NCBI RefSeq assembly: GCF_028621715.1
Contig: NZ_CP117466.1
Span: 563,001-627,000 of the forward strand
Length of the DNA stretch: 64,000 nt
Direction of reading: 5' to 3'
Source of the DNA: Paracoccus marcusii
GTDB taxonomy: Bacteria > Pseudomonadota > Alphaproteobacteria > Rhodobacterales > Rhodobacteraceae
The notes beneath the pieces were generated by a model that was not told where the DNA came from, ran no database searches, and saw nothing but the letters and a program-made list of their open reading frames with translations. This document shows, piece by piece, positions 1-64,000 of the stretch. A program made the translations under genes and the position numbers. The stretch's first letter is position 1; the number at the start of each line of letters is the position of its first letter.

Positions 1-219
1 CACGTCGGACATGCGCTGGACCTCGGCTTGCTTCATGCGGACCTCTCCGAACAGCAGATAGGCCGCGATCCCCAAGAGCGGCACTGCCTCGACGACCATG
101 ATCCAGGCCAGCCGCACCGAGGGCTCGACCCTGGGACGCAGCAGCACGCGGGCGATGATCACCAGCGACAGGGTCGTGTGCGTGAAAAAGAACAGGGTCG
201 TCCACATGCCCGGCATCAT
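1..219 (-). CDS. cls: Cardiolipin synthase, N-terminal fragment (cut by window edge)
   Basis: The 73 codons visible encode two hydrophobic segments separated by a short basic loop, followed by a charged stretch. The first segment is near residues 8-25 and the second near 38-57. The sequence RLAWIMVVEAVPLLGIAAYL followed by LFGEVR matches the PLDc_N region that anchors bacterial cardiolipin synthases in the inner membrane. The two phospholipase-D HKD catalytic motifs would lie beyond the left edge and cannot be checked. Two ATG codons are adjacent (219 and 216) and the first is taken as the start. The gene is divergent from accD, with about 75 bases between the start codons. Other proteins with a PLDc_N domain remain possible. 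Confidence 0.72.
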   Translation of the reverse strand, partial: MMPGMWTTLFFFTHTTLSLVIIARVLLRPRVEPSVRLAWIMVVEAVPLLGIAAYLLFGEVRMKQAEVQRMSDV

Positions 220-295
220 CAGCCGCCCCCCCGGCAATTGCAATTCCCCGCGTGGGGCCCTATCTGGGGGCCTGAAACAGCCAAGGCCATTCGCG

Positions 296-1237
296 ATGAA
301 CTGGATCACGAACTACGTCCGCCCGCGCATCAACTCGCTGTTCTCGCGGCGCGAAGTCCCCGAGAACCTGTGGACGAAATGCCCCGAATGCGGGACGATG
401 CTGTTCCACCGCGAATTGTCGGACAACCTGAACGTCTGCACGAACTGCGATCACCACATGGCGATCACGCCGCGCGACCGCTTCGGTGCGCTGTTCGACG
501 GCGGCGCCTTCGTCGAGGTCAAGGTCCCCGAGCCCATCGCAGACCCGCTGCAGTTCCGCGACCAGAAGAAATACCCCGACCGCATGAAGGCTGCGCAGAA
601 ATCCACCGGCGAAAAGGAGGCCATGCTGGTCGCCGAGGGAGAGATCGGCCGCACCCCGGTCATCGCCGTGGGCCAGGACTTCAGCTTCATGGGCGGGTCC
701 ATGGGCATGTATGTGGGCAATGCGATCGTGGCGGCCGCCGAACGGGCGATCAAGGTTCGAAAGCCGATGATCCTCTTCTCCGCAGCGGGCGGCGCCCGCA
801 TGCAGGAGGGGATCCTGTCCCTGATGCAGATGCCCCGCACCACCGTCGCGGTCGAGATGCTGCGCGAGGCCGGCATCCCCTACATCGTCGTGCTGACCCA
901 CCCGACCACGGGCGGCGTCACCGCCAGCTATGCCATGCTAGGCGACATCCACATCGCCGAACCCAACGCGCTGATCTGCTTTGCCGGCCCGCGCGTGATT
1001 GAACAGACGATCCGCGAGAAGCTGCCCGAAGGGTTCCAGCGCGCCGAATACCTGCTGGAACACGGCATGCTGGACCGCGTGACCCATCGCGGCAAGCTGC
1101 GCGACGAACTGGTCTCGATCCTGCGGATGCTGGGCGGCCTGCCCGCCCCCACCCGCGCCGACCTGCCAGCGCCCGAACCGGTCAACGACCCGATCCCGGC
1201 GCCGGCTCCCACGCCTGCGCCGGCCCCGGCCGAGTAA
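296..1237 (+). CDS. accD: Acetyl-CoA carboxylase carboxyltransferase subunit beta
   Basis: This is the beta subunit of the carboxyltransferase half of acetyl-CoA carboxylase. With AccA it moves the carboxyl group from carboxybiotin to acetyl-CoA, giving malonyl-CoA for fatty-acid synthesis in the cytoplasm. The N-terminal zinc ribbon is visible as CPECG near residue 29 and CTNCD near residue 48. The crotonase-type core follows, with FSAAGGARMQEG and HPTTGGVTASYA. Residues after about 283 form an Ala/Pro-rich tail that looks dispensable. The reading frame stays open upstream to position 98, but MNWITNYVRP is the family's usual N-terminus, so ATG 296 is chosen, giving 313 residues. folC follows after a repeat element, the common accD-folC order. 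Confidence 0.97.
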   Translation: MNWITNYVRPRINSLFSRREVPENLWTKCPECGTMLFHRELSDNLNVCTNCDHHMAITPRDRFGALFDGGAFVEVKVPEPIADPLQFRDQKKYPDRMKAAQKSTGEKEAMLVAEGEIGRTPVIAVGQDFSFMGGSMGMYVGNAIVAAAERAIKVRKPMILFSAAGGARMQEGILSLMQMPRTTVAVEMLREAGIPYIVVLTHPTTGGVTASYAMLGDIHIAEPNALICFAGPRVIEQTIREKLPEGFQRAEYLLEHGMLDRVTHRGKLRDELVSILRMLGGLPAPTRADLPAPEPVNDPIPAPAPTPAPAPAE

Positions 1238-1283
1238 TTCTTCTTTGTCGAAATACCCCGGGGGTCCGGGGGCTGGCCCCCGG
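1238..1283 (+). repeat. Interspersed GC-hairpin repeat, copy A (accD-folC gap)
   Basis: Directly after the accD stop codon comes TTCTTCTTTG, then AAATACCCC, then a GC-rich inverted repeat whose arms are CCGGGGGC (1266-1273) and GCCCCCGG (1276-1283). Its reverse complement lines up with the copies at 26577 and 47339. The element fills the whole gap up to the folC start, so it could end accD transcription weakly or only shape the junction. No long T run follows the stem on this strand. Confidence 0.75.
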
Positions 1284-1291
1284 TGCATGAC

Positions 1292-2560
1292 ATGACCACA
1301 TCCGATGCGATCCTGTCGCGCCTCATGGCGCTGCACCCCAAGGTGATCGACCTGTCGCTCGACCGAATGCACCGCCTTCTGGCGGCCTTGGGCAACCCCG
1401 AACGTGCCATCCCCCCGGTGATCCACATCGCGGGCACCAACGGCAAGGGCAGCACGCAAGCGATGATCCGCGCGGGGCTCGAAGCCGGGGGGGCGCGGGT
1501 CCATGCCTATACCTCGCCGCACCTGGCGCAGTTTCGCGAACGCATCCGCCTGGCGGGCACCCTGATCGAGGACGACGCCTTGGCCGACCTGCTGGCCCAG
1601 GTCGAGGCCGCGAATGACGGCCAGCCCATCACCTTCTTCGAGATCACCACCGCCGCGGCCTTCCTGGCCTTCGCCCGCACCCCCGCAGACTTCACCCTGC
1701 TGGAGGTCGGACTGGGCGGGCGCCTGGACGCGACCAACGTCATCGACGCACCGCGCCTGACGGTCATCACGCCGGTCTCGATCGACCACACCCAGTACCT
1801 GGGAGAGACGCTGCCCCTGATCGCCGCCGAAAAGGCCGGCATCATCAAGCCCCGCGTCCCCGTCATCGTCGGCCCCCAGGACGACGATGCCCTGCGCGTG
1901 ATCGAGGCGCGCGCCATGGGCCTGTCCGCGCCCATCGTCGCACATGGCCAGCACTGGATGATCCAGCCCGAACGCGACGGCATGGTGTTCCAGGACGATC
2001 ACGGGCTGTGGGACCTGCCCCGCCCGAAGCTGATCGGCCCGCACCAGGTCCAGAACGCGGGCACCGCGCTGGCCGCCCTGCGCGCGCTTGGTGCCACCGA
2101 CGCGCAGGCCCGCGCCGCCGTCACGCAGGCCGAATGGCCCGCCCGGATGCAGCGCCTGCGCCACGGTCCGCTGGTCGATCTGGCCCAGGGGGCAGAGCTG
2201 TGGCTGGACGGCGGGCACAACCCGGCGGGCGGGCAGGCGCTGGCCGCGACCCTGGCCGCGATGCCCGCGCGCCCCACGCATCTGGTCTGCGGCATGCTGA
2301 ACACCAAGGATGTCGCGGGCTATCTGCGTCCGCTGGCCGACCACGCCGCCAGCCTGACCGCCATCGACATCCCCGGAGAGCCGAACACCCTGCCTGCCAC
2401 CCAGACCGCCGCCGCCGCGCGCCAGATCGGCATGACCGCGCATGTGGCCCAGGATGCCGCGCAGGCGGTGGAACAGCTGGTGAGCCGCCACCCCGGCGCG
2501 CGTATCCTGATCTGTGGATCCCTGTATCTGGCCGGGCGCATCCTACGCGACAACGGCTAG
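1292..2560 (+). CDS. folC: Bifunctional folylpolyglutamate synthase/dihydrofolate synthase
   Basis: FolC is an ATP-dependent ligase of the Mur-ligase family. It adds L-glutamate to dihydropteroate to give dihydrofolate and then extends the polyglutamate tail of folates. The ATP-binding loop HIAGTNGKGSTQAM lies near residues 47-60, and SPHLAQFRERI follows. The characteristic LLEVGLGGRLDATN is near residues 132-145, and the C-terminal domain contains WLDGGHNPAGG. The 422-residue length is normal. GTG 1283 is an in-frame alternative start nine bases upstream; ATG 1292 gives the better N-terminus. No clear Shine-Dalgarno sequence is seen because a GC-rich repeat abuts the start, which suggests translation coupled to accD or weak initiation. 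Confidence 0.95.
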   Translation: MTTSDAILSRLMALHPKVIDLSLDRMHRLLAALGNPERAIPPVIHIAGTNGKGSTQAMIRAGLEAGGARVHAYTSPHLAQFRERIRLAGTLIEDDALADLLAQVEAANDGQPITFFEITTAAAFLAFARTPADFTLLEVGLGGRLDATNVIDAPRLTVITPVSIDHTQYLGETLPLIAAEKAGIIKPRVPVIVGPQDDDALRVIEARAMGLSAPIVAHGQHWMIQPERDGMVFQDDHGLWDLPRPKLIGPHQVQNAGTALAALRALGATDAQARAAVTQAEWPARMQRLRHGPLVDLAQGAELWLDGGHNPAGGQALAATLAAMPARPTHLVCGMLNTKDVAGYLRPLADHAASLTAIDIPGEPNTLPATQTAAAARQIGMTAHVAQDAAQAVEQLVSRHPGARILICGSLYLAGRILRDNG

Positions 2561-2586
2561 GCCACGCCCGAACCCAAGGACAGCCC

Positions 2587-2952
2587 ATGACCCAGATCCG
2601 AGACAGCCGCGCCGCCATCCTGCGGGGCGTCATGAACCGCTGCCCTTCCTGCGGAGAGGGGCAGCTGATGCAGGGCTATCTGAAGGTGAACCCGGTCTGC
2701 GCGCATTGCCAGGCGCCCCTGTCCCGCTATCCGGCGGCGGACGGGCCGGCCTTCTTCACCATGACGGTGATGCTGCTGGTGCTGATCCCGCTGTTCGGCA
2801 TCATCTGGAACGTCTGGCGCCCCGAACCCGCGACGCTGCTGGCGGTCACCGGGCTGATCACCACGGTGATGACACTTGTGCTGCTGCGCCTGATCAAGGG
2901 CGCCTTCATCGGCTATCTGTGGGCAAAGGACGAACAGGACCGGGGCGCCTGA
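2587..2952 (+). CDS. DUF983 family membrane protein
   Basis: This 121-residue protein begins with a zinc-ribbon-like pair of cysteine motifs, RCPSCGEG near residue 18 and CAHCQAP near residue 38. Two transmembrane helices follow, near residues 57-74 and 82-100. That layout, together with the conserved phrase YPAADGPAFF, identifies the DUF983 family, which has no assigned biochemical role. ATG 2587 lies 26 bases after the folC stop and a purine-rich AAGGACAG stands just before it, so it is probably cotranscribed with folC. A longer open frame reaching back inside folC is a shadow. Confidence 0.88.
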   Translation: MTQIRDSRAAILRGVMNRCPSCGEGQLMQGYLKVNPVCAHCQAPLSRYPAADGPAFFTMTVMLLVLIPLFGIIWNVWRPEPATLLAVTGLITTVMTLVLLRLIKGAFIGYLWAKDEQDRGA

Positions 2953-2971
2953 CGGCCCCCGGTCCCCGCCG

Positions 2972-4855
2972 TCACGCCCAGTCCCAGGGCGTCGTGAACT
3001 GGCCCAGCCTCTCGCGGACCTGATCCTCGGCGACGTTGCCCTCGCGCGACAGGCGGGCGACCAACCCGCGCTTCTTGTCCTCGCGCACCTCGACCACGCG
3101 GGCGCCGGTGCCCTGCAGGGCGGCGTCATAGACGCGGCTGATGGCCAGGCGGCGCAGGTCCGGCTTGAAGATCTTGCCGACCGCGGTCTTGGGCAGCTCC
3201 GACAGGATCTCGATATGCTTGGGGACGGCGGCGCGTTCATGGATGTGGTCGCGGGCATGGGCCGCCAGTTCGTCCACGGTCACCGTGGCTCCGCCAACCA
3301 GTTCCACATAGACGCAGGGCAGTTCGCCCGCGAAGGCGTCGGGCTGGCCGATGGCGCCGGCGAACGCGACGGCGGGGTGCGACAGCATCCCCTCCTCGAT
3401 CTCGGCGGGGTCGATGTTGTGGCCGCCGCGGATGATCAGGTCCTTGGCCCGCCCGGTGATCCACAGATAGCCGTCCGCGTCGATCCGGCCCAGATCGCCC
3501 GTGCGCAGGTACCGATCGTCGGCGAACAGCTTATGGTTCTTGTCTGCCTCGGTATAGGTCGAGCCGGGGAAGACGCCGGGATTGGCGACGCAGATCTCTC
3601 CGACGACATCGGTGGGGCATTCGTGCACCCGGCCCGCATCGTCGTGGTTCAGGATGCGGACATGCGTGTGCGGCAGCGGGATGCCCACCGAGCCCACCTT
3701 CTTCAGCCCGTCCACCGGGTTGCAGCTGACCAGGCAGGTGGCCTCGGTCAGGCCGTAGCCTTCGGCGATCTCCACCCCGGTGGCCGCCTTGAAGCGGTTA
3801 TACAGCTCGATCGGCAGCGGCGCCGAACCCGAGATGGCGGTCTTCAGGCTGCCCACATCGGCGTTGACCGGACGCTGCATCAGCGCGGCGATGGCCGTGG
3901 GCACGGTGATCAGGAACGTCGCCTGCCAGCGTTCGATCAGCTTCCAGAAGTTGTCGAAGACCCCATCGCCCCGGTATCCGGCAGGCGTGGGCATCACCAC
4001 ATGCGCGCCGGACGCGATGCAGGACATCAGCACCGGATAGGCCGCAAAGACATGGAACATCGGCAGCGGGCACATCAGCACGTCGGTCTCGTCGAACAGC
4101 AGCGTCCCCCCAAGCCAGCCGTTATAGATCATGCCGCTGTACTTGTGCTGGGCCACCTTGGGCGTGCCGGTGGTGCCGCCGGTGTGGAAATAGGCCGCGA
4201 CGCGGTCGGCCTTGGGGTCGTCGAATTCCAGGGCGGTGTGCTTGCGTGCGCTGGTGGCGGCCTCGAAATCCAGGACCTTGGCCTTGTGCCGGACCTTCAC
4301 CTTGGGGCGGATCAGCGGCACGATAAAGCGTTTCAGGCCGCGCAGATGGCGGTTCAGGTCAACCTCGACCACATGGGTGACGTTCGGGGCCTGGGCCACC
4401 GCCTCGGCGGCCTTCTGCGCCACGTCGGTCTTGGGGAAGGCCTTCAGCGTGACCAGCACCTTGGCATTCGCCTCGCGCAGGATGCCGGCGATCTGGGTGG
4501 CGTCCAGCAGCGGGTTGATCGGGTTCACGATCCCCGCCGTGGCCCCGGCCAGCAGGACCACCGGCGTCTCTATGCTGTTGGGCAGAAGGTACGCGACGGT
4601 GTCGGTCGGCCCCACGCCCAGACTGCGGAACAGGTTGGCGGTTTCGGTCACGCGTTCCAGCAGGTCCTGCCAGGACAGGGTAACGGCGTGATCCTTGGGC
4701 CCCGACAGCAGCTGGAACGAGATCGCGGGCCGCTGCGGAAACCGCTCGGCCGTGCGCGACAGGAATTCATAGATCGTGACCGGCAGGCCGCGCGCGTCAA
4801 AGCTGCCTTCCTGTTCGATCCTGTCGCGGTCCGCATAGCTGCCGAACTTGCCCAT
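2972..4855 (-). CDS. Acyl-CoA synthetase (AMP-forming)
   Basis: This is a 627-residue member of the adenylate-forming ANL superfamily, which activates a carboxylic acid to an acyl-adenylate and transfers it to coenzyme A. The ATP-binding P-loop reads YFHTGGTTGTPKVAQ near residue 219. GYGLTEAT is the adenine-binding A5 motif, and YLRTGDLGRIDADGYL with PKTAVGKIFKPDLR at the C-terminus completes the catalytic set including the terminal lysine. The start at MGKFGSY is supported by AGGGGG seven bases upstream, although the frame stays open for 40 more codons. Similarity suggests a fatty or aryl acid substrate, but the sequence does not specify which. It converges with the folC-DUF983 unit. Confidence 0.9.
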   Translation of the reverse strand: MGKFGSYADRDRIEQEGSFDARGLPVTIYEFLSRTAERFPQRPAISFQLLSGPKDHAVTLSWQDLLERVTETANLFRSLGVGPTDTVAYLLPNSIETPVVLLAGATAGIVNPINPLLDATQIAGILREANAKVLVTLKAFPKTDVAQKAAEAVAQAPNVTHVVEVDLNRHLRGLKRFIVPLIRPKVKVRHKAKVLDFEAATSARKHTALEFDDPKADRVAAYFHTGGTTGTPKVAQHKYSGMIYNGWLGGTLLFDETDVLMCPLPMFHVFAAYPVLMSCIASGAHVVMPTPAGYRGDGVFDNFWKLIERWQATFLITVPTAIAALMQRPVNADVGSLKTAISGSAPLPIELYNRFKAATGVEIAEGYGLTEATCLVSCNPVDGLKKVGSVGIPLPHTHVRILNHDDAGRVHECPTDVVGEICVANPGVFPGSTYTEADKNHKLFADDRYLRTGDLGRIDADGYLWITGRAKDLIIRGGHNIDPAEIEEGMLSHPAVAFAGAIGQPDAFAGELPCVYVELVGGATVTVDELAAHARDHIHERAAVPKHIEILSELPKTAVGKIFKPDLRRLAISRVYDAALQGTGARVVEVREDKKRGLVARLSREGNVAEDQVRERLGQFTTPWDWA

Positions 4856-4960
4856 CTGGTCCCCCTGCTGTCGGGCCGCATCGGCTGCGGCCCCTCCCTG
4901 CGGGTAAGGATGGTCCGACAAGGCCGGGCGGGGCAAGTCCCGACCGGTCCGCCGCATGTG

Positions 4961-4994
4961 AAAACGCCGCGTCAACCGATGGCCGACGCGGCGT
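4961..4994 (-). terminator. Rho-independent terminator after the LysM gene
   Basis: A perfect 10-bp stem, ACGCCGCGTC (4964-4973) pairing with GACGCGGCGT (4985-4994), encloses an 11-base loop. On the minus strand the stem runs directly into TTTT. It lies 22 bases past the stop codon of the LysM gene at 5017, so it should stop transcription before the acyl-CoA synthetase. Confidence 0.8.
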
Positions 4995-5016
4995 CATGAC
5001 GGTCCGACCGGGGTGG

Positions 5017-5523
5017 TCAGTCCGCGGCGGGAATGCGCAGGACCTGGCCCGGATAGATCTTGTCGGGATCGCTTAGCATCGGGCGGTTCGCCTCGAAGAT
5101 CGCGGCGTACTTGTTCGCGTTGCCCAAGTGCTCCTTGGCGATGGCGGACAGGGTCTCTCCCTTCTTCACGGTGTGGAAGACGGGTTGGGGGGCGTCGGCG
5201 GGCAGGTCGGCCTCGACCTTGGCGATGCCCTCGATGTTGCCGACGGCCAGGATCAGCTTTTCCAGCGTCTCGCGGTCGGCGCCCTTGGATTCGACGACCA
5301 CCGTGTCGCCGCGCAGGCGAAGGTGCACGTCGTCGCCGTCCAGGTTCAGGGCGCGCAGTTCGGCCTTCAACGCCGCGACCTTGCACTGGGTGTCGTCCTG
5401 GGCCGCGGGCTGCGCGGCGGCGGGGGCTGCGGCAGGGGCCGCGGCGGCGGGCTTGGGCGTGGCGGCCTCGGCCTTGCCGAAGACCGACTTGCCCGCGTCT
5501 TTCACGAAATCCCAGATGGCCAT
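5017..5523 (-). CDS. BON/LysM-domain peptidoglycan- or potassium-binding protein (YgaU/Kbp-like)
   Basis: This 168-residue protein starts MAIWDFVKDAGKSVFG, a helix typical of the E. coli YgaU/Kbp family. An Ala/Pro-rich linker follows at residues 20-45. A BON-type domain covers about residues 47-107, and a C-terminal LysM domain about 112-166 contains FHTVKKGETLSAIAKEHLGN and YPGQVLRIP. There is no signal peptide, as in Kbp, which binds potassium in the cytoplasm; many homologues are simply labelled LysM peptidoglycan-binding. AAGGAC before the ATG supports the start over the frame extension to 5574. A strong terminator follows and the upstream region is shared with a divergent CAP gene. Confidence 0.88.
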   Translation of the reverse strand: MAIWDFVKDAGKSVFGKAEAATPKPAAAAPAAAPAAAQPAAQDDTQCKVAALKAELRALNLDGDDVHLRLRGDTVVVESKGADRETLEKLILAVGNIEGIAKVEADLPADAPQPVFHTVKKGETLSAIAKEHLGNANKYAAIFEANRPMLSDPDKIYPGQVLRIPAAD

Positions 5524-5681
5524 GTGCAAAGGTCCTTGTGATGTTCCGCCACCGAACGACCGCCATGTCGGCACGGTTCCGCCAAACCGGGGCGCCAGGG
5601 CCGCATCGGGGCGAAAGCGCTTGTTAACCCGGGGCGGCTATAAGAACCAAGGCGCGCTTGGAAACGGGGTCACCGCAGGGC

Positions 5682-6227
5682 ATGACGAACTGGACAGGAT
5701 ACGGACGGGGATCGCTGATGATCCTGGGCGCGGCGCTGCTGGCGGGATGCGCGGCCACCCCGCAGGCGCCGGTGGGACACGACCCCCACGCGGTCCAAGT
5801 CGGCCCGCCCGGACCCGCGCAATGCGGCGTGACGGCGCCGGACCGGAACGCGATGGCCGCGCAGGTGAGCAACCGCGCGCGGGCCCGCGCCGGCCTGACG
5901 CCACTGCGCGCCGACGCCCGGCTGGCCCGGGTCGCGGCGCGCCATGCCTGCGACATGGCGCAGCGCGGGCGAATGACCCATCTGGGCAGCACCACCACCG
6001 GACCCGCCGTGCGCCTGAAGCAGGCGGGCTATCAGCCCACCGTCTCGGCCGAGAATATCGCCGCGGGGCCATTCTCGCTGCCGCGGGTGCTGTCGGAATG
6101 GACGGCCTCGCCGGGTCATCACGCCAACATCATGCTGCCGCAGGTGCGCGATTTCGGCGTGGGACAGGCGACGTCCCAGGACGGGCGCACGACCTATTGG
6201 GCCGCCGTCTATGCGGCCCCCCGTTAG
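5682..6227 (+). CDS. CAP/SCP-domain lipoprotein
   Basis: The protein has 181 residues. Residues 13-25 read MILGAALLAGCAA, a hydrophobic signal ending in a lipobox with cysteine 23, so it is predicted to be a lipoprotein in the cell envelope. The rest is a cysteine-rich-secretory/antigen-5/PR-1 (CAP) domain. Diagnostic pieces are ARHACDMAQRGRMTHLGS, SAENIAAG near residue 129, GHHANIMLP near 151 and FGVGQ near 163. These hold the family's conserved histidine and glutamate pockets. Bacterial CAP domains have no settled activity. A paralogue follows 57 bases downstream, so the two form a tandem pair and probably one transcript. Confidence 0.88.
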   Translation: MTNWTGYGRGSLMILGAALLAGCAATPQAPVGHDPHAVQVGPPGPAQCGVTAPDRNAMAAQVSNRARARAGLTPLRADARLARVAARHACDMAQRGRMTHLGSTTTGPAVRLKQAGYQPTVSAENIAAGPFSLPRVLSEWTASPGHHANIMLPQVRDFGVGQATSQDGRTTYWAAVYAAPR

Positions 6228-6284
6228 GCCGCGGGCATGACCTGCGGCCCGACCCGTTCGGATGACCACAAAGACGAGGATCGG

Positions 6285-6761
6285 ATGACCCGACATTTCA
6301 ACCGCATCGCCGCGCTGGCGCTGATCGTGGCCGGCGCATGGCCGGCCCATGCGTCGACATCCTGCGCCACGCCCCCGCCCCGGGCCAGCCAGGCCATTGC
6401 GTCCTCCGTCAGCCAGATGCGGGCCCAGGCCGGGCTGGGCGCGGTGACGGTCGATCCCGCGTTGACGGCCGCGGCGACCCGCCAGGCGTGCGAGATGGCC
6501 GCCCGCGGCAGGCTCAGCCATCGGGGCGGCGGGGGCGTCAAGGCGCGCGCCCGGTCGGCGGGCTATGCCGCCTCTGTCGTGGCCGAGAACATCGCAGCGG
6601 GCCAGCGCGACGCGGGCGCTGCGATGCGCAGCTGGGCGCGGTCGGCGGGGCACCGGTCGAACATGCTGCATGCGCGGGTGCGCCATGTGGGCATCGGCCA
6701 GGCGCTGGCGGCGGACGGGCGGACGGTGTTCTGGGCGATGGTGCTGGCCGCCCCGCGCTAG
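6285..6761 (+). CDS. CAP/SCP-domain secreted protein (tandem paralogue)
   Basis: This is the second CAP-domain protein, of 158 residues. It has a Sec signal peptide, MTRHFNRIAALALIVAGAW up to about residue 23 (AHA), with no lipobox. The CAP signatures are ATRQACEMAARGRLSHRGG near residue 63, VAENIAAGQ, GHRSNMLH and VGIGQ. They parallel the preceding gene piece by piece, which indicates a local duplication with the products sent to different envelope sites. GAGGA lies just before ATG 6285. The stop codon overlaps the stop of the convergent ABC exporter within a single CTAG at 6758-6761. Confidence 0.88.
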   Translation: MTRHFNRIAALALIVAGAWPAHASTSCATPPPRASQAIASSVSQMRAQAGLGAVTVDPALTAAATRQACEMAARGRLSHRGGGGVKARARSAGYAASVVAENIAAGQRDAGAAMRSWARSAGHRSNMLHARVRHVGIGQALAADGRTVFWAMVLAAPR

Positions 6762-8560
6762 GCGGGGTCGGCCGGCCTGTCGCCCGGCCCGTCGGTGAAC
6801 TGCATCCGCGCCAGGCGCGCATAGAGCCCGCCCTGCGCGACCAGTTCGTCATGGCTGCCGGTGGCCACGATCCGGCCCTGATCCAGGACCACGATCCGGT
6901 CGGCCTTCTTGACCGTCGCCAGGCGGTGCGCCACGACGACGGTCGTGCGCCCCTCGGCCAGGCGGCTGACGGCGGCCTGGACCAGCGATTCGGATTCCGC
7001 GTCCAGCGCGCTGGTCGCCTCGTCCAGCAGCAGGACCGGCGCGTCGCGCAGGATCGCGCGGGCGATGGCCACGCGCTGGCGCTGACCGCCGGACAGCATC
7101 ACGCCGCGTTCGCCCAATGCGGTGTCATATCCCTGCGGCAGGGCCTCGATGAAGTCATGCGCATGCGCCGCGCGCGCCGCGGCCTGCACCTGCGCGTCGG
7201 TCGCGTCGGGGCGGCCAAGGCGGATGTTGTCGGCGGCGGATGCGGCAAAGATCACCGGGTCCTGGGGAACCAGCGCGATATGGCTGCGCAGATCGACGCG
7301 CGCCAGCTGGCGCAGGTCGGTGCCGTCCATCGTCACGCGACCCGATTGCGGGTCCCAGAACCGCTGGATCAGCTGGATCACGGTCGTCTTGCCCGCCCCA
7401 GACGGGCCGACCAGCGCCACGGTCTCCCCCGGCCGGATGGTCAGGTCGATCCCGTGCAGGGCCGGGGCGTCGGGACGCGAGGGAAAGCTGAAGGCCACCC
7501 CCTCCAGCACGATCTCTCCGCGCACGGGCAGCAGCAGGGGCACCGGGCGCGCCGGATCGGTCAGCGTGTCCGTCGCGGACAGCAGTTCGGCCAGGCGTTC
7601 GGTCGCCCCGGCGGCGCGTTGCAGTTCGCCCCAGATGTCGGACAGGGCGCCAGCCGCGCCCGCGACCAGGATCGCATAGATGACGAACTGCACCAGCTGG
7701 CCCGCGGTCATCACCCCGTCTTGGACGTCGCGGGCACCGACCCACAGCACGCCGATCACGCCCGCAAAGATCAGGAAGATCACGATGGCGGTCATCACCG
7801 CGCGGGTGCCGATACGGGTGCGGGCCACGACATAGGACTGTTCGGTCACGTCGTCAAAACGCACCATGCTGCGCGCCTCGGCGGTATAGGCCTGGATGGT
7901 CTGGGCGGCCAGCAGGGTTTCGGACGCTGTGCCCGAGGATGCGGCGATCCAGTCCTGGTTGGCGCGCGACAGGGCGCGCAGGCGGCGTCCCAGCACGATG
8001 ATCGGGATCAGGATGGCGGGCACGATCAGCAGCACCAGTCCCATCAGCTTGACCGAGGTCCAGGCCAGCATCGCCATGCCCCCCGCCAGGATCAGCATGT
8101 TGCGCAGCGCGATGGACAGCGACGACCCCACGACCGACTGGATCAGCGTGGTGTCGGTGGTGATGCGCGACAGGATTTCCCCTGTCATCACGCGTTCGAA
8201 GAAAGCGGGCGACAGGGTGATCACGCGGGCATAGACGGCCTTGCGGATGTCGGCCACGACCCGTTCGCCCAGCCGTGTCACGAAGAAGTACCGCGCCGCC
8301 GTGCCCAGGGCCAGCAGCGCCACAATCATCAGGGCCGCGCCGAAATACTTGTCCAGAAGGCCCGCGCCGTCGTCGAAATTGTCGACCACCCGGCGTGCGG
8401 CCAGTGGCAGGATCAGGCTGATCGCCGATGTCAGCACCAGCGCCACCAGCGCCAGCACCATCTGCCCGCGATAGGGCCGGACGAACGGCCACAGCGCGCC
8501 AAGCGCCCCCACCCGCCGGCTGGTGGGCCGGTCTTCCAGATTGCTTGCGCCGCGTGCCAT
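6758..8560 (-). CDS. ABC exporter, fused permease and ATPase (MsbA-like half-transporter)
   Basis: This 600-residue half-transporter probably works as a homodimer that exports lipids or hydrophobic compounds. The membrane domain occupies about residues 25-335. The first helices are clear at LVALVLTSAISLILPLAA and FGAALMIVALLALGTAA. The ATPase domain contains Walker A GPSGAGKTTVIQL near residue 381, signature LSGGQRQRVAIARAI and Walker B VLLLDEATSALD. These are in the order typical of MsbA/BmrA-type exporters. The substrate cannot be read from sequence. It stands alone on its strand between a CAP gene (shared CTAG stop) and mtnN. Confidence 0.93.
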   Translation of the reverse strand: MARGASNLEDRPTSRRVGALGALWPFVRPYRGQMVLALVALVLTSAISLILPLAARRVVDNFDDGAGLLDKYFGAALMIVALLALGTAARYFFVTRLGERVVADIRKAVYARVITLSPAFFERVMTGEILSRITTDTTLIQSVVGSSLSIALRNMLILAGGMAMLAWTSVKLMGLVLLIVPAILIPIIVLGRRLRALSRANQDWIAASSGTASETLLAAQTIQAYTAEARSMVRFDDVTEQSYVVARTRIGTRAVMTAIVIFLIFAGVIGVLWVGARDVQDGVMTAGQLVQFVIYAILVAGAAGALSDIWGELQRAAGATERLAELLSATDTLTDPARPVPLLLPVRGEIVLEGVAFSFPSRPDAPALHGIDLTIRPGETVALVGPSGAGKTTVIQLIQRFWDPQSGRVTMDGTDLRQLARVDLRSHIALVPQDPVIFAASAADNIRLGRPDATDAQVQAAARAAHAHDFIEALPQGYDTALGERGVMLSGGQRQRVAIARAILRDAPVLLLDEATSALDAESESLVQAAVSRLAEGRTTVVVAHRLATVKKADRIVVLDQGRIVATGSHDELVAQGGLYARLARMQFTDGPGDRPADPA

Positions 8561-8630
8561 GCTTGCCCGTCTTTGTCCGTTGCCGCCCCGGTTTAGGGGG
8601 CCGCCGCCCCAAGGACAAGCGTGCGCCCTG

Positions 8631-9239
8631 TCACAGGACCAGCCGCCCCTGCGCCAGCGCCTTGTGCAGCAGGTCCACCGCCGCGGCCAGCTTGCCGTCG
8701 ATCACCTGAAGATAGCGGGTCCAGTCGTCCATCCCGCCCAGATCGGCCGCCCCGTCGGAGATGCCGCGCAGCCCGATCAGCGGCACGCCGAAATTCTGGG
8801 CGGCGCGCAGGTGGGCAAAGGTCTCCATGTCGACCATGTCCTCCTCGATCGCGGCATAGGCGGGGCCGCTGACGATGTCGGCGCCGGTGGACAGGCTGGC
8901 CACCGGCAGGCCGGGGATGCGGTGCGGCAGGTCGATCACCCGCGGCAGGTCCAGAAGCGGCGTGCAGCCCCGCGCGAACCCCAGCGCGCTGGCATCCATG
9001 TCGCGCCAGGCGACGGCGCCCACCTGATAGACCTCGGTCTGGGCCAGACGCGCGGACCCGGCCGACCCCAGCGACACGATCAGCCGGGGCAGCCGGTCCA
9101 TGCGGGCCAGCGCGGCGGTCAGCTGGACCGCGGCCTCGATCGGGCCGATGCCGGTCATCAGCGGCTGGATGCGCGCGCGCAGGGCCGGGCCGTATTCGGG
9201 CTGGGCGGCCATCACGAACAGGATCGGCAGGTCGGTCAT
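8631..9239 (-). CDS. mtnN: 5'-methylthioadenosine/S-adenosylhomocysteine nucleosidase-family protein
   Basis: This 202-residue protein belongs to the purine/uridine phosphorylase superfamily. MtnN hydrolyses methylthioadenosine and S-adenosylhomocysteine to adenine plus a thioribose sugar, recycling products of SAM use. Visible marks are an N-terminal ILFVMAAQPEYG strand, MTGIGPIEAAV, IVSLGSAGSA, and MVDMETFAHLRAAQ near residue 138, which contains the ribose-binding Met-Glu pair. ISDGA carries the usual catalytic aspartate. It is shorter than E. coli MtnN (about 230), mainly in the middle, so substrate range is uncertain. It is divergent from zapE. Confidence 0.78.
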   Translation of the reverse strand: MTDLPILFVMAAQPEYGPALRARIQPLMTGIGPIEAAVQLTAALARMDRLPRLIVSLGSAGSARLAQTEVYQVGAVAWRDMDASALGFARGCTPLLDLPRVIDLPHRIPGLPVASLSTGADIVSGPAYAAIEEDMVDMETFAHLRAAQNFGVPLIGLRGISDGAADLGGMDDWTRYLQVIDGKLAAAVDLLHKALAQGRLVL

Positions 9240-9370
9240 CGGCGCACCTTCGTCAGCGGGGATCGCGTCGGGCGTCGCACGGGGACGCCGCGGTGGTCAA
9301 GGCCGCAGACCCTTGCGGGCACGGGCCGCGCCGTGGCAGGGGTGCATCGGTCACAGGACAGGGGCACGCC

Positions 9371-10480
9371 ATGGGCAAGGTCAGCGATCTTTACCGCCAG
9401 CGCATCGCATCGGGCGCGCTGCGCCACGACGACGCGCAGGCAGCGGTGCTGCCGCACATGGACCGCGTTCTGGATCAGCTGCAGGCGGCACCGCCGCAGA
9501 AGCCGCGATCGGCGTGGCGGGCCTTTCTGGGCGTGGGCAGCCCCGATCCGGTGCCCGCGGTGCAGGGGTCGTATCTGTGGGGCGGCGTGGGGCGTGGCAA
9601 GTCCATGCTGATGGACCTGATGGCCGACGCGGCCGGCGACATTCCCACCCGGCGGGTGCATTTCCACGAATTCATGCAGGAGATCCAGGCCGGCCTGAAC
9701 GAGGCGCGCAAGCGCGGCGAGCAGGACACCGTCCGCCCCGTGGCCGAGGCCGTGGCGGCGCAGGTCCGCCTGCTGTGCTTTGACGAGATGCAGATCACCG
9801 ACATCGCCGACGCGATGATCGTGGGGCGGCTGTTCCAGGTTCTGTTCGACCAGGGGGTGACGGTGGTCACAACGTCGAACCGCGAACCGGACGACCTGTA
9901 CAAGCATGGGCTGAACCGCCAGCTGTTCCTGCCCTTCATCGCGCTGATCCGCCAGCGGATGGAGGTGGTCTGCCTGGACAGCCGCACCGACTATCGCCAG
10001 AACCGCCAGGGCGGTCAGGTCTGGTTCGCCCCCGCCGATGCGGCGGCACGGGCCGAACTGGACGCCGTCTGGGCCGAGTTGACCGGCGACGCTACGCCCG
10101 AACCGCTGGTCCTGACCGTGCAGGGGCGCCAGGTCACCCTGCCCGCCCATGTCGGGCGCGCGGCGCGGTCCAGCTTCTGGGACCTGTGCGGCAAGCCGCT
10201 TGGGCCCGCGGATTACCTGGCAGTGGCACGCGCGGTCGACGTGCTGCTGATCGACGGCGTGCCGCGGCTGTCGGCGTCGAACTATAACGAGGCCAAGCGC
10301 TTCGTGACGCTGATCGACGCGCTTTACGAGGCGCGGGTCCGGCTGATCGCCAGCGGCGCGGACCAGCCCGAACAGCTGTACAACGAGGGCGAAGGCAGCT
10401 TCGAGTTCGAACGCACCGCATCCCGCCTGCGCGAGATGCAGGACGCCGCGTGGGGGCGGCGCGACCCGGCGGGGGACTAG
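9371..10480 (+). CDS. zapE: Cell-division/AFG1-family ATPase ZapE
   Basis: This is a 369-residue P-loop ATPase of the AFG1 family. In E. coli ZapE associates with the Z-ring under stress and low oxygen; mitochondrial Afg1 assists turnover of respiratory-complex subunits. Walker A is SYLWGGVGRGKSMLMD near residue 68. MRRVHFHEFM-type sequence (RRVHFHEFM) follows, Walker B is LLCFDEMQITDIADA, and a sensor region reads VVTTSNREPDDLYK. ATG 9371 starts MGKVSDLYRQRI; the frame is open for 26 further codons without support. The stop overlaps that of the convergent thioredoxin gene in CTAG. Confidence 0.94.
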   Translation: MGKVSDLYRQRIASGALRHDDAQAAVLPHMDRVLDQLQAAPPQKPRSAWRAFLGVGSPDPVPAVQGSYLWGGVGRGKSMLMDLMADAAGDIPTRRVHFHEFMQEIQAGLNEARKRGEQDTVRPVAEAVAAQVRLLCFDEMQITDIADAMIVGRLFQVLFDQGVTVVTTSNREPDDLYKHGLNRQLFLPFIALIRQRMEVVCLDSRTDYRQNRQGGQVWFAPADAAARAELDAVWAELTGDATPEPLVLTVQGRQVTLPAHVGRAARSSFWDLCGKPLGPADYLAVARAVDVLLIDGVPRLSASNYNEAKRFVTLIDALYEARVRLIASGADQPEQLYNEGEGSFEFERTASRLREMQDAAWGRRDPAGD

Positions 10481-11094
10481 ACCCCCATCGTCCGCCGTCC
10501 GCGCTGGACCAGGGCGCGCAGCTCCTCCAGCGTCATCGCGCCGAACGCGGCCTCGTCCCCGCAGATGAAGCTTGGCGTGCCCATCAGCCCCATGTGGTCG
10601 CCCAGCAGGTGGCTGTAGGTGATGTGGCGCTCGACGGTATCGGCCTGCATGCCTGTGCGGATCGCGGCCTCGTCCAGGCCCAGATCGCGGACGGCGCGCA
10701 TCACGGTCGCCTCCTCGGCGCGGGCGCGCATGCCCAGCAGGGCGGCGTGCAGCCGCCAGTAGTTGCCCGTGGGCAGCGTCGCCAGCGACGCGCGCGCCGC
10801 GAATTCCGATCCGGGACCGAAGACCGGCCATTCGCGCAGCACCACCCGCAGCTGTGGGTCCGACCGGACCAGTTCCGACATCAGCGGCAGCATCGTCTTG
10901 CAGTGCGGACAGTTGTAATCGAAGAACTCGGTCAGGGTGATGTTGCCGTCGGGATTGCCCAGCACCGGTGCGGTCGGGTCGCGTTCCAGCGCTTGGCGCA
11001 ACTCATCGGGCATCGGGTTGGGGCGGTCCTGCGCAAAGGCGGGCATCGCCGCGAAGGCGCCGGCAGAGGCCAGAAGAAAGCGGCGGGTCGGCAT
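10477..11094 (-). CDS. DsbA-family periplasmic thiol-disulfide protein
   Basis: The 205-residue precursor starts with MPTRRFLLASAGAFAAMPAFA, a signal peptide with a twin-arginine-like RR at residues 4-5. The mature part has a thioredoxin fold. The active site EFFDYNCPHCKTMLPL gives a CPHC motif near residue 68, as in DsbA/DsbG-type oxidoreductases of the DSBA-like family, and a long helical insertion precedes the cis-Pro region MGTPSFICGDEAAF. It probably oxidises or isomerises disulfides in the periplasm. GAAAGGACA stands ahead of the ATG. The stop shares CTAG (10477-10480) with zapE. Confidence 0.9.
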   Translation of the reverse strand: MPTRRFLLASAGAFAAMPAFAQDRPNPMPDELRQALERDPTAPVLGNPDGNITLTEFFDYNCPHCKTMLPLMSELVRSDPQLRVVLREWPVFGPGSEFAARASLATLPTGNYWRLHAALLGMRARAEEATVMRAVRDLGLDEAAIRTGMQADTVERHITYSHLLGDHMGLMGTPSFICGDEAAFGAMTLEELRALVQRGRRTMGV

Positions 11095-11190
11095 GGCTTG
11101 TCCTTTCGGCGGGTCCGGGGTCAGATGTCCTTCGGCCTAACCGACGGCGGACAGATGCGTAAATCCAGATATACCGAACCAGAGGTCACG

Positions 11191-11475
11191 ATGGCGTCAG
11201 ACCCCGACCCGGTCTGCCCGCTGTGCCTGCGCCCGATCCCGCCCGACGTGCCGCAAAGCCGCCATCACCTGATCCCCAAGCTGCGCGGCGGCAAGGGGGG
11301 CCCTACGGTGCTGCTGCACCACATCTGCCACAAGACGATCCACAAGACCCTGCGCGAGACGGAGCTGGCGCGAAACGTGAACACGGTCGAGGCGCTGCGC
11401 ACCCATCCCGACCTGGCCCCGTTCTGGGCCTGGATCGCCCGCCGCCCGCCGGGTTTTTCCGGAAAGACGCGCTGA
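11191..11475 (+). CDS. Small HNH-endonuclease-family protein
   Basis: This 94-residue protein is built around a compact HNH zinc finger. CPLCLRPIP near residue 9 gives a CxxC, then SRHHLIPKLRGGKGG carries the paired histidines and HHICHKTIHKTL supplies C/H ligands. The order matches the short stand-alone HNH proteins of Rhodobacteraceae, whose DNA target and role are unknown. Start: ATG 11191 has AGAGGT seven bases upstream. ATG 11155 would add MRKSRYTEPEVT, also with a GGCGGA upstream, and cannot be excluded. No methylase or restriction partner is nearby, so a role in a restriction system is unlikely from context. Confidence 0.78.
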   Translation: MASDPDPVCPLCLRPIPPDVPQSRHHLIPKLRGGKGGPTVLLHHICHKTIHKTLRETELARNVNTVEALRTHPDLAPFWAWIARRPPGFSGKTR

Positions 11476-11554
11476 TACCATCGGTTTTTCCGCTTTGCGG
11501 AAGCGTGATTCGGGCGCACCCTGAGACAGTCGTCCCCTGCGAAAGGACTGTCCC

Positions 11555-11764
11555 ATGCCCCGATCGTTCCTGACCGCGCTGCTCTTGGGTGCCCTGACCG
11601 CCCCTGCGGCCTTGGCCCAGACCGGACCGCCCCAGGCCCCGGCGCCCGCGCCCATCGTGATCCCCTCCCCCCAGGACGCCCGCACCCCCGATGCCCCCCT
11701 TCCGACCAATCCGGCCATGACCGGCAAGCGGTCCTGCGGCGGGGCCCGGCAGGTCACATCCTGA
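11555..11764 (+). CDS. Small secreted Pro/Ala-rich hypothetical protein
   Basis: This 69-residue open frame begins MPRSFLTALLLGALTAPAAL and has a clear signal-peptide cleavage site at ALA-Q near residue 21. GAAAGGACT lies eight bases before the ATG. The remainder is proline-rich with one cysteine (RSCGG) and resembles no family I recognise. The same frame continues past the stop with cysteine-containing segments broken by two stop codons until about 11940, so this could be the front of a decayed longer secreted protein. A small hairpin (TTCCGC/GCGGAA near 11488) lies upstream, after the HNH gene. Confidence 0.5.
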   Translation: MPRSFLTALLLGALTAPAALAQTGPPQAPAPAPIVIPSPQDARTPDAPLPTNPAMTGKRSCGGARQVTS

Positions 11765-12029
11765 CAGGCGCACTGCCTCGACAAGGTCCGCGCAGGCGGT
11801 GAACCGCGCGTCTCGGCCTGAGCGCCCTGGCTTTGGCGGCAGGTCGTGATCGGCACAGGCCCCCTGTGCGGCCCCACGCCCGGGTTCGGCTGGCGTCGCT
11901 CACGCGGGTTCACAAGCCTGTGGTTGCGACCATGCAACGCCGCCCACGGGCATTCCGGGCGTCAACCTTTCGGCAGCAGGGTCAGACGGTTAGGTCTGCC
12001 CCGTCATCAGACTGAGAAGGACCCCCATC

Positions 12030-12602
12030 ATGAAACTTGCATTCGCAACCCTGGGCGCAAGCCTGTTCGCCGTCACCGCCCATGCCGGCGGCTATGTCGC
12101 CCCCGTGGTCGAGCCCGCCCCCGCACCCGTCGTCGCCCCCGTCGCGGCACCCGTGTCCGACTGGACCGGCTTCTATGCCGGTCTGCAGTACGGCCAGGGC
12201 GATGCCGACCTGAGCGACGCCGACTCGCTGGACTTCGATGCCTACGGCGTCCACGGCGGCTACAACCGCGATTTCGGCCAGTTCGTCCTGGGCGGCGAGC
12301 TGGACTACAACCGCATCGACCTGGACGAGGCCGGCGAAGGCGACCTGGTCCGGCTGCGCGGCCGCGCGGGCTATGACCTGGGCCGCTTCATGCCCTACGT
12401 CTCTCTGGGCGCTGCGCACGTCGAAACGGACGACCTGTCCGAAACCGCCTTCACCTATGGCATCGGCGCCGACTTCAAGGTCACCGAGCGCATGACCCTG
12501 GGCGCGGAATACACCCGCCAGGACTTCGACGACGTCAACGACGTGTCGGGTTTCGACATCGATTCCGACATGGTGCAGGTGCGCGCCTCGTTCCGGTTCT
12601 GA
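12030..12602 (+). CDS. Outer-membrane beta-barrel protein (opacity-protein family)
   Basis: The 190-residue precursor has a signal peptide ending AHA-GG near residue 20. A Pro/Val/Ala-rich linker follows (about 22-43), then DWTGFYAGLQYGQG, the entry of an 8-strand barrel seen in Omp25/RopB-like proteins of alphaproteobacteria. Strands alternate through YGVHGGYNRDFG, FVLGGELDYN, YVSLGAAHVET and MTLGAEYTRQDF, and the protein ends with phenylalanine (VQVRASFRF), the usual signal for outer-membrane assembly. It is highly acidic in its loops. AGAAGGACC precedes the ATG. It is monocistronic, with a strong terminator 20 bases after the stop. Confidence 0.9.
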   Translation: MKLAFATLGASLFAVTAHAGGYVAPVVEPAPAPVVAPVAAPVSDWTGFYAGLQYGQGDADLSDADSLDFDAYGVHGGYNRDFGQFVLGGELDYNRIDLDEAGEGDLVRLRGRAGYDLGRFMPYVSLGAAHVETDDLSETAFTYGIGADFKVTERMTLGAEYTRQDFDDVNDVSGFDIDSDMVQVRASFRF

Positions 12603-12621
12603 TCGAAACGGTTCGAATGCG

Positions 12622-12651
12622 AAAGGCGGCCCCCGCGGGGGCCGCCTTTTT
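12622..12651 (+). terminator. Rho-independent terminator of the outer-membrane protein gene
   Basis: A 9-bp GC stem, GGCGGCCCC pairing with GGGGCCGCC, closed by a CGCG loop, is followed by TTTTT on the plus strand. It separates this gene from the convergent ettA. On the minus strand the flank is not U-rich, so termination is mainly for the plus strand. Confidence 0.9.
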
Positions 12652-12671
12652 CATTGCCACAACAGGTGCGA

Positions 12672-14327
12672 TCAGCGCGTGAACTTCTTGTACTTCACGC
12701 GCTTGGGGTTCACCGAATCAGGGCCCAGGCGGCGGATCTTGTCCTCCTCATAGGCCTCGAAGTTGCCTTCGAACCATTCGACATGCGCGTCGCCCTCGAA
12801 TGCCAGGATATGCGTGCACAGACGGTCCAGGAAAAAGCGGTCGTGGCTGATGATCACCGCGCAGCCCGCGAAATCGTCCAGCGCCGCCTCCAGCGCCTGC
12901 AGCGTCTCGACGTCCAGGTCGTTGGTCGGTTCGTCCAGCAGCAGCACGTTGCCGCCCGATTTCAGCAGCTTGGCCATGTGCACGCGGTTGCGTTCGCCGC
13001 CCGACAGGGTGCCGACCTTCTTCTGCTGGTCGCTGCCCTTGAAGTTGAAGGCGCTGCAATAGGCGCGGCTGTTCATCGTCGCGTCGCCCAGGGCGATCAG
13101 CTCGGCACCGCCGCTGATCTCCTCCCAGACGTTGTGGTTGTCGCCCAGCGCGTCGCGCGACTGGTCGACATAGGACAGCTGCACCGTCTCGCCCAGGGTG
13201 ATCGTGCCCTCGTCGGGCTGCTCCTGGCCGGTCAGCATGCGGAACAGCGTCGACTTGCCCGCGCCGTTCGGACCGATCACGCCGACGATGCCGCCGGGCG
13301 GGATGGTGAAGTCCAGGTTCTCGATCAGCAGCTTGTCGCCCATCGCCTTCTTCAGGCCGATGACCTCGATCACCTTGCCGCCCAGGCGCTCGCCGTTCGG
13401 GATGATGATCTGGGCGCTGGTGATGCGCTCCTTCTCGGTCTTGTTGGCCATCTCGTTATAGGCGTTGACGCGGGCCTTCTGCTTGGCCTGACGGGCCTTG
13501 GCGCCGGCGCGGATCCATTCCAGTTCCTTCTCAAGGACCTTCTGCTTGGACTTGTCCTCGCGGGCCTCCTGCGCCACGCGCTTGGCCTTGGCGTCCAGCC
13601 ACGAGGAATAGTTCCCCTCGTGCGGGATGCCGCGGCCGCGCTCCAGCTCCAGGATCCAGGTCGTGATGTCGTCCAGGAAATAGCGGTCGTGGGTGACGAT
13701 CAGGATCGTGCCCTTGTATTCGATCAGGTGCTTCTGCAGCCAGGCGATGGTCTCGGCGTCCAGGTGGTTGGTCGGTTCGTCCAGCAGCAACATGTCCGGC
13801 GCCTCAAGCAGCAGCTTGCACAGCGCGACTCGGCGGCGTTCGCCACCCGACAGGGTGCTGACATCGGCGTCGTCGGGCGGGCAGCGCAGGGCCTCCATCG
13901 CGACATCGACCTGGCTGTCCAGGTCCCACAGGTTCTCGGCGTCGATCTGGTCCTGCAGGGCGGACATCTCCTCGGCGGTCTCGTCCGAGTAGTTCATCGC
14001 CAGCTCGTTATAGCGGTCCAGCTTGGCCTGCTTGGCCGCGACCCCCAGCATGACGTTGCCGCGCACGTCGAGGCTTTCGTCCAGATGCGGCTCCTGCGGC
14101 AGATAGCCGACGGTCGCACCCTTGGCGGCCCAGGCCTCTCCGGTGAAATCCTTGTCGATGCCGGCCATCACGCGCATCAGGCTGGATTTGCCCGATCCGT
14201 TGACGCCGACGACGCCGATCTTGACGCCCGGCAGGAAGTTCAGCTTGATGTTCTCAAACACCTTCTTGCCGCCGGGATAGGTCTTGGACACGCCGTCCAT
14301 GTGGTAGACGAACTGATAGGACGCCAT
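12672..14327 (-). CDS. ettA: Energy-dependent translational throttle protein EttA
   Basis: EttA is an ABC-F protein that binds the ribosomal E site and gates the start of elongation according to the ATP/ADP ratio. The 551-residue sequence has two ATPase domains and no membrane domain. Walker A motifs are GVNGSGKSSLM (near residue 40) and GPNGAGKSTLF (near 356). Signatures LSGGERRRVAL and LSGGERNRVHMA are followed by LLDEPTNHLD and LLDEPTNDLD. The helical P-site tRNA-interaction arm rich in Lys/Arg lies at about residues 240-300, including KEKERITSAQ-type sequence (TEKERITSAQ). AGGAG precedes the ATG. Confidence 0.96.
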   Translation of the reverse strand: MASYQFVYHMDGVSKTYPGGKKVFENIKLNFLPGVKIGVVGVNGSGKSSLMRVMAGIDKDFTGEAWAAKGATVGYLPQEPHLDESLDVRGNVMLGVAAKQAKLDRYNELAMNYSDETAEEMSALQDQIDAENLWDLDSQVDVAMEALRCPPDDADVSTLSGGERRRVALCKLLLEAPDMLLLDEPTNHLDAETIAWLQKHLIEYKGTILIVTHDRYFLDDITTWILELERGRGIPHEGNYSSWLDAKAKRVAQEAREDKSKQKVLEKELEWIRAGAKARQAKQKARVNAYNEMANKTEKERITSAQIIIPNGERLGGKVIEVIGLKKAMGDKLLIENLDFTIPPGGIVGVIGPNGAGKSTLFRMLTGQEQPDEGTITLGETVQLSYVDQSRDALGDNHNVWEEISGGAELIALGDATMNSRAYCSAFNFKGSDQQKKVGTLSGGERNRVHMAKLLKSGGNVLLLDEPTNDLDVETLQALEAALDDFAGCAVIISHDRFFLDRLCTHILAFEGDAHVEWFEGNFEAYEEDKIRRLGPDSVNPKRVKYKKFTR

Positions 14328-14382
14328 CGGAAACTCCTGTGAATTTGCCGCTTTGTAAGGGAAACGGGCGTCCGATGGAAGA

Positions 14383-15300
14383 TCAGCGCACCTCGTCCAC
14401 GAAATCGCCGCCCATGATGTCGCGCAGGGCGTCCATCTGGGGGGCCAGGCGCGCCACCAGCGCGGCGATGGCCGCGGGGGGCGGCATCGGGCCGTCGGGA
14501 TTTGCGAACACCTTCTGCGTCAGGTTGGCGTAGAAGCAGGGGCCCAGCCCCAGATGCGCCTCGACCGCGTCCATCACCCGGTGCGGCGCGCGCGCGATCC
14601 GACCGAAGGGCAGGACCAGCATGTCGGGATAGCGCCTAAGCCAGCGCGGCAGATAGGCGGCATAGTCGCCGCGTTCGTCCAGGACCGGGTTCGCGACCTC
14701 GGCCAGCCAGTCGGCCTCGGTCACGGGCACGCGTTTTTCCCGGCGCAGGTTCATGCGCAGCTGCGATATGGCGCGATCGACGGGGTGGCGGATCAGATAG
14801 ATCACGCGCGCCTTGGGCAGCAGGTCGCGGACCGCCTGCACCCCCTCGTCCGGCAGGCCGGAATATTCCGGGGTGAAATCCATCGGCATCGCGTGTTCGG
14901 GCGCGGGGGCGAAGACGCGCTTGTACCACTGGTTGTGGAACATCTTGCCGCTGGTGATGGCCGTCAGATAGGCGTCCAGCTCGGGCTGCAGCTCGACCTT
15001 GCGCGCCTTGTGGCGGTCGCGGATCTCCTGCGGCTTGTTGCGGTAATGCCAGGCGATCCAGCGGCGGTGTTCGGGGATGTGCAGATGGTTGAAATACTGC
15101 ACCTCCTTGAACGGCGGGATCCAGACCTGCGGATGCTGGCCGAGCATCTGGGCCAGCCAGCTGGTCCCGGCCTTCTGCGCACCGATGCACAGCGCTCCAG
15201 GCTTGCGGGGCTGGCCCTGGGGATCGAAGGCCGGGCTGATCGTCAGCGTGGTGACCAGGCGCGACAGGGCGTCAGCGCTCAAGTGTTCCCCAAAGGTCAT
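14383..15300 (-). CDS. PAPS-dependent sulfotransferase-family protein
   Basis: This 305-residue cytosolic enzyme has the two PAPS-binding motifs of the sulfotransferase superfamily: [16 protein letters not shown] (5'-phosphosulfate loop, near residue 42) and [20 protein letters not shown] (3'-phosphate loop, near residue 165). It would move a sulfuryl group from PAPS to a carbohydrate or lipid acceptor; the acceptor is not evident. ATG 15300 lies inside the end of rimO, so the two genes overlap by 29 bases and are probably translationally coupled. An in-frame GTG six bases upstream is less likely. No polysaccharide cluster is adjacent. Confidence 0.88.
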
Positions 15301-16642
15301 AATCACCCGCCTCGTCCACCGTCACGGTCACAATATCGCCCGGCGACAGGGCGTCAAACCCCTCGTCGATGAACAGGTTTCCGTCAATCTCGGGGGCGTC
15401 GGCCTTGGTGCGGCAGGTGGCGCCGCGCTCGTCGACCTCGTCGACGATCACCTGGATGCGCTGGTCGACCTTGGCCTCCAGCTTGGCGGCGCTGATGGCC
15501 TGGGCCTTCTCCATGAACCGCGCAAAGCGGTCCTGCTTGACCTCGGCAGGCACGTGGTCGGGCAGGTCGTTGGCCCGCGCGCCCTTGACGTTTTCGTACT
15601 GGAACGCGCCTACGCGGTCCAGCTGCGCCTCGTCCAGCCAGTCCAGCAGGGTCTGGAACTCTGCCTCGGTCTCCCCGGGATAGCCCACGATGAAGGTCGA
15701 GCGCAGGGTGATGTCGGGGCAGATGTCGCGCCAGGCGGCGATCTCGTCCAAGGTCTTGGCCGCCGCCGCCGGGCGCGCCATGCGGCGCAGGACGTCGGGG
15801 TGGGCGTGCTGGAACGGGATGTCCAGATAGGGCAGCACCAGGCCATCCGCCATCAGCGGGATCAGGTCGCGCACATGCGGATAGGGATAGACGTAATGCA
15901 GCCGCACCCAGGCCCCAAGGCTGCCCAGATCGCGCGCCAGATCGGTGATGTGGGCGCGGTGCCCCCGGTCGGTCGCGTGCTTCAGGTCCAGCCCATAGGC
16001 GCTGGTGTCCTGGCTGATGACCAGCAGTTCCCGCACCCCGGCCTGCACCAGGCGCTCGGCCTCGCGCACCACCGCATGGGCCGGGCGGCTGACCAGACGG
16101 CCGCGCATGTCGGGGATGATGCAGAACTTGCACTTGTGATTGCAGCCTTCCGAGATCTTCAGATAGCTGTAATGGCGCGGCGTCAGGCTGACCCCGCTGG
16201 CGGGCAGCAGGTCGATGAACGGATCGGGCTGCGGCGGCACGGCGGCATGGACCGCGTCCAGCACCTGTTCATATTGATGCGGACCGGTCACGGCCAGCAC
16301 CTTGGGATGCGCGCCGGTGATGTAATCCGGTTCCGCCCCCAGGCAGCCTGTGACGATGACGCGGCCATTCTCGCGCAGCGCCTCGCCGATGGCATCCAGG
16401 CTCTCGGCCTTGGCGCTGTCCAGGAACCCGCAGGTGTTGACCACCACGGCATCCGCACCATGGTAATCGGCGCTGATCGCATAGCCTTCGGCCCGCAGGC
16501 GCGTCAGGATGCGTTCGCTGTCCACCAAGGCCTTGGGGCAGCCAAGGCTGACCATGCCGATGGTCGGCTGACCGTCACGGCGGTCATCCGGGATGCGCGC
16601 ACGCGCAAGGTCGGGGCGAAGTTCGGGCGGGTTCTGCTGCAT
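15272..16642 (-). CDS. rimO: Ribosomal protein S12 methylthiotransferase RimO
   Basis: RimO is a radical-SAM enzyme that adds a methylthio group to the beta-carbon of an aspartate in ribosomal protein S12. All three domains are visible in 456 residues. The UPF0004 domain has [22 protein letters not shown] and VTGCLG cysteines. The radical-SAM core has [18 protein letters not shown] with the CxxxCxxC triad near residue 152. A C-terminal TRAM domain ends with [13 protein letters not shown] 16651 is an alternative start; ATG 16642 is preferred. The sulfotransferase gene overlaps its end and a tiny basic-peptide frame lies just upstream. Confidence 0.96.
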
Positions 16643-16690
16643 CCGCCGCACATAAGCGATTCTGGATCGCGGGGAAAGTCCGTTCCGCGG

Positions 16691-16756
16691 TCAGCGGCGG
16701 CCCATGAAACGACGGATCATCTTGAAGATGGCAAACAGCTTGAGCAGGCGGAACAT
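16691..16756 (-). CDS. Candidate 21-residue cationic hydrophobic peptide
   Basis: This short frame encodes MFRLLKLFAIFKMIRRFMGR plus a final R, with seven basic and no acidic residues among otherwise large hydrophobic side chains. GGAGAA stands five bases before the ATG, which is a better ribosome-binding site than that of rimO, 49 bases downstream on the same strand. The composition is unlike the Ala/Gly/Arg-rich noise frames of this genome. It could be a membrane-acting small protein, a leader peptide for rimO or a chance frame. I do not recognise a family. Confidence 0.4.
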   Translation of the reverse strand: MFRLLKLFAIFKMIRRFMGRR

Positions 16757-16889
16757 AGGCTTCTCCGATATGGGTTCGCGGGCCCAACGTCCCCCGCGGG
16801 CAACCGGTTCACGGCAATGCGCGTTCCCGATGCCCGTCGTCGCCGGAACGTGATTTCACCACCGCCCGAAAAAAGGACCAGATGTCGCC

Positions 16890-17360
16890 ATGATGAAACC
16901 CCGCCGCCTTGCCCTGATCCTTGCCGCCGCCCTGACGGTCGCGACCCCCGCTTTGGCCCAGCAGCCGCAAGGCATCCAGCGCGCGGGAGAGTTCATCGAC
17001 GTGTGGAACAACCGCGGCGGCAACGTGCTGGAGATGGTGCAGACCCGGCAGGAGCTGGCATCGTCGGGCCGCACGGTGCGCATCCGCGGATATTGCCGGT
17101 CGGCCTGCACGATCCTGACGACGATGCCCAATGCCTGCCTGGGGCCGCAGGCGCGGATCGGGTTTCACGCGCCGCGCATCCAGGGCACCCAGATCATCCC
17201 GCCCTATGTCGATCAGATCATGGGCAACTTCTATCGTGGCGGCATCCGCGAGCGGTGGTTCGGGGGCTGGAACCGCTCGATGGAGATGAAGATCATCTCG
17301 GCCCGCGAATACGTGCGCCTGGACCCGCAGGCGCGGATCTGCGGCAGCCTGCGCCCCTAG
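16890..17360 (+). CDS. Periplasmic protein with ClpP/crotonase-like signature (COG3904-like)
   Basis: The 156-residue precursor has a signal peptide with cleavage near LAQQ (residue 25). The mature segment contains [14 protein letters not shown], then [17 protein letters not shown] and [11 protein letters not shown] serine directly before Ala-Cys and a histidine in GFHAP resemble the predicted periplasmic ClpP-fold family COG3904, where those residues would be the nucleophile and base. Function is unknown and activity is inferred only from these motifs. AAAGGA lies 12 bases upstream and a three-codon frame ATG-TCG-CCA-TGA sits between it and this start. The stop shares CTAG (17357-17360) with the convergent permease. 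Confidence 0.72.
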
Positions 17361-18120
17361 TCGCGCAGGCGCCAGCCGGTGGCAAAGATCCAGCGGATGA
17401 TGGCCAGGCAGATCACGACCATGATCCCCACCGCCACCAGCGACACCCCCACCGGCACGTCGGCCAGTCCGAAGAACGACCAGCGGAACCCCGAGATCAG
17501 GTAGAGGACCGGGTTCAGCTTGGCCACGCCCTCCCAGAAGGGCGGCAGCATGCTGGCCGAATAGAAGGCGCCGCCCAGGAAGACCAGCGGCATGATGACC
17601 ATCATCGGCACGATCTGCAGCTGTTCGAACGACTTGGCCCACAGCCCGATGATGAAGCCCAGCAGGCTGAAGCCGATCGACGACAGGACCAGGAAGGCCA
17701 CCATCCAGAACGGGTGCAGGATGTGGACGCCGACGAAGACGAAGCTGGTCAGCAGGATCACCAGCGCGATCAGGATCGACTTGACCGCCGCCGCGCCGAC
17801 GAAGCCCATCGTCACCTCGATCCAGCCGACGGGCGACACCAGGTATTCATAGATCGTGCCGCTGAACTTGGGAAAATAGATGCCGAAGCTTGCGTTGCTG
17901 ACGGCCTGCTGCAGCACGGTCAGCATCATCAGGCCGGGCACGATGAAGGCCGCGTATTCGACCCCCTCGACCGACTGGATGCGCCCGCCGATGGCCGCGC
18001 CGAAGACGACGAAGTACAGCACCGTGGACAGAACGGGCGAGGCCAGCGATTGCCAGATGGTGCGGAAGAACCGCATCATCTCGTGGTGAAAGATGGACCA
18101 GACGCCAAACCAGTTGATGC

Positions 18121-18124
<4 letters not shown>
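17357..18124 (-). CDS. ABC-2 type transporter permease
   Basis: This 255-residue membrane protein has about six helices, including [80 protein letters not shown] and [14 protein letters not shown]. These are typical of the ABC-2 (NodJ/DrrB) permease family. It pairs with the ATPase encoded just upstream: the ATPase stop and this start overlap as ATGA (18121-18124), so the two form one export system. The substrate is unknown; such pairs export polysaccharides, antibiotics or lipids. Confidence 0.92.
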
Positions 18125-19050
<926 letters not shown>

Positions 19051-19158
19051 GCGCCTCTCCTGTAGGTGAGTTCGGGGACCTTGGCGCGCCTCGCGCACAG
19101 CTGTCCGGTCCCGCAGATAGGCCCTGCCCGCCCCGATTGCCAGTGCGGGACCGCGGAT

Positions 19159-19842
19159 TCAGCCGTCCGACGTCCTCAGCCGCCCCCGGCTCATGTGGCG
19201 CTTGCGCCCGAAACCGGGGCTGCGGAGGACCTCGAACCCGGCATCCGACAGCGCCTGGCGGACATGGCCCGCGGCGGTATAGGTGGCGAACGTGCCCCCC
19301 GGCGCGGTATGCGCGCCCACCTCGGCCATCACGTCCGCGCCCCACATCTGCGGGTTCTTGGCCGGAGAGAACCCGTCCAGGAACCACGCATCCGCCGCGT
19401 CCCGCCACGCGGGCAAGGTCCGGCGCACATCGCCCAGGACCACGGTCAGCGCGACCTGTCCCACGCGGATCACCCCCTGCCCCCATCCGTCGCGCAGCTG
19501 CGCCGCCAGCGCCGACAGGTCGGGAAAGGCGGCATGCGCCTGCTCCAGCTGGGCGCGGCTCATCGGAAAGGCCTCGAAGCTGGTCATCCGCACGGGCACC
19601 GTCGCCACCTGCGCCAGCGCCAATGCGTTCAGACCGGTGCCGAACCCCGTCTCGGCCACGTGGAACCCCGGCCTCAGCCGTGCGGGCAGGTCGTTGCCTG
19701 CAAGGAAGACGTGCCGCGTCTCCTCCAGCCCGCCGCCCAAGCTGAAATAGGGGTCGTCGAACTGCTGTGACACGGGAACGCCCCCATCGCGCCAGTCCAG
19801 CGCAGGCTCGTCATCGGGGCGGGGATGGGTTAGGTCGCTCAT
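19159..19842 (-). CDS. mnmD: tRNA (mnm5s2U34) methyltransferase MnmD
   Basis: This 227-residue protein corresponds to the N-terminal methyltransferase half of E. coli MnmC. That half uses SAM to methylate the 5-aminomethyl group of the wobble uridine, giving mnm5s2U. Marks are PALDWRDGGVPVSQQFDDPY, the SAM-binding VAETGFGTGLNALAL near residue 62, and FLDGFSPAKNPQMW, a DUF752 motif. The frame is open far upstream, but MSDLTHPRPDDEP is the natural N-terminus. ATG 19842 overlaps the ATG of the divergent FAD oxidoreductase in one CATG (19840-19843), so the two genes share their first bases on opposite strands. Confidence 0.92.
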   Translation of the reverse strand: MSDLTHPRPDDEPALDWRDGGVPVSQQFDDPYFSLGGGLEETRHVFLAGNDLPARLRPGFHVAETGFGTGLNALALAQVATVPVRMTSFEAFPMSRAQLEQAHAAFPDLSALAAQLRDGWGQGVIRVGQVALTVVLGDVRRTLPAWRDAADAWFLDGFSPAKNPQMWGADVMAEVGAHTAPGGTFATYTAAGHVRQALSDAGFEVLRSPGFGRKRHMSRGRLRTSDG

Positions 19843-20902
19843 GACGCATCTGTCGGGAAAGGACGCGGCTTTGGCAAGGGTGATCCATGTGGCGGGGGCC
19901 GGCGTCTTCGGGCTGGCCTGTGCCTGGGCGCTGGTCCAGCGCGGCGCGCAGGTCACCGTGTTCGAGGCCGCGACCATCGGCGCAGGATCCTCGGGCGGCC
20001 ATGTGGGCGCCCTGGCCCCCCATGCGCCCGACCCCTGGAACATCAAGAAACAGCTGCAGCTGGACAGCCTTCTGGCCGCCCCCGCCTTCTGGGCCAGCGT
20101 CGAACAGGCCTCCCGCCTGCCTACGGGTTACGCCCGCACCTGCCGCCTGCAACCCGTTCCCGACATGGATACCGCCGCCCGCCTGCCCGACCGCATCGCG
20201 GCCGCCGCGCGCCAGTGGCCTGCTGCCATGGGCATGGCGCTGACCCGCGATCCGCACGGCCCGCTGATCCCGCCCAGCCCCACCGGCCTGTGGCTGACCG
20301 ACGGGCTGACGGCCCGCCTGAACCCCCGCGCCGCCCTGCAGGCCCTGGCCGCTGCGATCCGCGCCGGGGGCGGCCAGATCCATGAACATACGCCGGCCCC
20401 CGATGGCCACACCCCCACGATCTGGGCCACGGGCACGCCGGGACTTGTGGCGCTGAACAGCGCGCTGGACCGCAAGATCGGCCAAGGGGTCAAGGGTCAG
20501 TCGTTGCTCCTCTCCCACGCCGCCCCTGACAGCCCTCAAATCTTTGCCGACGGGCTGCATATCGTGCCCCATGCGGACGGCACCACGGCCATAGGCTCGA
20601 CCTCGGAAAACACCTACGACACCGTACACCCCGACCATCAGGCCCAGGACCTGCTGGCCCGCGCCGTCGCGATCTGCCCGGCGCTGGCCGATGCACCCGT
20701 CCTCGACATCTGGGCCGGCCTGCGCCCCCGCGCCCGCTCGCGCGCGCCGGTGCTGGCCCCGTGGCCCGGCCGCCCCGGCCACCTGATCGTCAATGGCGGC
20801 TTTAAGATCGGCTTCGGCATGGCCCCGCTGATCGCCGACCTGACCGCACAGATCCTTCTGGGCGACCGTCGGGACATCCCCGACCTCTTCGCCCTGCCCT
20901 GA
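19841..20902 (+). CDS. FAD-dependent oxidoreductase, probable detached MnmC oxidase half
   Basis: This 353-residue flavoprotein of the D-amino-acid-oxidase fold has VIHVAGAGVFGLACAWAL near residue 14 (dinucleotide-binding GxGxxG), followed by VTVFEAATIGAGSSGGHVGA with the ribose-binding glutamate. The C-terminal DAO signature is GFKIGFGMAPLIADL. In MnmC this fold removes the carboxymethyl group from cmnm5s2U34 of tRNA. Its head-to-head placement with mnmD suggests it is the MnmC oxidase half encoded separately; a generic glycine/D-amino-acid oxidase remains possible. GTG 19880 is a possible later start. A GC-hairpin repeat follows. Confidence 0.78.
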   Translation: MTHLSGKDAALARVIHVAGAGVFGLACAWALVQRGAQVTVFEAATIGAGSSGGHVGALAPHAPDPWNIKKQLQLDSLLAAPAFWASVEQASRLPTGYARTCRLQPVPDMDTAARLPDRIAAAARQWPAAMGMALTRDPHGPLIPPSPTGLWLTDGLTARLNPRAALQALAAAIRAGGGQIHEHTPAPDGHTPTIWATGTPGLVALNSALDRKIGQGVKGQSLLLSHAAPDSPQIFADGLHIVPHADGTTAIGSTSENTYDTVHPDHQAQDLLARAVAICPALADAPVLDIWAGLRPRARSRAPVLAPWPGRPGHLIVNGGFKIGFGMAPLIADLTAQILLGDRRDIPDLFALP

Positions 20903-20963
20903 GATTTCTCCTTTGCCCAAATACCCCGGGGGGAGTCCACAGGACGGGGGGCAGCGCCCCCCT
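20903..20963 (+). repeat. Interspersed GC-hairpin repeat, copy B
   Basis: Immediately after the oxidoreductase stop comes ATTTCTCCTTTGCCCAAATA followed by CCCCGGGGGG and an inverted repeat GGGGGGC (20946-20952) with GCCCCCC (20956-20962). The CTTTG-NNN-AAATACCCC part matches copy A in the same orientation relative to the upstream gene. The 60 bases beyond it, up to the next start, hold nothing else I can name. Confidence 0.72.
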
Positions 20964-21023
20964 GCCCGCTTGCCACCCGCGCGCGCCCCGCGCACACTCC
21001 CCCCGAACCAGCCGGAGCCCGCG

Positions 21024-22292
21024 ATGACCCGCCTCGACCATGCCTTCACCGCCATTGATGCCGCCAATGCCCAGGACCCGAACCTGGACGACGGCAAGCC
21101 TGCGAACCTCCTCTATGGCCAGCGCATGACGGCGGAACAGCAGCGCCTGTTCCCAGACGCCGACGACGTTCTGCGCATCGCCTGCCGCGGCCAGCATGTC
21201 GAACGCTGGCTGCTGCCGCGGGCCGACTATCCGATGAACCGCCCCGGCTATCTGGCCTGGCGCCAGGAACAGGGCCGCCGTCACGCGGATCGCATCGCCG
21301 GCATCATGGCCGATGCGGGCTATGACGCCGATGACATCGACCGCGCCCGCAAGATGCTGACCAAACAGGGCCTCAAGCGCGACCCCCAGGTGCAGGCGCT
21401 GGAGGACGTGATCTGCTTCACCTTCATCCGCTGGTATCTGGGCGATTTCATGGCCGAACAGCCCGACCACAAGATCCCCCGCATCATCGAGAAGACCGCC
21501 CGCAAGATGTCGGCCGAGGCCCGCGCCCGCGCCCTGGCCGAATTCCCCATGCCCGAGGCGTTGGCCCAGTATTTCCATGACGCCGATCAGCCGCAGACCC
21601 TGTCGCGCGCCGTCATCGTCTCGCATGGCCAGCCCGGCGACCCCGCACCCCAGCAGGCCGCCATCGAGGCGCTGGCCGCCCAGGTCGCGGCCCACGCCCC
21701 CGGCGTCGAGGTCCTGGGCGCGACGCTCGCCGACCCCGACGCCCTGCCCCGCACCTGCCGCAGCGACTGCATCATCTATCCGATGTTCATGGCCGAGGGC
21801 TGGTTCACCGGCGTCGAACTGCCCCGCCGCCTGACCCAGGCCGGCGCACCGGGCGCGCATATCATGCGCCCCTTCGGCACCGATCCCGGCCTCGACGCGC
21901 TGGTCGTCGAAAAGGCGCGCCAGGCGGCGGACGCCCAGGGCTGGGCGCTGTCAGATACGACCCTGCTCCTCTCCGCGCATGGATCGCAGCGTGGGCAGGC
22001 TAGCCACGACATCACCATGGCACTGGCCGCCCGCATCGCGCCGCATTTCGCCCGCGTCGTCGCGGGCTTCGTCGAACAGGAGCCCTTCATCGCCGACGCC
22101 GCCCGCGGCTTGGATCGTGCCATCAGCCTGCCGATGTTCGCGCTGCGCGCGGAGCATGTGCTGGACGACCTGCCGCAGGCGCTGGATCAGGCGGGCTTCA
22201 CCGGCCCGCGTCTGGACCCGGTGGGCCTCGCGCCCGAAGTGCCCGCGATGATCGCAGCCTCCATCGCCAGAGAAGTTTCAAGCTTGAAATGA
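21024..22292 (+). CDS. DUF4202 - CbiX-like chelatase fusion protein
   Basis: This 422-residue protein joins two recognisable parts. Residues 1-185 carry the DUF4202 pattern: IDAANAQDPN, LLYGQRMTAEQ, ACRGQHVERWLLPRADYP, GYLAWRQEQGRRHA, LTKQGLKRDPQVQALEDVI and IIEKTARKMS. Residues about 195-422 resemble a long sirohydrochlorin chelatase/CbiX with two half-repeats, AVIVSHGQPGD (His201) and LLLSAHGSQRG (His319), the positions of metal-binding histidines in that family. DUF4202 has no established function; CbiX-type enzymes insert cobalt, nickel or iron into sirohydrochlorin. The fusion suggests a link to sirohaem or cobalamin. CGGAG precedes ATG 21024. The gene's last codons overlap a 14-bp palindrome. 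Confidence 0.82.
   Translation: MTRLDHAFTAIDAANAQDPNLDDGKPANLLYGQRMTAEQQRLFPDADDVLRIACRGQHVERWLLPRADYPMNRPGYLAWRQEQGRRHADRIAGIMADAGYDADDIDRARKMLTKQGLKRDPQVQALEDVICFTFIRWYLGDFMAEQPDHKIPRIIEKTARKMSAEARARALAEFPMPEALAQYFHDADQPQTLSRAVIVSHGQPGDPAPQQAAIEALAAQVAAHAPGVEVLGATLADPDALPRTCRSDCIIYPMFMAEGWFTGVELPRRLTQAGAPGAHIMRPFGTDPGLDALVVEKARQAADAQGWALSDTTLLLSAHGSQRGQASHDITMALAARIAPHFARVVAGFVEQEPFIADAARGLDRAISLPMFALRAEHVLDDLPQALDQAGFTGPRLDPVGLAPEVPAMIAASIAREVSSLK
22276..22289. promoter_or_regulatory. Perfect 14-bp palindrome, probable MarR operator
   Basis: TTTCAAGCTTGAAA is a perfect palindrome that lies in the last codons of the DUF4202-CbiX gene and ends 45 bases before the first gene of the aminobenzoyl-CoA operon. 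Its size and TTTCAAG half-sites fit operators of CoA-thioester-responsive MarR repressors such as HcaR. The third gene of the operon encodes a MarR protein, which is the obvious candidate to bind here. The assignment is inferred from position and symmetry. Confidence 0.62.
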
Positions 22293-22299
22293 TTTCGGA

Positions 22300-22334
22300 C
22301 CCGTGCCAGCCTGCAGCGCAGGAGGTGGCACGGG
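22300..22334 (+). promoter_or_regulatory. Hairpin enclosing the ribosome-binding site of the operon's first gene
   Basis: Arms CCCGTGCCA (22300-22308) and TGGCACGGG (22326-22334) form a perfect 9-bp stem that ends exactly at the ATG. The loop holds a second stem, CCTGC/GCAGG (22310-22314 and 22318-22322), and the strong Shine-Dalgarno AGGAGG at 22320-22325. Part of the Shine-Dalgarno is therefore paired and the rest lies between stems. The arrangement would reduce initiation when folded; no sensor is identified. Confidence 0.6.
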
Positions 22335-24614
22335 ATGAAGATTCTCTGTCTGGGTGGCGGGCCTGCGGGCCTTTACTTCGCGATCTCGATGAAGCTGCGC
22401 GATCCGTCGCATGACGTGACCGTGCTGGAGCGCAACGGCGCAGGCGACACCTTCGGATGGGGCGTGGTGCTCTCCGACGACGCCCTGTCGCGGCTGGAAC
22501 GCAACGACCCGCCCTCGGCCCAGGCGATCCGCGACCATTTCATCTATTGGGACGACATCGCCGTCATCCGCGACGGCCACCGGCAGGTCTCGGGCGGGCA
22601 TGGTTTCGCGGGGATCGGGCGGCGGCAGCTGCTGATCCTGCTGCAGGAGCGGGCCCGGGAGCTGGGCGTCACCCTGCAATTCCAGACCGAGTTCCAGACC
22701 GCCGAAACCTATCGCCACGACTATGACCTGGTCGTCGCCTGCGACGGGCTGAACAGCAAGGTCCGCACGGAATATGCGGACGTGTTCCGCCCCGACATCG
22801 ACATGCGCCGCTGCAAGTTCGTCTGGCTGGGCACGAAACAGAAATTCGACGACGCCTTCACCTTCATCTTCGAAAAGAGGCCGCAGGGCTGGCTATGGGC
22901 GCATGTCTATTCCTTCGACGCCGACACCGCGACCTTCATCGTGGAATGTTCGCAGGAGACCTGGGACGCGATGGGCTTCGAGGGCATGACGAAAGAGCAG
23001 ATCGTCGAGACCTGCCGCGACGTCTTCAAGGACCATCTGGGCGGGCATGACCTGATGTCGAACGCGGCGCATTTGCGCGGCTCGGCCGTCTGGATGAACT
23101 TTCCCCGCGTCATCTGCGACCGCTGGTATCATGAGAATGTGGTGCTGATGGGCGATGCGGCGGCGACGGGGCATTTCTCGATCGGGTCCGGCACGCGGCT
23201 GGCCTTGGACAGCGCCATCGCGCTGGCCGATTACCTGCATTCCGAACCCGACCTGCCCCGCGCCTTCGAACGCTATCAGGAGGAGCGGCGCGTCGAGGTT
23301 CTGCGCCTGCAATCGGCCGCCCGAAACAGCCTGGAATGGTTCGAGGAGGTCGAGCGTTACCTGGACCTGGACCCGATCCAGTTCACCTATTCCCTGCTGA
23401 CCCGCAGCCAGCGCATCGGCCATGAGAACCTGCGCCTGCGCGACCCGGGTTGGGTGCGCGAGGCCGAGGACTGGTTCCAACGGCAGGCCGGCGGCCAGCC
23501 GGGCCGCGCGCCGATCTTCGCGCCCTTCCGCCTGCGCGACATGGCGCTGAAGAACCGCATCGTCGTCTCGCCCATGGCGCAGTACAAGGCGCAGGACGGC
23601 TGCCCGACCGACTGGCACCTGGTCCATTACGGCGAACGCGCCAAGGGCGGCGCGGGCCTGGTCTTTACCGAGATGACCTGTGTCAGCCCCGAAGGCCGCA
23701 TCACGCCGGGCTGTCCGGGCCTCTACGCGCCCGAGCATCAGGCGGCCTGGCGGCGGATCACCGATTTCATCCATGCCGAGACGGATGCCAGGATCTGCTG
23801 CCAGATCGGCCATTCGGGCCGCAAGGGCTCCACCCGCATCGGGTGGGAGGGGATGGACCAGCCGCTGGCGGAGGGCAACTGGCCGATCATGGCGGCCTCC
23901 GCCCTGCCGTGGTCCGACGACAATGCCGTGCCGCAGGAGATGACCCGCGCTGATATGGAGGCAGTGACCGAACAGTTCGTGGCCGCGACCCGCATGGCGG
24001 ATGCCGCGGGCTTCGACATGATCGAGCTGCATGCGGCGCATGGCTATCTGCTGTCGGGCTTCCTGTCGCCGGTGTCGAACCGGCGCACGGATGATTATGG
24101 CGGCAGCCTGGAGAACCGCCTGCGCTGGCCGTTGGAGGTGTTCACCGCCATGCGCGCCGTCTGGCCCCAAGACAGGCCGATGTCGGTGCGCATCTCGGCC
24201 ACGGACTGGACCGAGGACGGCGTGACGCCTGACGAATCGGTCGCCATCGCGCAGGCCTTCCATGCGGCGGGGGCGGATATCATCGACGTGTCGGCCGGGC
24301 AGACGACGCCCGAGGCGCGGCCGGTCTATGGGCGGATGTTCCAGACGCCGTTCTCGGACCGCATCCGCAACCAGGCGGGGCTGGCCACGATGGCGGTGGG
24401 CAACATCACCGATGCAGATCAGGCCAACGGCATCCTGCTGGCCGGGCGCGCCGATCTGGTGGCCATCGGGCGACCGCATCTGGCCGATCCCTATTGGACG
24501 CTGCATGCGGCGACGGCGCTTGGCGACGGGGCGGACTGGCCCCTGCCCTATCACGCGGGCCGCGATCAGGCGCGGCGACTGGCCGCCAAGCAGGCCGAGG
24601 AGATCCGCGCATGA
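22335..24614 (+). CDS. abmA: 2-aminobenzoyl-CoA monooxygenase/reductase (flavin monooxygenase-OYE fusion)
   Basis: The 759-residue protein fuses two flavoenzymes. Residues 1-390 are an FAD aromatic hydroxylase: [13 protein letters not shown] at the N-terminus, [11 protein letters not shown] and [19 protein letters not shown]. Residues about 395-759 are an old-yellow-enzyme domain with [42 protein letters not shown] and [10 protein letters not shown]. This is the architecture of the Azoarcus evansii enzyme that monooxygenates and then reduces 2-aminobenzoyl-CoA to a non-aromatic 2-amino-5-oxocyclohexene-carboxyl-CoA. Salicylyl-CoA 5-hydroxylase is the close alternative name. A CoA ligase and tryptophan dioxygenase in the same operon favour the aminobenzoyl role. 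The stop overlaps the SDR start (ATGA). Confidence 0.88.
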
Positions 24615-25336
24615 CCCGCGTCCTGATCACCGGCGGCGGCAGCGGCACCGGCGCCGACATGGCCCGGGCCTTTGCCGCCCAAGGTCATGAGGTCGTCATC
24701 ACCGGCCGCGACACCGCGAAACTGGAGGCCGTGGCGGGCGGGTTGATCCGCGCCGTGCCGGGCGATGTCAGCGACGAGGATCAGGTGCGGCGCATCTTCG
24801 ATGCGGCCGGCCCCTGCCAGGTGGTCATCGCCAATGCCGGCATCGCCGAGGCCGCGCCCTTTGCTCGCACCACTCTGGACCAGTTCAGCCGCATCATGGC
24901 GGTCAACCTGACGGGGGTCTTCCTGACCTTTCGGCAGGCGCTGTCGCAGATGGGACCGGGGGGGCGGTTGATTGCGGTATCCTCGGCGGCGGGGCTGCGG
25001 GGGGCGGCCTATGCCTCGGCCTATGCGGCCAGCAAGCATGGGGTGATGGGGCTGGTGCGGTCGATCGCGCTGGAGGTGGCTGCCAAACAGATCACCGCCA
25101 ACGCCATCTGCCCCAGCTATCTGGACACCGAGATGACCGGCCGCACGCTGGACGGGATCATGGCCAAGACGGGGCGCGACCGCGACGCGGCACTGGCTGC
25201 GCTGACCGCCCGCAACCCGCAGGGCCGCCTGATCGCGCCCGCCGAGGTGACCGGCGCGGCGCTGTGGTTGGCCTCGGACGCGGCGGCGGGGGTGAACGGC
25301 CAGGCCATCGTCCTGGACGGAGGCGAGAGCGCATGA
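24611..25336 (+). CDS. SDR-family oxidoreductase (probable 3-hydroxyacyl-CoA dehydrogenase step)
   Basis: This 241-residue classical short-chain dehydrogenase has the cofactor loop [17 protein letters not shown] at the N-terminus, [10 protein letters not shown] near residue 75, a catalytic Ser in IAVSSAAG, and Tyr/Lys in [11 protein letters not shown] near residue 142. The arginine in GRD after strand 2 suggests NADP(H) or mixed use. Overlap with the preceding and following genes (ATGA at both ends) places it firmly in the operon. There it could oxidise a hydroxyl of the ring-derived acyl-CoA or reduce the 5-oxo group; the substrate is inferred only from context. Confidence 0.85.
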
Positions 25337-25767
25337 CCGACCTGTCCAAGCGGCGGCTGAAGACCTGGATCCGCCTTCTGGGCGTGACGCGGGGGGCCGA
25401 GAACCATCTGCGCGACTATCTGCGCCGCGCGCATGGCACGACCCTGCCCCGCTTCGACGTGATGGCGGCGCTGTGGCGCAGGCGCGAGGGCGTGACCATG
25501 TCCGAGTTGTCGCGCCTGCTGCTGGTGTCGAACGGCAATGCCACGGCGGTCGTCGACCGACTGGAGGCCGACGGCATGGTCCGCCGCGAGGCCGAGAACG
25601 GCGACCGACGCCGCATTCGCGTGCGCCTGACGCCCGAAGGCCTGGAGGCGTTCGAGATCATGGCCCTGGGCCATGAGGCCGAGGTCGACGCGATCCTGGG
25701 CCGATTGTCCGAAACCGATCTGGAGGCGCTGCGCGACATCCTGTCCCGCGCCGGGAGGCCCGAATGA
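25333..25767 (+). CDS. MarR-family transcriptional regulator of the operon
   Basis: This 144-residue winged-helix protein contains [20 protein letters not shown], the recognition region [20 protein letters not shown] and the wing [18 protein letters not shown], all standard for MarR. Family members embedded in aromatic-CoA operons usually repress them and release DNA on binding the CoA thioester. The perfect palindrome at 22276-22289 upstream of the operon's first gene is its likely target. It is coupled by ATGA overlaps on both sides, an arrangement that would give feedback because the repressor is made from its own operon. Confidence 0.9.
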
Positions 25768-26576
25768 AACCCGTCCCCATGGCCGATCTGGCGCCCGAAC
25801 ATTTCCTGTGGGAGGTCACGGACCGCATCGCGGTGATCCGCCTGAACCGCCCCGAGCGCAAGAACCCCCTGACGTTCGACAGCTATGCCGAACTGGGCGC
25901 CTGCTTTCGGCAGCTGGCCCATGCGTCGGACGTGGATGTGGTGGTGCTGGCCTCCAATGGCGGCAATTTCTGTTCGGGCGGCGACGTGCACGAGATCATC
26001 GGCCCGCTGGTCGGCATGGAGATGCCGCAGCTTCTGGCCTTCACCCGCATGACCGGGGAGCTGGTGCGCGCGATGATCCATTGCGGCAAGCCGGTGATCG
26101 CCGCGGTCGAGGGGATCTGCGTGGGCGCGGGCGCGATCATGGCCATGGCCAGCGACCTGCGACTGGCCGCGCCCTCGGCCAAGGCTGCGTTCCTGTTCAC
26201 CAAGGTGGGGCTGGCGGGTTGCGACATGGGCGCCTGCGCGATGCTGCCGCGGATCGTGGGTCAGGGGCGGGCGGCGGAGCTGCTGTATACGGGCCGCGTG
26301 CTGCGCGCCGAGGAGGGCGAGCGGTGGGGGTTCTGGAACAGCCTGCATGACGACGTCTTTGCCGCGGCGATGGATCTGGCGCGAAGCATCGCGGCGGGGC
26401 CTGTCTGGGCGCATGGCATCACCAAGACGCAGCTGTTGCAGGAATGGACCATGGGGTTGGATCAGGCGATCGAGGCCGAGGCGCAGGCCCAGGCCATCTG
26501 CATGACCACGCGCGATTTCGAGCGGGCCTATCGGGCCTTCGTCGCCAAACAGACGCCGGTCTTCGAGGGCAATTGA
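25764..26576 (+). CDS. Enoyl-CoA hydratase/isomerase family protein
   Basis: This 270-residue crotonase-fold enzyme has [19 protein letters not shown] sequence ([17 protein letters not shown] near residue 23), the oxyanion-hole region [14 protein letters not shown] near residue 70, and [20 protein letters not shown] near residue 110, which would hold the second backbone NH. Typical catalytic glutamates are not obvious at the usual place ([17 protein letters not shown]), so hydratase, isomerase or ring-hydrolase activity cannot be distinguished. In the operon it should act on the dearomatised cyclohexene-carboxyl-CoA. A repeat element separates it from the next gene by 50 bases. Confidence 0.88.
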
Positions 26577-26626
26577 GGGAACCGGGGCTCTGCCCCGGAC
26601 CCCGGGATATTTGGGTGAAGAAGAAG
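26577..26626 (-). repeat. Interspersed GC-hairpin repeat, copy C, supplying a ribosome-binding site
   Basis: The hairpin arms are CCGGGGC (26582-26588) and GCCCCGG (26592-26598). They are followed by ACCCCGGGATATTTGGG and then GAAGAAGAAG directly before ATG 26627. This is copy A read from the other strand. The purine-rich end is the only Shine-Dalgarno-like sequence for the acyl-CoA dehydrogenase gene, so the repeat has apparently been inserted in, and recruited by, the operon. Confidence 0.75.
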
Positions 26627-27757
26627 ATGGATCGCAGCTTTCTGGACTGGCCGTTCTTCGAGGACAGGCATCGCGTGCTGGCCCAGGGGCTGGAGGATTG
26701 GGCCGCAGGCGCGCTGCCGGTGGATCACGGCGATGTGGACGGGGCCTGCCGGGGGCTGGTGCGGGCGCTTGGCGATGGCGGCTGGCTGGCGCATTCGGGG
26801 GGCGAGGCGCTGGACGTGCGCGCGCTGTGCCTGATCCGCGAGACCTTGGCGCGCCATGACGGGTTGGCGGATTTCGCCTTTGCCATGCAGGGCCTGGGCA
26901 TGGGGGCGGTGACGCTGTTCGGCAGCCCGGTTCAGCGAGAATGGCTGGAGCGGACGCGGGCGGGCCGGGCGATTTCGGGGTTCGCGCTGACCGAGCCTGC
27001 GTCCGGGTCGGACGTCGCGCGGCTGGCGACCACGGCGCGCCGGGATGGCGACGGGTGGGTTCTGGACGGGGAAAAGACCTATATCTCCAACGGCGGGATC
27101 GCGGATGTCTATGTGATCGTCGCGCGGACCGGGGAGGCCCCGGGCGCGCGGGGGCTGTCGGCCTTTCTGCTGCCTGTGGAGACACCGGGGCTGGAGGTGG
27201 TCAGCCGCATCGACGTGATGGCCCCGCATCCGCTGGCGCATCTGCGCCTGACGGGGGTGCGGCTGCCGGGGGATGCGCTGATCGGGCAGTCGGGACAGGG
27301 GTTCCGCATCGCCATGACGGTGCTGGATCATTTCCGCCCCACGGTGGGGGCCGCGGCGTTGGGCTTCGCGCGTCGGGCGCTGGACGAGGCTTTGGCCCGC
27401 GTGCGCTCGCGCCAGATCCAGGGCGCGCCGATGGCCGAGCTGCAGATGGTCCAGGGGCATCTGGCCGATATGGCGCTGAAGATCGACGCCGCCGCCCTGC
27501 TGATCTATCGCGCGGCCTGGGCCAAGGACCAGGGCGCGCCCCGCATCACGCGGGAGGCGGCAATGGCCAAGCTGTACGCCACCGAGATCGCGCAGGAGGT
27601 CATCGACCAGGCCGTGCAGCTGCATGGCGGCGACGGCGTGCGGACGGGCAGCACGGTCGAGAGCCTGTACCGTGAGATCCGCGCCCTGCGCATCTACGAG
27701 GGGGCCAGCGACGTGCAGCGCGTCGTCATCGCCCGCAGCATCCTGGAGGGCGCATGA
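26627..27757 (+). CDS. Acyl-CoA dehydrogenase
   Basis: This 376-residue flavoprotein of the acyl-CoA dehydrogenase family has [20 protein letters not shown] near residue 121 (FAD-binding signature), [20 protein letters not shown], and the C-terminal signature [20 protein letters not shown] near residue 330 with [12 protein letters not shown]. The catalytic base is probably the glutamate in YEGASD. It would desaturate the cyclohexane-carboxyl-CoA intermediate and pass electrons to ETF. The frame extends back into the hydratase gene, but [11 protein letters not shown] after the repeat is the sensible start. It overlaps the thioesterase gene by ATGA. Confidence 0.92.
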
Positions 27758-28143
27758 CCTATACCCGTACCATTCCCATCGAGTTCTGCCACTGCGACCC
27801 GGCCGGAATCGTCTTCTATCCCCGCTATGCGGAGATGGTGAACCACATGGTGGAGAACTTCTTTCTGGAGGTCGTGGGGCATGGCTTTGGCCCGATGATG
27901 GCGGCGGGCCAGGGGATGCCCACCGTCGCGCTGGAAATGGCGTTCCGCAAGCCCGCGCAGCTTGGCGACCGGCTGGACTGGACGCTGGTGGTCGAGCATC
28001 TCGGCCGGTCCAGCGCGCGTTTCCTGGTGCGCGGCGAGGACCGGGTCGAGGCGCGGACCACGGTGGTCTGGATGGACCGCGATTTCACCCCCTCGCCCTG
28101 GCCCGACGCCATGCGACAGACCCTGGAGGCGCATCATGCATGA
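27754..28143 (+). CDS. 4-hydroxybenzoyl-CoA thioesterase-family protein
   Basis: This 129-residue hot-dog-fold thioesterase has the hallmark [20 protein letters not shown] near residue 11, where the Asp in [10 protein letters not shown] is the catalytic residue of the 4-hydroxybenzoyl-CoA thioesterase group. [18 protein letters not shown] and VVWMDRD follow. In this operon it could release stalled aromatic-CoA esters and so recycle CoA, rather than lie on the main route; that is inference. It starts within the acyl-CoA dehydrogenase stop (ATGA) and overlaps ridA by eight bases. Confidence 0.9.
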
Positions 28144-28531
28144 ACCCCTGCATCCGGCGACGTGGAAGCGCGCCTCGGGCTATTCAAACGGTGTGATGGC
28201 GCGGGGGCGGATGATCTTTACCGGCGGGCTGGTGGGCTGGGACGCCGATCAGGTCTTTCAGACCGACGATTTCGCGGGGCAGGTCCGGCAGGTGCTGGAA
28301 AACATCGTGGCGGTCCTGGCGGAAGGCGGCGCGGGGCCCGAGCATCTGGTGCGGCTGACCTGGTACGTCACCGACAAGCACGAATACCTGGGCGCGCTGC
28401 GCGAGGTCGGGGCGGCCTATCGCGACGTGATCGGGCGGCATTATCCGGCCATGGCGCTGGTGCAGGTCGTGGCGCTGGTCGAGGACCGCGCCAAGGTCGA
28501 GATCGAGGCCACGGCCGTGGTGCCGGAATAG
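28136..28531 (+). CDS. RidA-family enamine/imine deaminase
   Basis: This 131-residue protein of the YjgF/YER057c/UK114 family has an early YSNGVMARGRMIFTGGLVGW strand pair, QVRQVLENIVAVLAEGGAG, LVRLTWYVTDKHEY near residue 72, and YPAMALVQVVALVEDRAKVEIEA. RidA proteins hydrolyse reactive enamines and imines to ketones and ammonia. Canonical RidA has an arginine near residue 105 that binds the carboxylate; here that segment reads HYPAMALVQVVAL and lacks it, so it belongs to a RidA subgroup with different substrates. The product of the operon's first enzyme is an enamine, which gives it a plausible target. Confidence 0.88.
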   Translation: MHEPLHPATWKRASGYSNGVMARGRMIFTGGLVGWDADQVFQTDDFAGQVRQVLENIVAVLAEGGAGPEHLVRLTWYVTDKHEYLGALREVGAAYRDVIGRHYPAMALVQVVALVEDRAKVEIEATAVVPE

Positions 28532-28535
28532 GGGG

Positions 28536-30155
28536 ATGATCATGCTGGGACCAAGCGGGCACGAGGACAGCTTCACGCGCGACAACCTGCCCCCGCAGGA
28601 GGCCTGGCCGCGGATCGACCTGTCCGGATACGACTATCCCGACTGGCTGAACGCAGGTGCGGAACTGACCGACCGCATGGTCGATCGCGGCTTCGGGGAC
28701 AGGGTCGCGCTGGTCGGCAACGGGCGGGCGCGGACCTACAAGGAGCTGTCGGACTGGACCAACCGGCTGGCCCATGCGCTGGTCGCGGATTACGGGCTGC
28801 GGCCGGGCAACCGGGTGCTGATCCGGTCGGCCAACAACCCCGCGATGGTCGCCTGCTGGCTGGCCGCGACCAAGGCGGGGGCGGTGGTCGTGAACACCAT
28901 GCCCATGCTGCGCGCCAAGGAGCTGTCCCAGATCATCAACAAGGCACAGGTGACGCATGCGCTGTGCGACACGCGGCTGATGGATGAGCTGGTGGCGGCG
29001 GCCAAGGGCTCGGCCACGCTGACCACGGTGGTGGGGTTCGACGGCACCGCGAACCATGATGCGGAGCTGGACCGGGCGGCGCTGACCAAGCCCGTGCGGT
29101 TCGAGGCGGTGCGGACCGGGCGGGATGACGTGGCTCTGCTGGGGATGACCTCGGGGTCGACGGGCGAACCCAAGGCCACGATGCATTTCCACCGCGACCT
29201 GCTGATCATCGCCGACGGCTATGCGCGCGAGGTTCTGGGGGTAACGCCGGACGATGTCTTCGTGGGGTCGCCGCCGCTGGCATTTACGTTTGGTCTGGGC
29301 GGGCTGGCGGTGTTCCCGCTGCGTTTCGGGGCCAGTGCGGTGCTGCTGGAGAACGCCTCGCCCCCGAACATGATCGAGATCATCGAACGCCACCGCGCAA
29401 CGATCTGCGTGACCGCGCCCACGGCGTACCGGGTGATGCTGCGCGCGATGGATCATGGGGCGGACCTGTCCAGCCTGCGCGTGGCGATCAGCGCCGGAGA
29501 GACCCTGCCCGCGCCCATCTGGCAGGATTGGCACGACCGCACGGGCAAGCCGATGCTGGACGGGATCGGCGCGACCGAGATGCTGCACATCTTCCTGACC
29601 AACCGGCTGGACGACAGCCATCCGGGCTGCACCGGGCGGCCCGTCCAAGGCTATCGCGCGCGGATCGTGGACGATGCGGGCCAGGAGGTGCCGCGCGGAG
29701 AGATGGGGCGGCTGGCGGTGATCGGGCCGACCGGCTGCCGCTATCTGAACGATGCGCGGCAGGCAGAGTATGTGCAGGGCGGCTGGAACCTGACCGGCGA
29801 CACCTTCTGGCAGGATGAAGACGGGCGGTTCCATTTCGCGGCGCGCTGCGACGACATCATCGTGTCGTCGGGCTACAACATCGCCGGGCCGGATGTGGAG
29901 GCGGCGCTGCTGGCGCACGCGGACGTGCTGGAATGCGCGGTGATCGGGGTGCCGGACCCGGAGCGCGGCCAGATCGTCGAGGCGCATGTGGTGCTGGCCC
30001 CCGGCGTCGCGCCCGACACCGCGACCGCGGAGCGGTTGCAGCGGCATGTGAAGGACGTGATCGCGCCCTTCAAATATCCCCGCCGGGTGGTCTTCTGCGC
30101 GGCCCTGCCCAAGACCCAGACCGGCAAGATCCAGAGGTTCAGGCTGAAGCAATGA
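28536..30155 (+). CDS. abmG: 2-aminobenzoate-CoA ligase (benzoate-CoA ligase family)
   Basis: This 539-residue adenylate-forming ligase would activate anthranilate to 2-aminobenzoyl-CoA with ATP. Marks are [19 protein letters not shown] near residue 202 (P-loop), [13 protein letters not shown], the acid-pocket phrase [15 protein letters not shown], the hinge region [20 protein letters not shown], and the catalytic lysine in [14 protein letters not shown] at the end. The sequence follows the benzoate/2-aminobenzoate-CoA ligase branch rather than fatty-acid ligases. Substrate choice rests on its neighbours, the aminobenzoyl-CoA oxygenase and tryptophan dioxygenase. ATG 28542 is an alternative start. 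It overlaps kynA by ATGA. Confidence 0.87.
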
Positions 30156-30973
30156 GTATCGACCCTGCACAGGAAGGCGCGCGCATGTCGTTCGACGGGC
30201 GCATGTCCTATGGCGATTATCTGGGGCTGGACCGGCTGCTGACATCGCAGCACCCGCTGTCGGATGCGCATGACGAAATGCTGTTCATCATCCAGCACCA
30301 GACGTCCGAATTGTGGATGAAGCTGGCCTTGCTGGAGATGGGGGCGGCGCGGGAACGGATTGCCGCGGGCGATCTGCGGCCCGCCTTCAAGATGCTGACC
30401 CGCGTGGCGCGGATCATGGAGCAGCTAAATTCGGCCTGGGACGTGCTGCGCACCATGACGCCGTCGGAATATTCGACCTTTCGCCCCGCGCTGGCCGAAA
30501 GCAGCGGGTTTCAGTCGCATCAGTACCGGATGATCGAGTTCGTCGCGGGCAACCGCAACATGGCGATGATCGCGCCCCATGCGCATCGTCCCGACCTGGC
30601 CGAGGCGCTGCGGGCGGAGGCCGCGCGGCCGTCGCTTTATGACGAAGTTCTGGGGCGGCTGAGGGCGGCGGGGTTCGACGTGGCGGCGCGCACCGTGCTG
30701 GACGCGCCCCATGCGCCGGACGCGGCGGCGCGGGCGGCCTGGGCCGAGGTCTATCGCGATCCGGGCCGCTATTGGGAGCTGTATGAGCTGGCCGAGAAGC
30801 TGGTGGATTTCGAGGATTACTTCCGCCGCTGGCGGTTCAACCATGTGACGACGGTGGAGCGGATCATCGGCTTCAAGCGCGGATCCGGGGGCACGTCGGG
30901 GGTGAATTATCTGCGGCGGATGCTGGACGTGGTGCTGTTCCCCGACCTGTGGGAGCTGCGGACCGAACTGTGA
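30152..30973 (+). CDS. kynA: Tryptophan 2,3-dioxygenase
   Basis: This haem enzyme opens the indole ring of L-tryptophan to N-formylkynurenine, the first step of the kynurenine route to anthranilate. The 273-residue protein carries [36 protein letters not shown] near residue 45 with the substrate-contacting His, [15 protein letters not shown], and [20 protein letters not shown] near residue 232, whose His is the proximal haem ligand. It is the last gene of the operon, coupled to the ligase by ATGA, which ties tryptophan breakdown to anthranilate activation. Formamidase and kynureninase must come from elsewhere in the genome. Confidence 0.96.
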
Positions 30974-30996
30974 GCGGGGCGGACGGCCTCGCCTGA

Positions 30997-31056
30997 CCGG
31001 CCCTGACGGGCCGGGGTCGCGGCCGTCGGTGGCGCCCGGACCTGCGGTCCGGGCGC
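30997..31056. terminator. Two GC hairpins between convergent genes
   Basis: The first stem is CCGGCCC/GGGCCGG with a TGAC loop (30997-31014). The second is a perfect 11-bp stem, GCGCCCGGACC (31032-31042) with GGTCCGGGCGC (31046-31056). Neither is followed by a T run on either strand. They occupy most of the gap between kynA and the convergent acetyltransferase gene and may slow or stop transcription from both sides. Confidence 0.5.
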
Positions 31057-31071
31057 GGTCGGTCCGGTGGC

Positions 31072-31791
31072 TCAGGCGGCGGGGCCGTAATAGGCGTAGC
31101 TGCCGGCGGCGGTGAAGCCGAGGCTGGCATAAGTGGCATGGGCTGCGGTATTCGCGCGGCTGACGGCCAGGCCGATGCGTGTGGCACCGAGATCCTGGGC
31201 CCAAGCGGCGGCTTGGCGCATCATCCAGCCGGCGAGACCCTGGCGGCGGAAGGCAGGCAGGACTTCGACGGCGTGGACCATGGCGGTGCGGTCATGCAAC
31301 GCGACGAAGCCTGCGCCTGCGGCGCGGTCCCGGATGCGGCCCAAAAGTGCGGCCTTGGGCAGGGGCACGCGGTCGATCACGGCCTGTCTTGCGGGAGTGA
31401 TGTTGCCCGCGCCCCAGATCTGGCGCTGGATCGCCAAGGGGGGCCAGATGGCAAAGGCGGTCACGGGCGGGATTGGCCGGTGGGTCAGCGCGGCGATGGG
31501 TGCGGCCATGACCTGGGTCGGGATATGCGCGCCCAAGCCCCGCGCGGTCAGGGCGGCGATCAGGTCAGTCTCATCGTCCCACGCACGGAACAGCGGCGGC
31601 TGGCCCCATGCGGCGTGCTGCGCACAGGCGGCGTCGATGTCGGCATCGCCCCACGGACCGACCGCGATGGCCGAGCTGACGCGCCCGCCCGCCCCTGCGC
31701 CCCGCCCGACCAGGAAGCCGCCGCAGCGGACGGTGTCAAACGCGGGCCACGTCGCCTCGAAGGCGGCGGCCAGATCGGGGTCGGGCCTCAC
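31072..31791 (-). CDS. GNAT-family N-acetyltransferase
   Basis: This 239-residue protein has a C-terminal GNAT acetyl-CoA-binding core: VHAVEVLPAFRRQGLAGWMM near residue 168 with the RRQGLAG pyrophosphate loop, then RIGLAVSRANTAAHATYASL and a final GFTAAGSYAYYG. The first 130 residues are less conserved. It probably acetylates an amine of a small molecule or protein; no substrate is suggested. The start is GTG, overlapping the stop of the upstream CinA-like gene (GTGA, 31788-31791), so the two are coupled. Confidence 0.85.
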   Translation of the reverse strand: MRPDPDLAAAFEATWPAFDTVRCGGFLVGRGAGAGGRVSSAIAVGPWGDADIDAACAQHAAWGQPPLFRAWDDETDLIAALTARGLGAHIPTQVMAAPIAALTHRPIPPVTAFAIWPPLAIQRQIWGAGNITPARQAVIDRVPLPKAALLGRIRDRAAGAGFVALHDRTAMVHAVEVLPAFRRQGLAGWMMRQAAAWAQDLGATRIGLAVSRANTAAHATYASLGFTAAGSYAYYGPAA

Positions 31792-32528
31792 AACCCGATG
31801 CGTCCGCGCAGAGCGGCCATGGCCTGATCGACGCGGGCGGCATCCAGGCCCCGCACGACCAGGTTCGTCCCCCAGCCCGTATCGTCGCGGAACGGATACG
31901 ACCCCAGGGATAGGTCGGCGTATTCGGCGGCGACGGCCTTCAGGTCCTCGGCCACCTCGCTTTCGCCGCGGCGGACCTCGACGGTCAGGGATTGCACCGG
32001 GCGGCCCACGGGCAGCTGCGGGATCAACCAGGCGACCATGGCGCGGAAGACCTCGGGGACGCCCGCCATCACATGGGTCGCGCCGATGGAGAAGCCGGGC
32101 GCGGCCGACACGGCATTGTCGATCAGCGTCGCGCTTACGGGGATGCGGGCCATGCGCAGGCGGTTCTCGTTCAGCTCGACCCCCATGCGGTCGCAGCGCT
32201 CCTGCAGCAGGGCGCGGGCGGTGGGGTTGACCTCGACCGTGGTGCCATGGGCGGCGGCCACGGCATCGGCGGTGATGTCGTCATGCGTGGGCCCGATGCC
32301 GCCGGAGGTGAACAGCAGGTCGTACGCCCCGCCCAGGGTCCGGTCCAGTGCGCGGATCGCATCCACGATGCGGTCGGTGTCGTCGGCCACGACGCGGATC
32401 TCCTGGAGGTCGATGCCGGTCGCGGTCAGCACCTGGGCCAGGTGATGGGCGTTCCCTTCGCGGGTGCGGCCGGACAGGATCTCGTCGCCGATGACCAGGA
32501 TGGCGGCTGTGGGGTTGTCGGACTGCAT
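31788..32528 (-). CDS. CinA-like molybdopterin-binding-domain protein
   Basis: This 246-residue protein consists of the MoCF_biosynth (MogA-like) domain of CinA, with AILVIGDEILSGRTREGNAH at the N-terminus and LLFTSGGIGPTHDDITADAV near residue 70, followed by about 75 residues of a COG1058-type extension. Full-length CinA adds a nicotinamide-nucleotide amidase domain, absent here. Relatives of this length are ADP-ribose/NMN-metabolism or damage-inducible proteins of uncertain role. It is divergent from map. Confidence 0.88.
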   Translation of the reverse strand: MQSDNPTAAILVIGDEILSGRTREGNAHHLAQVLTATGIDLQEIRVVADDTDRIVDAIRALDRTLGGAYDLLFTSGGIGPTHDDITADAVAAAHGTTVEVNPTARALLQERCDRMGVELNENRLRMARIPVSATLIDNAVSAAPGFSIGATHVMAGVPEVFRAMVAWLIPQLPVGRPVQSLTVEVRRGESEVAEDLKAVAAEYADLSLGSYPFRDDTGWGTNLVVRGLDAARVDQAMAALRGRIGL

Positions 32529-32630
32529 CAGGCTCTCCCTTGGGTGTCGCGCCTCATCTATGCCCGCAGCCGGGGCTGGAACAAGTGGGCGCGCGTCTCT
32601 ATCTAGGGCGGCAGACAGAAAGGATCAGCG

Positions 32631-33428
32631 ATGGACGAAGGCCGTATCACGAGGGAAGGCATCCGCCTGCACATGCCCGGGGATTTCGCAGGCATGCGGG
32701 CGGCGGGCGCCCTGGCCGCACGGATCCTGGACGAGGTGGGGCCGATGGTCGCACCGGGCGTCACCACCGGCGCGCTGGACGATTTCATCCGGGGCCGGGT
32801 GACGGAGCTGGGCGCGACCTCGGCCACGATCGGCTATCGCGGGTACCAGCACGCCAGCTGCATCAGCGTGAACCACGTGGTCTGTCACGGCATCCCCGGC
32901 GACAAGAGCCTCAAGGACGGCGATATCCTGAACATCGACGTGACGGTCATCCTGGACGGCTGGTTCGGCGACACCAGCCGGATGTATGTGGCGGGCAAGC
33001 CGTCGCTCAAGGCGCAGCGGCTGCTGCAGGTGACCCATGACGCGCTGATGAAGGGGATCGAGGCCGTGCGCCCCGGCGCGACCTTCGGCGACATCGGCGC
33101 GGCCATCCAGACCTATGCGGAGGAACGGCGAATGTCGGTGGTGCGCGACTTCTGTGGGCACGGGATCGGGCGGGTGTTCCATTCGCCGCCCAACGTGCTG
33201 CATTTCGGACGCCCGGGAAAAGGGCCGGTGCTGGAGGAGGGCATGTTCTTCACGATCGAGCCGATGATCAACCTGGGCCGCCCGGAAACCAAGGTCCTGG
33301 CCGATGACTGGACGGCGGTGACGCGCGACAAGTCGCTCTCGGCGCAGTTCGAACATTCGATCGGCGTGACGGCCGACGGATGCGAGATCTTTACCCCTTC
33401 CGACCGGTTCTTCCCCGAACTGGCGTGA
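32631..33428 (+). CDS. map: Type I methionine aminopeptidase
   Basis: This 265-residue pita-bread metallopeptidase removes the initiator methionine from new proteins. The metal ligands are in place: Asp in DILNIDVTVILDGWFGDTSR (two aspartates near residues 103 and 114), His in CGHGIGRVFH near residue 178, Glu in FTIEPMI near 211, and Glu in SAQFEHSIGV near 242. His in NHVVCHGIPGD is the substrate-contacting residue. The extra N-terminal GRITREGIRLH is short. AAAGGATCAG lies before ATG 32631. A 144-bp inverted repeat follows the gene. Confidence 0.97.
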   Translation: MDEGRITREGIRLHMPGDFAGMRAAGALAARILDEVGPMVAPGVTTGALDDFIRGRVTELGATSATIGYRGYQHASCISVNHVVCHGIPGDKSLKDGDILNIDVTVILDGWFGDTSRMYVAGKPSLKAQRLLQVTHDALMKGIEAVRPGATFGDIGAAIQTYAEERRMSVVRDFCGHGIGRVFHSPPNVLHFGRPGKGPVLEEGMFFTIEPMINLGRPETKVLADDWTAVTRDKSLSAQFEHSIGVTADGCEIFTPSDRFFPELA

Positions 33429-33432
33429 TCGA

Positions 33433-33576
33433 TTGCGTCCCGCGGTGGCCGGGGGCGCTCCGCCCCCCGGACCCCCCGGAGGTCGCAATCATTCATTGGT
33501 TACGAAAACACCGCAAGGCGTCCTCCGCCCCAGGGGGTCCGGGGGGTTGAACCCCCCGGCACCGCGCGGGACGCAA
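33433..33576. repeat. Head-to-head pair of GC-hairpin repeats (copies D and E)
   Basis: Outer arms TTGCGTCCCGCGGTGGC (33433-33449) and GCACCGCGCGGGACGCAA (33559-33576) are inverted copies differing by a small indel. Inside each arm is the family hairpin: CCGGGGGC with GCCCCCCGG at about 33449-33470, and CCGGGGGG/CCCCCCGG at 33539-33559. Read outward-in, both halves continue into GGACCCCC, as in copies A and C, but they lack the ATTTGG tail. The centre (33487-33520) is AT-richer. The pair fills the gap between map and the convergent yqgE-family gene. Confidence 0.75.
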
Positions 33577-33579
33577 AGC

Positions 33580-34173
33580 TCAGGCGCGGCCGGACGCCGC
33601 CGACAAAAGCGACGGATCGATCCCCTGCGCCCGCAGCGCGCGCTGCCACTTGTCCTCGTGCGACAGATCGAAGATCAGGTCCTCGGCGCCATCTCCGGTC
33701 AACCAGCCATTGGCCAGCATCTCGGTCTCCAGCTGCCCCGGCCCCCAGCCTGCATAGCCAAGCGCCAGAACCGCAGGGTCCGGACCATAGCCCTGCGCCA
33801 GTTCCACCAGGATGTCGCGCGTCGTGGTCATCGCCAGCGCCTGACCGATCCGCAAGCGACCCTCGGGGTCCTGCCCGTGCTCGGCCACCTTGTGCAGCAC
33901 GAATCCCCGGCCCGGCTCGACCGGGCCGCCAAAGCGTACCTCGATCGGCCGCGCATCCTCCTCGGCCTCGATGCCCAGCTGGTCCAGCAGATCGCCAAAG
34001 CCGATCTCGGGCAGCGGGCGATTCAGCACCAGCCCCATCGCCCCCTCGTCGGAATGCGCGCAGACCAGCACCACGGACCGCTCGAAACGCGGATCGCTCA
34101 TGCCGGGCATGGCGATCAGGATCTTGCCGGTCAGGTTGCGGTCTTGGGCGGAATCACCGGTGATGCTGGTCAT
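33580..34173 (-). CDS. YqgE/AlgH family protein
   Basis: This 197-residue protein has the conserved beginning LTGKILIAMPGMSDPRFERS and VVLVCAHSDEGAMGLVLNRP near residue 35, then VRFGGPVEPGRGFVLH, LALGYAGWGPGQLETE and ANGWLT, all marks of the YqgE/AlgH (DUF179) family. The fold is known but not the function; in pseudomonads AlgH affects several regulatory pathways. Of two adjacent ATGs the second (34173) is chosen because AAGGAG lies only two bases from the first. The gene is divergent from the DsbD-domain gene. Confidence 0.93.
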   Translation of the reverse strand: MTSITGDSAQDRNLTGKILIAMPGMSDPRFERSVVLVCAHSDEGAMGLVLNRPLPEIGFGDLLDQLGIEAEEDARPIEVRFGGPVEPGRGFVLHKVAEHGQDPEGRLRIGQALAMTTTRDILVELAQGYGPDPAVLALGYAGWGPGQLETEMLANGWLTGDGAEDLIFDLSHEDKWQRALRAQGIDPSLLSAASGRA

Positions 34174-34276
34174 CATGTCTCCTTTTCATGACAGATCGGC
34201 ACTGGGGCGGGATGTTGCAAGGCTTGCGCGGAATTGTGACTTTCCGCCCCCGCTGCGCGGGCGCTAGGACAAGGGC

Positions 34277-35077
34277 ATGACACATTTCCCCCGCCCGCTT
34301 CTTGCCACCGCCCTGGCGCTTGTCCTGACCGGACCCGCCATCGCCCAGGACGACCTGCCGCCCGGCCTGCGCGGCGCACAGCTGCTGCCCGGATGGACCG
34401 AGCCCGGCGGCGCCCGCATCCTGGCGCTGGAATTGCTGCTGGAGCCGGGCTGGAAGACCTACTGGCGCAGCCCCGGCGACACCGGCCTGCCGCCCCAGTT
34501 GGACTGGGCGGGGTCACGGAACCTGTCCCATGTCACCCTGCACTGGCCCGCGCCCCAGGCCATCCGGTCCGGAGAGACGCTGGAGATGGGCTATCACGAC
34601 CGCCTCGTGCTGCCGCTGACCGCCCATCCGCAGGACCCCGGCAAGCCCGTCGACATCGCCGCCCAGATCGATCTGGGCCTGTGCGAGAACATTTGCGTCC
34701 CGGTTCACCTTGAACTGCGGGCGCCGCCCGTGGGCACGCAGTCGGACCCGGTGATCGCCAGCGCCCTTGCGGCGGAGCCGCAGCGCCTGGACGGCAACCC
34801 TGCCTGCGAGGTGACGCCCTTGGCAGACGGGCTGCGCGTCGCGATGGACCTGCCGCAGGGCCCGGCCACGCTGGCCGCGGTGGAACTGACCGACAATCCG
34901 CAGGTCTGGGTCTCGGCGGCGGACATCCTGCCCGGACCCACGGGCCCCCAGGCGGTTGTCGAGATGGTCGCCCCCTCGGGCAAGCCCTTCGATCTGGACC
35001 ATGACGCGCTGCGCCTGACGGTGATCCCCGCCGATGGGGGACGGGCGACCGAAACCACCGGGTGCGCCGCGGACTAG
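34277..35077 (+). CDS. Periplasmic protein with DsbD N-terminal-like domain
   Basis: The 266-residue precursor has a signal peptide (cleavage after AIA near residue 23). The following domain matches the N-terminal thiol-disulfide interchange domain of DsbD/ScsB: LALELLLEPGWKTYWRSPGD, DTGLPPQLDWAGS, MGYHDRLVLPL and IDLGLCENICVPVHLEL, where the CENIC pair near residues 138-142 corresponds to the DsbD reactive cysteines. Unlike DsbD there is no membrane or thioredoxin domain, so reductant must come from a partner. Two further cysteines lie at about 176 and near the C-terminus. The stop overlaps that of the convergent RND gene in CTAG. Confidence 0.87.
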   Translation: MTHFPRPLLATALALVLTGPAIAQDDLPPGLRGAQLLPGWTEPGGARILALELLLEPGWKTYWRSPGDTGLPPQLDWAGSRNLSHVTLHWPAPQAIRSGETLEMGYHDRLVLPLTAHPQDPGKPVDIAAQIDLGLCENICVPVHLELRAPPVGTQSDPVIASALAAEPQRLDGNPACEVTPLADGLRVAMDLPQGPATLAAVELTDNPQVWVSAADILPGPTGPQAVVEMVAPSGKPFDLDHDALRLTVIPADGGRATETTGCAAD

Positions 35078-38000
35078 GTCCCCGCGCAGCGCCCCCGCCG
35101 GACCTGCGCCAGGGTTGCCCCCGCCATGATCGCCGCCAGCGTCGCCAGATAGGCCAGCAGCGCGCCCCCCGCCCCCGGCCACCAGCCGGGCGCGGCCAGG
35201 CCCATCGCGGGCAGCACCGTCACCGGCCCCAGGATCAGCACCAGCCCCGCAACGGCCGCGACCACCGCGCCGCGCATCACGCCACGCACCGGCCCGGCCC
35301 GCAGGCTGCGGCGAAAGGCCCGGCGGGCGCGGGCCAGATCGTCGCCCGCGACCAGCACGGCCGGCACCACCAGCAGCACCAGCACCATCCCGAACCCCAG
35401 CCCATAGGCCAGCGTGACCACCGTGGGCTTGAGGAACAGCGCCTGCGACGAACGTTCGTACAACAGCGGGGCCAGGCCCAGGACCGTGGTGGCCGTGGTC
35501 AGCAGCACGGGGCGGAACCGGTCGGCGACCGCATCGACGATCGCGGGCCGCAGGGCCCGGGTGGCCCGGTATTCGTCGATGGTCGAGATCAGCACGATGG
35601 AATCGTTGATGATGATCCCCGACATGCCGATCAGGCCCACCACGGAAAACAGGCTCAGCGGCAGGCCCCAGGCCGCATGCCCCCAGACCGCGCCGATCAG
35701 CCCGAAGGGGATGACCGACATCACCACCAGGGGCCGCGTCCAGCTGGCAAAAATCCACGCCAGCACCATGTAGATGCCGGTCAGCGCCAGCGCGAATCCG
35801 ATCAGAGCTTCTGACAGGAACGCGCGCTCCTGCTGGGCCAGGCCGGTGACGTCATAGGTCACACCGAACTGCGCGGCGATGTCGGGCAGCAGGCGGGTCT
35901 GCAGGTCGGCGGTGATCGCCGCCGCCCGCGCCGGATCGTCGCCCGAGATGTCGCCGGTGACCTCGATCATCCGCTCGCCGTTCTCGCGGCGGACGACCGA
36001 GAAGCCCGCCTCTGTGCTGACCGACACGATGTCGCCCAAGGGCACCCAGGCCCCGGACGCGGTGCGCATCTGCATCCGGTCCAGGAAATCGGCGCGGCGG
36101 TCATCCTCGGCCAGTTCCACGGTAATGGCGCCGGTGCGGGTGCCCTCGGGCCAGGTTGCGGCCTCGATCCCGCCAAGGCGCTGGCGCAGCTCGCGCGCAA
36201 GCCCGTCGGTGGTGAAGCCCAGGGCCTCGCCCTGGGGCGTCAGGCGCAGCGCCAGCTCGTCCTTGTCGTAATCCAGGCTGTCCTCCAGCGCCGAGACCTC
36301 GGGCGCCTCGGCCAGCCGCGCCTTCAGCGCCTCGGCGGCGGCCTTCAGCGTTGCGGCATCCGCACCGGTCATCAGCACCGAGATGGCATCGCCCCCCGGC
36401 CCCGACCGCCCGCCGCGAAAGCTGATCGTCTCCAGCTGGGGGTCGGTGGGCATGGCCTCCTGCAAGGCGGCGACCAGCTCGAAGCTGGAATAGGGGCGGA
36501 AATCGGGGTCGATCAGCTCCATCTGGACGGCGCCCAGCAGGTCGGCGTCCTTGGTCTCGGCCCCCGGCAGGGGACGGCCCGCATTGCCGCCGACCTGGGT
36601 CATCACATGGGTCAGCGGGCTGATGCCGTATTCTGCCTCATATTCGGCCGCGACCCGGTCCACCGCGTCCTGCACCAGTCCCATGACGCGCAGGGTGTCG
36701 TCGCGGGTGGCACCCTCCAGCATGGCGAAATTGCCCGACACGCTGCCCTGTTCGGGCGAATCGAAGAACCGCCAAGGCACCGACCCGCTGATCAGCGCCG
36801 CCGTGGACCAGGAAAAGCCCACCATGACCAGCGCCAGCACCGGATAGCGGGCGACAAGCACCAGACGCGCCAGCGGGCGCAGAACGCCCGTCACGAACCG
36901 GTCCAGCCAGCGGTTCACGACGACCGACGGCCGGTCGTACCAGCGGTCCTTGCCGTGATGGGCCAGCGCATGGGCCATGTGGTTGGGCAGGATCAGGAAA
37001 CATTCGATCAGCGAAGCCGCCAGCACCAGGATCACCGTCAGCGGGATGTCCGACACCAGCGACCCGAACTGTCCGCCGATCAGCACCAGCCCGGCAAAGG
37101 CGATGATCGTGGTCAGGGTCGATGCGATCACCGGCGCGCCCATCGCACCCGCCGCCCGTTCGGCGGCGATCAGCGGCGGCTCGCCCAGCTTGCGGGCGCG
37201 ATAGTCGGCATGTTCGCCCACCACGATGGCGTCGTCCACGATGATGCCCAGTGTCAGGATCAGCGCGAAAAGAGAGATCATGTTGATCGTCATGCCGACC
37301 GCGTACATCATCGCCACCGCCGCCAGCAGCGCCGCCGGGATGCCCGCCGCGACCCAGATCGCGGTGCGGGCGTTCAGAAACAGGAACAGCAGGCCCAGGA
37401 CCAGCCCCAGCCCCATCAGCGCATTGTCCAAAAGCAGCGACAGCCGGGCCGAGATCTGTTCGGCCCGCGCCCGCACCAGTTCCACCGTGACCCCCTGCGG
37501 CAGGGTCGGCGCCAGCGCGTCGACGGCCGCCTGCACGTCCTGCTGCATGCCGATCGCGTCGCCCGATGCGCTGCGCTGGACGGACACCGTGACCGCCGGG
37601 TTGCCGTCGACGAAATAGGCCACGCCCCGGTCGATGCCCGTGTCGCGCACCTGCGCCACGTCACCGATGGTCAGCTGCGTCCCGTCGGGCAGCGCGGTCA
37701 GGACCAGAGCCGAGACCTGTTCGGGGGTGCGCGTCTCGGCCCCCGTGCGCACGCGCGATATGCCCGATGCCACGTCGCCCGCAGGCGTGGGCGCGGCGGC
37801 GGCGGCGATGGTCGCCGCGATCTGGTCCAACGTGATGTCGTGCTGCACCAGGTCGGCCATGCGCAACTCGACCAGGGTTTCGGGGGCGGACAGGCCGGTG
37901 ACGGACAGCCGCGTCACCCCACGGGCGTACAGGCGGTTGGTCAGGTCGTCCGCGATGCGGCCCAGCTGGTCCAGGCCCACAGGGCCCGAGATCACCACGT

Positions 38001-38424
38001 CGGTGACCGCGTCGCGCCAGGCGCGGCGCGTGACCTCGGGGTCCTCGGCGCCCTCGGGCAGGTCGCCCGCGGCGGCGATGGCGGCTTCGACCTCGCCGGT
38101 GGCGCGGGACATGTCCCAGCCCGGCTCGAACTCCAGGGTGATGCGGGCGCTGCCTTGGCTGGACTGGCTTTCGGTCAGGGACACGCCCTCAACCGCGATC
38201 AGCGCGGGTTCCAGCACGCCGACCACCGAGCGGTCGACATCATCCGCCCCGGCCCCGTCCCAGCGGACGGCCACCTGGATCTGCTGGACGACCGTGTCGG
38301 GAAAGAACTGCGCCCTGAGGCGCGGCGCGGAATAAAGGCCCGCCACCACCATCACCGCCAGCAGCAGGTTGGCCAGCGTGGCATGGCGCACGAAGGTGCC
38401 GATCAGGCCCGGGCGCCTATCCAC
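35074..38424 (-). CDS. RND-family efflux permease (AcrB-like)
   Basis: This 1116-residue inner-membrane proton-driven pump subunit begins with an N-terminal helix, LANLLLAVMVVAGLYSAP, followed by a large porter domain and a cluster of helices at about residues 330-530. Signature phrases include LILTLGIIVDDAIVVGEH near residue 390, with the transport Asp pair (VDDAIVV), and GLIGMSGIIINDSIVLIST near residue 980. Relatives export drugs, detergents or metals; nothing here specifies the cargo. The GTG start overlaps the adaptor gene by eight bases. No outer-membrane TolC partner or TetR regulator is adjacent. Confidence 0.94.
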   Translation of the reverse strand: MDRRPGLIGTFVRHATLANLLLAVMVVAGLYSAPRLRAQFFPDTVVQQIQVAVRWDGAGADDVDRSVVGVLEPALIAVEGVSLTESQSSQGSARITLEFEPGWDMSRATGEVEAAIAAAGDLPEGAEDPEVTRRAWRDAVTDVVISGPVGLDQLGRIADDLTNRLYARGVTRLSVTGLSAPETLVELRMADLVQHDITLDQIAATIAAAAAPTPAGDVASGISRVRTGAETRTPEQVSALVLTALPDGTQLTIGDVAQVRDTGIDRGVAYFVDGNPAVTVSVQRSASGDAIGMQQDVQAAVDALAPTLPQGVTVELVRARAEQISARLSLLLDNALMGLGLVLGLLFLFLNARTAIWVAAGIPAALLAAVAMMYAVGMTINMISLFALILTLGIIVDDAIVVGEHADYRARKLGEPPLIAAERAAGAMGAPVIASTLTTIIAFAGLVLIGGQFGSLVSDIPLTVILVLAASLIECFLILPNHMAHALAHHGKDRWYDRPSVVVNRWLDRFVTGVLRPLARLVLVARYPVLALVMVGFSWSTAALISGSVPWRFFDSPEQGSVSGNFAMLEGATRDDTLRVMGLVQDAVDRVAAEYEAEYGISPLTHVMTQVGGNAGRPLPGAETKDADLLGAVQMELIDPDFRPYSSFELVAALQEAMPTDPQLETISFRGGRSGPGGDAISVLMTGADAATLKAAAEALKARLAEAPEVSALEDSLDYDKDELALRLTPQGEALGFTTDGLARELRQRLGGIEAATWPEGTRTGAITVELAEDDRRADFLDRMQMRTASGAWVPLGDIVSVSTEAGFSVVRRENGERMIEVTGDISGDDPARAAAITADLQTRLLPDIAAQFGVTYDVTGLAQQERAFLSEALIGFALALTGIYMVLAWIFASWTRPLVVMSVIPFGLIGAVWGHAAWGLPLSLFSVVGLIGMSGIIINDSIVLISTIDEYRATRALRPAIVDAVADRFRPVLLTTATTVLGLAPLLYERSSQALFLKPTVVTLAYGLGFGMVLVLLVVPAVLVAGDDLARARRAFRRSLRAGPVRGVMRGAVVAAVAGLVLILGPVTVLPAMGLAAPGWWPGAGGALLAYLATLAAIMAGATLAQVRRGRCAGT

Positions 38425-39745
38425 GGGTGGGGCCCCGGCCCTGCGCCCGCTGATCGGGCCCCTGCGCGGGCACGGGGGCGGCGGCGTCGCGGACGCGGAT
38501 GCCGGTGCCCAGCTGCGGCGCGCGTTCTGCCACGATGCGCGCCCCTGCCAGGTCGGCCGGCACCGCGATGATCAGATCGTCGCCCTGCCGGCGCAGCACC
38601 GTCACGGGCGTCGCCTGCAGGCGGCCGTCCGCCCCCGCGACAAGCACGCCGCCATCCGACCCCAGGGCCGCCGCCGGGATGATCGCCGCGTCGGACAGCG
38701 CCGGTTCGGCGATGCGCGCGGTCACGAAATCGCCCGGGCGCAGCGCCTGCGCACCCTGGACCAGCCGGGCATAGACCACCCGCCCCGCCGTCCCTTCCGC
38801 GACCGAGGCCGCCGCCCGGTCCAGCCGCGCCTGCGCGACCACCGCGCCGGCGCTGCCGTCCAGCGTCACCGTCACCTCGCGGTCCAGCAGGGCACCGTCC
38901 GGGCCCAGCAGGCGCCCAAACTGGTCCAGCGACAGCGGGATCTGCAGTTCCAGCGCCGCGGGGTCGATGATCGTGGCCAGCTGTTCGTTCACGCCGACCA
39001 GCGCGCCCTCGACCGCGGTGACGGCGGTGACGCGCCCGTCGAAGCCCGCGCGCAGTTCCGTGTCGGCCAGCGCGCGGCGGGCCTCGGTCACGGCGATCTC
39101 GGCCCTGCGCAGGGCGTTCTCGGCCGCGGTCACGGCGCTTTGCGCGTCGGCCTGGGCGGCGCGGGCGGCGATCACGGTCTGGCTGGCGGTGGATGCGGCC
39201 AGTTCGGCGGTCTCGCGGTCCAGGCTGGTGCCCAGGCCGCGGTCGGCCAGCTGCTCCTGCCGCGTCACCGCGGCGGCGCGCAGTTCGGCCTGGCGGTCCG
39301 CCGCGGCCACGTCCTGGGCCGCGATGTCGACGCGGCGGCGCGCATCCTCCAGCACGCCCTGGGCGTCGGCGCGTTCGGCCTGGCTGCTGTCCAGCGCCGC
39401 CTGTGCGGCGGACGGGTCGATGCGCGCCAGCAGCTGGCCCGCGACGACCGTGCCGCCCTCCTGCAAGGCGGGGTCCAGCTGGACGATGCGGCCCCCGGCA
39501 CCCGCGCGCAGTTGCAGATTGCGTCGCGACAGGACCTGGCCGAACACCTGCATCTGCGGCTGGACCACCCCCGGCGCGACCGTGACCAGCCGCGCGGCAT
39601 AGACCTGTTCGGCAGGGGCGCGCACCGCGGGTCCGTCCCCGTCCGGCGTCACCGCACGCCACAGGATCCCCGCGGCCAGTATCAGCAGGGCCAGCGTCAG
39701 GAAGGTCAGGAACAGCCCCAGAAGGCTGCGGGACAGGAAACGCAT
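38417..39745 (-). CDS. RND efflux periplasmic adaptor (membrane-fusion protein)
   Basis: This 442-residue adaptor has one N-terminal anchor, FLTFLTLALLILAAGIL. A lipoyl/barrel-sandwich segment, QVLSRRNLQLRAGAGGRIVQ, lies near residue 70. A long alanine-rich coiled coil runs from about 120 to 215, then LRAGFDGRVTAVTAVEGALV closes the lipoyl half. Barrel and membrane-proximal domains follow and the tail is Gln/Pro/Arg-rich. It links the RND pump encoded immediately downstream to an outer-membrane channel. Confidence 0.92.
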   Translation of the reverse strand: MRFLSRSLLGLFLTFLTLALLILAAGILWRAVTPDGDGPAVRAPAEQVYAARLVTVAPGVVQPQMQVFGQVLSRRNLQLRAGAGGRIVQLDPALQEGGTVVAGQLLARIDPSAAQAALDSSQAERADAQGVLEDARRRVDIAAQDVAAADRQAELRAAAVTRQEQLADRGLGTSLDRETAELAASTASQTVIAARAAQADAQSAVTAAENALRRAEIAVTEARRALADTELRAGFDGRVTAVTAVEGALVGVNEQLATIIDPAALELQIPLSLDQFGRLLGPDGALLDREVTVTLDGSAGAVVAQARLDRAAASVAEGTAGRVVYARLVQGAQALRPGDFVTARIAEPALSDAAIIPAAALGSDGGVLVAGADGRLQATPVTVLRRQGDDLIIAVPADLAGARIVAERAPQLGTGIRVRDAAAPVPAQGPDQRAQGRGPTRG

Positions 39746-39799
39746 GCGGATGGTCCATCTATGGGATGGCCGGGATAGCGCATGATGGGCAAACGAAAC

Positions 39800-40606
39800 C
39801 TAAACGGAAAGCGATTCCAGCCGCGCCTGCAGCGACAGAAGGTCCGCCCAGGCCTCGCGCTTGGCGGCAGGGTTGCGCAGCAGATAGGACGGGTGCGTCA
39901 TGGGCAGCGCGGGCCGCCCGAACGCCTGCACCCACTGGCCGCGCAGGCGCAGGATGCCGCGTTTCTCGATCGCCGCCTGACAGGCGATGTTGCCCATCAG
40001 CACGATCAGGTCGGGCGCCACCAGATCGACATGGCGGCGCAGGAACGGCAGGCTCACGGCAATTTCATCGGGCTCGGGGTCGCGGTTGCCGGGCGGGCGC
40101 CATGTCAGGACGTTCGTGACATAGAAAACGCGTTCCGCATCGACCCCGTCGCGCGACAGCCCGATGGCCGCGAACATGCGGTCCAGCATCTGTCCCGCGC
40201 GCCCCACGAAGGGGCGGCCCTGCCGGTCCTCCTCGTCGCCCGGCGCCTCTCCGAGGATCAGGACGCGGGCCTTGGGATTGCCATCGGCAAAGCAGAAATT
40301 GCGGGCGCCCTTCTTCAGCTCGATCCCGTCAAACCCCTGCTGGGCCTCGGCCAGCGCGGCCAGGGTGCCGGCCCCGTCGGCCAGTGCCTGCGCCAGGGCC
40401 ACGCGGCCGGCCAGATCGTCGTCGGCGGGCGGCGGCGGGGCCTGGGGCACAGGAGCCGCGGGCGCCACGCGGGTCGGCAGGTCGAACCGGTCGACCGGCG
40501 CATCTAGCATGGGCACGTCGCAGCCCATCTCCAGCTGCCAGTCCAGCAGCGCCAGCGCGCTGTCCCCGTCCAGCGTGATTCCCCGATATGTGGCCTGATC
40601 GTTCAT
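39800..40606 (-). CDS. Uracil-DNA glycosylase (family 4/5-like)
   Basis: This 268-residue DNA-repair protein has the glycosylase motif [20 protein letters not shown] near residue 117, [19 protein letters not shown], and the downstream [19 protein letters not shown], containing the HPS motif. It would excise uracil from DNA. The CxxC Fe-S ligands of classic family-4 enzymes are not seen; the comparable segment reads NFCFADGNP, as in many alphaproteobacterial members. The first 100 residues, Ala/Pro-rich and acidic, are a lineage-type extension. Confidence 0.88.
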
Positions 40607-40633
40607 CGCCGCACGCTAGGGCCGCGGACCGCC

Positions 40634-41335
40634 CTAGTCCACCACCAGCATGTAACCGGTGCCCCGCACCGTCTGCAGGAAGCGCGGCTCGCGCGGGTCG
40701 GGCTCGATCTTGCGGCGCAGGCGGGTGATCTGCACGTCGATGGCGCGCTCTCCGTTCTCGTCCTCGCCGCCGCCCCGGCCCAGGTCGTCGATCAGGTCGG
40801 CGCGGCTGACCGGCTGGCCCCTGCTGGCCGCAAGACGGCGCAGCAGCGCGGTTTCCGTGCCCGTCAGGCGCAGCGGCGCGTCGCCGTTCCACAACTCGCC
40901 CTTGTCCGTGTCATAGCGCAGCGCGCCAAGCGTCAGGTATTTCGGCTGCGCCACCTCGACCACCGGCACCCGGCGCAGGATCGCACCGATGCGCAGCAGC
41001 AGTTCGCGCGGCTCGAAGGGCTTGGGCAGGTAATCGTCGGCGCCGCTTTCCAGCCCGCTGATCCGGTCCTCGGTCTCGCCCTTGGCGGTCAGCAGCAGGA
41101 TCGGCGTGTCGATGCGCTCGCGCAGCGCCCGCGTCAGGGCCAGGCCGTCCTCTCCGGGCATCATCACGTCCATGACGATCAGATCGAATTCCAGCCCCGC
41201 CAGCAGGCGGCGCGCCTGGACCGCGTCACGGGCCATGGTGACCATGTATCCGTTCTTGCGCAGGAACCGCCCCAGCAGCGCGCGGATGCGTTCGTCGTCG
41301 TCGACGATCAGCAGGTGGCAGTCGGTATGCGTCAT
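40634..41335 (-). CDS. petR: OmpR-family response regulator, PetR-like
   Basis: This 233-residue two-domain regulator has a receiver domain with acidic pair DDDER near residue 12, phosphoacceptor Asp in DLIVMDVMMPGEDG near residue 56, and LLLTAKGETEDRI and DYLPKPFEPRELL with the conserved Thr and Lys. The DNA-binding winged helix contains LTGTETALLRRLAAS and AIDVQITRLRRKIE. A MarR gene ends eight bases upstream and no histidine kinase is present. The MarR-OmpR pair resembles PetP-PetR of Rhodobacter capsulatus, needed there for cytochrome bc1 expression; the symbol is by this resemblance. Confidence 0.88.
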   Translation of the reverse strand: MTHTDCHLLIVDDDERIRALLGRFLRKNGYMVTMARDAVQARRLLAGLEFDLIVMDVMMPGEDGLALTRALRERIDTPILLLTAKGETEDRISGLESGADDYLPKPFEPRELLLRIGAILRRVPVVEVAQPKYLTLGALRYDTDKGELWNGDAPLRLTGTETALLRRLAASRGQPVSRADLIDDLGRGGGEDENGERAIDVQITRLRRKIEPDPREPRFLQTVRGTGYMLVVD

Positions 41336-41342
41336 GGCGGCC

Positions 41343-41861
41343 TCAGCGGTCTTCGGGAAGATCCTTCAGCGCCTGATACTGCGCCCGGGTCTCGGGGTCC
41401 ATCATCGCCTCCAGAACCTGGCGGAACCCCGACACGGCCTGGGGCCCGGCATTGCGATAGGCGGCGCGCATCCGTGCCCGCTGCGCCTCGGACAGGCGGC
41501 GTTCCAGGGCGGTGCCCTTGGCCGTCAGGTGCAGCTGGCGTTCGCGCCGGTCGCGCCGGCCGATGCGGCTGTCGACCAGCCCGTCCTCGATCAGGGTGCG
41601 CAGCACGCGGTTCAGCGACTGCTTGGTCACGCCCAGCACCGCCAGCAGCGAGGTGACCGTCAGCCCCGGATCGCGGTTGACGAAATGCAGCGCGCGGTGA
41701 TGGGCGCGGCCGTAATCCAGCTCGGCCAGGATCAGGTCCGGATCGGCGGTGAAGGCGCGATAGGCAAAGAACATCGCCTCGATCCCGCGGCGCAGCTGGT
41801 CGTCGGTCAGGAACAGCAGGTCCTCGCCCATCATCGCCTGGATCCGCGCTTTTTCCTGCAT
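41343..41861 (-). CDS. petP: MarR-family regulator, PetP-like
   Basis: This 172-residue winged-helix protein starts MQEKARIQAMMGEDLLFLTD. The DNA-binding region is GLTVTSLLAVLGVTKQSLNR near residue 68 with wing SRIGRRDRRERQLHLTAKG. The N- and C-terminal helices form the dimer interface. ATG 41861 is preferred over GTG 41867 because AGAGGG lies five bases upstream. It is the first gene of a two-gene unit with the response regulator, as in petPR, and is divergent from ilvE across an overlapping promoter region, so it may regulate both directions. Confidence 0.85.
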   Translation of the reverse strand: MQEKARIQAMMGEDLLFLTDDQLRRGIEAMFFAYRAFTADPDLILAELDYGRAHHRALHFVNRDPGLTVTSLLAVLGVTKQSLNRVLRTLIEDGLVDSRIGRRDRRERQLHLTAKGTALERRLSEAQRARMRAAYRNAGPQAVSGFRQVLEAMMDPETRAQYQALKDLPEDR

Positions 41862-41904
41862 CTGCACCCTCTGTTCGTCACCTGCCCCGGATATGGCAGC
41901 GTTG

Positions 41905-41937
41905 TTGACTTTCTAATCCGTGATTGCTAGCCGTCAA
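41905..41937. promoter_or_regulatory. Overlapping divergent promoters of petP and ilvE
   Basis: On the minus strand, TTGACG (41937-41932), a 16-base spacer and TAGAAA (41915-41910) form a fair sigma-70-type promoter towards petP. On the plus strand, TTGACT (41905-41910) is a good -35 for ilvE, but the matching -10 near 41928 (TAGCCG) is poor. Each -35 overlaps the other's -10 region, so use of one would block the other. Confidence 0.45.
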
Positions 41938-42017
41938 GCATCTTGCGTAACAAACATGCCAAATCCGCCCTGACAGGCGCAAGAATCGAAAAACCGGGCG
42001 GCGGATGGAGACATATG

Positions 42018-42884
42018 ATGCTGGCTTACGACGATCGCGACGGCAAGATCTGGATGGACGGGGATCTGGTGGACTGGCGTGACGCCAAGGTACACATCCT
42101 GACCCATGCGATGCACTATGCCAGCTCGGTCTTCGAGGGTGAGCGGTGCTATGACGGCAAGATCTTCAAGGGCCACGAACATTCGCTGCGCCTGATCGAA
42201 TCGGGCCGCCTGCTGGACATGCCGATCCCCTATTCCGCCGAGGAGATCGACGCCGCCAAGGAGGCCGTGCTGAAGGCCAACGGCTTCGAGAACGCCTATG
42301 TCCGCGTCGTCGCATGGCGCGGGTCGGGCCTGGACATGGGCGTGTCCGCGGCGCGCAACCCGGTCCGCATGGCCGTCGCGGCCTGGGAATGGGGCAGCTA
42401 TTATGGCGACGCGAAATGGCAGGGCGCGAAACTGGACGTGGCCAAGTGGAAACGCCCCAGCCCCGAGACCATCCCCACCGCCGCCAAGGCCGCGGGCCTC
42501 TACATGATCTGCACCATGTCCAAGCACGCGGCCGAGGCCAAGGGCTGTTCGGACGCGCTGTTCATGGACTGGGAGGGCTACGTGGCCGAGGCGACCGGCG
42601 CCAACATCTTCTTCGTCAAGGACGGAGAGGTCCACACGCCGCTGGCCGATCGCTTCCTGAACGGCATCACCCGTCAGACCATCGTGCAGATGCTGAAGGA
42701 CAAGGGCTATACGGTCCACGAACGCCGCATCACCCCCGACGAGCTGGAGGGGTTCCAGGAATGCTGGCTGACCGGCACCGCGGCCGAGGTGACGCCCGTG
42801 GGCCAGATCGGCGACTGGCATTTCCAGGTGGGCCAGATCACCCGCGACGTGGCCGAAAGCTATGAGGCGCTGGTCCGCGCCTGA
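42018..42884 (+). CDS. ilvE: Branched-chain amino-acid aminotransferase
   Basis: IlvE is a PLP enzyme of fold type IV that interconverts Leu/Ile/Val with their 2-oxo acids. The 288-residue protein shows HAMHYASSVFEGERCYDGKI near residue 30 and the substrate-loop Arg in SLRLIESGRLL. The Schiff-base lysine is probably Lys157 in IPTAAKAAGLYM, the phosphate-binding region is YVAEATGANIFFVKDGEVHT near residue 200, and LTGTAAEVTPVGQIG follows. ATG 42018 lies seven bases after GGAG; ATG 42015 is three bases upstream. A perfect GC hairpin follows the stop. Confidence 0.94.
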   Translation: MLAYDDRDGKIWMDGDLVDWRDAKVHILTHAMHYASSVFEGERCYDGKIFKGHEHSLRLIESGRLLDMPIPYSAEEIDAAKEAVLKANGFENAYVRVVAWRGSGLDMGVSAARNPVRMAVAAWEWGSYYGDAKWQGAKLDVAKWKRPSPETIPTAAKAAGLYMICTMSKHAAEAKGCSDALFMDWEGYVAEATGANIFFVKDGEVHTPLADRFLNGITRQTIVQMLKDKGYTVHERRITPDELEGFQECWLTGTAAEVTPVGQIGDWHFQVGQITRDVAESYEALVRA

Positions 42885-42895
42885 GGCCTGAATGC

Positions 42896-42919
42896 GGGAC
42901 CGCCCCGGCGGGCGGTCCC
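42896..42919. terminator. GC hairpin between ilvE and the convergent small gene
   Basis: GGGACCGCCC (42896-42905) and GGGCGGTCCC (42910-42919) form a perfect 10-bp stem with a CGGC loop. No T run follows on either strand, so it is a weak or bidirectional terminator placed 12 bases after ilvE. Confidence 0.55.
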
Positions 42920-42927
42920 CCTCGGGG

Positions 42928-43116
42928 TCACGTCAGGTGACCCCGCGCGATGCGGGCGTATTCGGCGGCCTTGCGGCTGTCCTCGGCCCGGGCGTGGGGG
43001 CGCGCGTGCAGGGCGCGGATGGCGCCGTGCATCCCGCCCTCGCGATCCAGGCGCAGGAATTCGCGCAGGCGCGCCGCCCCCTGCATCCGCGGCTTGTCGG
43101 CATGATGTCTGGTCAT
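42928..43116 (-). CDS. Small basic hypothetical protein (62 residues)
   Basis: The protein begins MTRHHADKPRMQGAARLREF and ends KAAEYARIARGHLT, rich in Arg, His and Ala with two likely amphipathic helices and no cysteine or membrane segment. GGGAGGG seven bases before ATG 43116 is one of the strongest Shine-Dalgarno sequences in the window. A good sigma-70-type promoter lies 30 bases further up. Both favour a real gene over a chance frame. I recognise no family; small helical proteins of this type are common and unassigned in Rhodobacteraceae. Confidence 0.62.
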   Translation of the reverse strand: MTRHHADKPRMQGAARLREFLRLDREGGMHGAIRALHARPHARAEDSRKAAEYARIARGHLT

Positions 43117-43147
43117 GGTCAGCCCTCCCGTGGGTGTCACCCCCTGG

Positions 43148-43176
43148 ACTATAGGGCCGATCCGGTGCGATTTGAA
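43148..43176 (-). promoter_or_regulatory. Sigma-70-type promoter with overlapping inverted repeat
   Basis: On the minus strand TTCAAA (43176-43171), a 17-base spacer and TATAGT (43153-43148) point at the 62-residue gene starting at 43116. GAACAGTGTTGTTC (43174-43187), with arms GAACA and TGTTC, overlaps the -35 and could be an operator. It lies between this gene and the end of ptsN, so the small gene can be expressed separately. Confidence 0.55.
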
Positions 43177-43198
43177 CAGTGTTGTTCGAAAGGCAGGC

Positions 43199-43663
43199 TC
43201 AGGCGGCCTTGATCCCCTGTGCCGCCGACAGGACCGCGTGCAGCGCGACGGGGTCGTCATTGGCGCGCAGCTTGGCGCGCAGGTCCTGATCGCGCAGCGT
43301 GCGCGACACCAGCGCCAGCGCCTTGAGGTGGTCCACGCCGCTGCTTTCGGGGGCCAGCAGCGCAAAGATCAGATCGACCGGCTGGCGGTCCACCGCGTCG
43401 AAATCCAGCGGCTTGTCCAGCCGCAGGAACAGCCCCGCGACCTTGTCCAGCCCGTGCAGCCGCGCATGCGGCAGCGCCACGCCCTGCCCCACCCCGGTCG
43501 GCCCCAGGCTTTCGCGTTCCTGCAGCGCATCCAGCACCTCGGAGGCGTTCAGCCCGTATTCCGCATGGGCCAGATCGGCCAGCTCCTGGAACAGCCGCTT
43601 CTTCGAGGTGACCTGTCCCAAGGAACGGACCGCCCCGGGCCGGAGGATTTCAGCAAGTTGCAT
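43199..43663 (-). CDS. ptsN: PTS IIA-like nitrogen-regulatory protein PtsN
   Basis: This 154-residue EIIA(Ntr) protein accepts phosphate from NPr in the regulatory nitrogen PTS and signals to potassium, nitrogen and envelope functions rather than carrying sugar. The phosphorylated histidine lies in GVGQGVALPHARLHGLDK near residue 67. The family frame LNASEVLDALQERESLGPTG and LIFALLAPESSGVDHLKALA is intact. It follows hpf on the same strand (about 105 bases apart), the usual hpf-ptsN order. Confidence 0.94.
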   Translation of the reverse strand: MQLAEILRPGAVRSLGQVTSKKRLFQELADLAHAEYGLNASEVLDALQERESLGPTGVGQGVALPHARLHGLDKVAGLFLRLDKPLDFDAVDRQPVDLIFALLAPESSGVDHLKALALVSRTLRDQDLRAKLRANDDPVALHAVLSAAQGIKAA

Positions 43664-43767
43664 GGCGCCTTTGTCTTTCCCAAGCTGTCCGCCCCCCGGA
43701 CATGGCTGTCAGGGGGGCGGCATCCAGTGCGGCCGTCGTCCCGCGTCGTCTGGACGCGGACGTGCGG

Positions 43768-44343
43768 TCAGCCGTTTCCGCGCGGATCGATCCAACCGAC
43801 GTTGCCGTCGTCGCGGCGGTGGACGACATTGACGCCGCCGTGTTTCTCGTTGCGGAACACCAGCAGAGGGGTGCCCGACAGTTCCATCTGCATCACCGCA
43901 TCGCCGACCGACAGGGTGGGCACGCGGCTTTGCATTTCGGCGATGATGATCGGCTGCAGGCTGTCATCCTGCGATTCCCACGCATCCTCGTCGGCGGCCA
44001 GCACATAGCTGCCTGCCTCGCCGAAGACAACCGGTTCGGGCCGTTCCTTGTGGTGGTCCTTCAGGCGGCGCTTGTAGCGGCGCAGCTGCTTGTCCATCTT
44101 CTCGCGGCAGGCCTCGAAGGCGGCATAGATGTCGGTATCCGTCCCGCGCGCGGCCACGTTCAGGCCGGTGGACAGGTGCACGACCGAATCGCACATGAAC
44201 TGATGCGCGTCCTTGGAAAAGGTCACCGCCGCATCGGTCGGACGCTGAGAGTACTTCTCGATCGTGGCGCCCAGTTCGGTCTTTACATGCGTGCTGAGGG
44301 CATCACCCACATCGATGTGTTTTCCGCTGATGGTATAGCGCAT
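43768..44343 (-). CDS. hpf: Long-form ribosome hibernation promoting factor
   Basis: This 191-residue long HPF has an N-terminal S30AE domain (MRYTISGKHIDVGDALSTHV, then FEACREKMDKQLRRYKRRLK near residue 88) that binds the 30S decoding centre. A linker and a C-terminal dimerisation domain follow from about residue 130 (QPIIIAEMQSRVPTLSVGDA, PLLVFRNEKHGGVNVVHRRD). This form pairs ribosomes into 100S dimers in stationary phase. GGAGAGGAG before ATG 44343 settles the start. A promoter candidate lies between lptB and this gene. In many alphaproteobacteria rpoN stands here; it is absent. Confidence 0.95.
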   Translation of the reverse strand: MRYTISGKHIDVGDALSTHVKTELGATIEKYSQRPTDAAVTFSKDAHQFMCDSVVHLSTGLNVAARGTDTDIYAAFEACREKMDKQLRRYKRRLKDHHKERPEPVVFGEAGSYVLAADEDAWESQDDSLQPIIIAEMQSRVPTLSVGDAVMQMELSGTPLLVFRNEKHGGVNVVHRRDDGNVGWIDPRGNG

Positions 44344-44450
44344 CGTCACTCCTCTCCGGTTGCCCGTCGTCGCGGCGCCTGCCCGCCACTGGTGCCGGCA
44401 AGGGCGCGAACGGGTTGAACGGGGCGGCATCTCCGCACCCGCATATCTCA

Positions 44451-44479
44451 ATTTGGTGACAGCGCGCGCCGACTGTCAA
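44451..44479 (-). promoter_or_regulatory. Candidate hpf promoter with a perfect TTGACA box
   Basis: On the minus strand TTGACA (44479-44474) is followed after 17 bases by CCAAAT (44456-44451), a weak -10. An inverted repeat TGACAG-N10-CTGTCA (44457-44478) covers the spacer and the -35 and may be a regulator site. It is placed about 110 bases before the hpf start and just after lptB. Confidence 0.45.
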
Positions 44480-44522
44480 CGGCCCACACGGGGGCGTGAC
44501 CCTGAATCGGATTTCCGCGCGC

Positions 44523-45257
44523 TCAGGACAGCGAGAAGCTGTCGCCCAGATAGACCTCGCGCACGCGCGGATCGGCCACGATCTGGTCGGTCGTGCCCGA
44601 CATCAGCACATGCCCGTCATGCAGGATATAGGCCCGGTCGACGATGCCCAGGGTCTCGCGCACGTTGTGATCGGTGATCAGGACGCCGATCCCGCGCGAC
44701 TTCAGCGCATGGACCAGGGTTCGGATCTCGCCCACGGCGATGGGATCGACGCCCGCAAAGGGTTCGTCCAGCAGCAGGAAGCCCGGATCGGACGCCAGGC
44801 AGCGGGCGATCTCGGCCCGCCTGCGTTCGCCGCCCGACAGGGCCAGCGCCGGCGCCCCGCGCAGATGCGTGATCGAGAAATCGGCCAGCAGCTCCTCCAG
44901 CCGGTCGCGCCTGTGGCGGGGGTCGTCGACTGCCACCTCCAGCACCGCCATGATGTTCTGCTCGACCGTCAGGCCGCGAAAGATCGACATCTCCTGCGGC
45001 AGATAGCCGATGCCCATGCGCGCGCGGCGGAACATCGGCAGGCGCGTGACGTCGCGACCGTCGATCAGCACCTGCCCGGCATCGGCCGTGACCAGCCCCG
45101 CGATGCAGTAGAAGCACGTCGTCTTGCCCGACCCGTTCGGGCCCAGCAGGGCCACCACTTCTCCGCGCTGCAGGCTGACGGACACGTCGCGGATTACGGG
45201 GCGGTTGCGATAGGACTTGCGCAGGCCGCGCACGTCCAGCCCGGAACGGTCGGTCAT
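44523..45257 (-). CDS. lptB: LPS export ABC transporter ATP-binding protein LptB
   Basis: LptB is the ATPase of the LptB2FG complex that extracts lipopolysaccharide from the inner membrane. The 244 residues contain Walker A LLGPNGSGKTTCFYCIAGLV near residue 37, the family's GIGYLPQEMSIFRGLTVEQN, signature LSGGERRRAEIARCLA and Walker B FLLLDEPFAGVDPIAV. The phrase LITDHNVRETLGIVDRAYIL is typical of LptB. The start overlaps the lptA stop by one base (TGATG). LptF and LptG are not in the window. Confidence 0.96.
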   Translation of the reverse strand: MTDRSGLDVRGLRKSYRNRPVIRDVSVSLQRGEVVALLGPNGSGKTTCFYCIAGLVTADAGQVLIDGRDVTRLPMFRRARMGIGYLPQEMSIFRGLTVEQNIMAVLEVAVDDPRHRRDRLEELLADFSITHLRGAPALALSGGERRRAEIARCLASDPGFLLLDEPFAGVDPIAVGEIRTLVHALKSRGIGVLITDHNVRETLGIVDRAYILHDGHVLMSGTTDQIVADPRVREVYLGDSFSLS

Positions 45258-45736
45258 CAGTTGGACCCCGGCTGCAGGACGGACCGCACGCGCCCCTGGA
45301 CCTGCGCCGCGCCCGTCGCCAGGTCGACCGTCATGCGCTCTCCGGCCAGCACATTGCTCCCCTGGGTCAGCAGCACGTCCCCAGTCAGCAGGACCGACCC
45401 CGCGGCGACGTCATAGACCGCCTCGGCGGCCTCGGCTGCGTCCTCCCCAGACACCAGGGTCACGTTGCCGGTCGCGGTCAGGCTGTCGATGCGCTGCTGG
45501 TCGCCGGATGCGTACTGCACGGCGACGCGGTCTGCCGACAGGCGCATCTCTCCCTGACCGATGACCACGTTGCCGGTGAACAGCGCGGTGCCGTCGGCCT
45601 GGTTGACGTCCAGATTGTCGGCCGACACCTCGACCGGGGCCGAGGTGTCGGCCTGCATCCCCCCGAAGGTGGTCTGCGCCAAGGCGGGCAGCGGCGCGGC
45701 CAGCGCCAGCGCGATCAGCAGGGGGCGAAGGGTCAT
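45257..45736 (-). CDS. lptA: LPS transport periplasmic protein LptA
   Basis: This 159-residue OstA-like jellyroll protein has a signal peptide (cleavage after ALA near residue 20). The repeating beta pattern VEVSADNLDVNQADGTALFT, ADRVAVQYASGDQQRIDSLT and ERMTVDLATGAAQVQGRVRS is the LptA fold, which bridges LptC to LptD and carries LPS across the periplasm. It lies between lptC (40 bases upstream) and lptB (one-base overlap). Confidence 0.93.
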   Translation of the reverse strand: MTLRPLLIALALAAPLPALAQTTFGGMQADTSAPVEVSADNLDVNQADGTALFTGNVVIGQGEMRLSADRVAVQYASGDQQRIDSLTATGNVTLVSGEDAAEAAEAVYDVAAGSVLLTGDVLLTQGSNVLAGERMTVDLATGAAQVQGRVRSVLQPGSN

Positions 45737-45776
45737 CGGGTCCTCGATAGGGCTTCGGGCGGAAAGCGGCCCGGTG

Positions 45777-46385
45777 TCAGGGTTGGTATATCAGACGCAC
45801 GCCGTCCGAGAAATTCAAGACTGCAGCCCCGTCGCCCGCCGAATCGACCGCAGCGGCCCCGGCATCGGCATCGGTCGCAGCAGGGGCCAGCCGCATGCGG
45901 CCCGCCGTGATGCGGCCAAAGGGCGCCTGCGCCTCGACCCCGCGGTCGGCCTGGAGGACCGACGTATCGGTCCGCGCGTCGATCTGCGGCGTGTCCAGCT
46001 GCCAGCCGCTGCTGGTGGTCATGCGCACGCCGCCCTCCAGCCGTACCAGCCCGTCCAGCAACCCGCCCTGCGGCGCGGTCAGATCGGCACGCAGCCCGTC
46101 GGGGCGCAGCCAGTCCAGCGCCACGTCTCCCGCCGCCCCGCCGGACCCGCCCGGCGTGACCTGCGCCGCGCGCAGGGTCAGCTGCGCCCCGTCGCCGGTC
46201 ACCCCGCTGTATTCGGGCGCGACGATCCGGTTGTCACGCGCCGCAGCCTGGGCATCGACTTCGGCATAGGGAATGCGCGATTCCACGTCAGAACCGCGGC
46301 TGAACAGGAACATCGTCGACAACATCGCCAGCGCCACCAGCGGCAGCAGCACGCGCAGCCAGCGGACGATGCGGGTCCGCGACAT
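45777..46385 (-). CDS. lptC: LPS export system protein LptC
   Basis: This 202-residue bitopic protein has one N-terminal helix, WLRVLLPLVALAMLSTMFLF, then a periplasmic beta-jellyroll with PEYSGVTGDGAQLTLRAAQV, TAPQGGLLDGLVRLEGGVRM and FGRITAGRMRLA. It docks on LptFG and receives LPS before LptA. The kdsD stop lies two bases from its start, so kdsD, lptC, lptA and lptB form one operon linking Kdo synthesis with LPS export. Confidence 0.9.
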   Translation of the reverse strand: MSRTRIVRWLRVLLPLVALAMLSTMFLFSRGSDVESRIPYAEVDAQAAARDNRIVAPEYSGVTGDGAQLTLRAAQVTPGGSGGAAGDVALDWLRPDGLRADLTAPQGGLLDGLVRLEGGVRMTTSSGWQLDTPQIDARTDTSVLQADRGVEAQAPFGRITAGRMRLAPAATDADAGAAAVDSAGDGAAVLNFSDGVRLIYQP

Positions 46386-46387
46386 TG

Positions 46388-47332
46388 TCAGACCAGCCCC
46401 GCACGCAGGCAGTCGTGGATGTGCAGGATGCCGCGGGGGCGCCCGTCCTCGACCGCGAACAGGCAGGTGATCTTGCGCTCCTGCATCTGCGCCAGGGCGG
46501 CCTCGGCCAAGGCGCCGGGCCCGATGGTGCGCGGCGCGGGCGTCATCACGGCGCGCGCGTCCAGGTCCAGCAGGCCCTGCATGTGGCGGCGCAGGTCGCC
46601 GTCGGTGATGATCCCCGCCAGCGCACCGTCCCCGTCCACGACCCCGGTCACGCCATAGCCCTTCTGACTGATCACCAGCAGCGCCTCGGACATGGGGGCA
46701 TCAAGCCCGACCAGCGGCAGGTCGGTGTGCATCAGGTCGCCCACCTTCGCCAGCAGCGCGCCCAGCTTGCCGCCGGGATGAAAGGTGCGGAAATGCTCGG
46801 GCGTGAACTTGCGATGCTCCATCAACGCGATGGCCAGCGCATCGCCCAAGGCCAGCGTCATCGTGGTCGACGTCGTGGGCACGATCCCGTTGCCGCAGGC
46901 CTCCTGTGCGGCGGGCAGCACCAGCCCCAGGTCCGCCTGCCGCATCAGCGTCGATTGCGGCCGCGCCGCAACCCCGATCAGCGGGATCGAGAACCGCCGC
47001 GTATGCGCGATCAGGTCGGCCAGCTCGGGCGTCTCGCCGCTGTTGGACAGGACCAGCGCCAGGTCGGATTCGGTGACCATGCCCAGATCGCCGTGGCTGG
47101 CCTCGGCCGGGTGCACGAACTGCGCGGGCGTCCCGGTGGAGGCGAAGGTCGCCGCGATCTTGCGGCCCACATGGCCCGACTTGCCCATGCCCGACACGAC
47201 CACCCGGCCGCGCACCGCCAGGATCATCTCGACCGCGCGCGAGAACTCGTGGCCCAGACCCGCCGACAGGGCCTCCAGCCCTGCGATCTCGACCCCGATC
47301 ACCCGTCGCGCCGTCTCGATGTAATCCGCCAC
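46388..47332 (-). CDS. kdsD: Arabinose-5-phosphate isomerase KdsD/KpsF
   Basis: This 314-residue enzyme converts ribulose-5-phosphate to arabinose-5-phosphate, the first step of Kdo synthesis for LPS. A SIS domain covers about residues 30-170 (RVVVSGMGKSGHVGRKIAAT, STGTPAQFVHPAEASHGDLG, VLSNSGETPELADL). Two CBS domains follow, with GVTGVVDGDGALAGIITDGD and MTPAPRTI. The start is GTG. The only ribosome-binding sequence, GAAGAAGG, belongs to the tail of a truncated interspersed repeat (copy F). Confidence 0.95.
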   Translation of the reverse strand: MADYIETARRVIGVEIAGLEALSAGLGHEFSRAVEMILAVRGRVVVSGMGKSGHVGRKIAATFASTGTPAQFVHPAEASHGDLGMVTESDLALVLSNSGETPELADLIAHTRRFSIPLIGVAARPQSTLMRQADLGLVLPAAQEACGNGIVPTTSTTMTLALGDALAIALMEHRKFTPEHFRTFHPGGKLGALLAKVGDLMHTDLPLVGLDAPMSEALLVISQKGYGVTGVVDGDGALAGIITDGDLRRHMQGLLDLDARAVMTPAPRTIGPGALAEAALAQMQERKITCLFAVEDGRPRGILHIHDCLRAGLV

Positions 47333-47338
47333 GCCCTA

Positions 47339-47363
47339 CCCTTCTTCTTTGTTCAAATACCCG
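47339..47363 (-). repeat. Interspersed repeat tail, copy F (no GC hairpin), at the kdsD start
   Basis: On the minus strand GGGTATTTGAACAAAGAAGA is followed by AGGGTAGGGC and the GTG of kdsD. It matches the AT-richer tail of copies A-C, but the GC hairpin is missing. As at 26627, the GAAGAAG stretch is the ribosome-binding site of the following gene. Confidence 0.65.
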
Positions 47364-47371
47364 TTGCCCGC

Positions 47372-47986
47372 TCAGTGGCGAAAGATGTCGCCCTCTTCGC
47401 CCCAGCCCAGCAGGTCCAGATGGGCACGCGCGGGCAGAAAGTCAAAGCAGGCCTGCGCCAGGCCCAGCCTGTTCTCGCGCTTCAGCCGCTCTTCCAGGGC
47501 ATCCTTTAGCTTGTGCAGGTGCAGAACGTCCGACGCGGCATATTCCAGCTGCGCGTCCGACAGGTCGGCCGCGCCCCAGTCGCTGGTCTGCTGCTGCTTG
47601 CTGACATCGACGCCCACCAGCTCCTGCAGCAGGTATTTCAGCCCGTGCCGGTCGGTAAACGTCCGCACCAGCCGCGAGGCAATCTTGGTGCACCAGACGG
47701 GCGAGGTGACCACCCCGAACGCGTTCTCCAGCGCGGCGATGTCGAAACGGCCGAAATGGAACAGCTTGACCACCTTGGGGTCGGTCAGCAGCTTGGTCAG
47801 GTTCGGAGCCTCGGTCTGGCCCCGGTCGATCTGGACCAGATGCGCCTCGCCGTCGCCCGACGACAGCTGCACCAGGCACAGCCGGTCGCGGCGCGGGTCA
47901 AGGCCCATCGTCTCGGTGTCGATGGCCACGACCGGGCCCAGCACCAGATCGTCGGGAAGGTCGTTCGGGTACAGATGGATGCTCAT
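47372..47986 (-). CDS. rnd: Ribonuclease D (exonuclease domain only)
   Basis: This 204-residue DEDD-type 3'-5' exonuclease has VVAIDTETMGLDPRRDRLCL near residue 19 (ExoI), KLFHFGRFDIAALENAFG (ExoII) and LEYAASDVLHLHKLKDAL (ExoIII with Tyr). The HRDC domains of E. coli RNase D are lacking, as is usual for the short alphaproteobacterial form that trims tRNA 3' ends. The start MSIHLYPNDLPDD is chosen; the longer frame upstream is Arg/Pro noise. It precedes kdsD, separated by a repeat fragment. Confidence 0.93.
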   Translation of the reverse strand: MSIHLYPNDLPDDLVLGPVVAIDTETMGLDPRRDRLCLVQLSSGDGEAHLVQIDRGQTEAPNLTKLLTDPKVVKLFHFGRFDIAALENAFGVVTSPVWCTKIASRLVRTFTDRHGLKYLLQELVGVDVSKQQQTSDWGAADLSDAQLEYAASDVLHLHKLKDALEERLKRENRLGLAQACFDFLPARAHLDLLGWGEEGDIFRH

Positions 47987-48095
47987 CGCCGGTCCTGCCT
48001 GAATTGCGCGCCGCCCGGCCCGTCCCCGGACCCGCGGCTTGGCGCCCCTTCGACCAGAAACCGGCCCGCCAATCCAGCGAAAATCGCGTGACCGG

Positions 48096-48383
48096 TCAGG
48101 CAGGGGGCGTCCAGGCCGGGGGCGCGGGCTCCTCGCGATGCGCAAACCGCATCAGGTGGCTTTCGATCACCGCGCGCAGACCCTCCAGCGATTCAGTATC
48201 CGCGGCTTCCAGCGTCAGGCGCAGGGACGCGTCCTGCGCCTCGATCTGGGCCACGCCCATCTCGAAGGTCAGCACCGCCAGGCGGTTGTCATGGGTCACC
48301 GGGATCTTGTGACCGAAATGCTTGGCCATCGTGCCGGTCAGCGCGGCGGCGCGGGCGGTGGGAAAATCGGCAGTCATGCGCAT
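48096..48383 (-). CDS. DUF2218 family protein
   Basis: This 95-residue protein has the family pattern PTARAAALTGTMAKHFGHKI, AQIEAQDASLRLTLEAADTE, LRAVIESHLMRFAHRE and a final W. It has no signal peptide or known activity. DUF2218 genes commonly stand beside siderophore-iron importers, as here: the gene is divergent from the siderophore ABC operon with 181 bases between starts. AAGGAC is well placed before ATG 48383. A role in handling imported iron-siderophore is inferred only from that association. Confidence 0.88.
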   Translation of the reverse strand: MRMTADFPTARAAALTGTMAKHFGHKIPVTHDNRLAVLTFEMGVAQIEAQDASLRLTLEAADTESLEGLRAVIESHLMRFAHREEPAPPAWTPPA

Positions 48384-48564
48384 GGGATGTCCTTTCGCGA
48401 ATGCCCCGCAGCTAGGATGCCAAAGCGATTGAGTCAACAATTCGCCGCGATATTCCGACAAAAAGACCCTGACATTCTTGCGCGGCGCGCGCGACGGCGC
48501 TAAGCCCGCCCGGCGTGCAGCCAGGATCCAGCCACCACGCGCAACCTTGATCGAAAGGATCGCC

Positions 48565-49464
48565 ATGCGCCGCATCGCATCGCCCGCCCTGTTGGCCACC
48601 GCCCTGATGACCGCGCCGGTCGCGGCCCTGGCCCAGGTCACCGTCGATACCGCCCAGGGACCCGTGACCCTGCAGGACAATCCCGACAGCGTCGCGGTCT
48701 ATGACATGGCCGCGCTGGACACGATCACCGCCCTGGGCGTGACGCCCACGGGCAGCATCGACAACATCCTGGTCCCCGCCCTGCGCGATGCGGCGGCGGG
48801 CGCCACCCCCGTCGGCACCCTATTCGAACCCGATCTGGAGGCGCTGGCGGGGCTGGCGCCCGACCTGGTCATCGTCGGCGGCCGCTCCTCGACCCAGCTG
48901 GCGGCGGTGTCGCAGGTGGCGCCGGCCATCGACATGACCTTCGGCCCGGATCTTCTGGCCGATGCCCGCGCCCGGATCGACGCCTATGGCGCGCTGTTCG
49001 CCAAGACCACCCAAGCCGAGGAAATGACCGCCACCCTGGACGCCAGGCTGGCCGAACTGCGTGCCGCCGCCGATGGCCAGGGCACCGCGCTGATCGTGAT
49101 GACCAACGGCCCCAAGATGTCCGCCTATGGCGCAGGGTCGCGCTTTGGCTGGATCTTCGACGCGACCGGGCTGGAGGAGGCTGTGCCGGGGCTGGACGAC
49201 GCCACCCACGGCCAGGCGATCAGCCATGAGTTCATCGCCCAGGCCGATCCCGACTGGCTGCTGGTCGTCGACCGCGGCGCCGCCATCGGCGAGGACGGCC
49301 AGGGCGCGATGGAGACGCTGCGCTCGGACCTGGTGGCGGGCACGACCGCCTGGCAGCAGGATCACGTGATCCAGCTGGACCCGGCGGCGACCTATATCTC
49401 GGCCGGGGGCTACGGCTCGACCATGGCGGTGCTGGATCAGCTGACCCAGGCCTTCGCGGACTGA
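48565..49464 (+). CDS. Iron-siderophore ABC transporter substrate-binding protein
   Basis: The 299-residue precursor has a signal peptide (cleavage after ALA near residue 24). The class III binding-protein fold is visible as SVAVYDMAALDTITALGVTP, LEALAGLAPDLVIVGGRSST near residue 93, a long connecting helix, LIVMTNGPKMSAYGAGSRFG and AGGYGSTMAVLDQL. This is the FatB/CeuE group that captures ferric catecholate siderophores in the periplasm. GAAAGGA precedes the ATG. It is the first gene of a four-gene importer. I could not identify a convincing iron-regulator box in the divergent upstream region. Confidence 0.9.
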   Translation: MRRIASPALLATALMTAPVAALAQVTVDTAQGPVTLQDNPDSVAVYDMAALDTITALGVTPTGSIDNILVPALRDAAAGATPVGTLFEPDLEALAGLAPDLVIVGGRSSTQLAAVSQVAPAIDMTFGPDLLADARARIDAYGALFAKTTQAEEMTATLDARLAELRAAADGQGTALIVMTNGPKMSAYGAGSRFGWIFDATGLEEAVPGLDDATHGQAISHEFIAQADPDWLLVVDRGAAIGEDGQGAMETLRSDLVAGTTAWQQDHVIQLDPAATYISAGGYGSTMAVLDQLTQAFAD

Positions 49465-50432
49465 TGCGCCCCCTGCCCGCCCTGGCATCGGCGCTGGTCG
49501 CGCTGATGCTGGCCAGCCTGACGGTCGGCGCTGCCGACATCCGCGTGACGCAGGCGTTCAGCGATCCGCAGGCCCTGCTGGTCCTGCTGGAATCGCGCCT
49601 GCCGCGCACGCTGTCGGTGGTGCTGACCGGGGCCGCGCTGTCGGTGGCGGGGGTGCTGATCCAGGCGCTGGTCAGGAACCGCTTCGTCGGCCCCGACACC
49701 TCGGGCACGGCCGAGGGCGCGGCGCTTGGCCTTCTGGCCATCACCATCCTCTGGCCGACCAGCCCGCTGTGGCTGCGCATGGTCGCGGCCAGCCTGTCGG
49801 CCATGGTCACGACCGCGCTGTTCCTGGCCGTCATCCGCCGCCTGCCCGTGCGCGAGGTGATGCTGGTCCCCATCGCGGGGCTGGTCCTGTCGGGGGTGCT
49901 GGGCTCGGTCGTGACCTTCGTCGGCTGGCAGAGCGACCTGATGCAATATGTCGGCACCTGGCTGATGAGCGGCGAATTCTCGGGCGTGATCTCGGGGCGC
50001 TACGAGCTTTTGTGGATCGCGGGCGCGGCGGCGGGGCTGGCCTGGTTCTCGGCCGACCGCTTCGCGATCCTGGGCCTGGGCGATCAGGTGGCGACGGGGC
50101 TGGGCCTGTCCACGGCCGCGGTGATGCGGTTGGGCCTGGCGGTGGTGTCGGTCGTGACGGCGATGGTGGTGACCACGGTGGGGATGATCCCCTTCGTGGG
50201 GCTGGTCGTGCCGAACCTGGTGGCGCGGATCATGGGCGACAACCTGCGCGCATCCCTGCCCGTGGTGGCGCTGGCCGGGGCGGTGCTGGTCCTGGGCTGC
50301 GATCTGGCGGGGCGCCTGGTCATCCACCCCTATGAGGTGCCGGCCGGCACCATCCTGGGCGTGCTGGGCGCGGTCCTGTTCCTGTGGCTGCTGCATCGCC
50401 GGCCCCCTCGGTCGAAGCCCGCCCATGGATAG
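49464..50432 (+). CDS. Iron-siderophore ABC transporter permease 1 (FecCD family)
   Basis: This 322-residue polytopic permease of the BtuC/FecCD family has about nine or ten helices. TLSVVLTGAALSVAGVLIQA near residue 47 and VLSGVLGSVVTFVGWQS are typical, and GMIPFVGLVVPNLVARIMGD near residue 235 contains the EAA-like loop that contacts the ATPase. The start base is the last base of the previous stop (TGATG). It overlaps the second permease by eight bases. Confidence 0.92.
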   Translation: MRPLPALASALVALMLASLTVGAADIRVTQAFSDPQALLVLLESRLPRTLSVVLTGAALSVAGVLIQALVRNRFVGPDTSGTAEGAALGLLAITILWPTSPLWLRMVAASLSAMVTTALFLAVIRRLPVREVMLVPIAGLVLSGVLGSVVTFVGWQSDLMQYVGTWLMSGEFSGVISGRYELLWIAGAAAGLAWFSADRFAILGLGDQVATGLGLSTAAVMRLGLAVVSVVTAMVVTTVGMIPFVGLVVPNLVARIMGDNLRASLPVVALAGAVLVLGCDLAGRLVIHPYEVPAGTILGVLGAVLFLWLLHRRPPRSKPAHG

Positions 50433-51381
50433 GCGGGCGCGGATCATGGTGGGCGGGATGGCGCTGCTGCTGGCGGCGCTGTCGGCGCTGTGGATGCTGC
50501 AGGGTCTGGGCGGCGGCAATCGCGGCTTCATCCTAGGCCTGCGCGGGACCAAGCTGGCGGCGCTGGTCACCGTGGCGACCGCCATCGGGGTCGCCACGAT
50601 CCTGTTCCAGACGGTCGCCGCGAACCGGGTGCTGACACCGTCGATCATGGGCTTCGACGCGCTGTATGTGCTGCTGCAGACGGGCTTTGTGATGGCCTTG
50701 GGCAGCACGGGCCTAACCGCCCTGCCCGCGGGCCCGAAATTCCTGGCCGAGATCGCGGTGATGACCGCCCTGGCCGCCCTGCTGTTCGGCACGCTGCTGC
50801 TGCGCGGCGCGCGCGACCTGCCGCGGATGATCCTGACCGGGGTGATCCTGGGCGTGCTGTTCCGGTCGCTGTCGGGGTTTCTGGGCCGCATCCTGGACCC
50901 GAACGAATTCGCGGTGGTGCAATCGGTCAGCTTTGCCAGCTTCAACCGGGTCGATGCCACGCTGCTGCCCTGGGCGGCGGCGATCACGGGAGCGGCCGTG
51001 CTGGTCGCCTGGCGACTGTCGGCGCGGCTGGACGTGCTGGCGCTTGGGCGCGACCCGGCGGTGTCCCTGGGGCTGGCGCATCGCGCCATGGTGCTGGGCG
51101 TGCTGGGGCTGGTCGCGGTGCTGGTCTCGGTCTCGACCGCGCTGGTCGGGCCGGTGGCCTTCTTCGGGCTCATCGTGGCGGGGCTGGCGCATGGACTGAT
51201 GCGGACCGCGCGCCACGCGGCGCTGCTGCCCGCGGCGGCGCTGTCGGCGGCGATCCTGCTGGTGGGGGGACAGTGGCTCTTCGAACGCCAGCTGGGCCAG
51301 GCCGCCACCCTGTCGGTCGTCGTGGAATTCGCGGGCGGCCTGTTCTTCCTGTATCTGCTGCTGAAGGGGCGCATCCGATGA
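50425..51381 (+). CDS. Iron-siderophore ABC transporter permease 2 (FecCD family)
   Basis: This 318-residue partner permease begins MDRRARIMVGGMALLLAALS, followed by LGLRGTKLAALVTVATAIGV and FQTVAANRVLTPSIMGFDAL, the FecCD entry motif. GPVAFFGLIVAGLAHGLMRT near residue 246 is the ATPase-contact loop. Together with permease 1 it forms the heterodimeric channel for the ferric siderophore. The stop overlaps the ATPase start by four bases (ATGA). Confidence 0.92.
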   Translation: MDRRARIMVGGMALLLAALSALWMLQGLGGGNRGFILGLRGTKLAALVTVATAIGVATILFQTVAANRVLTPSIMGFDALYVLLQTGFVMALGSTGLTALPAGPKFLAEIAVMTALAALLFGTLLLRGARDLPRMILTGVILGVLFRSLSGFLGRILDPNEFAVVQSVSFASFNRVDATLLPWAAAITGAAVLVAWRLSARLDVLALGRDPAVSLGLAHRAMVLGVLGLVAVLVSVSTALVGPVAFFGLIVAGLAHGLMRTARHAALLPAAALSAAILLVGGQWLFERQLGQAATLSVVVEFAGGLFFLYLLLKGRIR

Positions 51382-52136
51382 TCCAGATCGAAGGGGTCTG
51401 CCACGCGATCGCCGACACGCCGATCCTGCACGACATCACGACGACCCTGCCCAAGGGTCGGCTGACGGCGCTGATCGGCCCGAACGGGGCGGGCAAGTCG
51501 ACGCTTCTGCGCCTGATCGGACGGCTGGAGCCGCTGCAGCAGGGCCGGGTCACCGTGGCCAGCCACGACGTGACCACGACACCGACCGACCGGCTGGCGC
51601 AGGTCATGGCGATCCTGGGCCAGCAGAACGCCATCGCCAGCCGCCTGCGCCTGTCCGAGCTGGTGGCCTTCGGCCGCTGGCCGCATCACAAGGGCCGCCC
51701 GGGTCCGCAGGACCACGCGCTGGTCTGGCTGGCGCTGAAGACCTTTGCCCTGGCCGATCTGGCCGACCGGTTCCTGGACGAGGTGTCGGGCGGGCAGGCG
51801 CAGCGCGCGCATATCGCGATGGCCTGGGCGCAGGATACCGACTGGCTGCTTCTGGACGAGCCGCTGAACAACCTGGACATGGCCCATGCCCGCGCCCTGA
51901 TGGGCCGGCTGCGCGGGCTGGTCGATCAGGGCGGGCGCAGCGTGGCGATGGTGGTGCACGAGATCAACTATGCCGCGGCCTGGGCCGATCACGTGATCGC
52001 CATGAAGGACGGCCGCGTGTCTGCCGAAGGCACCCCGGCCGAGGTGCTGACCGAGGCGGTGCTGTCGGACCTCTACGACGCGCCCATCCGCGTCGGCGCG
52101 CATCAGGGCCGCCCGCTGGTCCTGCACCACGTCTGA
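51378..52136 (+). CDS. Iron-siderophore ABC transporter ATP-binding protein
   Basis: This 252-residue ATPase of the FepC/FatE group has Walker A LIGPNGAGKSTLLRLIGRLE near residue 32, Q-loop in ILGQQNAIASRLRLSELVAF, signature EVSGGQAQRAHIAMAWAQ, Walker B WLLLDEPLNNLDM and switch histidine VVHEIN. It energises the two permeases upstream. Three GC hairpins, members of the repeat family, follow before the convergent tonB gene. Confidence 0.94.
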   Translation: MIQIEGVCHAIADTPILHDITTTLPKGRLTALIGPNGAGKSTLLRLIGRLEPLQQGRVTVASHDVTTTPTDRLAQVMAILGQQNAIASRLRLSELVAFGRWPHHKGRPGPQDHALVWLALKTFALADLADRFLDEVSGGQAQRAHIAMAWAQDTDWLLLDEPLNNLDMAHARALMGRLRGLVDQGGRSVAMVVHEINYAAAWADHVIAMKDGRVSAEGTPAEVLTEAVLSDLYDAPIRVGAHQGRPLVLHHV

Positions 52137-52145
52137 CGCGCCGCT

Positions 52146-52260
52146 GCCGGGCTTGCAGCCCGGCGGAGCCCCGGGGGGCTGCACCCCCCGGCCCCCCCGC
52201 GCCGGCCACGAATCGCACGGGACGATCCTCACGGCACCGTACCGCGGGGGCGCAGCCCCC
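52146..52260. repeat. Cluster of GC hairpins (copy G) between convergent iron operons
   Basis: There are three inverted repeats: GCCGGGCT/AGCCCGGC (52146-52164), CCGGGGGG/CCCCCCGG (52171-52191, followed by CCCCCC) and GGGGGC/GCCCCC (52246-52260). The middle one has the core of the interspersed family. The 171-base gap between the importer ATPase gene and tonB holds these and no frame that I can support. They may act as two-way terminators. Confidence 0.65.
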
Positions 52261-52306
52261 GGCGCAAGACGCCCCTTCGATGGGGGCGGCTTGCGCGGCC
52301 CTGCGA

Positions 52307-53188
52307 TCAGGGGACGTCCAGGCGGATCGGTAGCGTAAACGAATAGATCGGATCGGTCAGCGCTGCAGGAGCTGCGGGACAGCGGCCTGCGCGCTGTGCG
52401 GCGGTCAGCGCCGCCTGGTCCACATTCGGGCTTCCCGACGATCCGGCGATGCCAACACCCTGGATGGCACCGCTGCGCGAGACCGTCAGCGCCAGATTGA
52501 CCCGCCCCCCCTGACGAACGTTCCGGGGCAGCGTTGCGCGCCGCTGGATGCAGGCCCCGACCTGCGCGCCCCAAAGCGATGCCGCATCGGCCGCAGCCTG
52601 CCGTGAGGCCCCGCCGCCCTGGGCATTGCCCGCCGGGCGACTGGTCTCGGCCTGACCGCGCTGCCCGGCGGCCTGTGCCGCCTGCCGGCGTTGCGGTTCG
52701 GGCTGACGCTCTGCCGCCGGTTCCGGGTCGCGGCGGGGTTCGGGTTCGGGTTGCGGCTCGGGACGCCGCTGCGGGCGGGTCGAGCTGTCCAGAGCAAGCG
52801 CCGTCCGGACCGGAATGTCGGGGGGCGCGAACTGCTGGAAATCGGGCAGGTCCAGCGTCGCCGGGTCGATGGGTTCGACCACCTGATCGGGTTCGGGCTC
52901 GGCCTGGGGTTCGGGTTGCGGCTCCTCAGGCAAAGGCTCCTCCTCGGCCTCGACTTCGGGACGGGCGTCCAAGCCGGCGGCAGCCTCCGCGCCCTGGGGC
53001 ATGTCGGCGGCAGGCGGCATCGCGGGGGCAAGGTCGACGAAGACCGCATCGGGCAGGCCTGGCGGGGCGCCCGCATCCGCGCGCCCCATGATCCAGATCC
53101 CCGCCCCCACATGCGCCGCCAGCACCAGGACCGAGGCACCCGCCCACAGCCCCCCCTCGCCCAGCATGCGCAGGGCGCGACCGCTCAT
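52307..53188 (-). CDS. tonB: TonB-family energy transducer
   Basis: This 293-residue protein has one N-terminal helix (LWAGASVLVLAAHVGAGIWI). A long Pro/Glu-rich and then Arg/Pro/Gln-rich periplasmic span covers about residues 60-205, and a C-terminal TonB domain contains ATLPRNVRQGGRVNLALTVS, IQGVGIAGSSGSPNVDQAAL and DPIYSFTLPIRLDV. It passes proton-motive energy from ExbB-ExbD to outer-membrane receptors. The start overlaps exbD by ATGA. No receptor gene is present in the window. Confidence 0.9.
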   Translation of the reverse strand: MSGRALRMLGEGGLWAGASVLVLAAHVGAGIWIMGRADAGAPPGLPDAVFVDLAPAMPPAADMPQGAEAAAGLDARPEVEAEEEPLPEEPQPEPQAEPEPDQVVEPIDPATLDLPDFQQFAPPDIPVRTALALDSSTRPQRRPEPQPEPEPRRDPEPAAERQPEPQRRQAAQAAGQRGQAETSRPAGNAQGGGASRQAAADAASLWGAQVGACIQRRATLPRNVRQGGRVNLALTVSRSGAIQGVGIAGSSGSPNVDQAALTAAQRAGRCPAAPAALTDPIYSFTLPIRLDVP

Positions 53189-53646
53189 GGCGCGGCACCC
53201 GCGGCAGGCACGGCCGGGACCTCGGGCGGGGCCTGCACGGCGTCCAGCCCCACCAGGGCGATCTTCAGATAGCCGGTGTCGCGCAGCGTGTTCATCACCC
53301 CCATCAGGTCGCCATAGGCCACCGCACGGTCCGCGCGCAGGAAGATGCGCTGTTCGCGGTCGCCGCCTGTCGCCGCGGTCAGGGCCGCGGCCAGCGCGCC
53401 GGGGGCCACGTCGTCATCGCCCACGGCCAGGCTCAGATCGGGCCTGACGCTGACATAGACGGGCTGCTCGGGGCGTTCGGCCTGGGTCGCGTTCGACACC
53501 GGCAGATCGACGTTCACGTCGACGGTCGCCAGGGGCGCGGCCACCATGAAGATGATCAGCAGCACCAGCATCACGTCGATGAAAGGCGTGACGTTGATCT
53601 CGTGGTTGTCGGCCAGGTCGTCGGTGTCGCGGATGCCTCCGGCCAT
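53185..53646 (-). CDS. exbD: Biopolymer transport protein ExbD
   Basis: This 153-residue single-pass protein contains EINVTPFIDVMLVLLIIFMV near residue 16, in which the Asp of PFIDVMLVLL is the proton-carrying residue of ExbD/TolR. The periplasmic part has VYVSVRPDLSLAVGDDDV and IFLRADRAVAYGDLMGVMNT. It sits between exbB (three-base gap) and tonB (ATGA overlap). Confidence 0.95.
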   Translation of the reverse strand: MAGGIRDTDDLADNHEINVTPFIDVMLVLLIIFMVAAPLATVDVNVDLPVSNATQAERPEQPVYVSVRPDLSLAVGDDDVAPGALAAALTAATGGDREQRIFLRADRAVAYGDLMGVMNTLRDTGYLKIALVGLDAVQAPPEVPAVPAAGAAP

Positions 53647-53649
53647 GGC

Positions 53650-54684
53650 CTAGACCCCCGCCGCAGGGCCGCGGCCGCGAAAGTCCAGGTCGCGGCTGAC
53701 CATCTGCTGGACCCCCGCCGCGGCATGGCCCAGACGCATCCGGTAGCCGGTGACGGCGCGGGCAAAGACGTTGTAGATCACCACGGCGGGGATCGCCGCG
53801 ACCAGGCCGATGGCGGTGGCCAGCAGCGCCTCGGCGATGCCCGGCGCGACGACGGCCAGGTTGGTCGTCTGCGATTCGGAAATACCGATGAAGCTGTTCA
53901 TGATCCCCCAGACGGTGCCGAACAGACCCACGAAGGGCGCGGTCGACCCGATGGTGGCCAGCACCCCCGTGCCCCGCGCCATGCGGCGACCGGCGGCGAC
54001 CTCGATCCGGTCCAGCTGGGAGGCGACGCGCTCCTTGATGCCGTGATCGCCCGCCTGCGCCAGGGCCGGTTCGGACCGGCGGTATTCCTCGGCGGCAGAG
54101 CGGATCATGCGCGACACCGGATCGCCGCGGCGCCCGATCCCGGCCAGGGCGTCCGGCAGGGACGGCGCGGCCTGGATGCGCCGCGTGGCCGACGTGACCC
54201 GGCGCGAGGCGGCCCACAGCTCGATCAGCTTCACCAGAAGGATCGTCCAGGTGATGACCGACGCCACCGCCAGCCCGATCATGACCCCCTTCACGACCCA
54301 GTCCGCGGCCAGGAACATGCCCATCGGCGACAGGTCATGCGGCAGGCCGGGGTCGCGTTCGGCCACGACCGGCACCGGTTGCGCCGCATCGGCAGGGTCA
54401 GCAGGGGTCGCGGTCTGGCCCGGCGCGGCAGGTTGCGTCGGAAACGGGGCTTGCAAACCCGCTGCAGCGTCATCCGGGGTCGCGGCGTTGGGGACGGCCG
54501 CGGCGTCGGGCGCAGCCGCCGGTGCGGCCGCGTCGGCGGCGGGTTGCGGGGCGGCAGGAACTGCAGCCTCTGGCTGGCTCTGGGTTGTCGGCACGTCCTG
54601 GGCCAGGCCTGCACCGGCCAGCGTCGCGGCGACCAGAAGTGCGGCAAGCCCCGCGCGAAGCGGCTGTCTGGGCAGATGGGTCAT
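53650..54684 (-). CDS. exbB: Biopolymer transport protein ExbB with long N-terminal extension
   Basis: This 344-residue member of the MotA/TolQ/ExbB family has a signal-like N-terminus (AGLAALLVAATLAGAGLAQ), then about 85 Ala/Pro-rich residues. The three-helix core begins at WVVKGVMIGLAVASVITWTI near residue 128. LATIGSTAPFVGLFGTVWGI near residue 242 and ALLATAIGLVAAIPAVVIYN are the ExbB signature helices. The extended periplasmic N-terminus is typical of the long alphaproteobacterial ExbB. AAGGAC precedes ATG 54684. Confidence 0.94.
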   Translation of the reverse strand: MTHLPRQPLRAGLAALLVAATLAGAGLAQDVPTTQSQPEAAVPAAPQPAADAAAPAAAPDAAAVPNAATPDDAAAGLQAPFPTQPAAPGQTATPADPADAAQPVPVVAERDPGLPHDLSPMGMFLAADWVVKGVMIGLAVASVITWTILLVKLIELWAASRRVTSATRRIQAAPSLPDALAGIGRRGDPVSRMIRSAAEEYRRSEPALAQAGDHGIKERVASQLDRIEVAAGRRMARGTGVLATIGSTAPFVGLFGTVWGIMNSFIGISESQTTNLAVVAPGIAEALLATAIGLVAAIPAVVIYNVFARAVTGYRMRLGHAAAGVQQMVSRDLDFRGRGPAAGV

Positions 54685-54842
54685 GGCGGTCCTTGCATCC
54701 AGTTGGTGTCGGGCAGGCGGGCGCGAAAGGGCGTCGGGCCTGCGGCGGTCCGGGGGGTTATCGGCCCACCAAGCAAAACTGTCAACTATTGGAAACGCGG
54801 TGATGCCTTGTGCCGCCGATGCGGCGGGGCCACAGTCGCGCC

Positions 54843-55451
54843 ATGACATCACCCCCCCGCATCCCCGCCCTGATCCTTGCCGGAGGCCGCGCGACCCGCA
54901 TGGGCGGCGGTGACAAGCCCCTGATGGCGCTGGCCGGGCGGCCGATGCTGGCGCATGTGCTGGACCGCCTGCGCCCGCAGGCCGGGCCGCTGGCGCTGAA
55001 CGCCAACGGCGATCCGGCGCGCTTTGCCCGGTTCGGTCTGCCCGTGCTGCCCGACAGTCTGCCCGACCGCCCCGGGCCGTTGGCGGGGGTGCTGGTGGCG
55101 ATGGATTGGGCGCGGGACCTGGGGGCCGCACATGTGCTGACCGTGCCGGGCGATTCTCCCTTTCTGCCACCGGACCTGGTGGCGCGGCTGTGGGCGGCGC
55201 GGGGGCCCATGGGGCTTGCGCTGGCGGCGGGCGACGATCCGCAGGGGCCGCGCGATCATCCGACCTTCGGGCTGTGGCCCGTGGCGCTGCGCGACGATCT
55301 GGCCGCGACGCTGGCCGCGGATCAGCGCCGCGTCCGCCGCTTTGCCGAACGCCATCAGCCGGGGCGTGCGGTCTGGCCGGACGCGGTCTTTGCCAACATC
55401 AACACCCCCGCCGACCTGGCCCGGGCCGAGGCGCGTCTTGCCGCGCTTTGA
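54843..55451 (+). CDS. mobA: Molybdenum cofactor guanylyltransferase MobA
   Basis: MobA transfers GMP from GTP to molybdopterin, making the dinucleotide cofactor for DMSO-reductase-type enzymes. The 202 residues begin with the nucleotide loop PALILAGGRATRMGGGDKPL, then RPMLAHVLDRLRPQ, GPLAGVLVAMDWA, VLTVPGDSPFLPPDL (metal-binding Asp) and VFANINTPADLARAE. ATG 54843 begins MTSPPRIPAL; the frame opens 33 bases earlier. The next gene starts inside its end. Confidence 0.93.
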   Translation: MTSPPRIPALILAGGRATRMGGGDKPLMALAGRPMLAHVLDRLRPQAGPLALNANGDPARFARFGLPVLPDSLPDRPGPLAGVLVAMDWARDLGAAHVLTVPGDSPFLPPDLVARLWAARGPMGLALAAGDDPQGPRDHPTFGLWPVALRDDLAATLAADQRRVRRFAERHQPGRAVWPDAVFANINTPADLARAEARLAAL

Positions 55452-56295
55452 CCGGATCGTGGTCCTGGACTGGTCGGCGGCGGGACGCCCGACACGAGGG
55501 GCCGATTCGATCTGGATCGGCGACGACCGCGGCCTGCTGGCCAACCCGCCGACCCGGATGGAGGCCCACCACCTGCTGCAGGGATTGGCCGAACCGGGAA
55601 CCCGGCTGTTGATCGGGGCGGATTTCGCCTTTGGCCATCCGTCGGGGCTGGCGCGCCAGATCACCGGGCGGGCCGATGCGCTGGCGCTGTGGGACCACCT
55701 GGACGCGCAGCACAGCGACGACGCGCGCAACTGCAGCAACTATCGTGATGTGGCGGCGGGGCTGAACCGGGCGCTGGATGCGCCGGTCTTCTGGGGGGAC
55801 GGGCGGCGGCTGCCCACGCCGGACCTGCCGCGGCTGAGGCCCCCGCCCCATCCCGACCTGAAACCGCACCGCGTGACGGAAACCCCGGCTCCCGGAGGCC
55901 CGCGCCCAAAATCGCCCTTTCAACTGGCCGGCGCGGGTGCGGTCGGCGCGCAGAGCCTGACGGGCATCCCCTGGCTGAACCGCCTGCGCCAGCGGGCGGG
56001 CACGGCGGTCTGGCCGTTCCAGCCATGGCAGGACGCGGAACTGGTGCTGGCCGAGGTCTATCCCTCGATGCTGGGGCGGCTGGATGTTGCGGGCTGGCCC
56101 TGCCTGGATGCGGCACAGGTGGGGCTGCTGGCCCGCACCTTGCGCGCGCTGGACGACCGCGACGCGCTGATGCCGATGCTGGCCCCCGACCCCCGCATCA
56201 CCGATCTGGCGGCCGAGGGGCAGATCCTGGGGTTCGGCCATGACGCGGCCCTGCGCGCGGCGATGCCCCGGACGGGCGACGGGCCGATGCCCTAG
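55438..56295 (+). CDS. Conserved protein linked to mobA, unknown function
   Basis: This 285-residue soluble protein starts with a TTG codon inside the mobA stop region, with GAGG six bases before it (GTG 55459 is an alternative). VVLDWSAAGRPTRGADSIWI at the N-terminus and LLIGADFAFGHPSGLARQIT near residue 55 place acidic residues as in RNase-H-like DUF429 proteins. NCSNYRDVAAGLNRAL and AELVLAEVYPSMLG follow. Rhodobacterial homologues carry the label molybdopterin-guanine dinucleotide synthesis through this neighbourhood only. I assign no activity. The stop shares CTAG with the convergent LacI gene. Confidence 0.8.
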   Translation: MPRFDRIVVLDWSAAGRPTRGADSIWIGDDRGLLANPPTRMEAHHLLQGLAEPGTRLLIGADFAFGHPSGLARQITGRADALALWDHLDAQHSDDARNCSNYRDVAAGLNRALDAPVFWGDGRRLPTPDLPRLRPPPHPDLKPHRVTETPAPGGPRPKSPFQLAGAGAVGAQSLTGIPWLNRLRQRAGTAVWPFQPWQDAELVLAEVYPSMLGRLDVAGWPCLDAAQVGLLARTLRALDDRDALMPMLAPDPRITDLAAEGQILGFGHDAALRAAMPRTGDGPMP

Positions 56296-57314
56296 GCCGG
56301 CGGCGCGGTGGACCGGCCGACGACCAGTTCGGCCTCCAGCAGCTCCTGCACCGGATCACCGGGACCGCCGGTGATCCGGTCGATCAGCAGTGCCGCACAG
56401 CGCGCCCCTGCCACCCGCACCGGCGACCGCATGGCGCTGAACACCGGCACCGCATCGCGGTTCGCGTAATAGGATAGGTCGTCATCGAAGGTCAGCACCG
56501 ACACGTCGCGGCCCAGGACCAGCCCCCGCTCTTCGATCGCCTGGCGCACGCCGGTTGCGATCATCGTGGCCGCGCACAGGAACGCGGTCGGCGCCTCGGG
56601 GCCCGCCAGCAGCGCGCGGGCCTGGGCATAGCCATAGGCGGCCGTCATCTCTCCGGTGGTCATCAGCGCGGGCCGCGGCGCATGGCCCGCATCGCGCAGC
56701 GCGCGCAGGTATCCGTCGCGGCGGCGGCGCGCGAAATCCAGCCGTTCGTCCCCGTTCAGCAGCGCGATGCGCAGATGACCAAGCTGCAGCAGGAACCCCG
56801 TCCCGCGTTCAAAGGCTCGCAGGTTGTTCACGTCCACCCAGCTGTAGGGACCGTCATGCCCGGTCACCCGCCCATGCACGACATAAGGCAGTCCGATCCG
56901 ATCCAGCAGCGCGGGGCGCGGGTCGTCATGGCGCGGGAACTGCACGATCACGCCCCCGATCAGACCTTTGGACGACAGCGCGCGATAGGCGTCGGGCTGA
57001 TCCTCCTCGGGGACGACGGTCAGGTTGATTTCGAACCGGCGGCGGGCGCATTCCTCGCCGACCCCGGCCAGGAAATCGGCATAGATCGGGTTCACGATCT
57101 CGTTCCGGCCGCCGATGGGGATCACGCAGCCGATGGTGCTGGCATGGCCCATCGCCAGAAAGCGCGCATGGGCGTTGGGCTGATAGCCGTGCTGGCGGGC
57201 GGCGGCGACAAGGCGGGCGCGGGTCGCCTCGTTCACCTCGGGGTGGCCGTTCAGGGCACGGCTGACCGTGGTCGCGGACATGCCCACCAGCTTGGCGAAA
57301 TCCTTGAGCTTCAT
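56292..57314 (-). CDS. LacI-family transcriptional regulator
   Basis: This 340-residue repressor has an N-terminal helix-turn-helix LKDFAKLVGMSATTVSRALN and hinge RARLVAAARQHGYQPNAHAR. A periplasmic-binding-protein-like sensor domain runs from about residue 60, with STIGCVIPIGG, GLIGGVIVQFPRHDDP, AALLNGDERLDFA-type sequence (IALLNGDERLDFARRRRDG) and SVLTFDDDLSYYANRD. The ligand is probably a sugar. No sugar-uptake or catabolic genes flank it, so its target is elsewhere or is the divergent TspO-like gene. ATG 57314 is chosen; GTG 57323 is possible. Confidence 0.9.
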   Translation of the reverse strand: MKLKDFAKLVGMSATTVSRALNGHPEVNEATRARLVAAARQHGYQPNAHARFLAMGHASTIGCVIPIGGRNEIVNPIYADFLAGVGEECARRRFEINLTVVPEEDQPDAYRALSSKGLIGGVIVQFPRHDDPRPALLDRIGLPYVVHGRVTGHDGPYSWVDVNNLRAFERGTGFLLQLGHLRIALLNGDERLDFARRRRDGYLRALRDAGHAPRPALMTTGEMTAAYGYAQARALLAGPEAPTAFLCAATMIATGVRQAIEERGLVLGRDVSVLTFDDDLSYYANRDAVPVFSAMRSPVRVAGARCAALLIDRITGGPGDPVQELLEAELVVGRSTAPPA

Positions 57315-57479
57315 CGTCTGCACGGGCCATCGGGCTGCGGCGCGGTGTCGCGCCGGGATGCGGGGGCCCTATCCATGGCGCGAACGCGCGCCCATGGCAA
57401 CCGCCGCGCCACCCTGCACGTTGACAAACGCGCACAACGCGCCAACCTGCACCCCGCGCCCCAGCAGAAAGCCCTGCCC

Positions 57480-58181
57480 ATGCCGAACCGCACCCTTGCC
57501 CTTCTGGTCCTGCTGGCGGCGGTGGGCTTTGCCGTTTCTCCGCTGCTGTTCCCGGGCTTTGCGGGCTACGATCCCGACCGCTTTCCGATTCCCCAGCCCG
57601 ACCCGCCGATCCAGCCCGCGGGCTGGGCCTTCTCGATCTGGGGACTGATCTATCTGTGGCTGATCGCCGGCGCCGCCTTCGGCCTGTGGCGCCGTGCCGA
57701 CGACGAGGGCTGGCTGCCGCTGCGGGCGCCGCTGCTGGTCAGCCTGGTCATCGGGTTCTTCTGGTTGCCGGTAGCGCAGCGCCTGCCGGGGCTGGCCACG
57801 CTGATGATCATCGCGATGCTGGTCAGCGCCATCGTCGCGATGATCTGGGCCGGTCGCCGCGACCGCTGGCTGGAGGGGCGGCCCATCGCGCTTTACGCGG
57901 GCTGGTTGACGGCGGCGTCGGGCGTGTCGGTGGGGATCTGGCTGGGCGGTCACGGCTGGCTGTCGGCCCAGACCGCCGCGATCCTATGCCTGATCGCGGT
58001 CAGCGCGCTGGCGCTGGCGGTCCAGTCACTGCGTCCGCGCGAATGGGCCTATTCCGCGGCCGTGATCTGGGCGCTGGCCGGGATCGTCGTCGCCAACTGG
58101 GGCGCCGGAAACTGGCCCGTGATCCTGATCGCGACCCTTGGCGCCGCCGCGCTGGCGGGTCGCCTTGCCACCGCCCGATGA
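57480..58181 (+). CDS. TspO/MBR-related tryptophan-rich membrane protein
   Basis: This 233-residue membrane protein has about six helices. The phrase PIQPAGWAFSIWGLIYLWLI near residue 40 is the hallmark of the TspO/MBR-related families, and further Trp-rich helices include IGFFWLPVAQRLPG, WLTAASGVSVGIWLGG and AAVIWALAGIVVANWGAGNW. True TspO proteins have five helices and about 160 residues, so this is a larger relative. In Rhodobacter TspO modulates pigment gene expression, but the role here is open. It is divergent from the LacI gene. Confidence 0.75.
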   Translation: MPNRTLALLVLLAAVGFAVSPLLFPGFAGYDPDRFPIPQPDPPIQPAGWAFSIWGLIYLWLIAGAAFGLWRRADDEGWLPLRAPLLVSLVIGFFWLPVAQRLPGLATLMIIAMLVSAIVAMIWAGRRDRWLEGRPIALYAGWLTAASGVSVGIWLGGHGWLSAQTAAILCLIAVSALALAVQSLRPREWAYSAAVIWALAGIVVANWGAGNWPVILIATLGAAALAGRLATAR

Positions 58182-58208
58182 GTTGACCCGCACCCAAGGA
58201 GAAAGCCC

Positions 58209-58745
58209 ATGAGACGCCGCCTTTTCCTGTCCCTTGCCACCGCCCTGCCCGCCCTGGGCCTGACCCGCGCGCGGGCAGAGGACGTGCCGCATTTCACCTT
58301 TCCGTCCGTCGACGGGGGCAGCTATGACACCGCGCAGTGGCGCGGCAGCCCGGTTCTGGTCGTCAACACCGCGTCGATGTGCGGCTTTGCGGGCCAGCTG
58401 GCCGACATGCAGGCGCTGCACGATGCCTATGCCCCACGCGGTCTGGTGGTGCTGGCCGTGCCGTCGGACGATTTCAACCAAGAACTGGCCAGCGGGGCCG
58501 AGGCCAAGGAATATTGCGAGCTGCAATACGGCCTGACCCTGCCGATGACCGACATCCTGCACGTGGCCAAGGGGGACGTGCACCCGTTCTATGCCTGGGC
58601 GCGGGCCCAGACGGGGTTCGTGCCGCAGTGGAACTTCAACAAGGTGCTGCTGGACCCGCAGGGCCGCATCGCGGGCACCTGGGGGTCGTTCGTCAAGCCG
58701 GGCGGGCGTCAGATCATGGGCGCCGCGTCGCCCTATCTGACCTGA
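58209..58745 (+). CDS. Exported glutathione peroxidase-family protein
   Basis: The 178-residue precursor has a signal peptide MRRRLFLSLATALPALGL cleaved near ARA-E. The mature domain is a thioredoxin-fold peroxidase: VLVVNTASMCGFAGQLADMQ near residue 50 with the peroxidatic Cys, LAVPSDDFNQEL (Gln) and VPQWNFNKVLLDPQGRI (Trp and Asn), completing the tetrad. Periplasmic location is unusual for bacterial GPx, which are mostly cytosolic, and thioredoxin-like reductants would be needed there. AAGGAGAAA precedes the ATG. Its stop TGA abuts the stop of the convergent SDR (TGATCA). Confidence 0.9.
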   Translation: MRRRLFLSLATALPALGLTRARAEDVPHFTFPSVDGGSYDTAQWRGSPVLVVNTASMCGFAGQLADMQALHDAYAPRGLVVLAVPSDDFNQELASGAEAKEYCELQYGLTLPMTDILHVAKGDVHPFYAWARAQTGFVPQWNFNKVLLDPQGRIAGTWGSFVKPGGRQIMGAASPYLT

Positions 58746-59414
58746 TCACCACGGCACCCGCGCGCCCTTCCAGTCCCAGAAGCTGCCGGTATCGTCGGTC
58801 GTCAGCCCGTCGATCACCGCCAGCAACGCCTCGGCGCTGCGGTCGGGGGTGATGGTTGGATAGCGGGAGGCGTATTTCGCGGTCAGCGGCGTCTCGACCG
58901 TGCCCGGATGCAGTGCAACCAGGATCGCGTGACGGTTCCGGCGGCGGTATTCGATGGATGCGGTGCGGATGATCTGGTTCTGCGCCGCCTTGGCTGCGCG
59001 ATAGCCGATCCAGCCGCCCAGATCGTTATCGCCGATCGAGCCCACGCGCGCCGACAGCGACGCGAACACCGCCCGCCGGTCCCGCGCCAGCAGCGGACCA
59101 AAGGCCTGGATCGCCAGCGCGACCCCGGTGGCGTTCAGCGCGAACTGTCGTGCCATGGCGTCCGCATCGACCGCGTCCAGCGACTTTTCCGGCTGGTTCC
59201 CGTCGATGACCAGCGCGCCCGTCGTGTTCACGATCAGGTCAAAGGACTGCCCCGCCAGCCGCGCGGCGTGTTCCGCGACCGTTCCGGGCCGTGTCAGGTC
59301 CATCCCGTCGGCTGATCGCGACAGGCCCGTGACCTGCGCCCCCTGCGCCTCCAACCGCGCGGACAGCGCCCGCCCGATGCCGCCCGTCGCCCCCAGGATC
59401 AGCGCGCGCGTCAC
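58746..59414 (-). CDS. SDR-family NAD(P)-dependent oxidoreductase
   Basis: This 222-residue short-chain dehydrogenase resembles the C-factor/CsgA group: ALILGATGGIGRALSARLEA at the N-terminus, VNTTGALVIDGNQPEKSL, FASLSARVGSIGDNDLGGWI with the catalytic Ser, GYRAAKAAQNQIIRTASIEY with Tyr/Lys, and LHPGTVETPLTAKY. The GTG start overlaps the photolyase stop (GTGA), a linkage often seen for photolyases in Rhodobacteraceae. Substrate unknown. Confidence 0.88.
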   Translation of the reverse strand: MTRALILGATGGIGRALSARLEAQGAQVTGLSRSADGMDLTRPGTVAEHAARLAGQSFDLIVNTTGALVIDGNQPEKSLDAVDADAMARQFALNATGVALAIQAFGPLLARDRRAVFASLSARVGSIGDNDLGGWIGYRAAKAAQNQIIRTASIEYRRRNRHAILVALHPGTVETPLTAKYASRYPTITPDRSAEALLAVIDGLTTDDTGSFWDWKGARVPW

Positions 59415-60787
59415 GATTTCACCTCCTCATAGGCCGTCAGGGCGCGGGCACGGCCCTCGGCCAGCGAGATCCGCGGCATGGCACGTTTCGTCAGGTCCAG
59501 ATCCCAGGCCCGCGGAATGGCCGCCGCGAATTCCCGCGCGCCGGGCGCGTCGGGGCGCATCCAGTGGTCCTGGTACTGGTTCTTGCCGTCGAACTTCTCG
59601 GCCTGCGTCTCCGGATTGAAGATCCGGAAATAGGGCGAGGCATCCGGCCCGCAGCCCGCCACCCATTGCCAGTTCATGGCGTTCGACGCCGCGTCCCAAT
59701 CGGCCAGGCAATGTTCGAACCACGCAAGCCCCACGCGCCAGTCGGTCAGCAGATGTTTCGTCAGATAGCTGGCGGTGATCATCCGCACGCGGTTGTGCAT
59801 CCGCCCCGTGACGTACAGCTCTCTCATCCCGGCATCGACGATGGGCACGCCGGTGCGGCCCCGCCGCCAGGCCTCGGCGTCGTCATTGTCGGCGCGCCAG
59901 GGAAAGTCGTTCCACTCCTTGCGCCAGCAGCTGCGGTCCATGTCGGGCGTCTCGAACATCAGCTCGCGCGCGAACTCGCGCCAGCAGACCTCGGACAGGA
60001 ACGGCTCGATCCCCGGAATGCCCTGCTCGAACTCTCCGCGGCAGCGCGACCAGATGCGCCGGGCGCTGATCTCTCCGACGGCCAGCGCATCGGACAGGCC
60101 CGACGTGGCTTGGGGACGCCAGGGATGGTTGCGGTCCTGCTTGTAGCCTGCGACGTCGCCCGACATGAACTCCTCCAGCCGGGCATGGGCCTCCTCCTCT
60201 CCGGCGCGGACATGGGCGGCCATGACATCCCAGCCCCGGTCCATCGCAGCGCGGGCCTCGGGCCAGTCGGTGCCGTCGCTGTCGGGCCAGGCATCGGGTG
60301 CGGACAGCGACGGTGGCGCCAGGGGCGGCGCGATGTCCACCTGGCGCACCGCCTTCCAGAACGGAGAGAAGACCTTGTAGACCCCGCCCGACCCGGTCAG
60401 CACCGACCCCCGCGGCACCAGATCGGCCAGGTCGTGCAGATGCAGCCGCGCCCCGCCGCGTTCCACCACCTCTGCCAGCCCGTCGTCTGAGGCGAAGGGA
60501 AACCCCACCGTCGTGTGCACCGCATCGGCCCCGGTTTCCTGCAGGACCTGTTCCAGCACCTTGGCCGGATCACCCCGCCGCACGATCAGCCGGCTGCCGA
60601 TCTTGCGCAGCGCGTGGTCCAGCGGCCCCAGCGCCATCGCCTGGCGCTGCGCGCTGGCGGGCCGGTCGCTTGCCTCGCGCGGGTCCAGGATCACCAGCGG
60701 GATCACCGCGCCCGCGGCGGCGGCCGCGACCAGCGCCGGGTGGTCGTCCAGCCGCAGAACCCGCCTGAACCAACAGATGACCGTCAT
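59411..60787 (-). CDS. phrB: Deoxyribodipyrimidine photolyase/cryptochrome family
   Basis: This 458-residue flavoprotein would repair cyclobutane pyrimidine dimers in blue light. The N-terminal antenna domain begins MTVICWFRRVLRLDDHPALV. The FAD-binding domain contains FLSEVCWREFARELMFETPD near residue 270, WRRGRTGVPIVDAGMRELYV, TGRMHNRVRMITASYLTKHL, and DAASNAMNWQWVAGCGPDAS followed by YFRIFNP. All contacts expected of class I CPD photolyases are present. AAGGGAGAA precedes ATG 60787. It is cotranscribed with the SDR downstream and divergent from cobA. Confidence 0.93.
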   Translation of the reverse strand: MTVICWFRRVLRLDDHPALVAAAAAGAVIPLVILDPREASDRPASAQRQAMALGPLDHALRKIGSRLIVRRGDPAKVLEQVLQETGADAVHTTVGFPFASDDGLAEVVERGGARLHLHDLADLVPRGSVLTGSGGVYKVFSPFWKAVRQVDIAPPLAPPSLSAPDAWPDSDGTDWPEARAAMDRGWDVMAAHVRAGEEEAHARLEEFMSGDVAGYKQDRNHPWRPQATSGLSDALAVGEISARRIWSRCRGEFEQGIPGIEPFLSEVCWREFARELMFETPDMDRSCWRKEWNDFPWRADNDDAEAWRRGRTGVPIVDAGMRELYVTGRMHNRVRMITASYLTKHLLTDWRVGLAWFEHCLADWDAASNAMNWQWVAGCGPDASPYFRIFNPETQAEKFDGKNQYQDHWMRPDAPGAREFAAAIPRAWDLDLTKRAMPRISLAEGRARALTAYEEVKS

Positions 60788-60874
60788 CGCATTCTCCCTT
60801 GATGCCCGGATGATCACGCGCCAGCGGCGATATGGTTTCATCGCCCGTGCCGCGGGCAAAGAAAACGCGCGGCA

Positions 60875-60902
60875 TTGTCACACCGGGCCGGGGTGGTATA
60901 GC
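60875..60902 (+). promoter_or_regulatory. Candidate sigma-70-type promoter of cobA
   Basis: TTGTCA (60875-60880), a 16-base spacer and TATAGC (60897-60902) match a housekeeping promoter at nine of twelve positions and point at the TTG start 34 bases downstream. It lies in the divergent gap between the photolyase gene and cobA. Confidence 0.5.
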
Positions 60903-60935
60903 TGAAACCCCGCCCGCCCATAAGGCCCACAGCCC

Positions 60936-61679
60936 TTGTCCGATCCCAGCTTTCCCCCCGGCTTCGTCTCGCTTGTCTCGGCGGGTCCGGGCGATCCCGA
61001 CCTGCTGACGCTGAAGGCCGCGCGCAGGCTGGCCCATGCCGACGTGGTGCTGTTCGACGACCTGGCATCGGGACCGGTGCTGGACCATGCGGGTCCGCAG
61101 GCCGACCTGATCGCCGTGGGCAAGCGCGCGGGTCGCCCGTCGGCCAAGCAGGACGCCGTGAACGCACTGATCGTGCAGCATGCGCAGGCCGGGCGCCGCG
61201 TCGTGCGCCTGAAGTCGGGCGACAGCGGCATCTTCGGCCGGCTGGAGGAGGAACTGGTGGCCCTGACCGCCGCCGGCATCCCGTGGGAGATCGTGCCCGG
61301 CGTCACCTCGGCCAGTGCCGCGGCGGCGGCGATGGGCATGCCGCTGACCCGGCGCCTGACCGCGCGGCGGGTGCAGTTCGTGACCGGTGCCGACATCACC
61401 GGCCAGCTGCCCGGCGACATCAACTGGGCCGCCCTGGCCGACCCGCTGACCACGACCGTGGTGTTCATGGGCCAGCGCAGCTTTCCCAAGATGGCGCAGG
61501 GGCTGATCGACCACGGCCTGCCCCCCGACACCCCCGCCCTGCTGGCCGAGGCCGTTGGCCATCCCGGCCAGCGCCTGCTGCCCGGAACGGTGGCGTCGCT
61601 GGCCGATCTTCTGTCGCGCGACGGGCCGGCCAGCCAGCCGGGGCTGATCCTCTATGGGCCGCTGGCGCTGCCCGCCTGA
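60936..61679 (+). CDS. cobA: Uroporphyrinogen-III C-methyltransferase (SUMT)
   Basis: SUMT methylates uroporphyrinogen III at C2 and C7 with SAM, giving precorrin-2 for cobalamin and sirohaem. The 247 residues show SLVSAGPGDPDLLTLKAARR at the N-terminus, DVVLFDDLASGPVL, KRAGRPSAKQDAVNALIV, RVVRLKSGDSGIFGRLEEEL near residue 90, and VPGVTSASAAAAAMGMPLTR near residue 117. These are the tetrapyrrole methylase motifs. The start codon is TTG with AAGG ten bases upstream. It stands alone without cob or cys genes; the DUF4202-CbiX protein at 21 kb would use its product lineage. Confidence 0.94.
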   Translation: MSDPSFPPGFVSLVSAGPGDPDLLTLKAARRLAHADVVLFDDLASGPVLDHAGPQADLIAVGKRAGRPSAKQDAVNALIVQHAQAGRRVVRLKSGDSGIFGRLEEELVALTAAGIPWEIVPGVTSASAAAAAMGMPLTRRLTARRVQFVTGADITGQLPGDINWAALADPLTTTVVFMGQRSFPKMAQGLIDHGLPPDTPALLAEAVGHPGQRLLPGTVASLADLLSRDGPASQPGLILYGPLALPA

Positions 61680-61745
61680 GGGTTCCCGCCCCGGCGCGGG
61701 CCTTTGCCTAAAATGCACGTCAAGCAAGACTGGCCAGGCGGCGCG

Positions 61746-61762
61746 GTTAAGACCATCTTAAC
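61746..61762. promoter_or_regulatory. CtrA-type box (TTAA-N7-TTAA) within a perfect palindrome
   Basis: GTTAAGACCATCTTAAC contains TTAA at 61747-61750 and 61758-61761 with exactly seven bases between. This is the binding pattern of the alphaproteobacterial master regulator CtrA, and the whole 17-mer is a perfect inverted repeat with 7-bp arms. It lies 50 bases before the RTX gene. No T run follows, so it is not a terminator of cobA. Confidence 0.62.
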
Positions 61763-61812
61763 AACTGCCCCCTGTTCCCGGCGCCGATGGCCGGACAACC
61801 CGCAGTATTGCC

Positions 61813-64000
61813 ATGATCGTGTATCGCCACGTGACGACCTTTGGCGTCACGGAACAACGCTGGCTGTCCAATCTGACCGACCTCGAGATCGTCGAGGCCG
61901 ACGGCCGCCTGCTGCTGGTGGCGGCGAACCAGGTCCGGGGCGGGATCAGCACCTATGCGATCAGCGACCCCGCGGCCCCCATCACCATGCTGCGCACCCG
62001 CCCCTATCTGGCCGACTTCACCTATCAGGGACCGCCGCAGATCACCGCGATCCACATGGGCGGCGACACGCTGATCCACGTGGGCCAGATGGGTGGGGCC
62101 AGCAACCTGGGCGTGACGCTGCGCGGTGACATCGGGGCGATGTCGACCTTTGGCTGGCTGTTCGGCACCAGCCTGGGTCCGCAGGTGACGGCCCTGGGCC
62201 AGGTGGACACGGGCCAGGCGCAGGTGCTGTATTCGGCGCAGGGCGGCGGGCTGACGCTGACTACCCACCGGATGGGCGCGGACGGCGCGCTGGTGCGGGC
62301 AGGCCAGGCCACCATCGCCACCCCGGCGGGCACGACCGACGCGAACCTGGACAAGATCACCGATGTCAGCGTGGACGGGCAGCGGATCCTGATCTCGATC
62401 TCGGGGAACGGGAACTTCATCGCGACGCATCTGGTGTCGGCGTCGGGCGCGCTGACGCCGGGCATGGTGCACGGGGCGGACCGCGGCACCGGCTATGACG
62501 TGCCATCCGACGTGGACGCGGTGCAGTTCGGCGGCCGCACCTATGTGGTGATGGCGGCGACGGGGTCCGGGACGCTGACCGTGTTCCGCCTGACCGCCGA
62601 CGGGCGGTTGACCACCGTCGATCACGTCCTGGACGAGGGGTCGACCCGGTTCCAGAACGCCACCGCGCTGGAGACCGTGGTCCTGGGCGGGCGGGCCTTC
62701 GTCTTTGCAGGCGGGGCCGATGACGGGATCAGCGTGTTCACCATGCTGCCCGACGGGCGGCTGCTGCACCTGACCACCATCATCGACACCGACGCGATGA
62801 CCCTGGCCGATGTCACCGACATCGAGGCGCGGGTGATCGACGGTCGCATCCTGCTGTTCGTCGGTTCCGGGACCGAGACGGGCGTGACGCAACTGGTCTT
62901 CGAGCCCGGCCCGATCGGGGCCACGGCCACTGCGGGGGCGAGCACCGCGCGTGGCGGCACCGGGGGCGACCTGCTGGTCGCCGGCGCCGCCACCACCCGG
63001 ATCGAGGGGGGCGACGGCAACGACATCCTGGTCGCGGGCGCGGCCCCGGTGACCCTGGTAGGCGGCGCGGGGGCCGACATCTTCGTGCCGTCGCGGGTGA
63101 CCGGGCGGATCACCATCCTGGACTATGACCCCGCGGTGGACCGGCTGGACATGTCGATGCTGGGCAACATCCGCAGTGTCTGGCAACTGCGCTTCATCCC
63201 CACGGCGAACGGGGTGATGATCATCTATGGCGACACCATCCTGGACATCACCACCCGCACCGGGCGCGGCCTGACCGCGGCCGATTTCTCGAACGCGCTG
63301 TTCCCGGTGGGCCACTATCTGGCGCCCGAGACCGACCCCGTGGTGACGCCCCCCGTGCCGCCCCCCTCGACCGAGGCGCTGTGGATCTTCGGTACGGCGG
63401 ACGCCAATCACCTGATCGGCGGGGCCCGGCGCGAACAGATCATGGCCGGGGCGGGCAACGACACCGTCTCCGGCGGCGCGGGCGACGACACCTTGCGCGG
63501 AGAGGCGGGCAACGACTATCTGCGCGGCGGCGACGGCCATGACAGCCTGCATGGCGGCCCGGGCCGCGACACGCTGTTCGGGGATGCGGGCGACGACCTG
63601 CTGCACGGCGACGATGACGACGACCTGCTCTATGGCGGCGACGGAACGGACACGCTGCATGGCGATTCGGGCAACGACACGCTGTATGGCGGATCAGGCA
63701 ACGATCGGCTGTCGGGGGGCGACGGCAACGACGTGCTGTCCGGAGAGGCGGGCAACGACTGGCTGGAGGATCTGTCCGGCAACAACCGCCTTCTGGGCGG
63801 GAACGGTGATGACACGCTGATCGCCGGGGCCGGGATCGACTACCTGGACGGCGGCGCAGGCCATGACAGCCTGCAGGCGGGCGATGGGCGCGACACGCTT
63901 CTGGGCGGGGATGGCGACGATCGGCTGTTCGGCGATGGCGGCGATGACCTGCTGATCGGCGGGGTGGGCAACGACCACCTGGAGGGGGGCGACGGCACAG
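61813..64000 (+). CDS. Large RTX calcium-binding secreted protein (5' part, continues past window)
   Basis: An uninterrupted frame from ATG 61813 runs off the right edge with 729 codons visible. Residues 1-370 form repeated beta-strand units ([80 protein letters not shown]), a propeller-like region. A short RTX patch follows near residues 375-420 ([13 protein letters not shown]), a linker with Pro-rich [15 protein letters not shown] near residue 510, and then at least 20 nonapeptides of the GGxGxDxLx type ([20 protein letters not shown]). Such proteins leave by a type I system using a C-terminal signal, not visible here. There is no N-terminal signal peptide, as expected. The upstream Shine-Dalgarno is weak. 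Confidence 0.9.

Follow-up and report, generated by a model that had tools for sequence, protein, structure and literature searches.

A putative tryptophan-dedicated 2-aminobenzoyl-CoA operon in Paracoccus marcusii and a candidate animal-type kynurenine formamidase in its bacterial family

The window analysed here is a stretch of 64,000 nucleotides from Paracoccus marcusii (NZ_CP117466.1, positions 563,001 to 627,000), in which nine plus-strand genes, each with a single stop codon, occupy positions 22335-30973 with tryptophan 2,3-dioxygenase (TDO) as the final gene (Table 1). The original prediction described same-strand genes that mostly overlap by ATGA or more, and the re-read coordinates agree: six of the eight junctions overlap, five by a 4-nt ATGA and one by 8 nt, while the other two are a 4-nt gap and a 50-nt gap, the latter between the hydratase and dehydrogenase genes. 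The families first named for the nine products were recovered by profile matches to the fusion, SDR, MarR, hydratase, dehydrogenase, thioesterase, Rid, ligase and TDO proteins. The fusion protein aligns to positions 1-761 of the 768 in NF006101 and contains both the flavin monooxygenase and the OYE-type reductase parts; the SDR, enoyl-CoA hydratase, acyl-CoA dehydrogenase and thioesterase genes are of the beta-oxidation type. TDO scores just under the TIGR03036 cut-off, which is exceeded in 80 and missed in 53 of the 133 genomes with TDO in the survey below, and it aligns full-length with the solved TDO 2NOX (365.8 bits, residues 8-273 of 273). The arginine of the VARL stretch is catalytic in the enamine/imine deaminase RidA; the Rid protein of the operon has alanine at this position, each of the 61 relatives compared carries A, G, D or E there, and two aligned solved chains have R. 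No Rfam family matched at gathering score between 21900 and 31300.

Table 1. Genes of the P. marcusii operon and the proposed operator (positions within the window).
Feature	Position	Strand	Size and matches
Palindrome TTTCAAGCTTGAAA, proposed MarR operator	22276..22289	.	exact copy; overlaps last codons of upstream gene; ends 45 nt before first ATG
FMO-OYE fusion, predicted 2-aminobenzoyl-CoA (or salicylyl-CoA) monooxygenase/reductase	22335..24614	+	759 aa; NF006101 1281.9 bits (cut-off 1078); PF01494, PF00724
Short-chain dehydrogenase/reductase (SDR)	24611..25336	+	241 aa; PF13561, PF00106
MarR-family regulator	25333..25767	+	144 aa; PF12802, PF01047
Enoyl-CoA hydratase family protein	25764..26576	+	270 aa; NF006107 461.2 bits (cut-off 330)
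Acyl-CoA dehydrogenase	26627..27757	+	376 aa; PF00441, PF02770
4HBT-type acyl-CoA thioesterase	27754..28143	+	129 aa; PF03061, PF13279
Rid-family protein lacking the classical RidA arginine	28136..28531	+	131 aa; TIGR00004 58.8 bits (below cut-off, 106.25)
Aryl-CoA ligase, probably 2-aminobenzoate-CoA ligase	28536..30155	+	539 aa; TIGR02262 375.7 bits (cut-off 375.25)
Tryptophan 2,3-dioxygenase (TDO, kynA)	30152..30973	+	273 aa; TIGR03036 387.5 bits (just under cut-off, 390.7); PF03301 over cut-off

We propose that the nine genes would be read as a single transcript. Nothing in the sequence supports a transcript of its own for TDO, given its ATGA overlap with the ligase gene and a scan of 22000-31300, restricted to the sigma-70 consensus, that found no plus-strand site; a terminator scan of the same interval also found none on the plus strand, and the one match in each scan lies on the minus strand and does not score above shuffles. 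The palindrome TTTCAAGCTTGAAA is likely the operator of the MarR protein. Of 80 relatives, 73 match it at 12 or more of its 14 letters within 250 bp 5' of the fusion gene, six match it at 11 letters and one at 10, always 58-130 nt upstream, whereas only 3 of 2214 random 250-bp windows from the same loci reach 12 letters. The P. marcusii genome holds one exact copy, the sole other near copy (two mismatches) being at C1:1734403. From this site the MarR protein would repress the operon, and a CoA-thioester of the pathway may act as the inducer that releases it. A longer transcription unit, starting with or ahead of the same-strand DUF4202-CbiX gene that ends at 22292 and so enclosing the palindrome, is suggested by the 42 nt between that gene and the fusion gene and by the plus strand being free of terminator-like sites; it appears unlikely in view of the retention of the palindrome 5' of the fusion gene in those 73 relatives, including ones with a divergent gene upstream.

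The association of TDO with the cluster was examined in 296 genomes, one per genus of the same family, with 133 of 136 TDO matches kept (two weak matches and a 67-residue fragment were left out). Fusion and TDO occur together in 97 genomes, fusion alone in 10, TDO alone in 36 and neither in 153 (p=2e-35, overstated as are the other co-occurrence p-values, genera being non-independent samples), so that TDO is found in 97 of the 107 fusion-bearing genomes and in 36 of the 189 without the fusion. The link between two pathways that the original prediction drew from TDO as last gene of one operon is backed by this co-occurrence and by clustering in relatives; the two genes lie within 10 kb of each other in 31 of the 97 genomes with both. 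TDO and the kynureninase gene kynU are no more than 3 kb apart in 102 of 131 genomes with both (distance coordinates covered 227 of 248 kynU genomes, including all of these 131). Among the 80 relative loci, 64 extend at least 9 kb downstream of the fusion gene and 16 less; the fusion, SDR, MarR, hydratase, dehydrogenase and ligase genes are all found in 55 of the 64, and four Paracoccus loci hold all nine genes with TDO last, one of them with another open frame between ligase and TDO, indicating that the grouping is not due to chance. TDO was found in 20 of the 80 loci (19 of the 64 longer ones); the other 60, the 16 short stretches being part of the 80, show none in the available sequence, and in P. 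denitrificans the cluster occurs without TDO nearby. At least three gene orders are seen in different groups: TDO after the ligase, TDO between Rid and ligase, and a divergent hydrolase-TDO pair. In seven of the 80 loci kynU (56-61% identity) is the next gene 3' of TDO and is itself followed by the thioesterase or Rid gene of that cluster; kynU-like genes occur in 11 loci, of which four with 27-29% identity were left out as they may be other proteins of the fold. TDO or kynU near the cluster thus recurs in the family, and the operon is less unusual than first rated. A search of phage records for TDO gave no match.

Judged from gene content, the operon very probably encodes the aerobic 2-aminobenzoyl-CoA (abm) pathway in a form dedicated to tryptophan. 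The earlier match of fusion enzyme and ligase to the Azoarcus-type anthranilate pathway still appears sound, and the idea that the operon feeds tryptophan-derived anthranilate into the CoA route gains from the fusion-TDO co-occurrence and from the clustering in relatives. In the proposed pathway TDO would open the indole ring of tryptophan to give N-formylkynurenine, an animal-type alpha/beta-hydrolase encoded beside kynureninase would take off the formyl group, and kynureninase would yield anthranilate and alanine. The operon ligase would convert anthranilate to 2-aminobenzoyl-CoA, whose ring the fusion enzyme would hydroxylate and reduce, and the SDR, hydratase, dehydrogenase, thioesterase and Rid protein may then carry the alicyclic enamine to central metabolism. 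Each of these reactions is assigned by inference.

The substrate of the cluster could instead be salicylate (via salicylyl-CoA) or another ortho-substituted benzoate, with TDO a passenger. NCBIfam names NF006101 'salicylyl-CoA 5-hydroxylase/oxidoreductase', a model that the fusion protein exceeds by 204 bits, and the ligase is barely over the generic benzoate-CoA ligase model; yet the nearest solved relative of the ligase is the anthranilate-CoA ligase 4WV3 (293.5 bits, against 268.3 and 254.3 for benzoate-CoA ligases), and TDO co-occurs and clusters with the fusion gene in different gene orders, which makes this substrate very improbable. The PDB also contains 5OE3, another anthranilate-CoA ligase (a 407-residue construct), which gave only 143.2 bits; the AFTFGLGG stretch of the ligase is unchanged in 58 of 58 relatives. 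Hardly any weight is given to a scheme in which TDO mainly serves another use, such as NAD synthesis via 3-hydroxyanthranilate or kynurenine export, and is only co-regulated by the operon. The location of kynU away from the operon would fit it, as would the kynU region itself, which contains no TTTCAAGCTTGAAA match of 12 or more letters, so that membership of kynU in the same regulon was rejected and kynU probably lies outside the control of this operator; against it stand the presence of TDO in nearly all fusion-bearing genomes and the seven loci with kynU set between TDO and the thioesterase or Rid gene.

Several known systems bear on the tryptophan-dedicated reading. Phaeobacter inhibens DSM 17395 reportedly degrades tryptophan via kynurenine and 2-aminobenzoyl-CoA with genes that are said to be scattered, so the route itself seems to have been reported already, whereas P. 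marcusii has the dioxygenase and the CoA route in one operon. Tryptophan is among the nine amino acids of that study, as quoted in papers citing it (Drueppel et al. 2014, PMID 24165547). For Azoarcus evansii, whose abm clusters (Schuehle et al. 2001) were compared by gene content and protein families, the review PMC4539516, in the part available, mentions no tryptophan dioxygenase, a gene that the P. marcusii operon has. On the megaplasmid of Ruegeria pomeroyi DSS-3 (SPO_RS21860-SPO_RS21905) the fusion, SDR, MarR, hydratase, dehydrogenase, ligase, Rid and TDO genes are present as in P. marcusii, and the palindrome (12 of 14 letters) lies in the divergent gap, but TDO and an alpha/beta-hydrolase gene (SPO_RS21900) adjoin the cluster as a divergent pair, a cupin gene is inserted, and no thioesterase is annotated in the stretch.

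Absence of a kynureninase from the genome had been named as counting against the original prediction; the genome search found kynU about 0.59 Mb from the operon (297.3 bits, cut-off 246.4). For the formamidase, remarked on as missing from the window, a candidate can be named. KynB, the zinc-dependent bacterial kynurenine formamidase (PMC4243253), acts between TDO and kynureninase; PMC5341072 deals with the KynB-type fold. PF04199 (KynB-type) had no match at E 1e-3 in the P. marcusii genome, while 7 of the 14 control genomes scored over the cut-off in that search; TIGR03035 was over its cut-off in none of the 296 genomes (one weak match at the E 1e-20 limit) and in none of its 14 controls either, which leaves the PF04199 search as the one with a positive control. 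KynB was therefore rejected as the formamidase, but a candidate from a different enzyme family for the same step adjoins kynU: an alpha/beta-hydrolase of the 'hormone-sensitive lipase' family (NF058665, HaHSL), whose genes neighbour TDO or the fusion gene in R. pomeroyi and other relatives.

From its fold and genomic context, the most plausible function of this hydrolase is that of an animal-type kynurenine formamidase. Its fold is nearer that of Drosophila kynurenine formamidase (4E11/4E14/4E15, 22-24% identity) than that of most esterases (chains titled esterase or hormone-sensitive lipase), and among the matches listed 2PBL and 9N8R rank ahead of kynurenine formamidase, with the other esterases well below it. 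The fixed letters of the HGGxW and GHSxG motifs are invariant in 17 of 17 sequences, and 4E11 has hggyw and ghsag at the aligned positions. Over the 296 genomes, 230 have both hydrolase and kynU, 18 kynU only, 13 the hydrolase only and 35 neither (p=1e-21); in 12 genomes the hydrolase matches were weak (E 1e-38 to 1e-67) and were scored as absence, and these 12 include four of the five TDO-bearing genomes taken as hydrolase-free. At least 31 genomes have the hydrolase gene no more than 10 kb from TDO, kynU or the fusion gene, and at least 26 no more than 3 kb, against 2.4 and 0.7 expected by a simple estimate assuming uniform placement in 3.9-Mb genomes (coordinates covered 230 of 243 hydrolase genomes and all 128 with TDO and hydrolase). 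PMC5171882 assigns EstDZ2 to a branch that it shares with animal kynurenine formamidases, and no title among those listed in the literature searches assigns formamidase activity to bacterial hydrolases of this family.

The most serious competitor, though an improbable one, keeps the pathway and makes the hydrolase a general esterase, N-formylkynurenine being cleaved by another enzyme or spontaneously. HaHSL, which gives the family its name, was described as an esterase in a paper whose text, by word search, contains neither 'kynurenine' nor 'formamidase' (PMC6921082); 9N8R, titled Lipase 1, ranks above kynurenine formamidase in the fold comparison, and one source names two close members acetyl esterase/lipase and one arylformamidase. 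Moreover, 115 genomes carry the hydrolase without TDO, and only 31 of the 230 genomes with coordinates have it at a distance of 10 kb or less from TDO, kynU or the fusion gene. Indoleamine dioxygenase was considered as the formylkynurenine source in TDO-less genomes and rejected; it was found in only 2 of 296 at E 1e-10, leaving most of the 103 TDO-less genomes with kynU and hydrolase unaccounted for. The excess of neighbouring genes over expectation, the co-occurrence with kynU, the position of kynurenine formamidase in the fold ranking and the lack of any KynB score over cut-off across the 296 genomes nevertheless argue for a formamidase.

The furthest-reaching interpretation, taken at roughly seven chances in ten, is that the whole family (Rhodobacteraceae in the wide sense, by its named relatives) is without KynB and cleaves N-formylkynurenine by an animal-type serine hydrolase, that the NF058665/HaHSL family, with 2PBL, is that formamidase, and that some members of the family couple it with TDO in a tryptophan-to-2-aminobenzoyl-CoA unit under MarR control. 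HaHSL is named a lipase (PMC6921082) and 2PBL a putative thioesterase, both of the family of the candidate hydrolase; if correct, the reading would reassign a family catalogued as lipase and a structure deposited as a putative thioesterase. It would supply a concrete candidate for a step without a recognised enzyme in the family, and TTTCAAGCTTGAAA offers a single conserved operator candidate for testing. The kynurenine pathway and CoA-dependent ring dearomatisation would then be joined in one regulated unit within a widespread bacterial family.

It is proposed that the nine genes form one operon coupling tryptophan breakdown to the CoA-dependent anthranilate route. The genes were all recovered in the expected order, with refined coordinates, and the tight joins described for them were likewise found: five of the eight junctions are ATGA overlaps and one is an 8-nt overlap, the remaining two being gaps of 4 and 50 nt. 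Tryptophan 2,3-dioxygenase (TDO) is the last operon gene because the next gene downstream, encoding an acetyltransferase, lies on the other strand. Upstream, DUF4202 and CbiX domains share a single frame of uncertain start that ends 42 nt before the fusion gene.

Features of the operon and its borders (window coordinates)
Feature	Position	Strand
DUF4202-CbiX frame	20913-22292	+
Palindrome TTTCAAGCTTGAAA	22276-22289	
Predicted stem-loop	22300-22334	
FMO-OYE fusion	22335-24614	+
SDR	24611-25336	+
MarR	25333-25767	+
Enoyl-CoA hydratase	25764-26576	+
Long gap with GGACCCCGGGATATTTGGGTGAAGAAGAAG	26577-26626	
Acyl-CoA dehydrogenase	26627-27757	+
Thioesterase	27754-28143	+
Rid-family gene	28136-28531	+
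Aryl-CoA ligase	28536-30155	+
TDO	30152-30973	+
Palindrome GCGCCCGGACCTGCGGTCCGGGCGC	31032-31056	
Acetyltransferase	31072-31791	-

Within the operon, the one long gap contains a GC-rich sequence together with GGACCCCGGGATATTTGGGTGAAGAAGAAG, whose core is single copy within the window at up to two mismatches and which we take to resemble a dispersed repeat of this bacterial group. A strong palindrome, GCGCCCGGACCTGCGGTCCGGGCGC, separates TDO from the acetyltransferase gene facing it and may mark the transcript end; it has no T run and was not flagged by the terminator scan.

The fusion protein matches NF006101 (bifunctional salicylyl-CoA 5-hydroxylase/oxidoreductase) at 1281.9 bits against a cut-off of 1078. 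The ligase barely exceeds the benzoate-CoA ligase family model (375.7 versus 375.25), and among solved structures it is closest to the anthranilate-CoA ligase 4WV3 (293.5 bits, versus 268.3 and 254.3 for benzoate-CoA ligases); another anthranilate-CoA ligase, 5OE3, which is a shorter construct, reaches 143.2 bits. In the alignments the operon's ligase reads TFGLGG where 4WV3 has TFGTGG and the benzoate ligases AYGLGN, and the surrounding AFTFGLGG stretch, which presumably lines the aryl pocket, is unchanged in all 58 relatives. TDO aligns with 2NOX over its whole length (365.8 bits) and falls 3 bits under the TIGR03036 cut-off. The gene originally called RidA does belong to the Rid family; the classical arginine, seen in two solved chains aligned to it, is absent, the position being A, G, D or E in 61 of 61 relatives, and a deaminase label is therefore unwarranted on sequence alone.

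The kynureninase (kynU) expected elsewhere in the genome was found: one gene on the single contig of 3,175,811 bases exceeds the cut-off (C1:1181952-1183070, 297.3 bits). No match to the classical bacterial formamidase KynB (PF04199) exists across this genome. Divergent from kynU, at a distance of about 58 bp assuming protein starts at MLYQ and MMTD, is an alpha/beta-hydrolase that scores 373.6 bits against NF058665 (hormone-sensitive lipase), for which the cut-off is 320; it is the sole gene of this type found in the genome.

Across 296 genomes, one per genus (two for Paracoccus), kynU occurs in 248 (245 over cut-off), the hydrolase in 243 (E < 1e-80), TDO in 133 (of which 80 exceed the curated cut-off), the fusion in 107 (103 over cut-off) and indoleamine dioxygenase in 2; KynB exceeds its cut-off in none, with one weak match. 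Counted as both, first only, second only and neither, fusion and TDO gave 97/10/36/153 (p=2e-35) and kynU and hydrolase 230/18/13/35 (p=1e-21), p-values that overstate the association because related genera are not independent. TDO and hydrolase gave 128/5/115/48. In TDO-less genomes kynU and hydrolase gave 103/14/12/34; 103 genera thus scored carry this pair without TDO. TDO lies within 3 kb of kynU in 102 of 131 genomes and within 10 kb of the fusion in 31 of 97, and the hydrolase lies within 10 kb of TDO, kynU or the fusion in 31 of 230, where 2.4 would be expected; the corresponding figures for 3 kb are 26 and 0.7. Such clustering, in varied gene orders, is stronger evidence than the p-values.

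Those orders were seen in the best 80 of at least 590 candidate loci drawn with the fusion protein, 20 of which contain TDO. It is terminal after the ligase in Paracoccus onchidii, maritimus, homiensis, alkanivorans and S-4012 and in a Rhizobium MAG, there with the hydrolase next in line; between Rid and ligase in loci L022 and L025; after Rid in a stretch without ligase in L065; between ligase and thioesterase in L011-L013; divergent in L060; and between ligase and kynU in L038, L043, L047, L053, L063, L064 and L068, the seven loci with kynU (56-61% identity) immediately 3' of TDO. In P. onchidii a 390-residue open frame (L007 17863-19035), by eye an outer-membrane porin-type protein, separates ligase from TDO, so this coupling is not universal among close relatives. 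Trees place the window TDO with the four Paracoccus species (support 100/99) and the window fusion likewise (95/89); for both proteins L022, L025 and L065 branch together as a group of their own. Hydrolase homologs (44-53% identity) occur in nine of the 80 loci, each adjoining TDO, the fusion gene or the ligase: after TDO (L056), before it (L060), divergent from the fusion (L020, L040, L047, L050) or after the ligase (L021, L022, L072).

A branched-chain-type ABC transporter directly 3' of the ligase on P. denitrificans plasmid 1 (L090 19011-23570) is a candidate aromatic-acid importer, and similar-looking frames were judged by eye in about 10 of the 80 loci. In R. pomeroyi, genes of the xanthine-dehydrogenase type (L089 3036-6654) are found close to the pair formed by TDO and hydrolase. 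Large plasmids of Paracoccus, Ruegeria, Leisingera, Phyllobacterium and others (plasmid records H1-H28) carry fusion gene copies 63-78% identical, so the module may be mobile between replicons.

The perfect palindrome TTTCAAGCTTGAAA has one exact copy in the genome. Scanning the 250 bp preceding the fusion gene in each of the 80 loci placed its best match 58-130 nt 5' of that gene, with 14, 13, 12, 11 or 10 of 14 letters matched in 26, 34, 13, 6 and 1 loci; of 2214 random windows from these loci, 3 reached 12 letters and another 11 reached 11. P. denitrificans has an exact copy beside a 12-of-14 copy, and R. pomeroyi a 12-of-14 copy within the divergent gap. Because the palindrome is conserved and a MarR gene is present in 71 of the 80 loci, a putative local operator is the simplest reading. 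The inducer would probably be a CoA-thioester, on the model of MarR proteins that govern aromatic-CoA pathways. A predicted stem-loop masks the likely Shine-Dalgarno sequence and extends to the fusion start codon (z -2.0; 6 of 200 shuffles fold equally well); in a comparison with four Paracoccus relatives, two-sided changes that maintain pairing occur at least once in 5 of the 12 predicted pairs, and several pairs are disrupted in one sequence or two.

P. inhibens reportedly degrades tryptophan through kynurenine and 2-aminobenzoyl-CoA, and this pathway is probably already known. The study in question, Drueppel et al. 2014, is described in citing passages as having tryptophan among its subjects, and they confirm nothing further. 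Passages of PMC4539516 give the 2-aminobenzoyl-CoA route and its enzymes as established in A. evansii, and passages of PMC8879955 report that C. metallidurans has both abm and kyn genes, yet does not grow on anthranilate. Co-occurrence, clustering, a ligase nearest 4WV3 and kynU in the genome support the originally predicted coupling. As far as the open-licence literature reaches, the single operon with TDO last, the putative operator TTTCAAGCTTGAAA, the absence of KynB from the genera sampled and the assignment of the hydrolase as candidate formamidase are new. This last, a testable prediction of the missing enzyme, outweighs the operon itself in worth.
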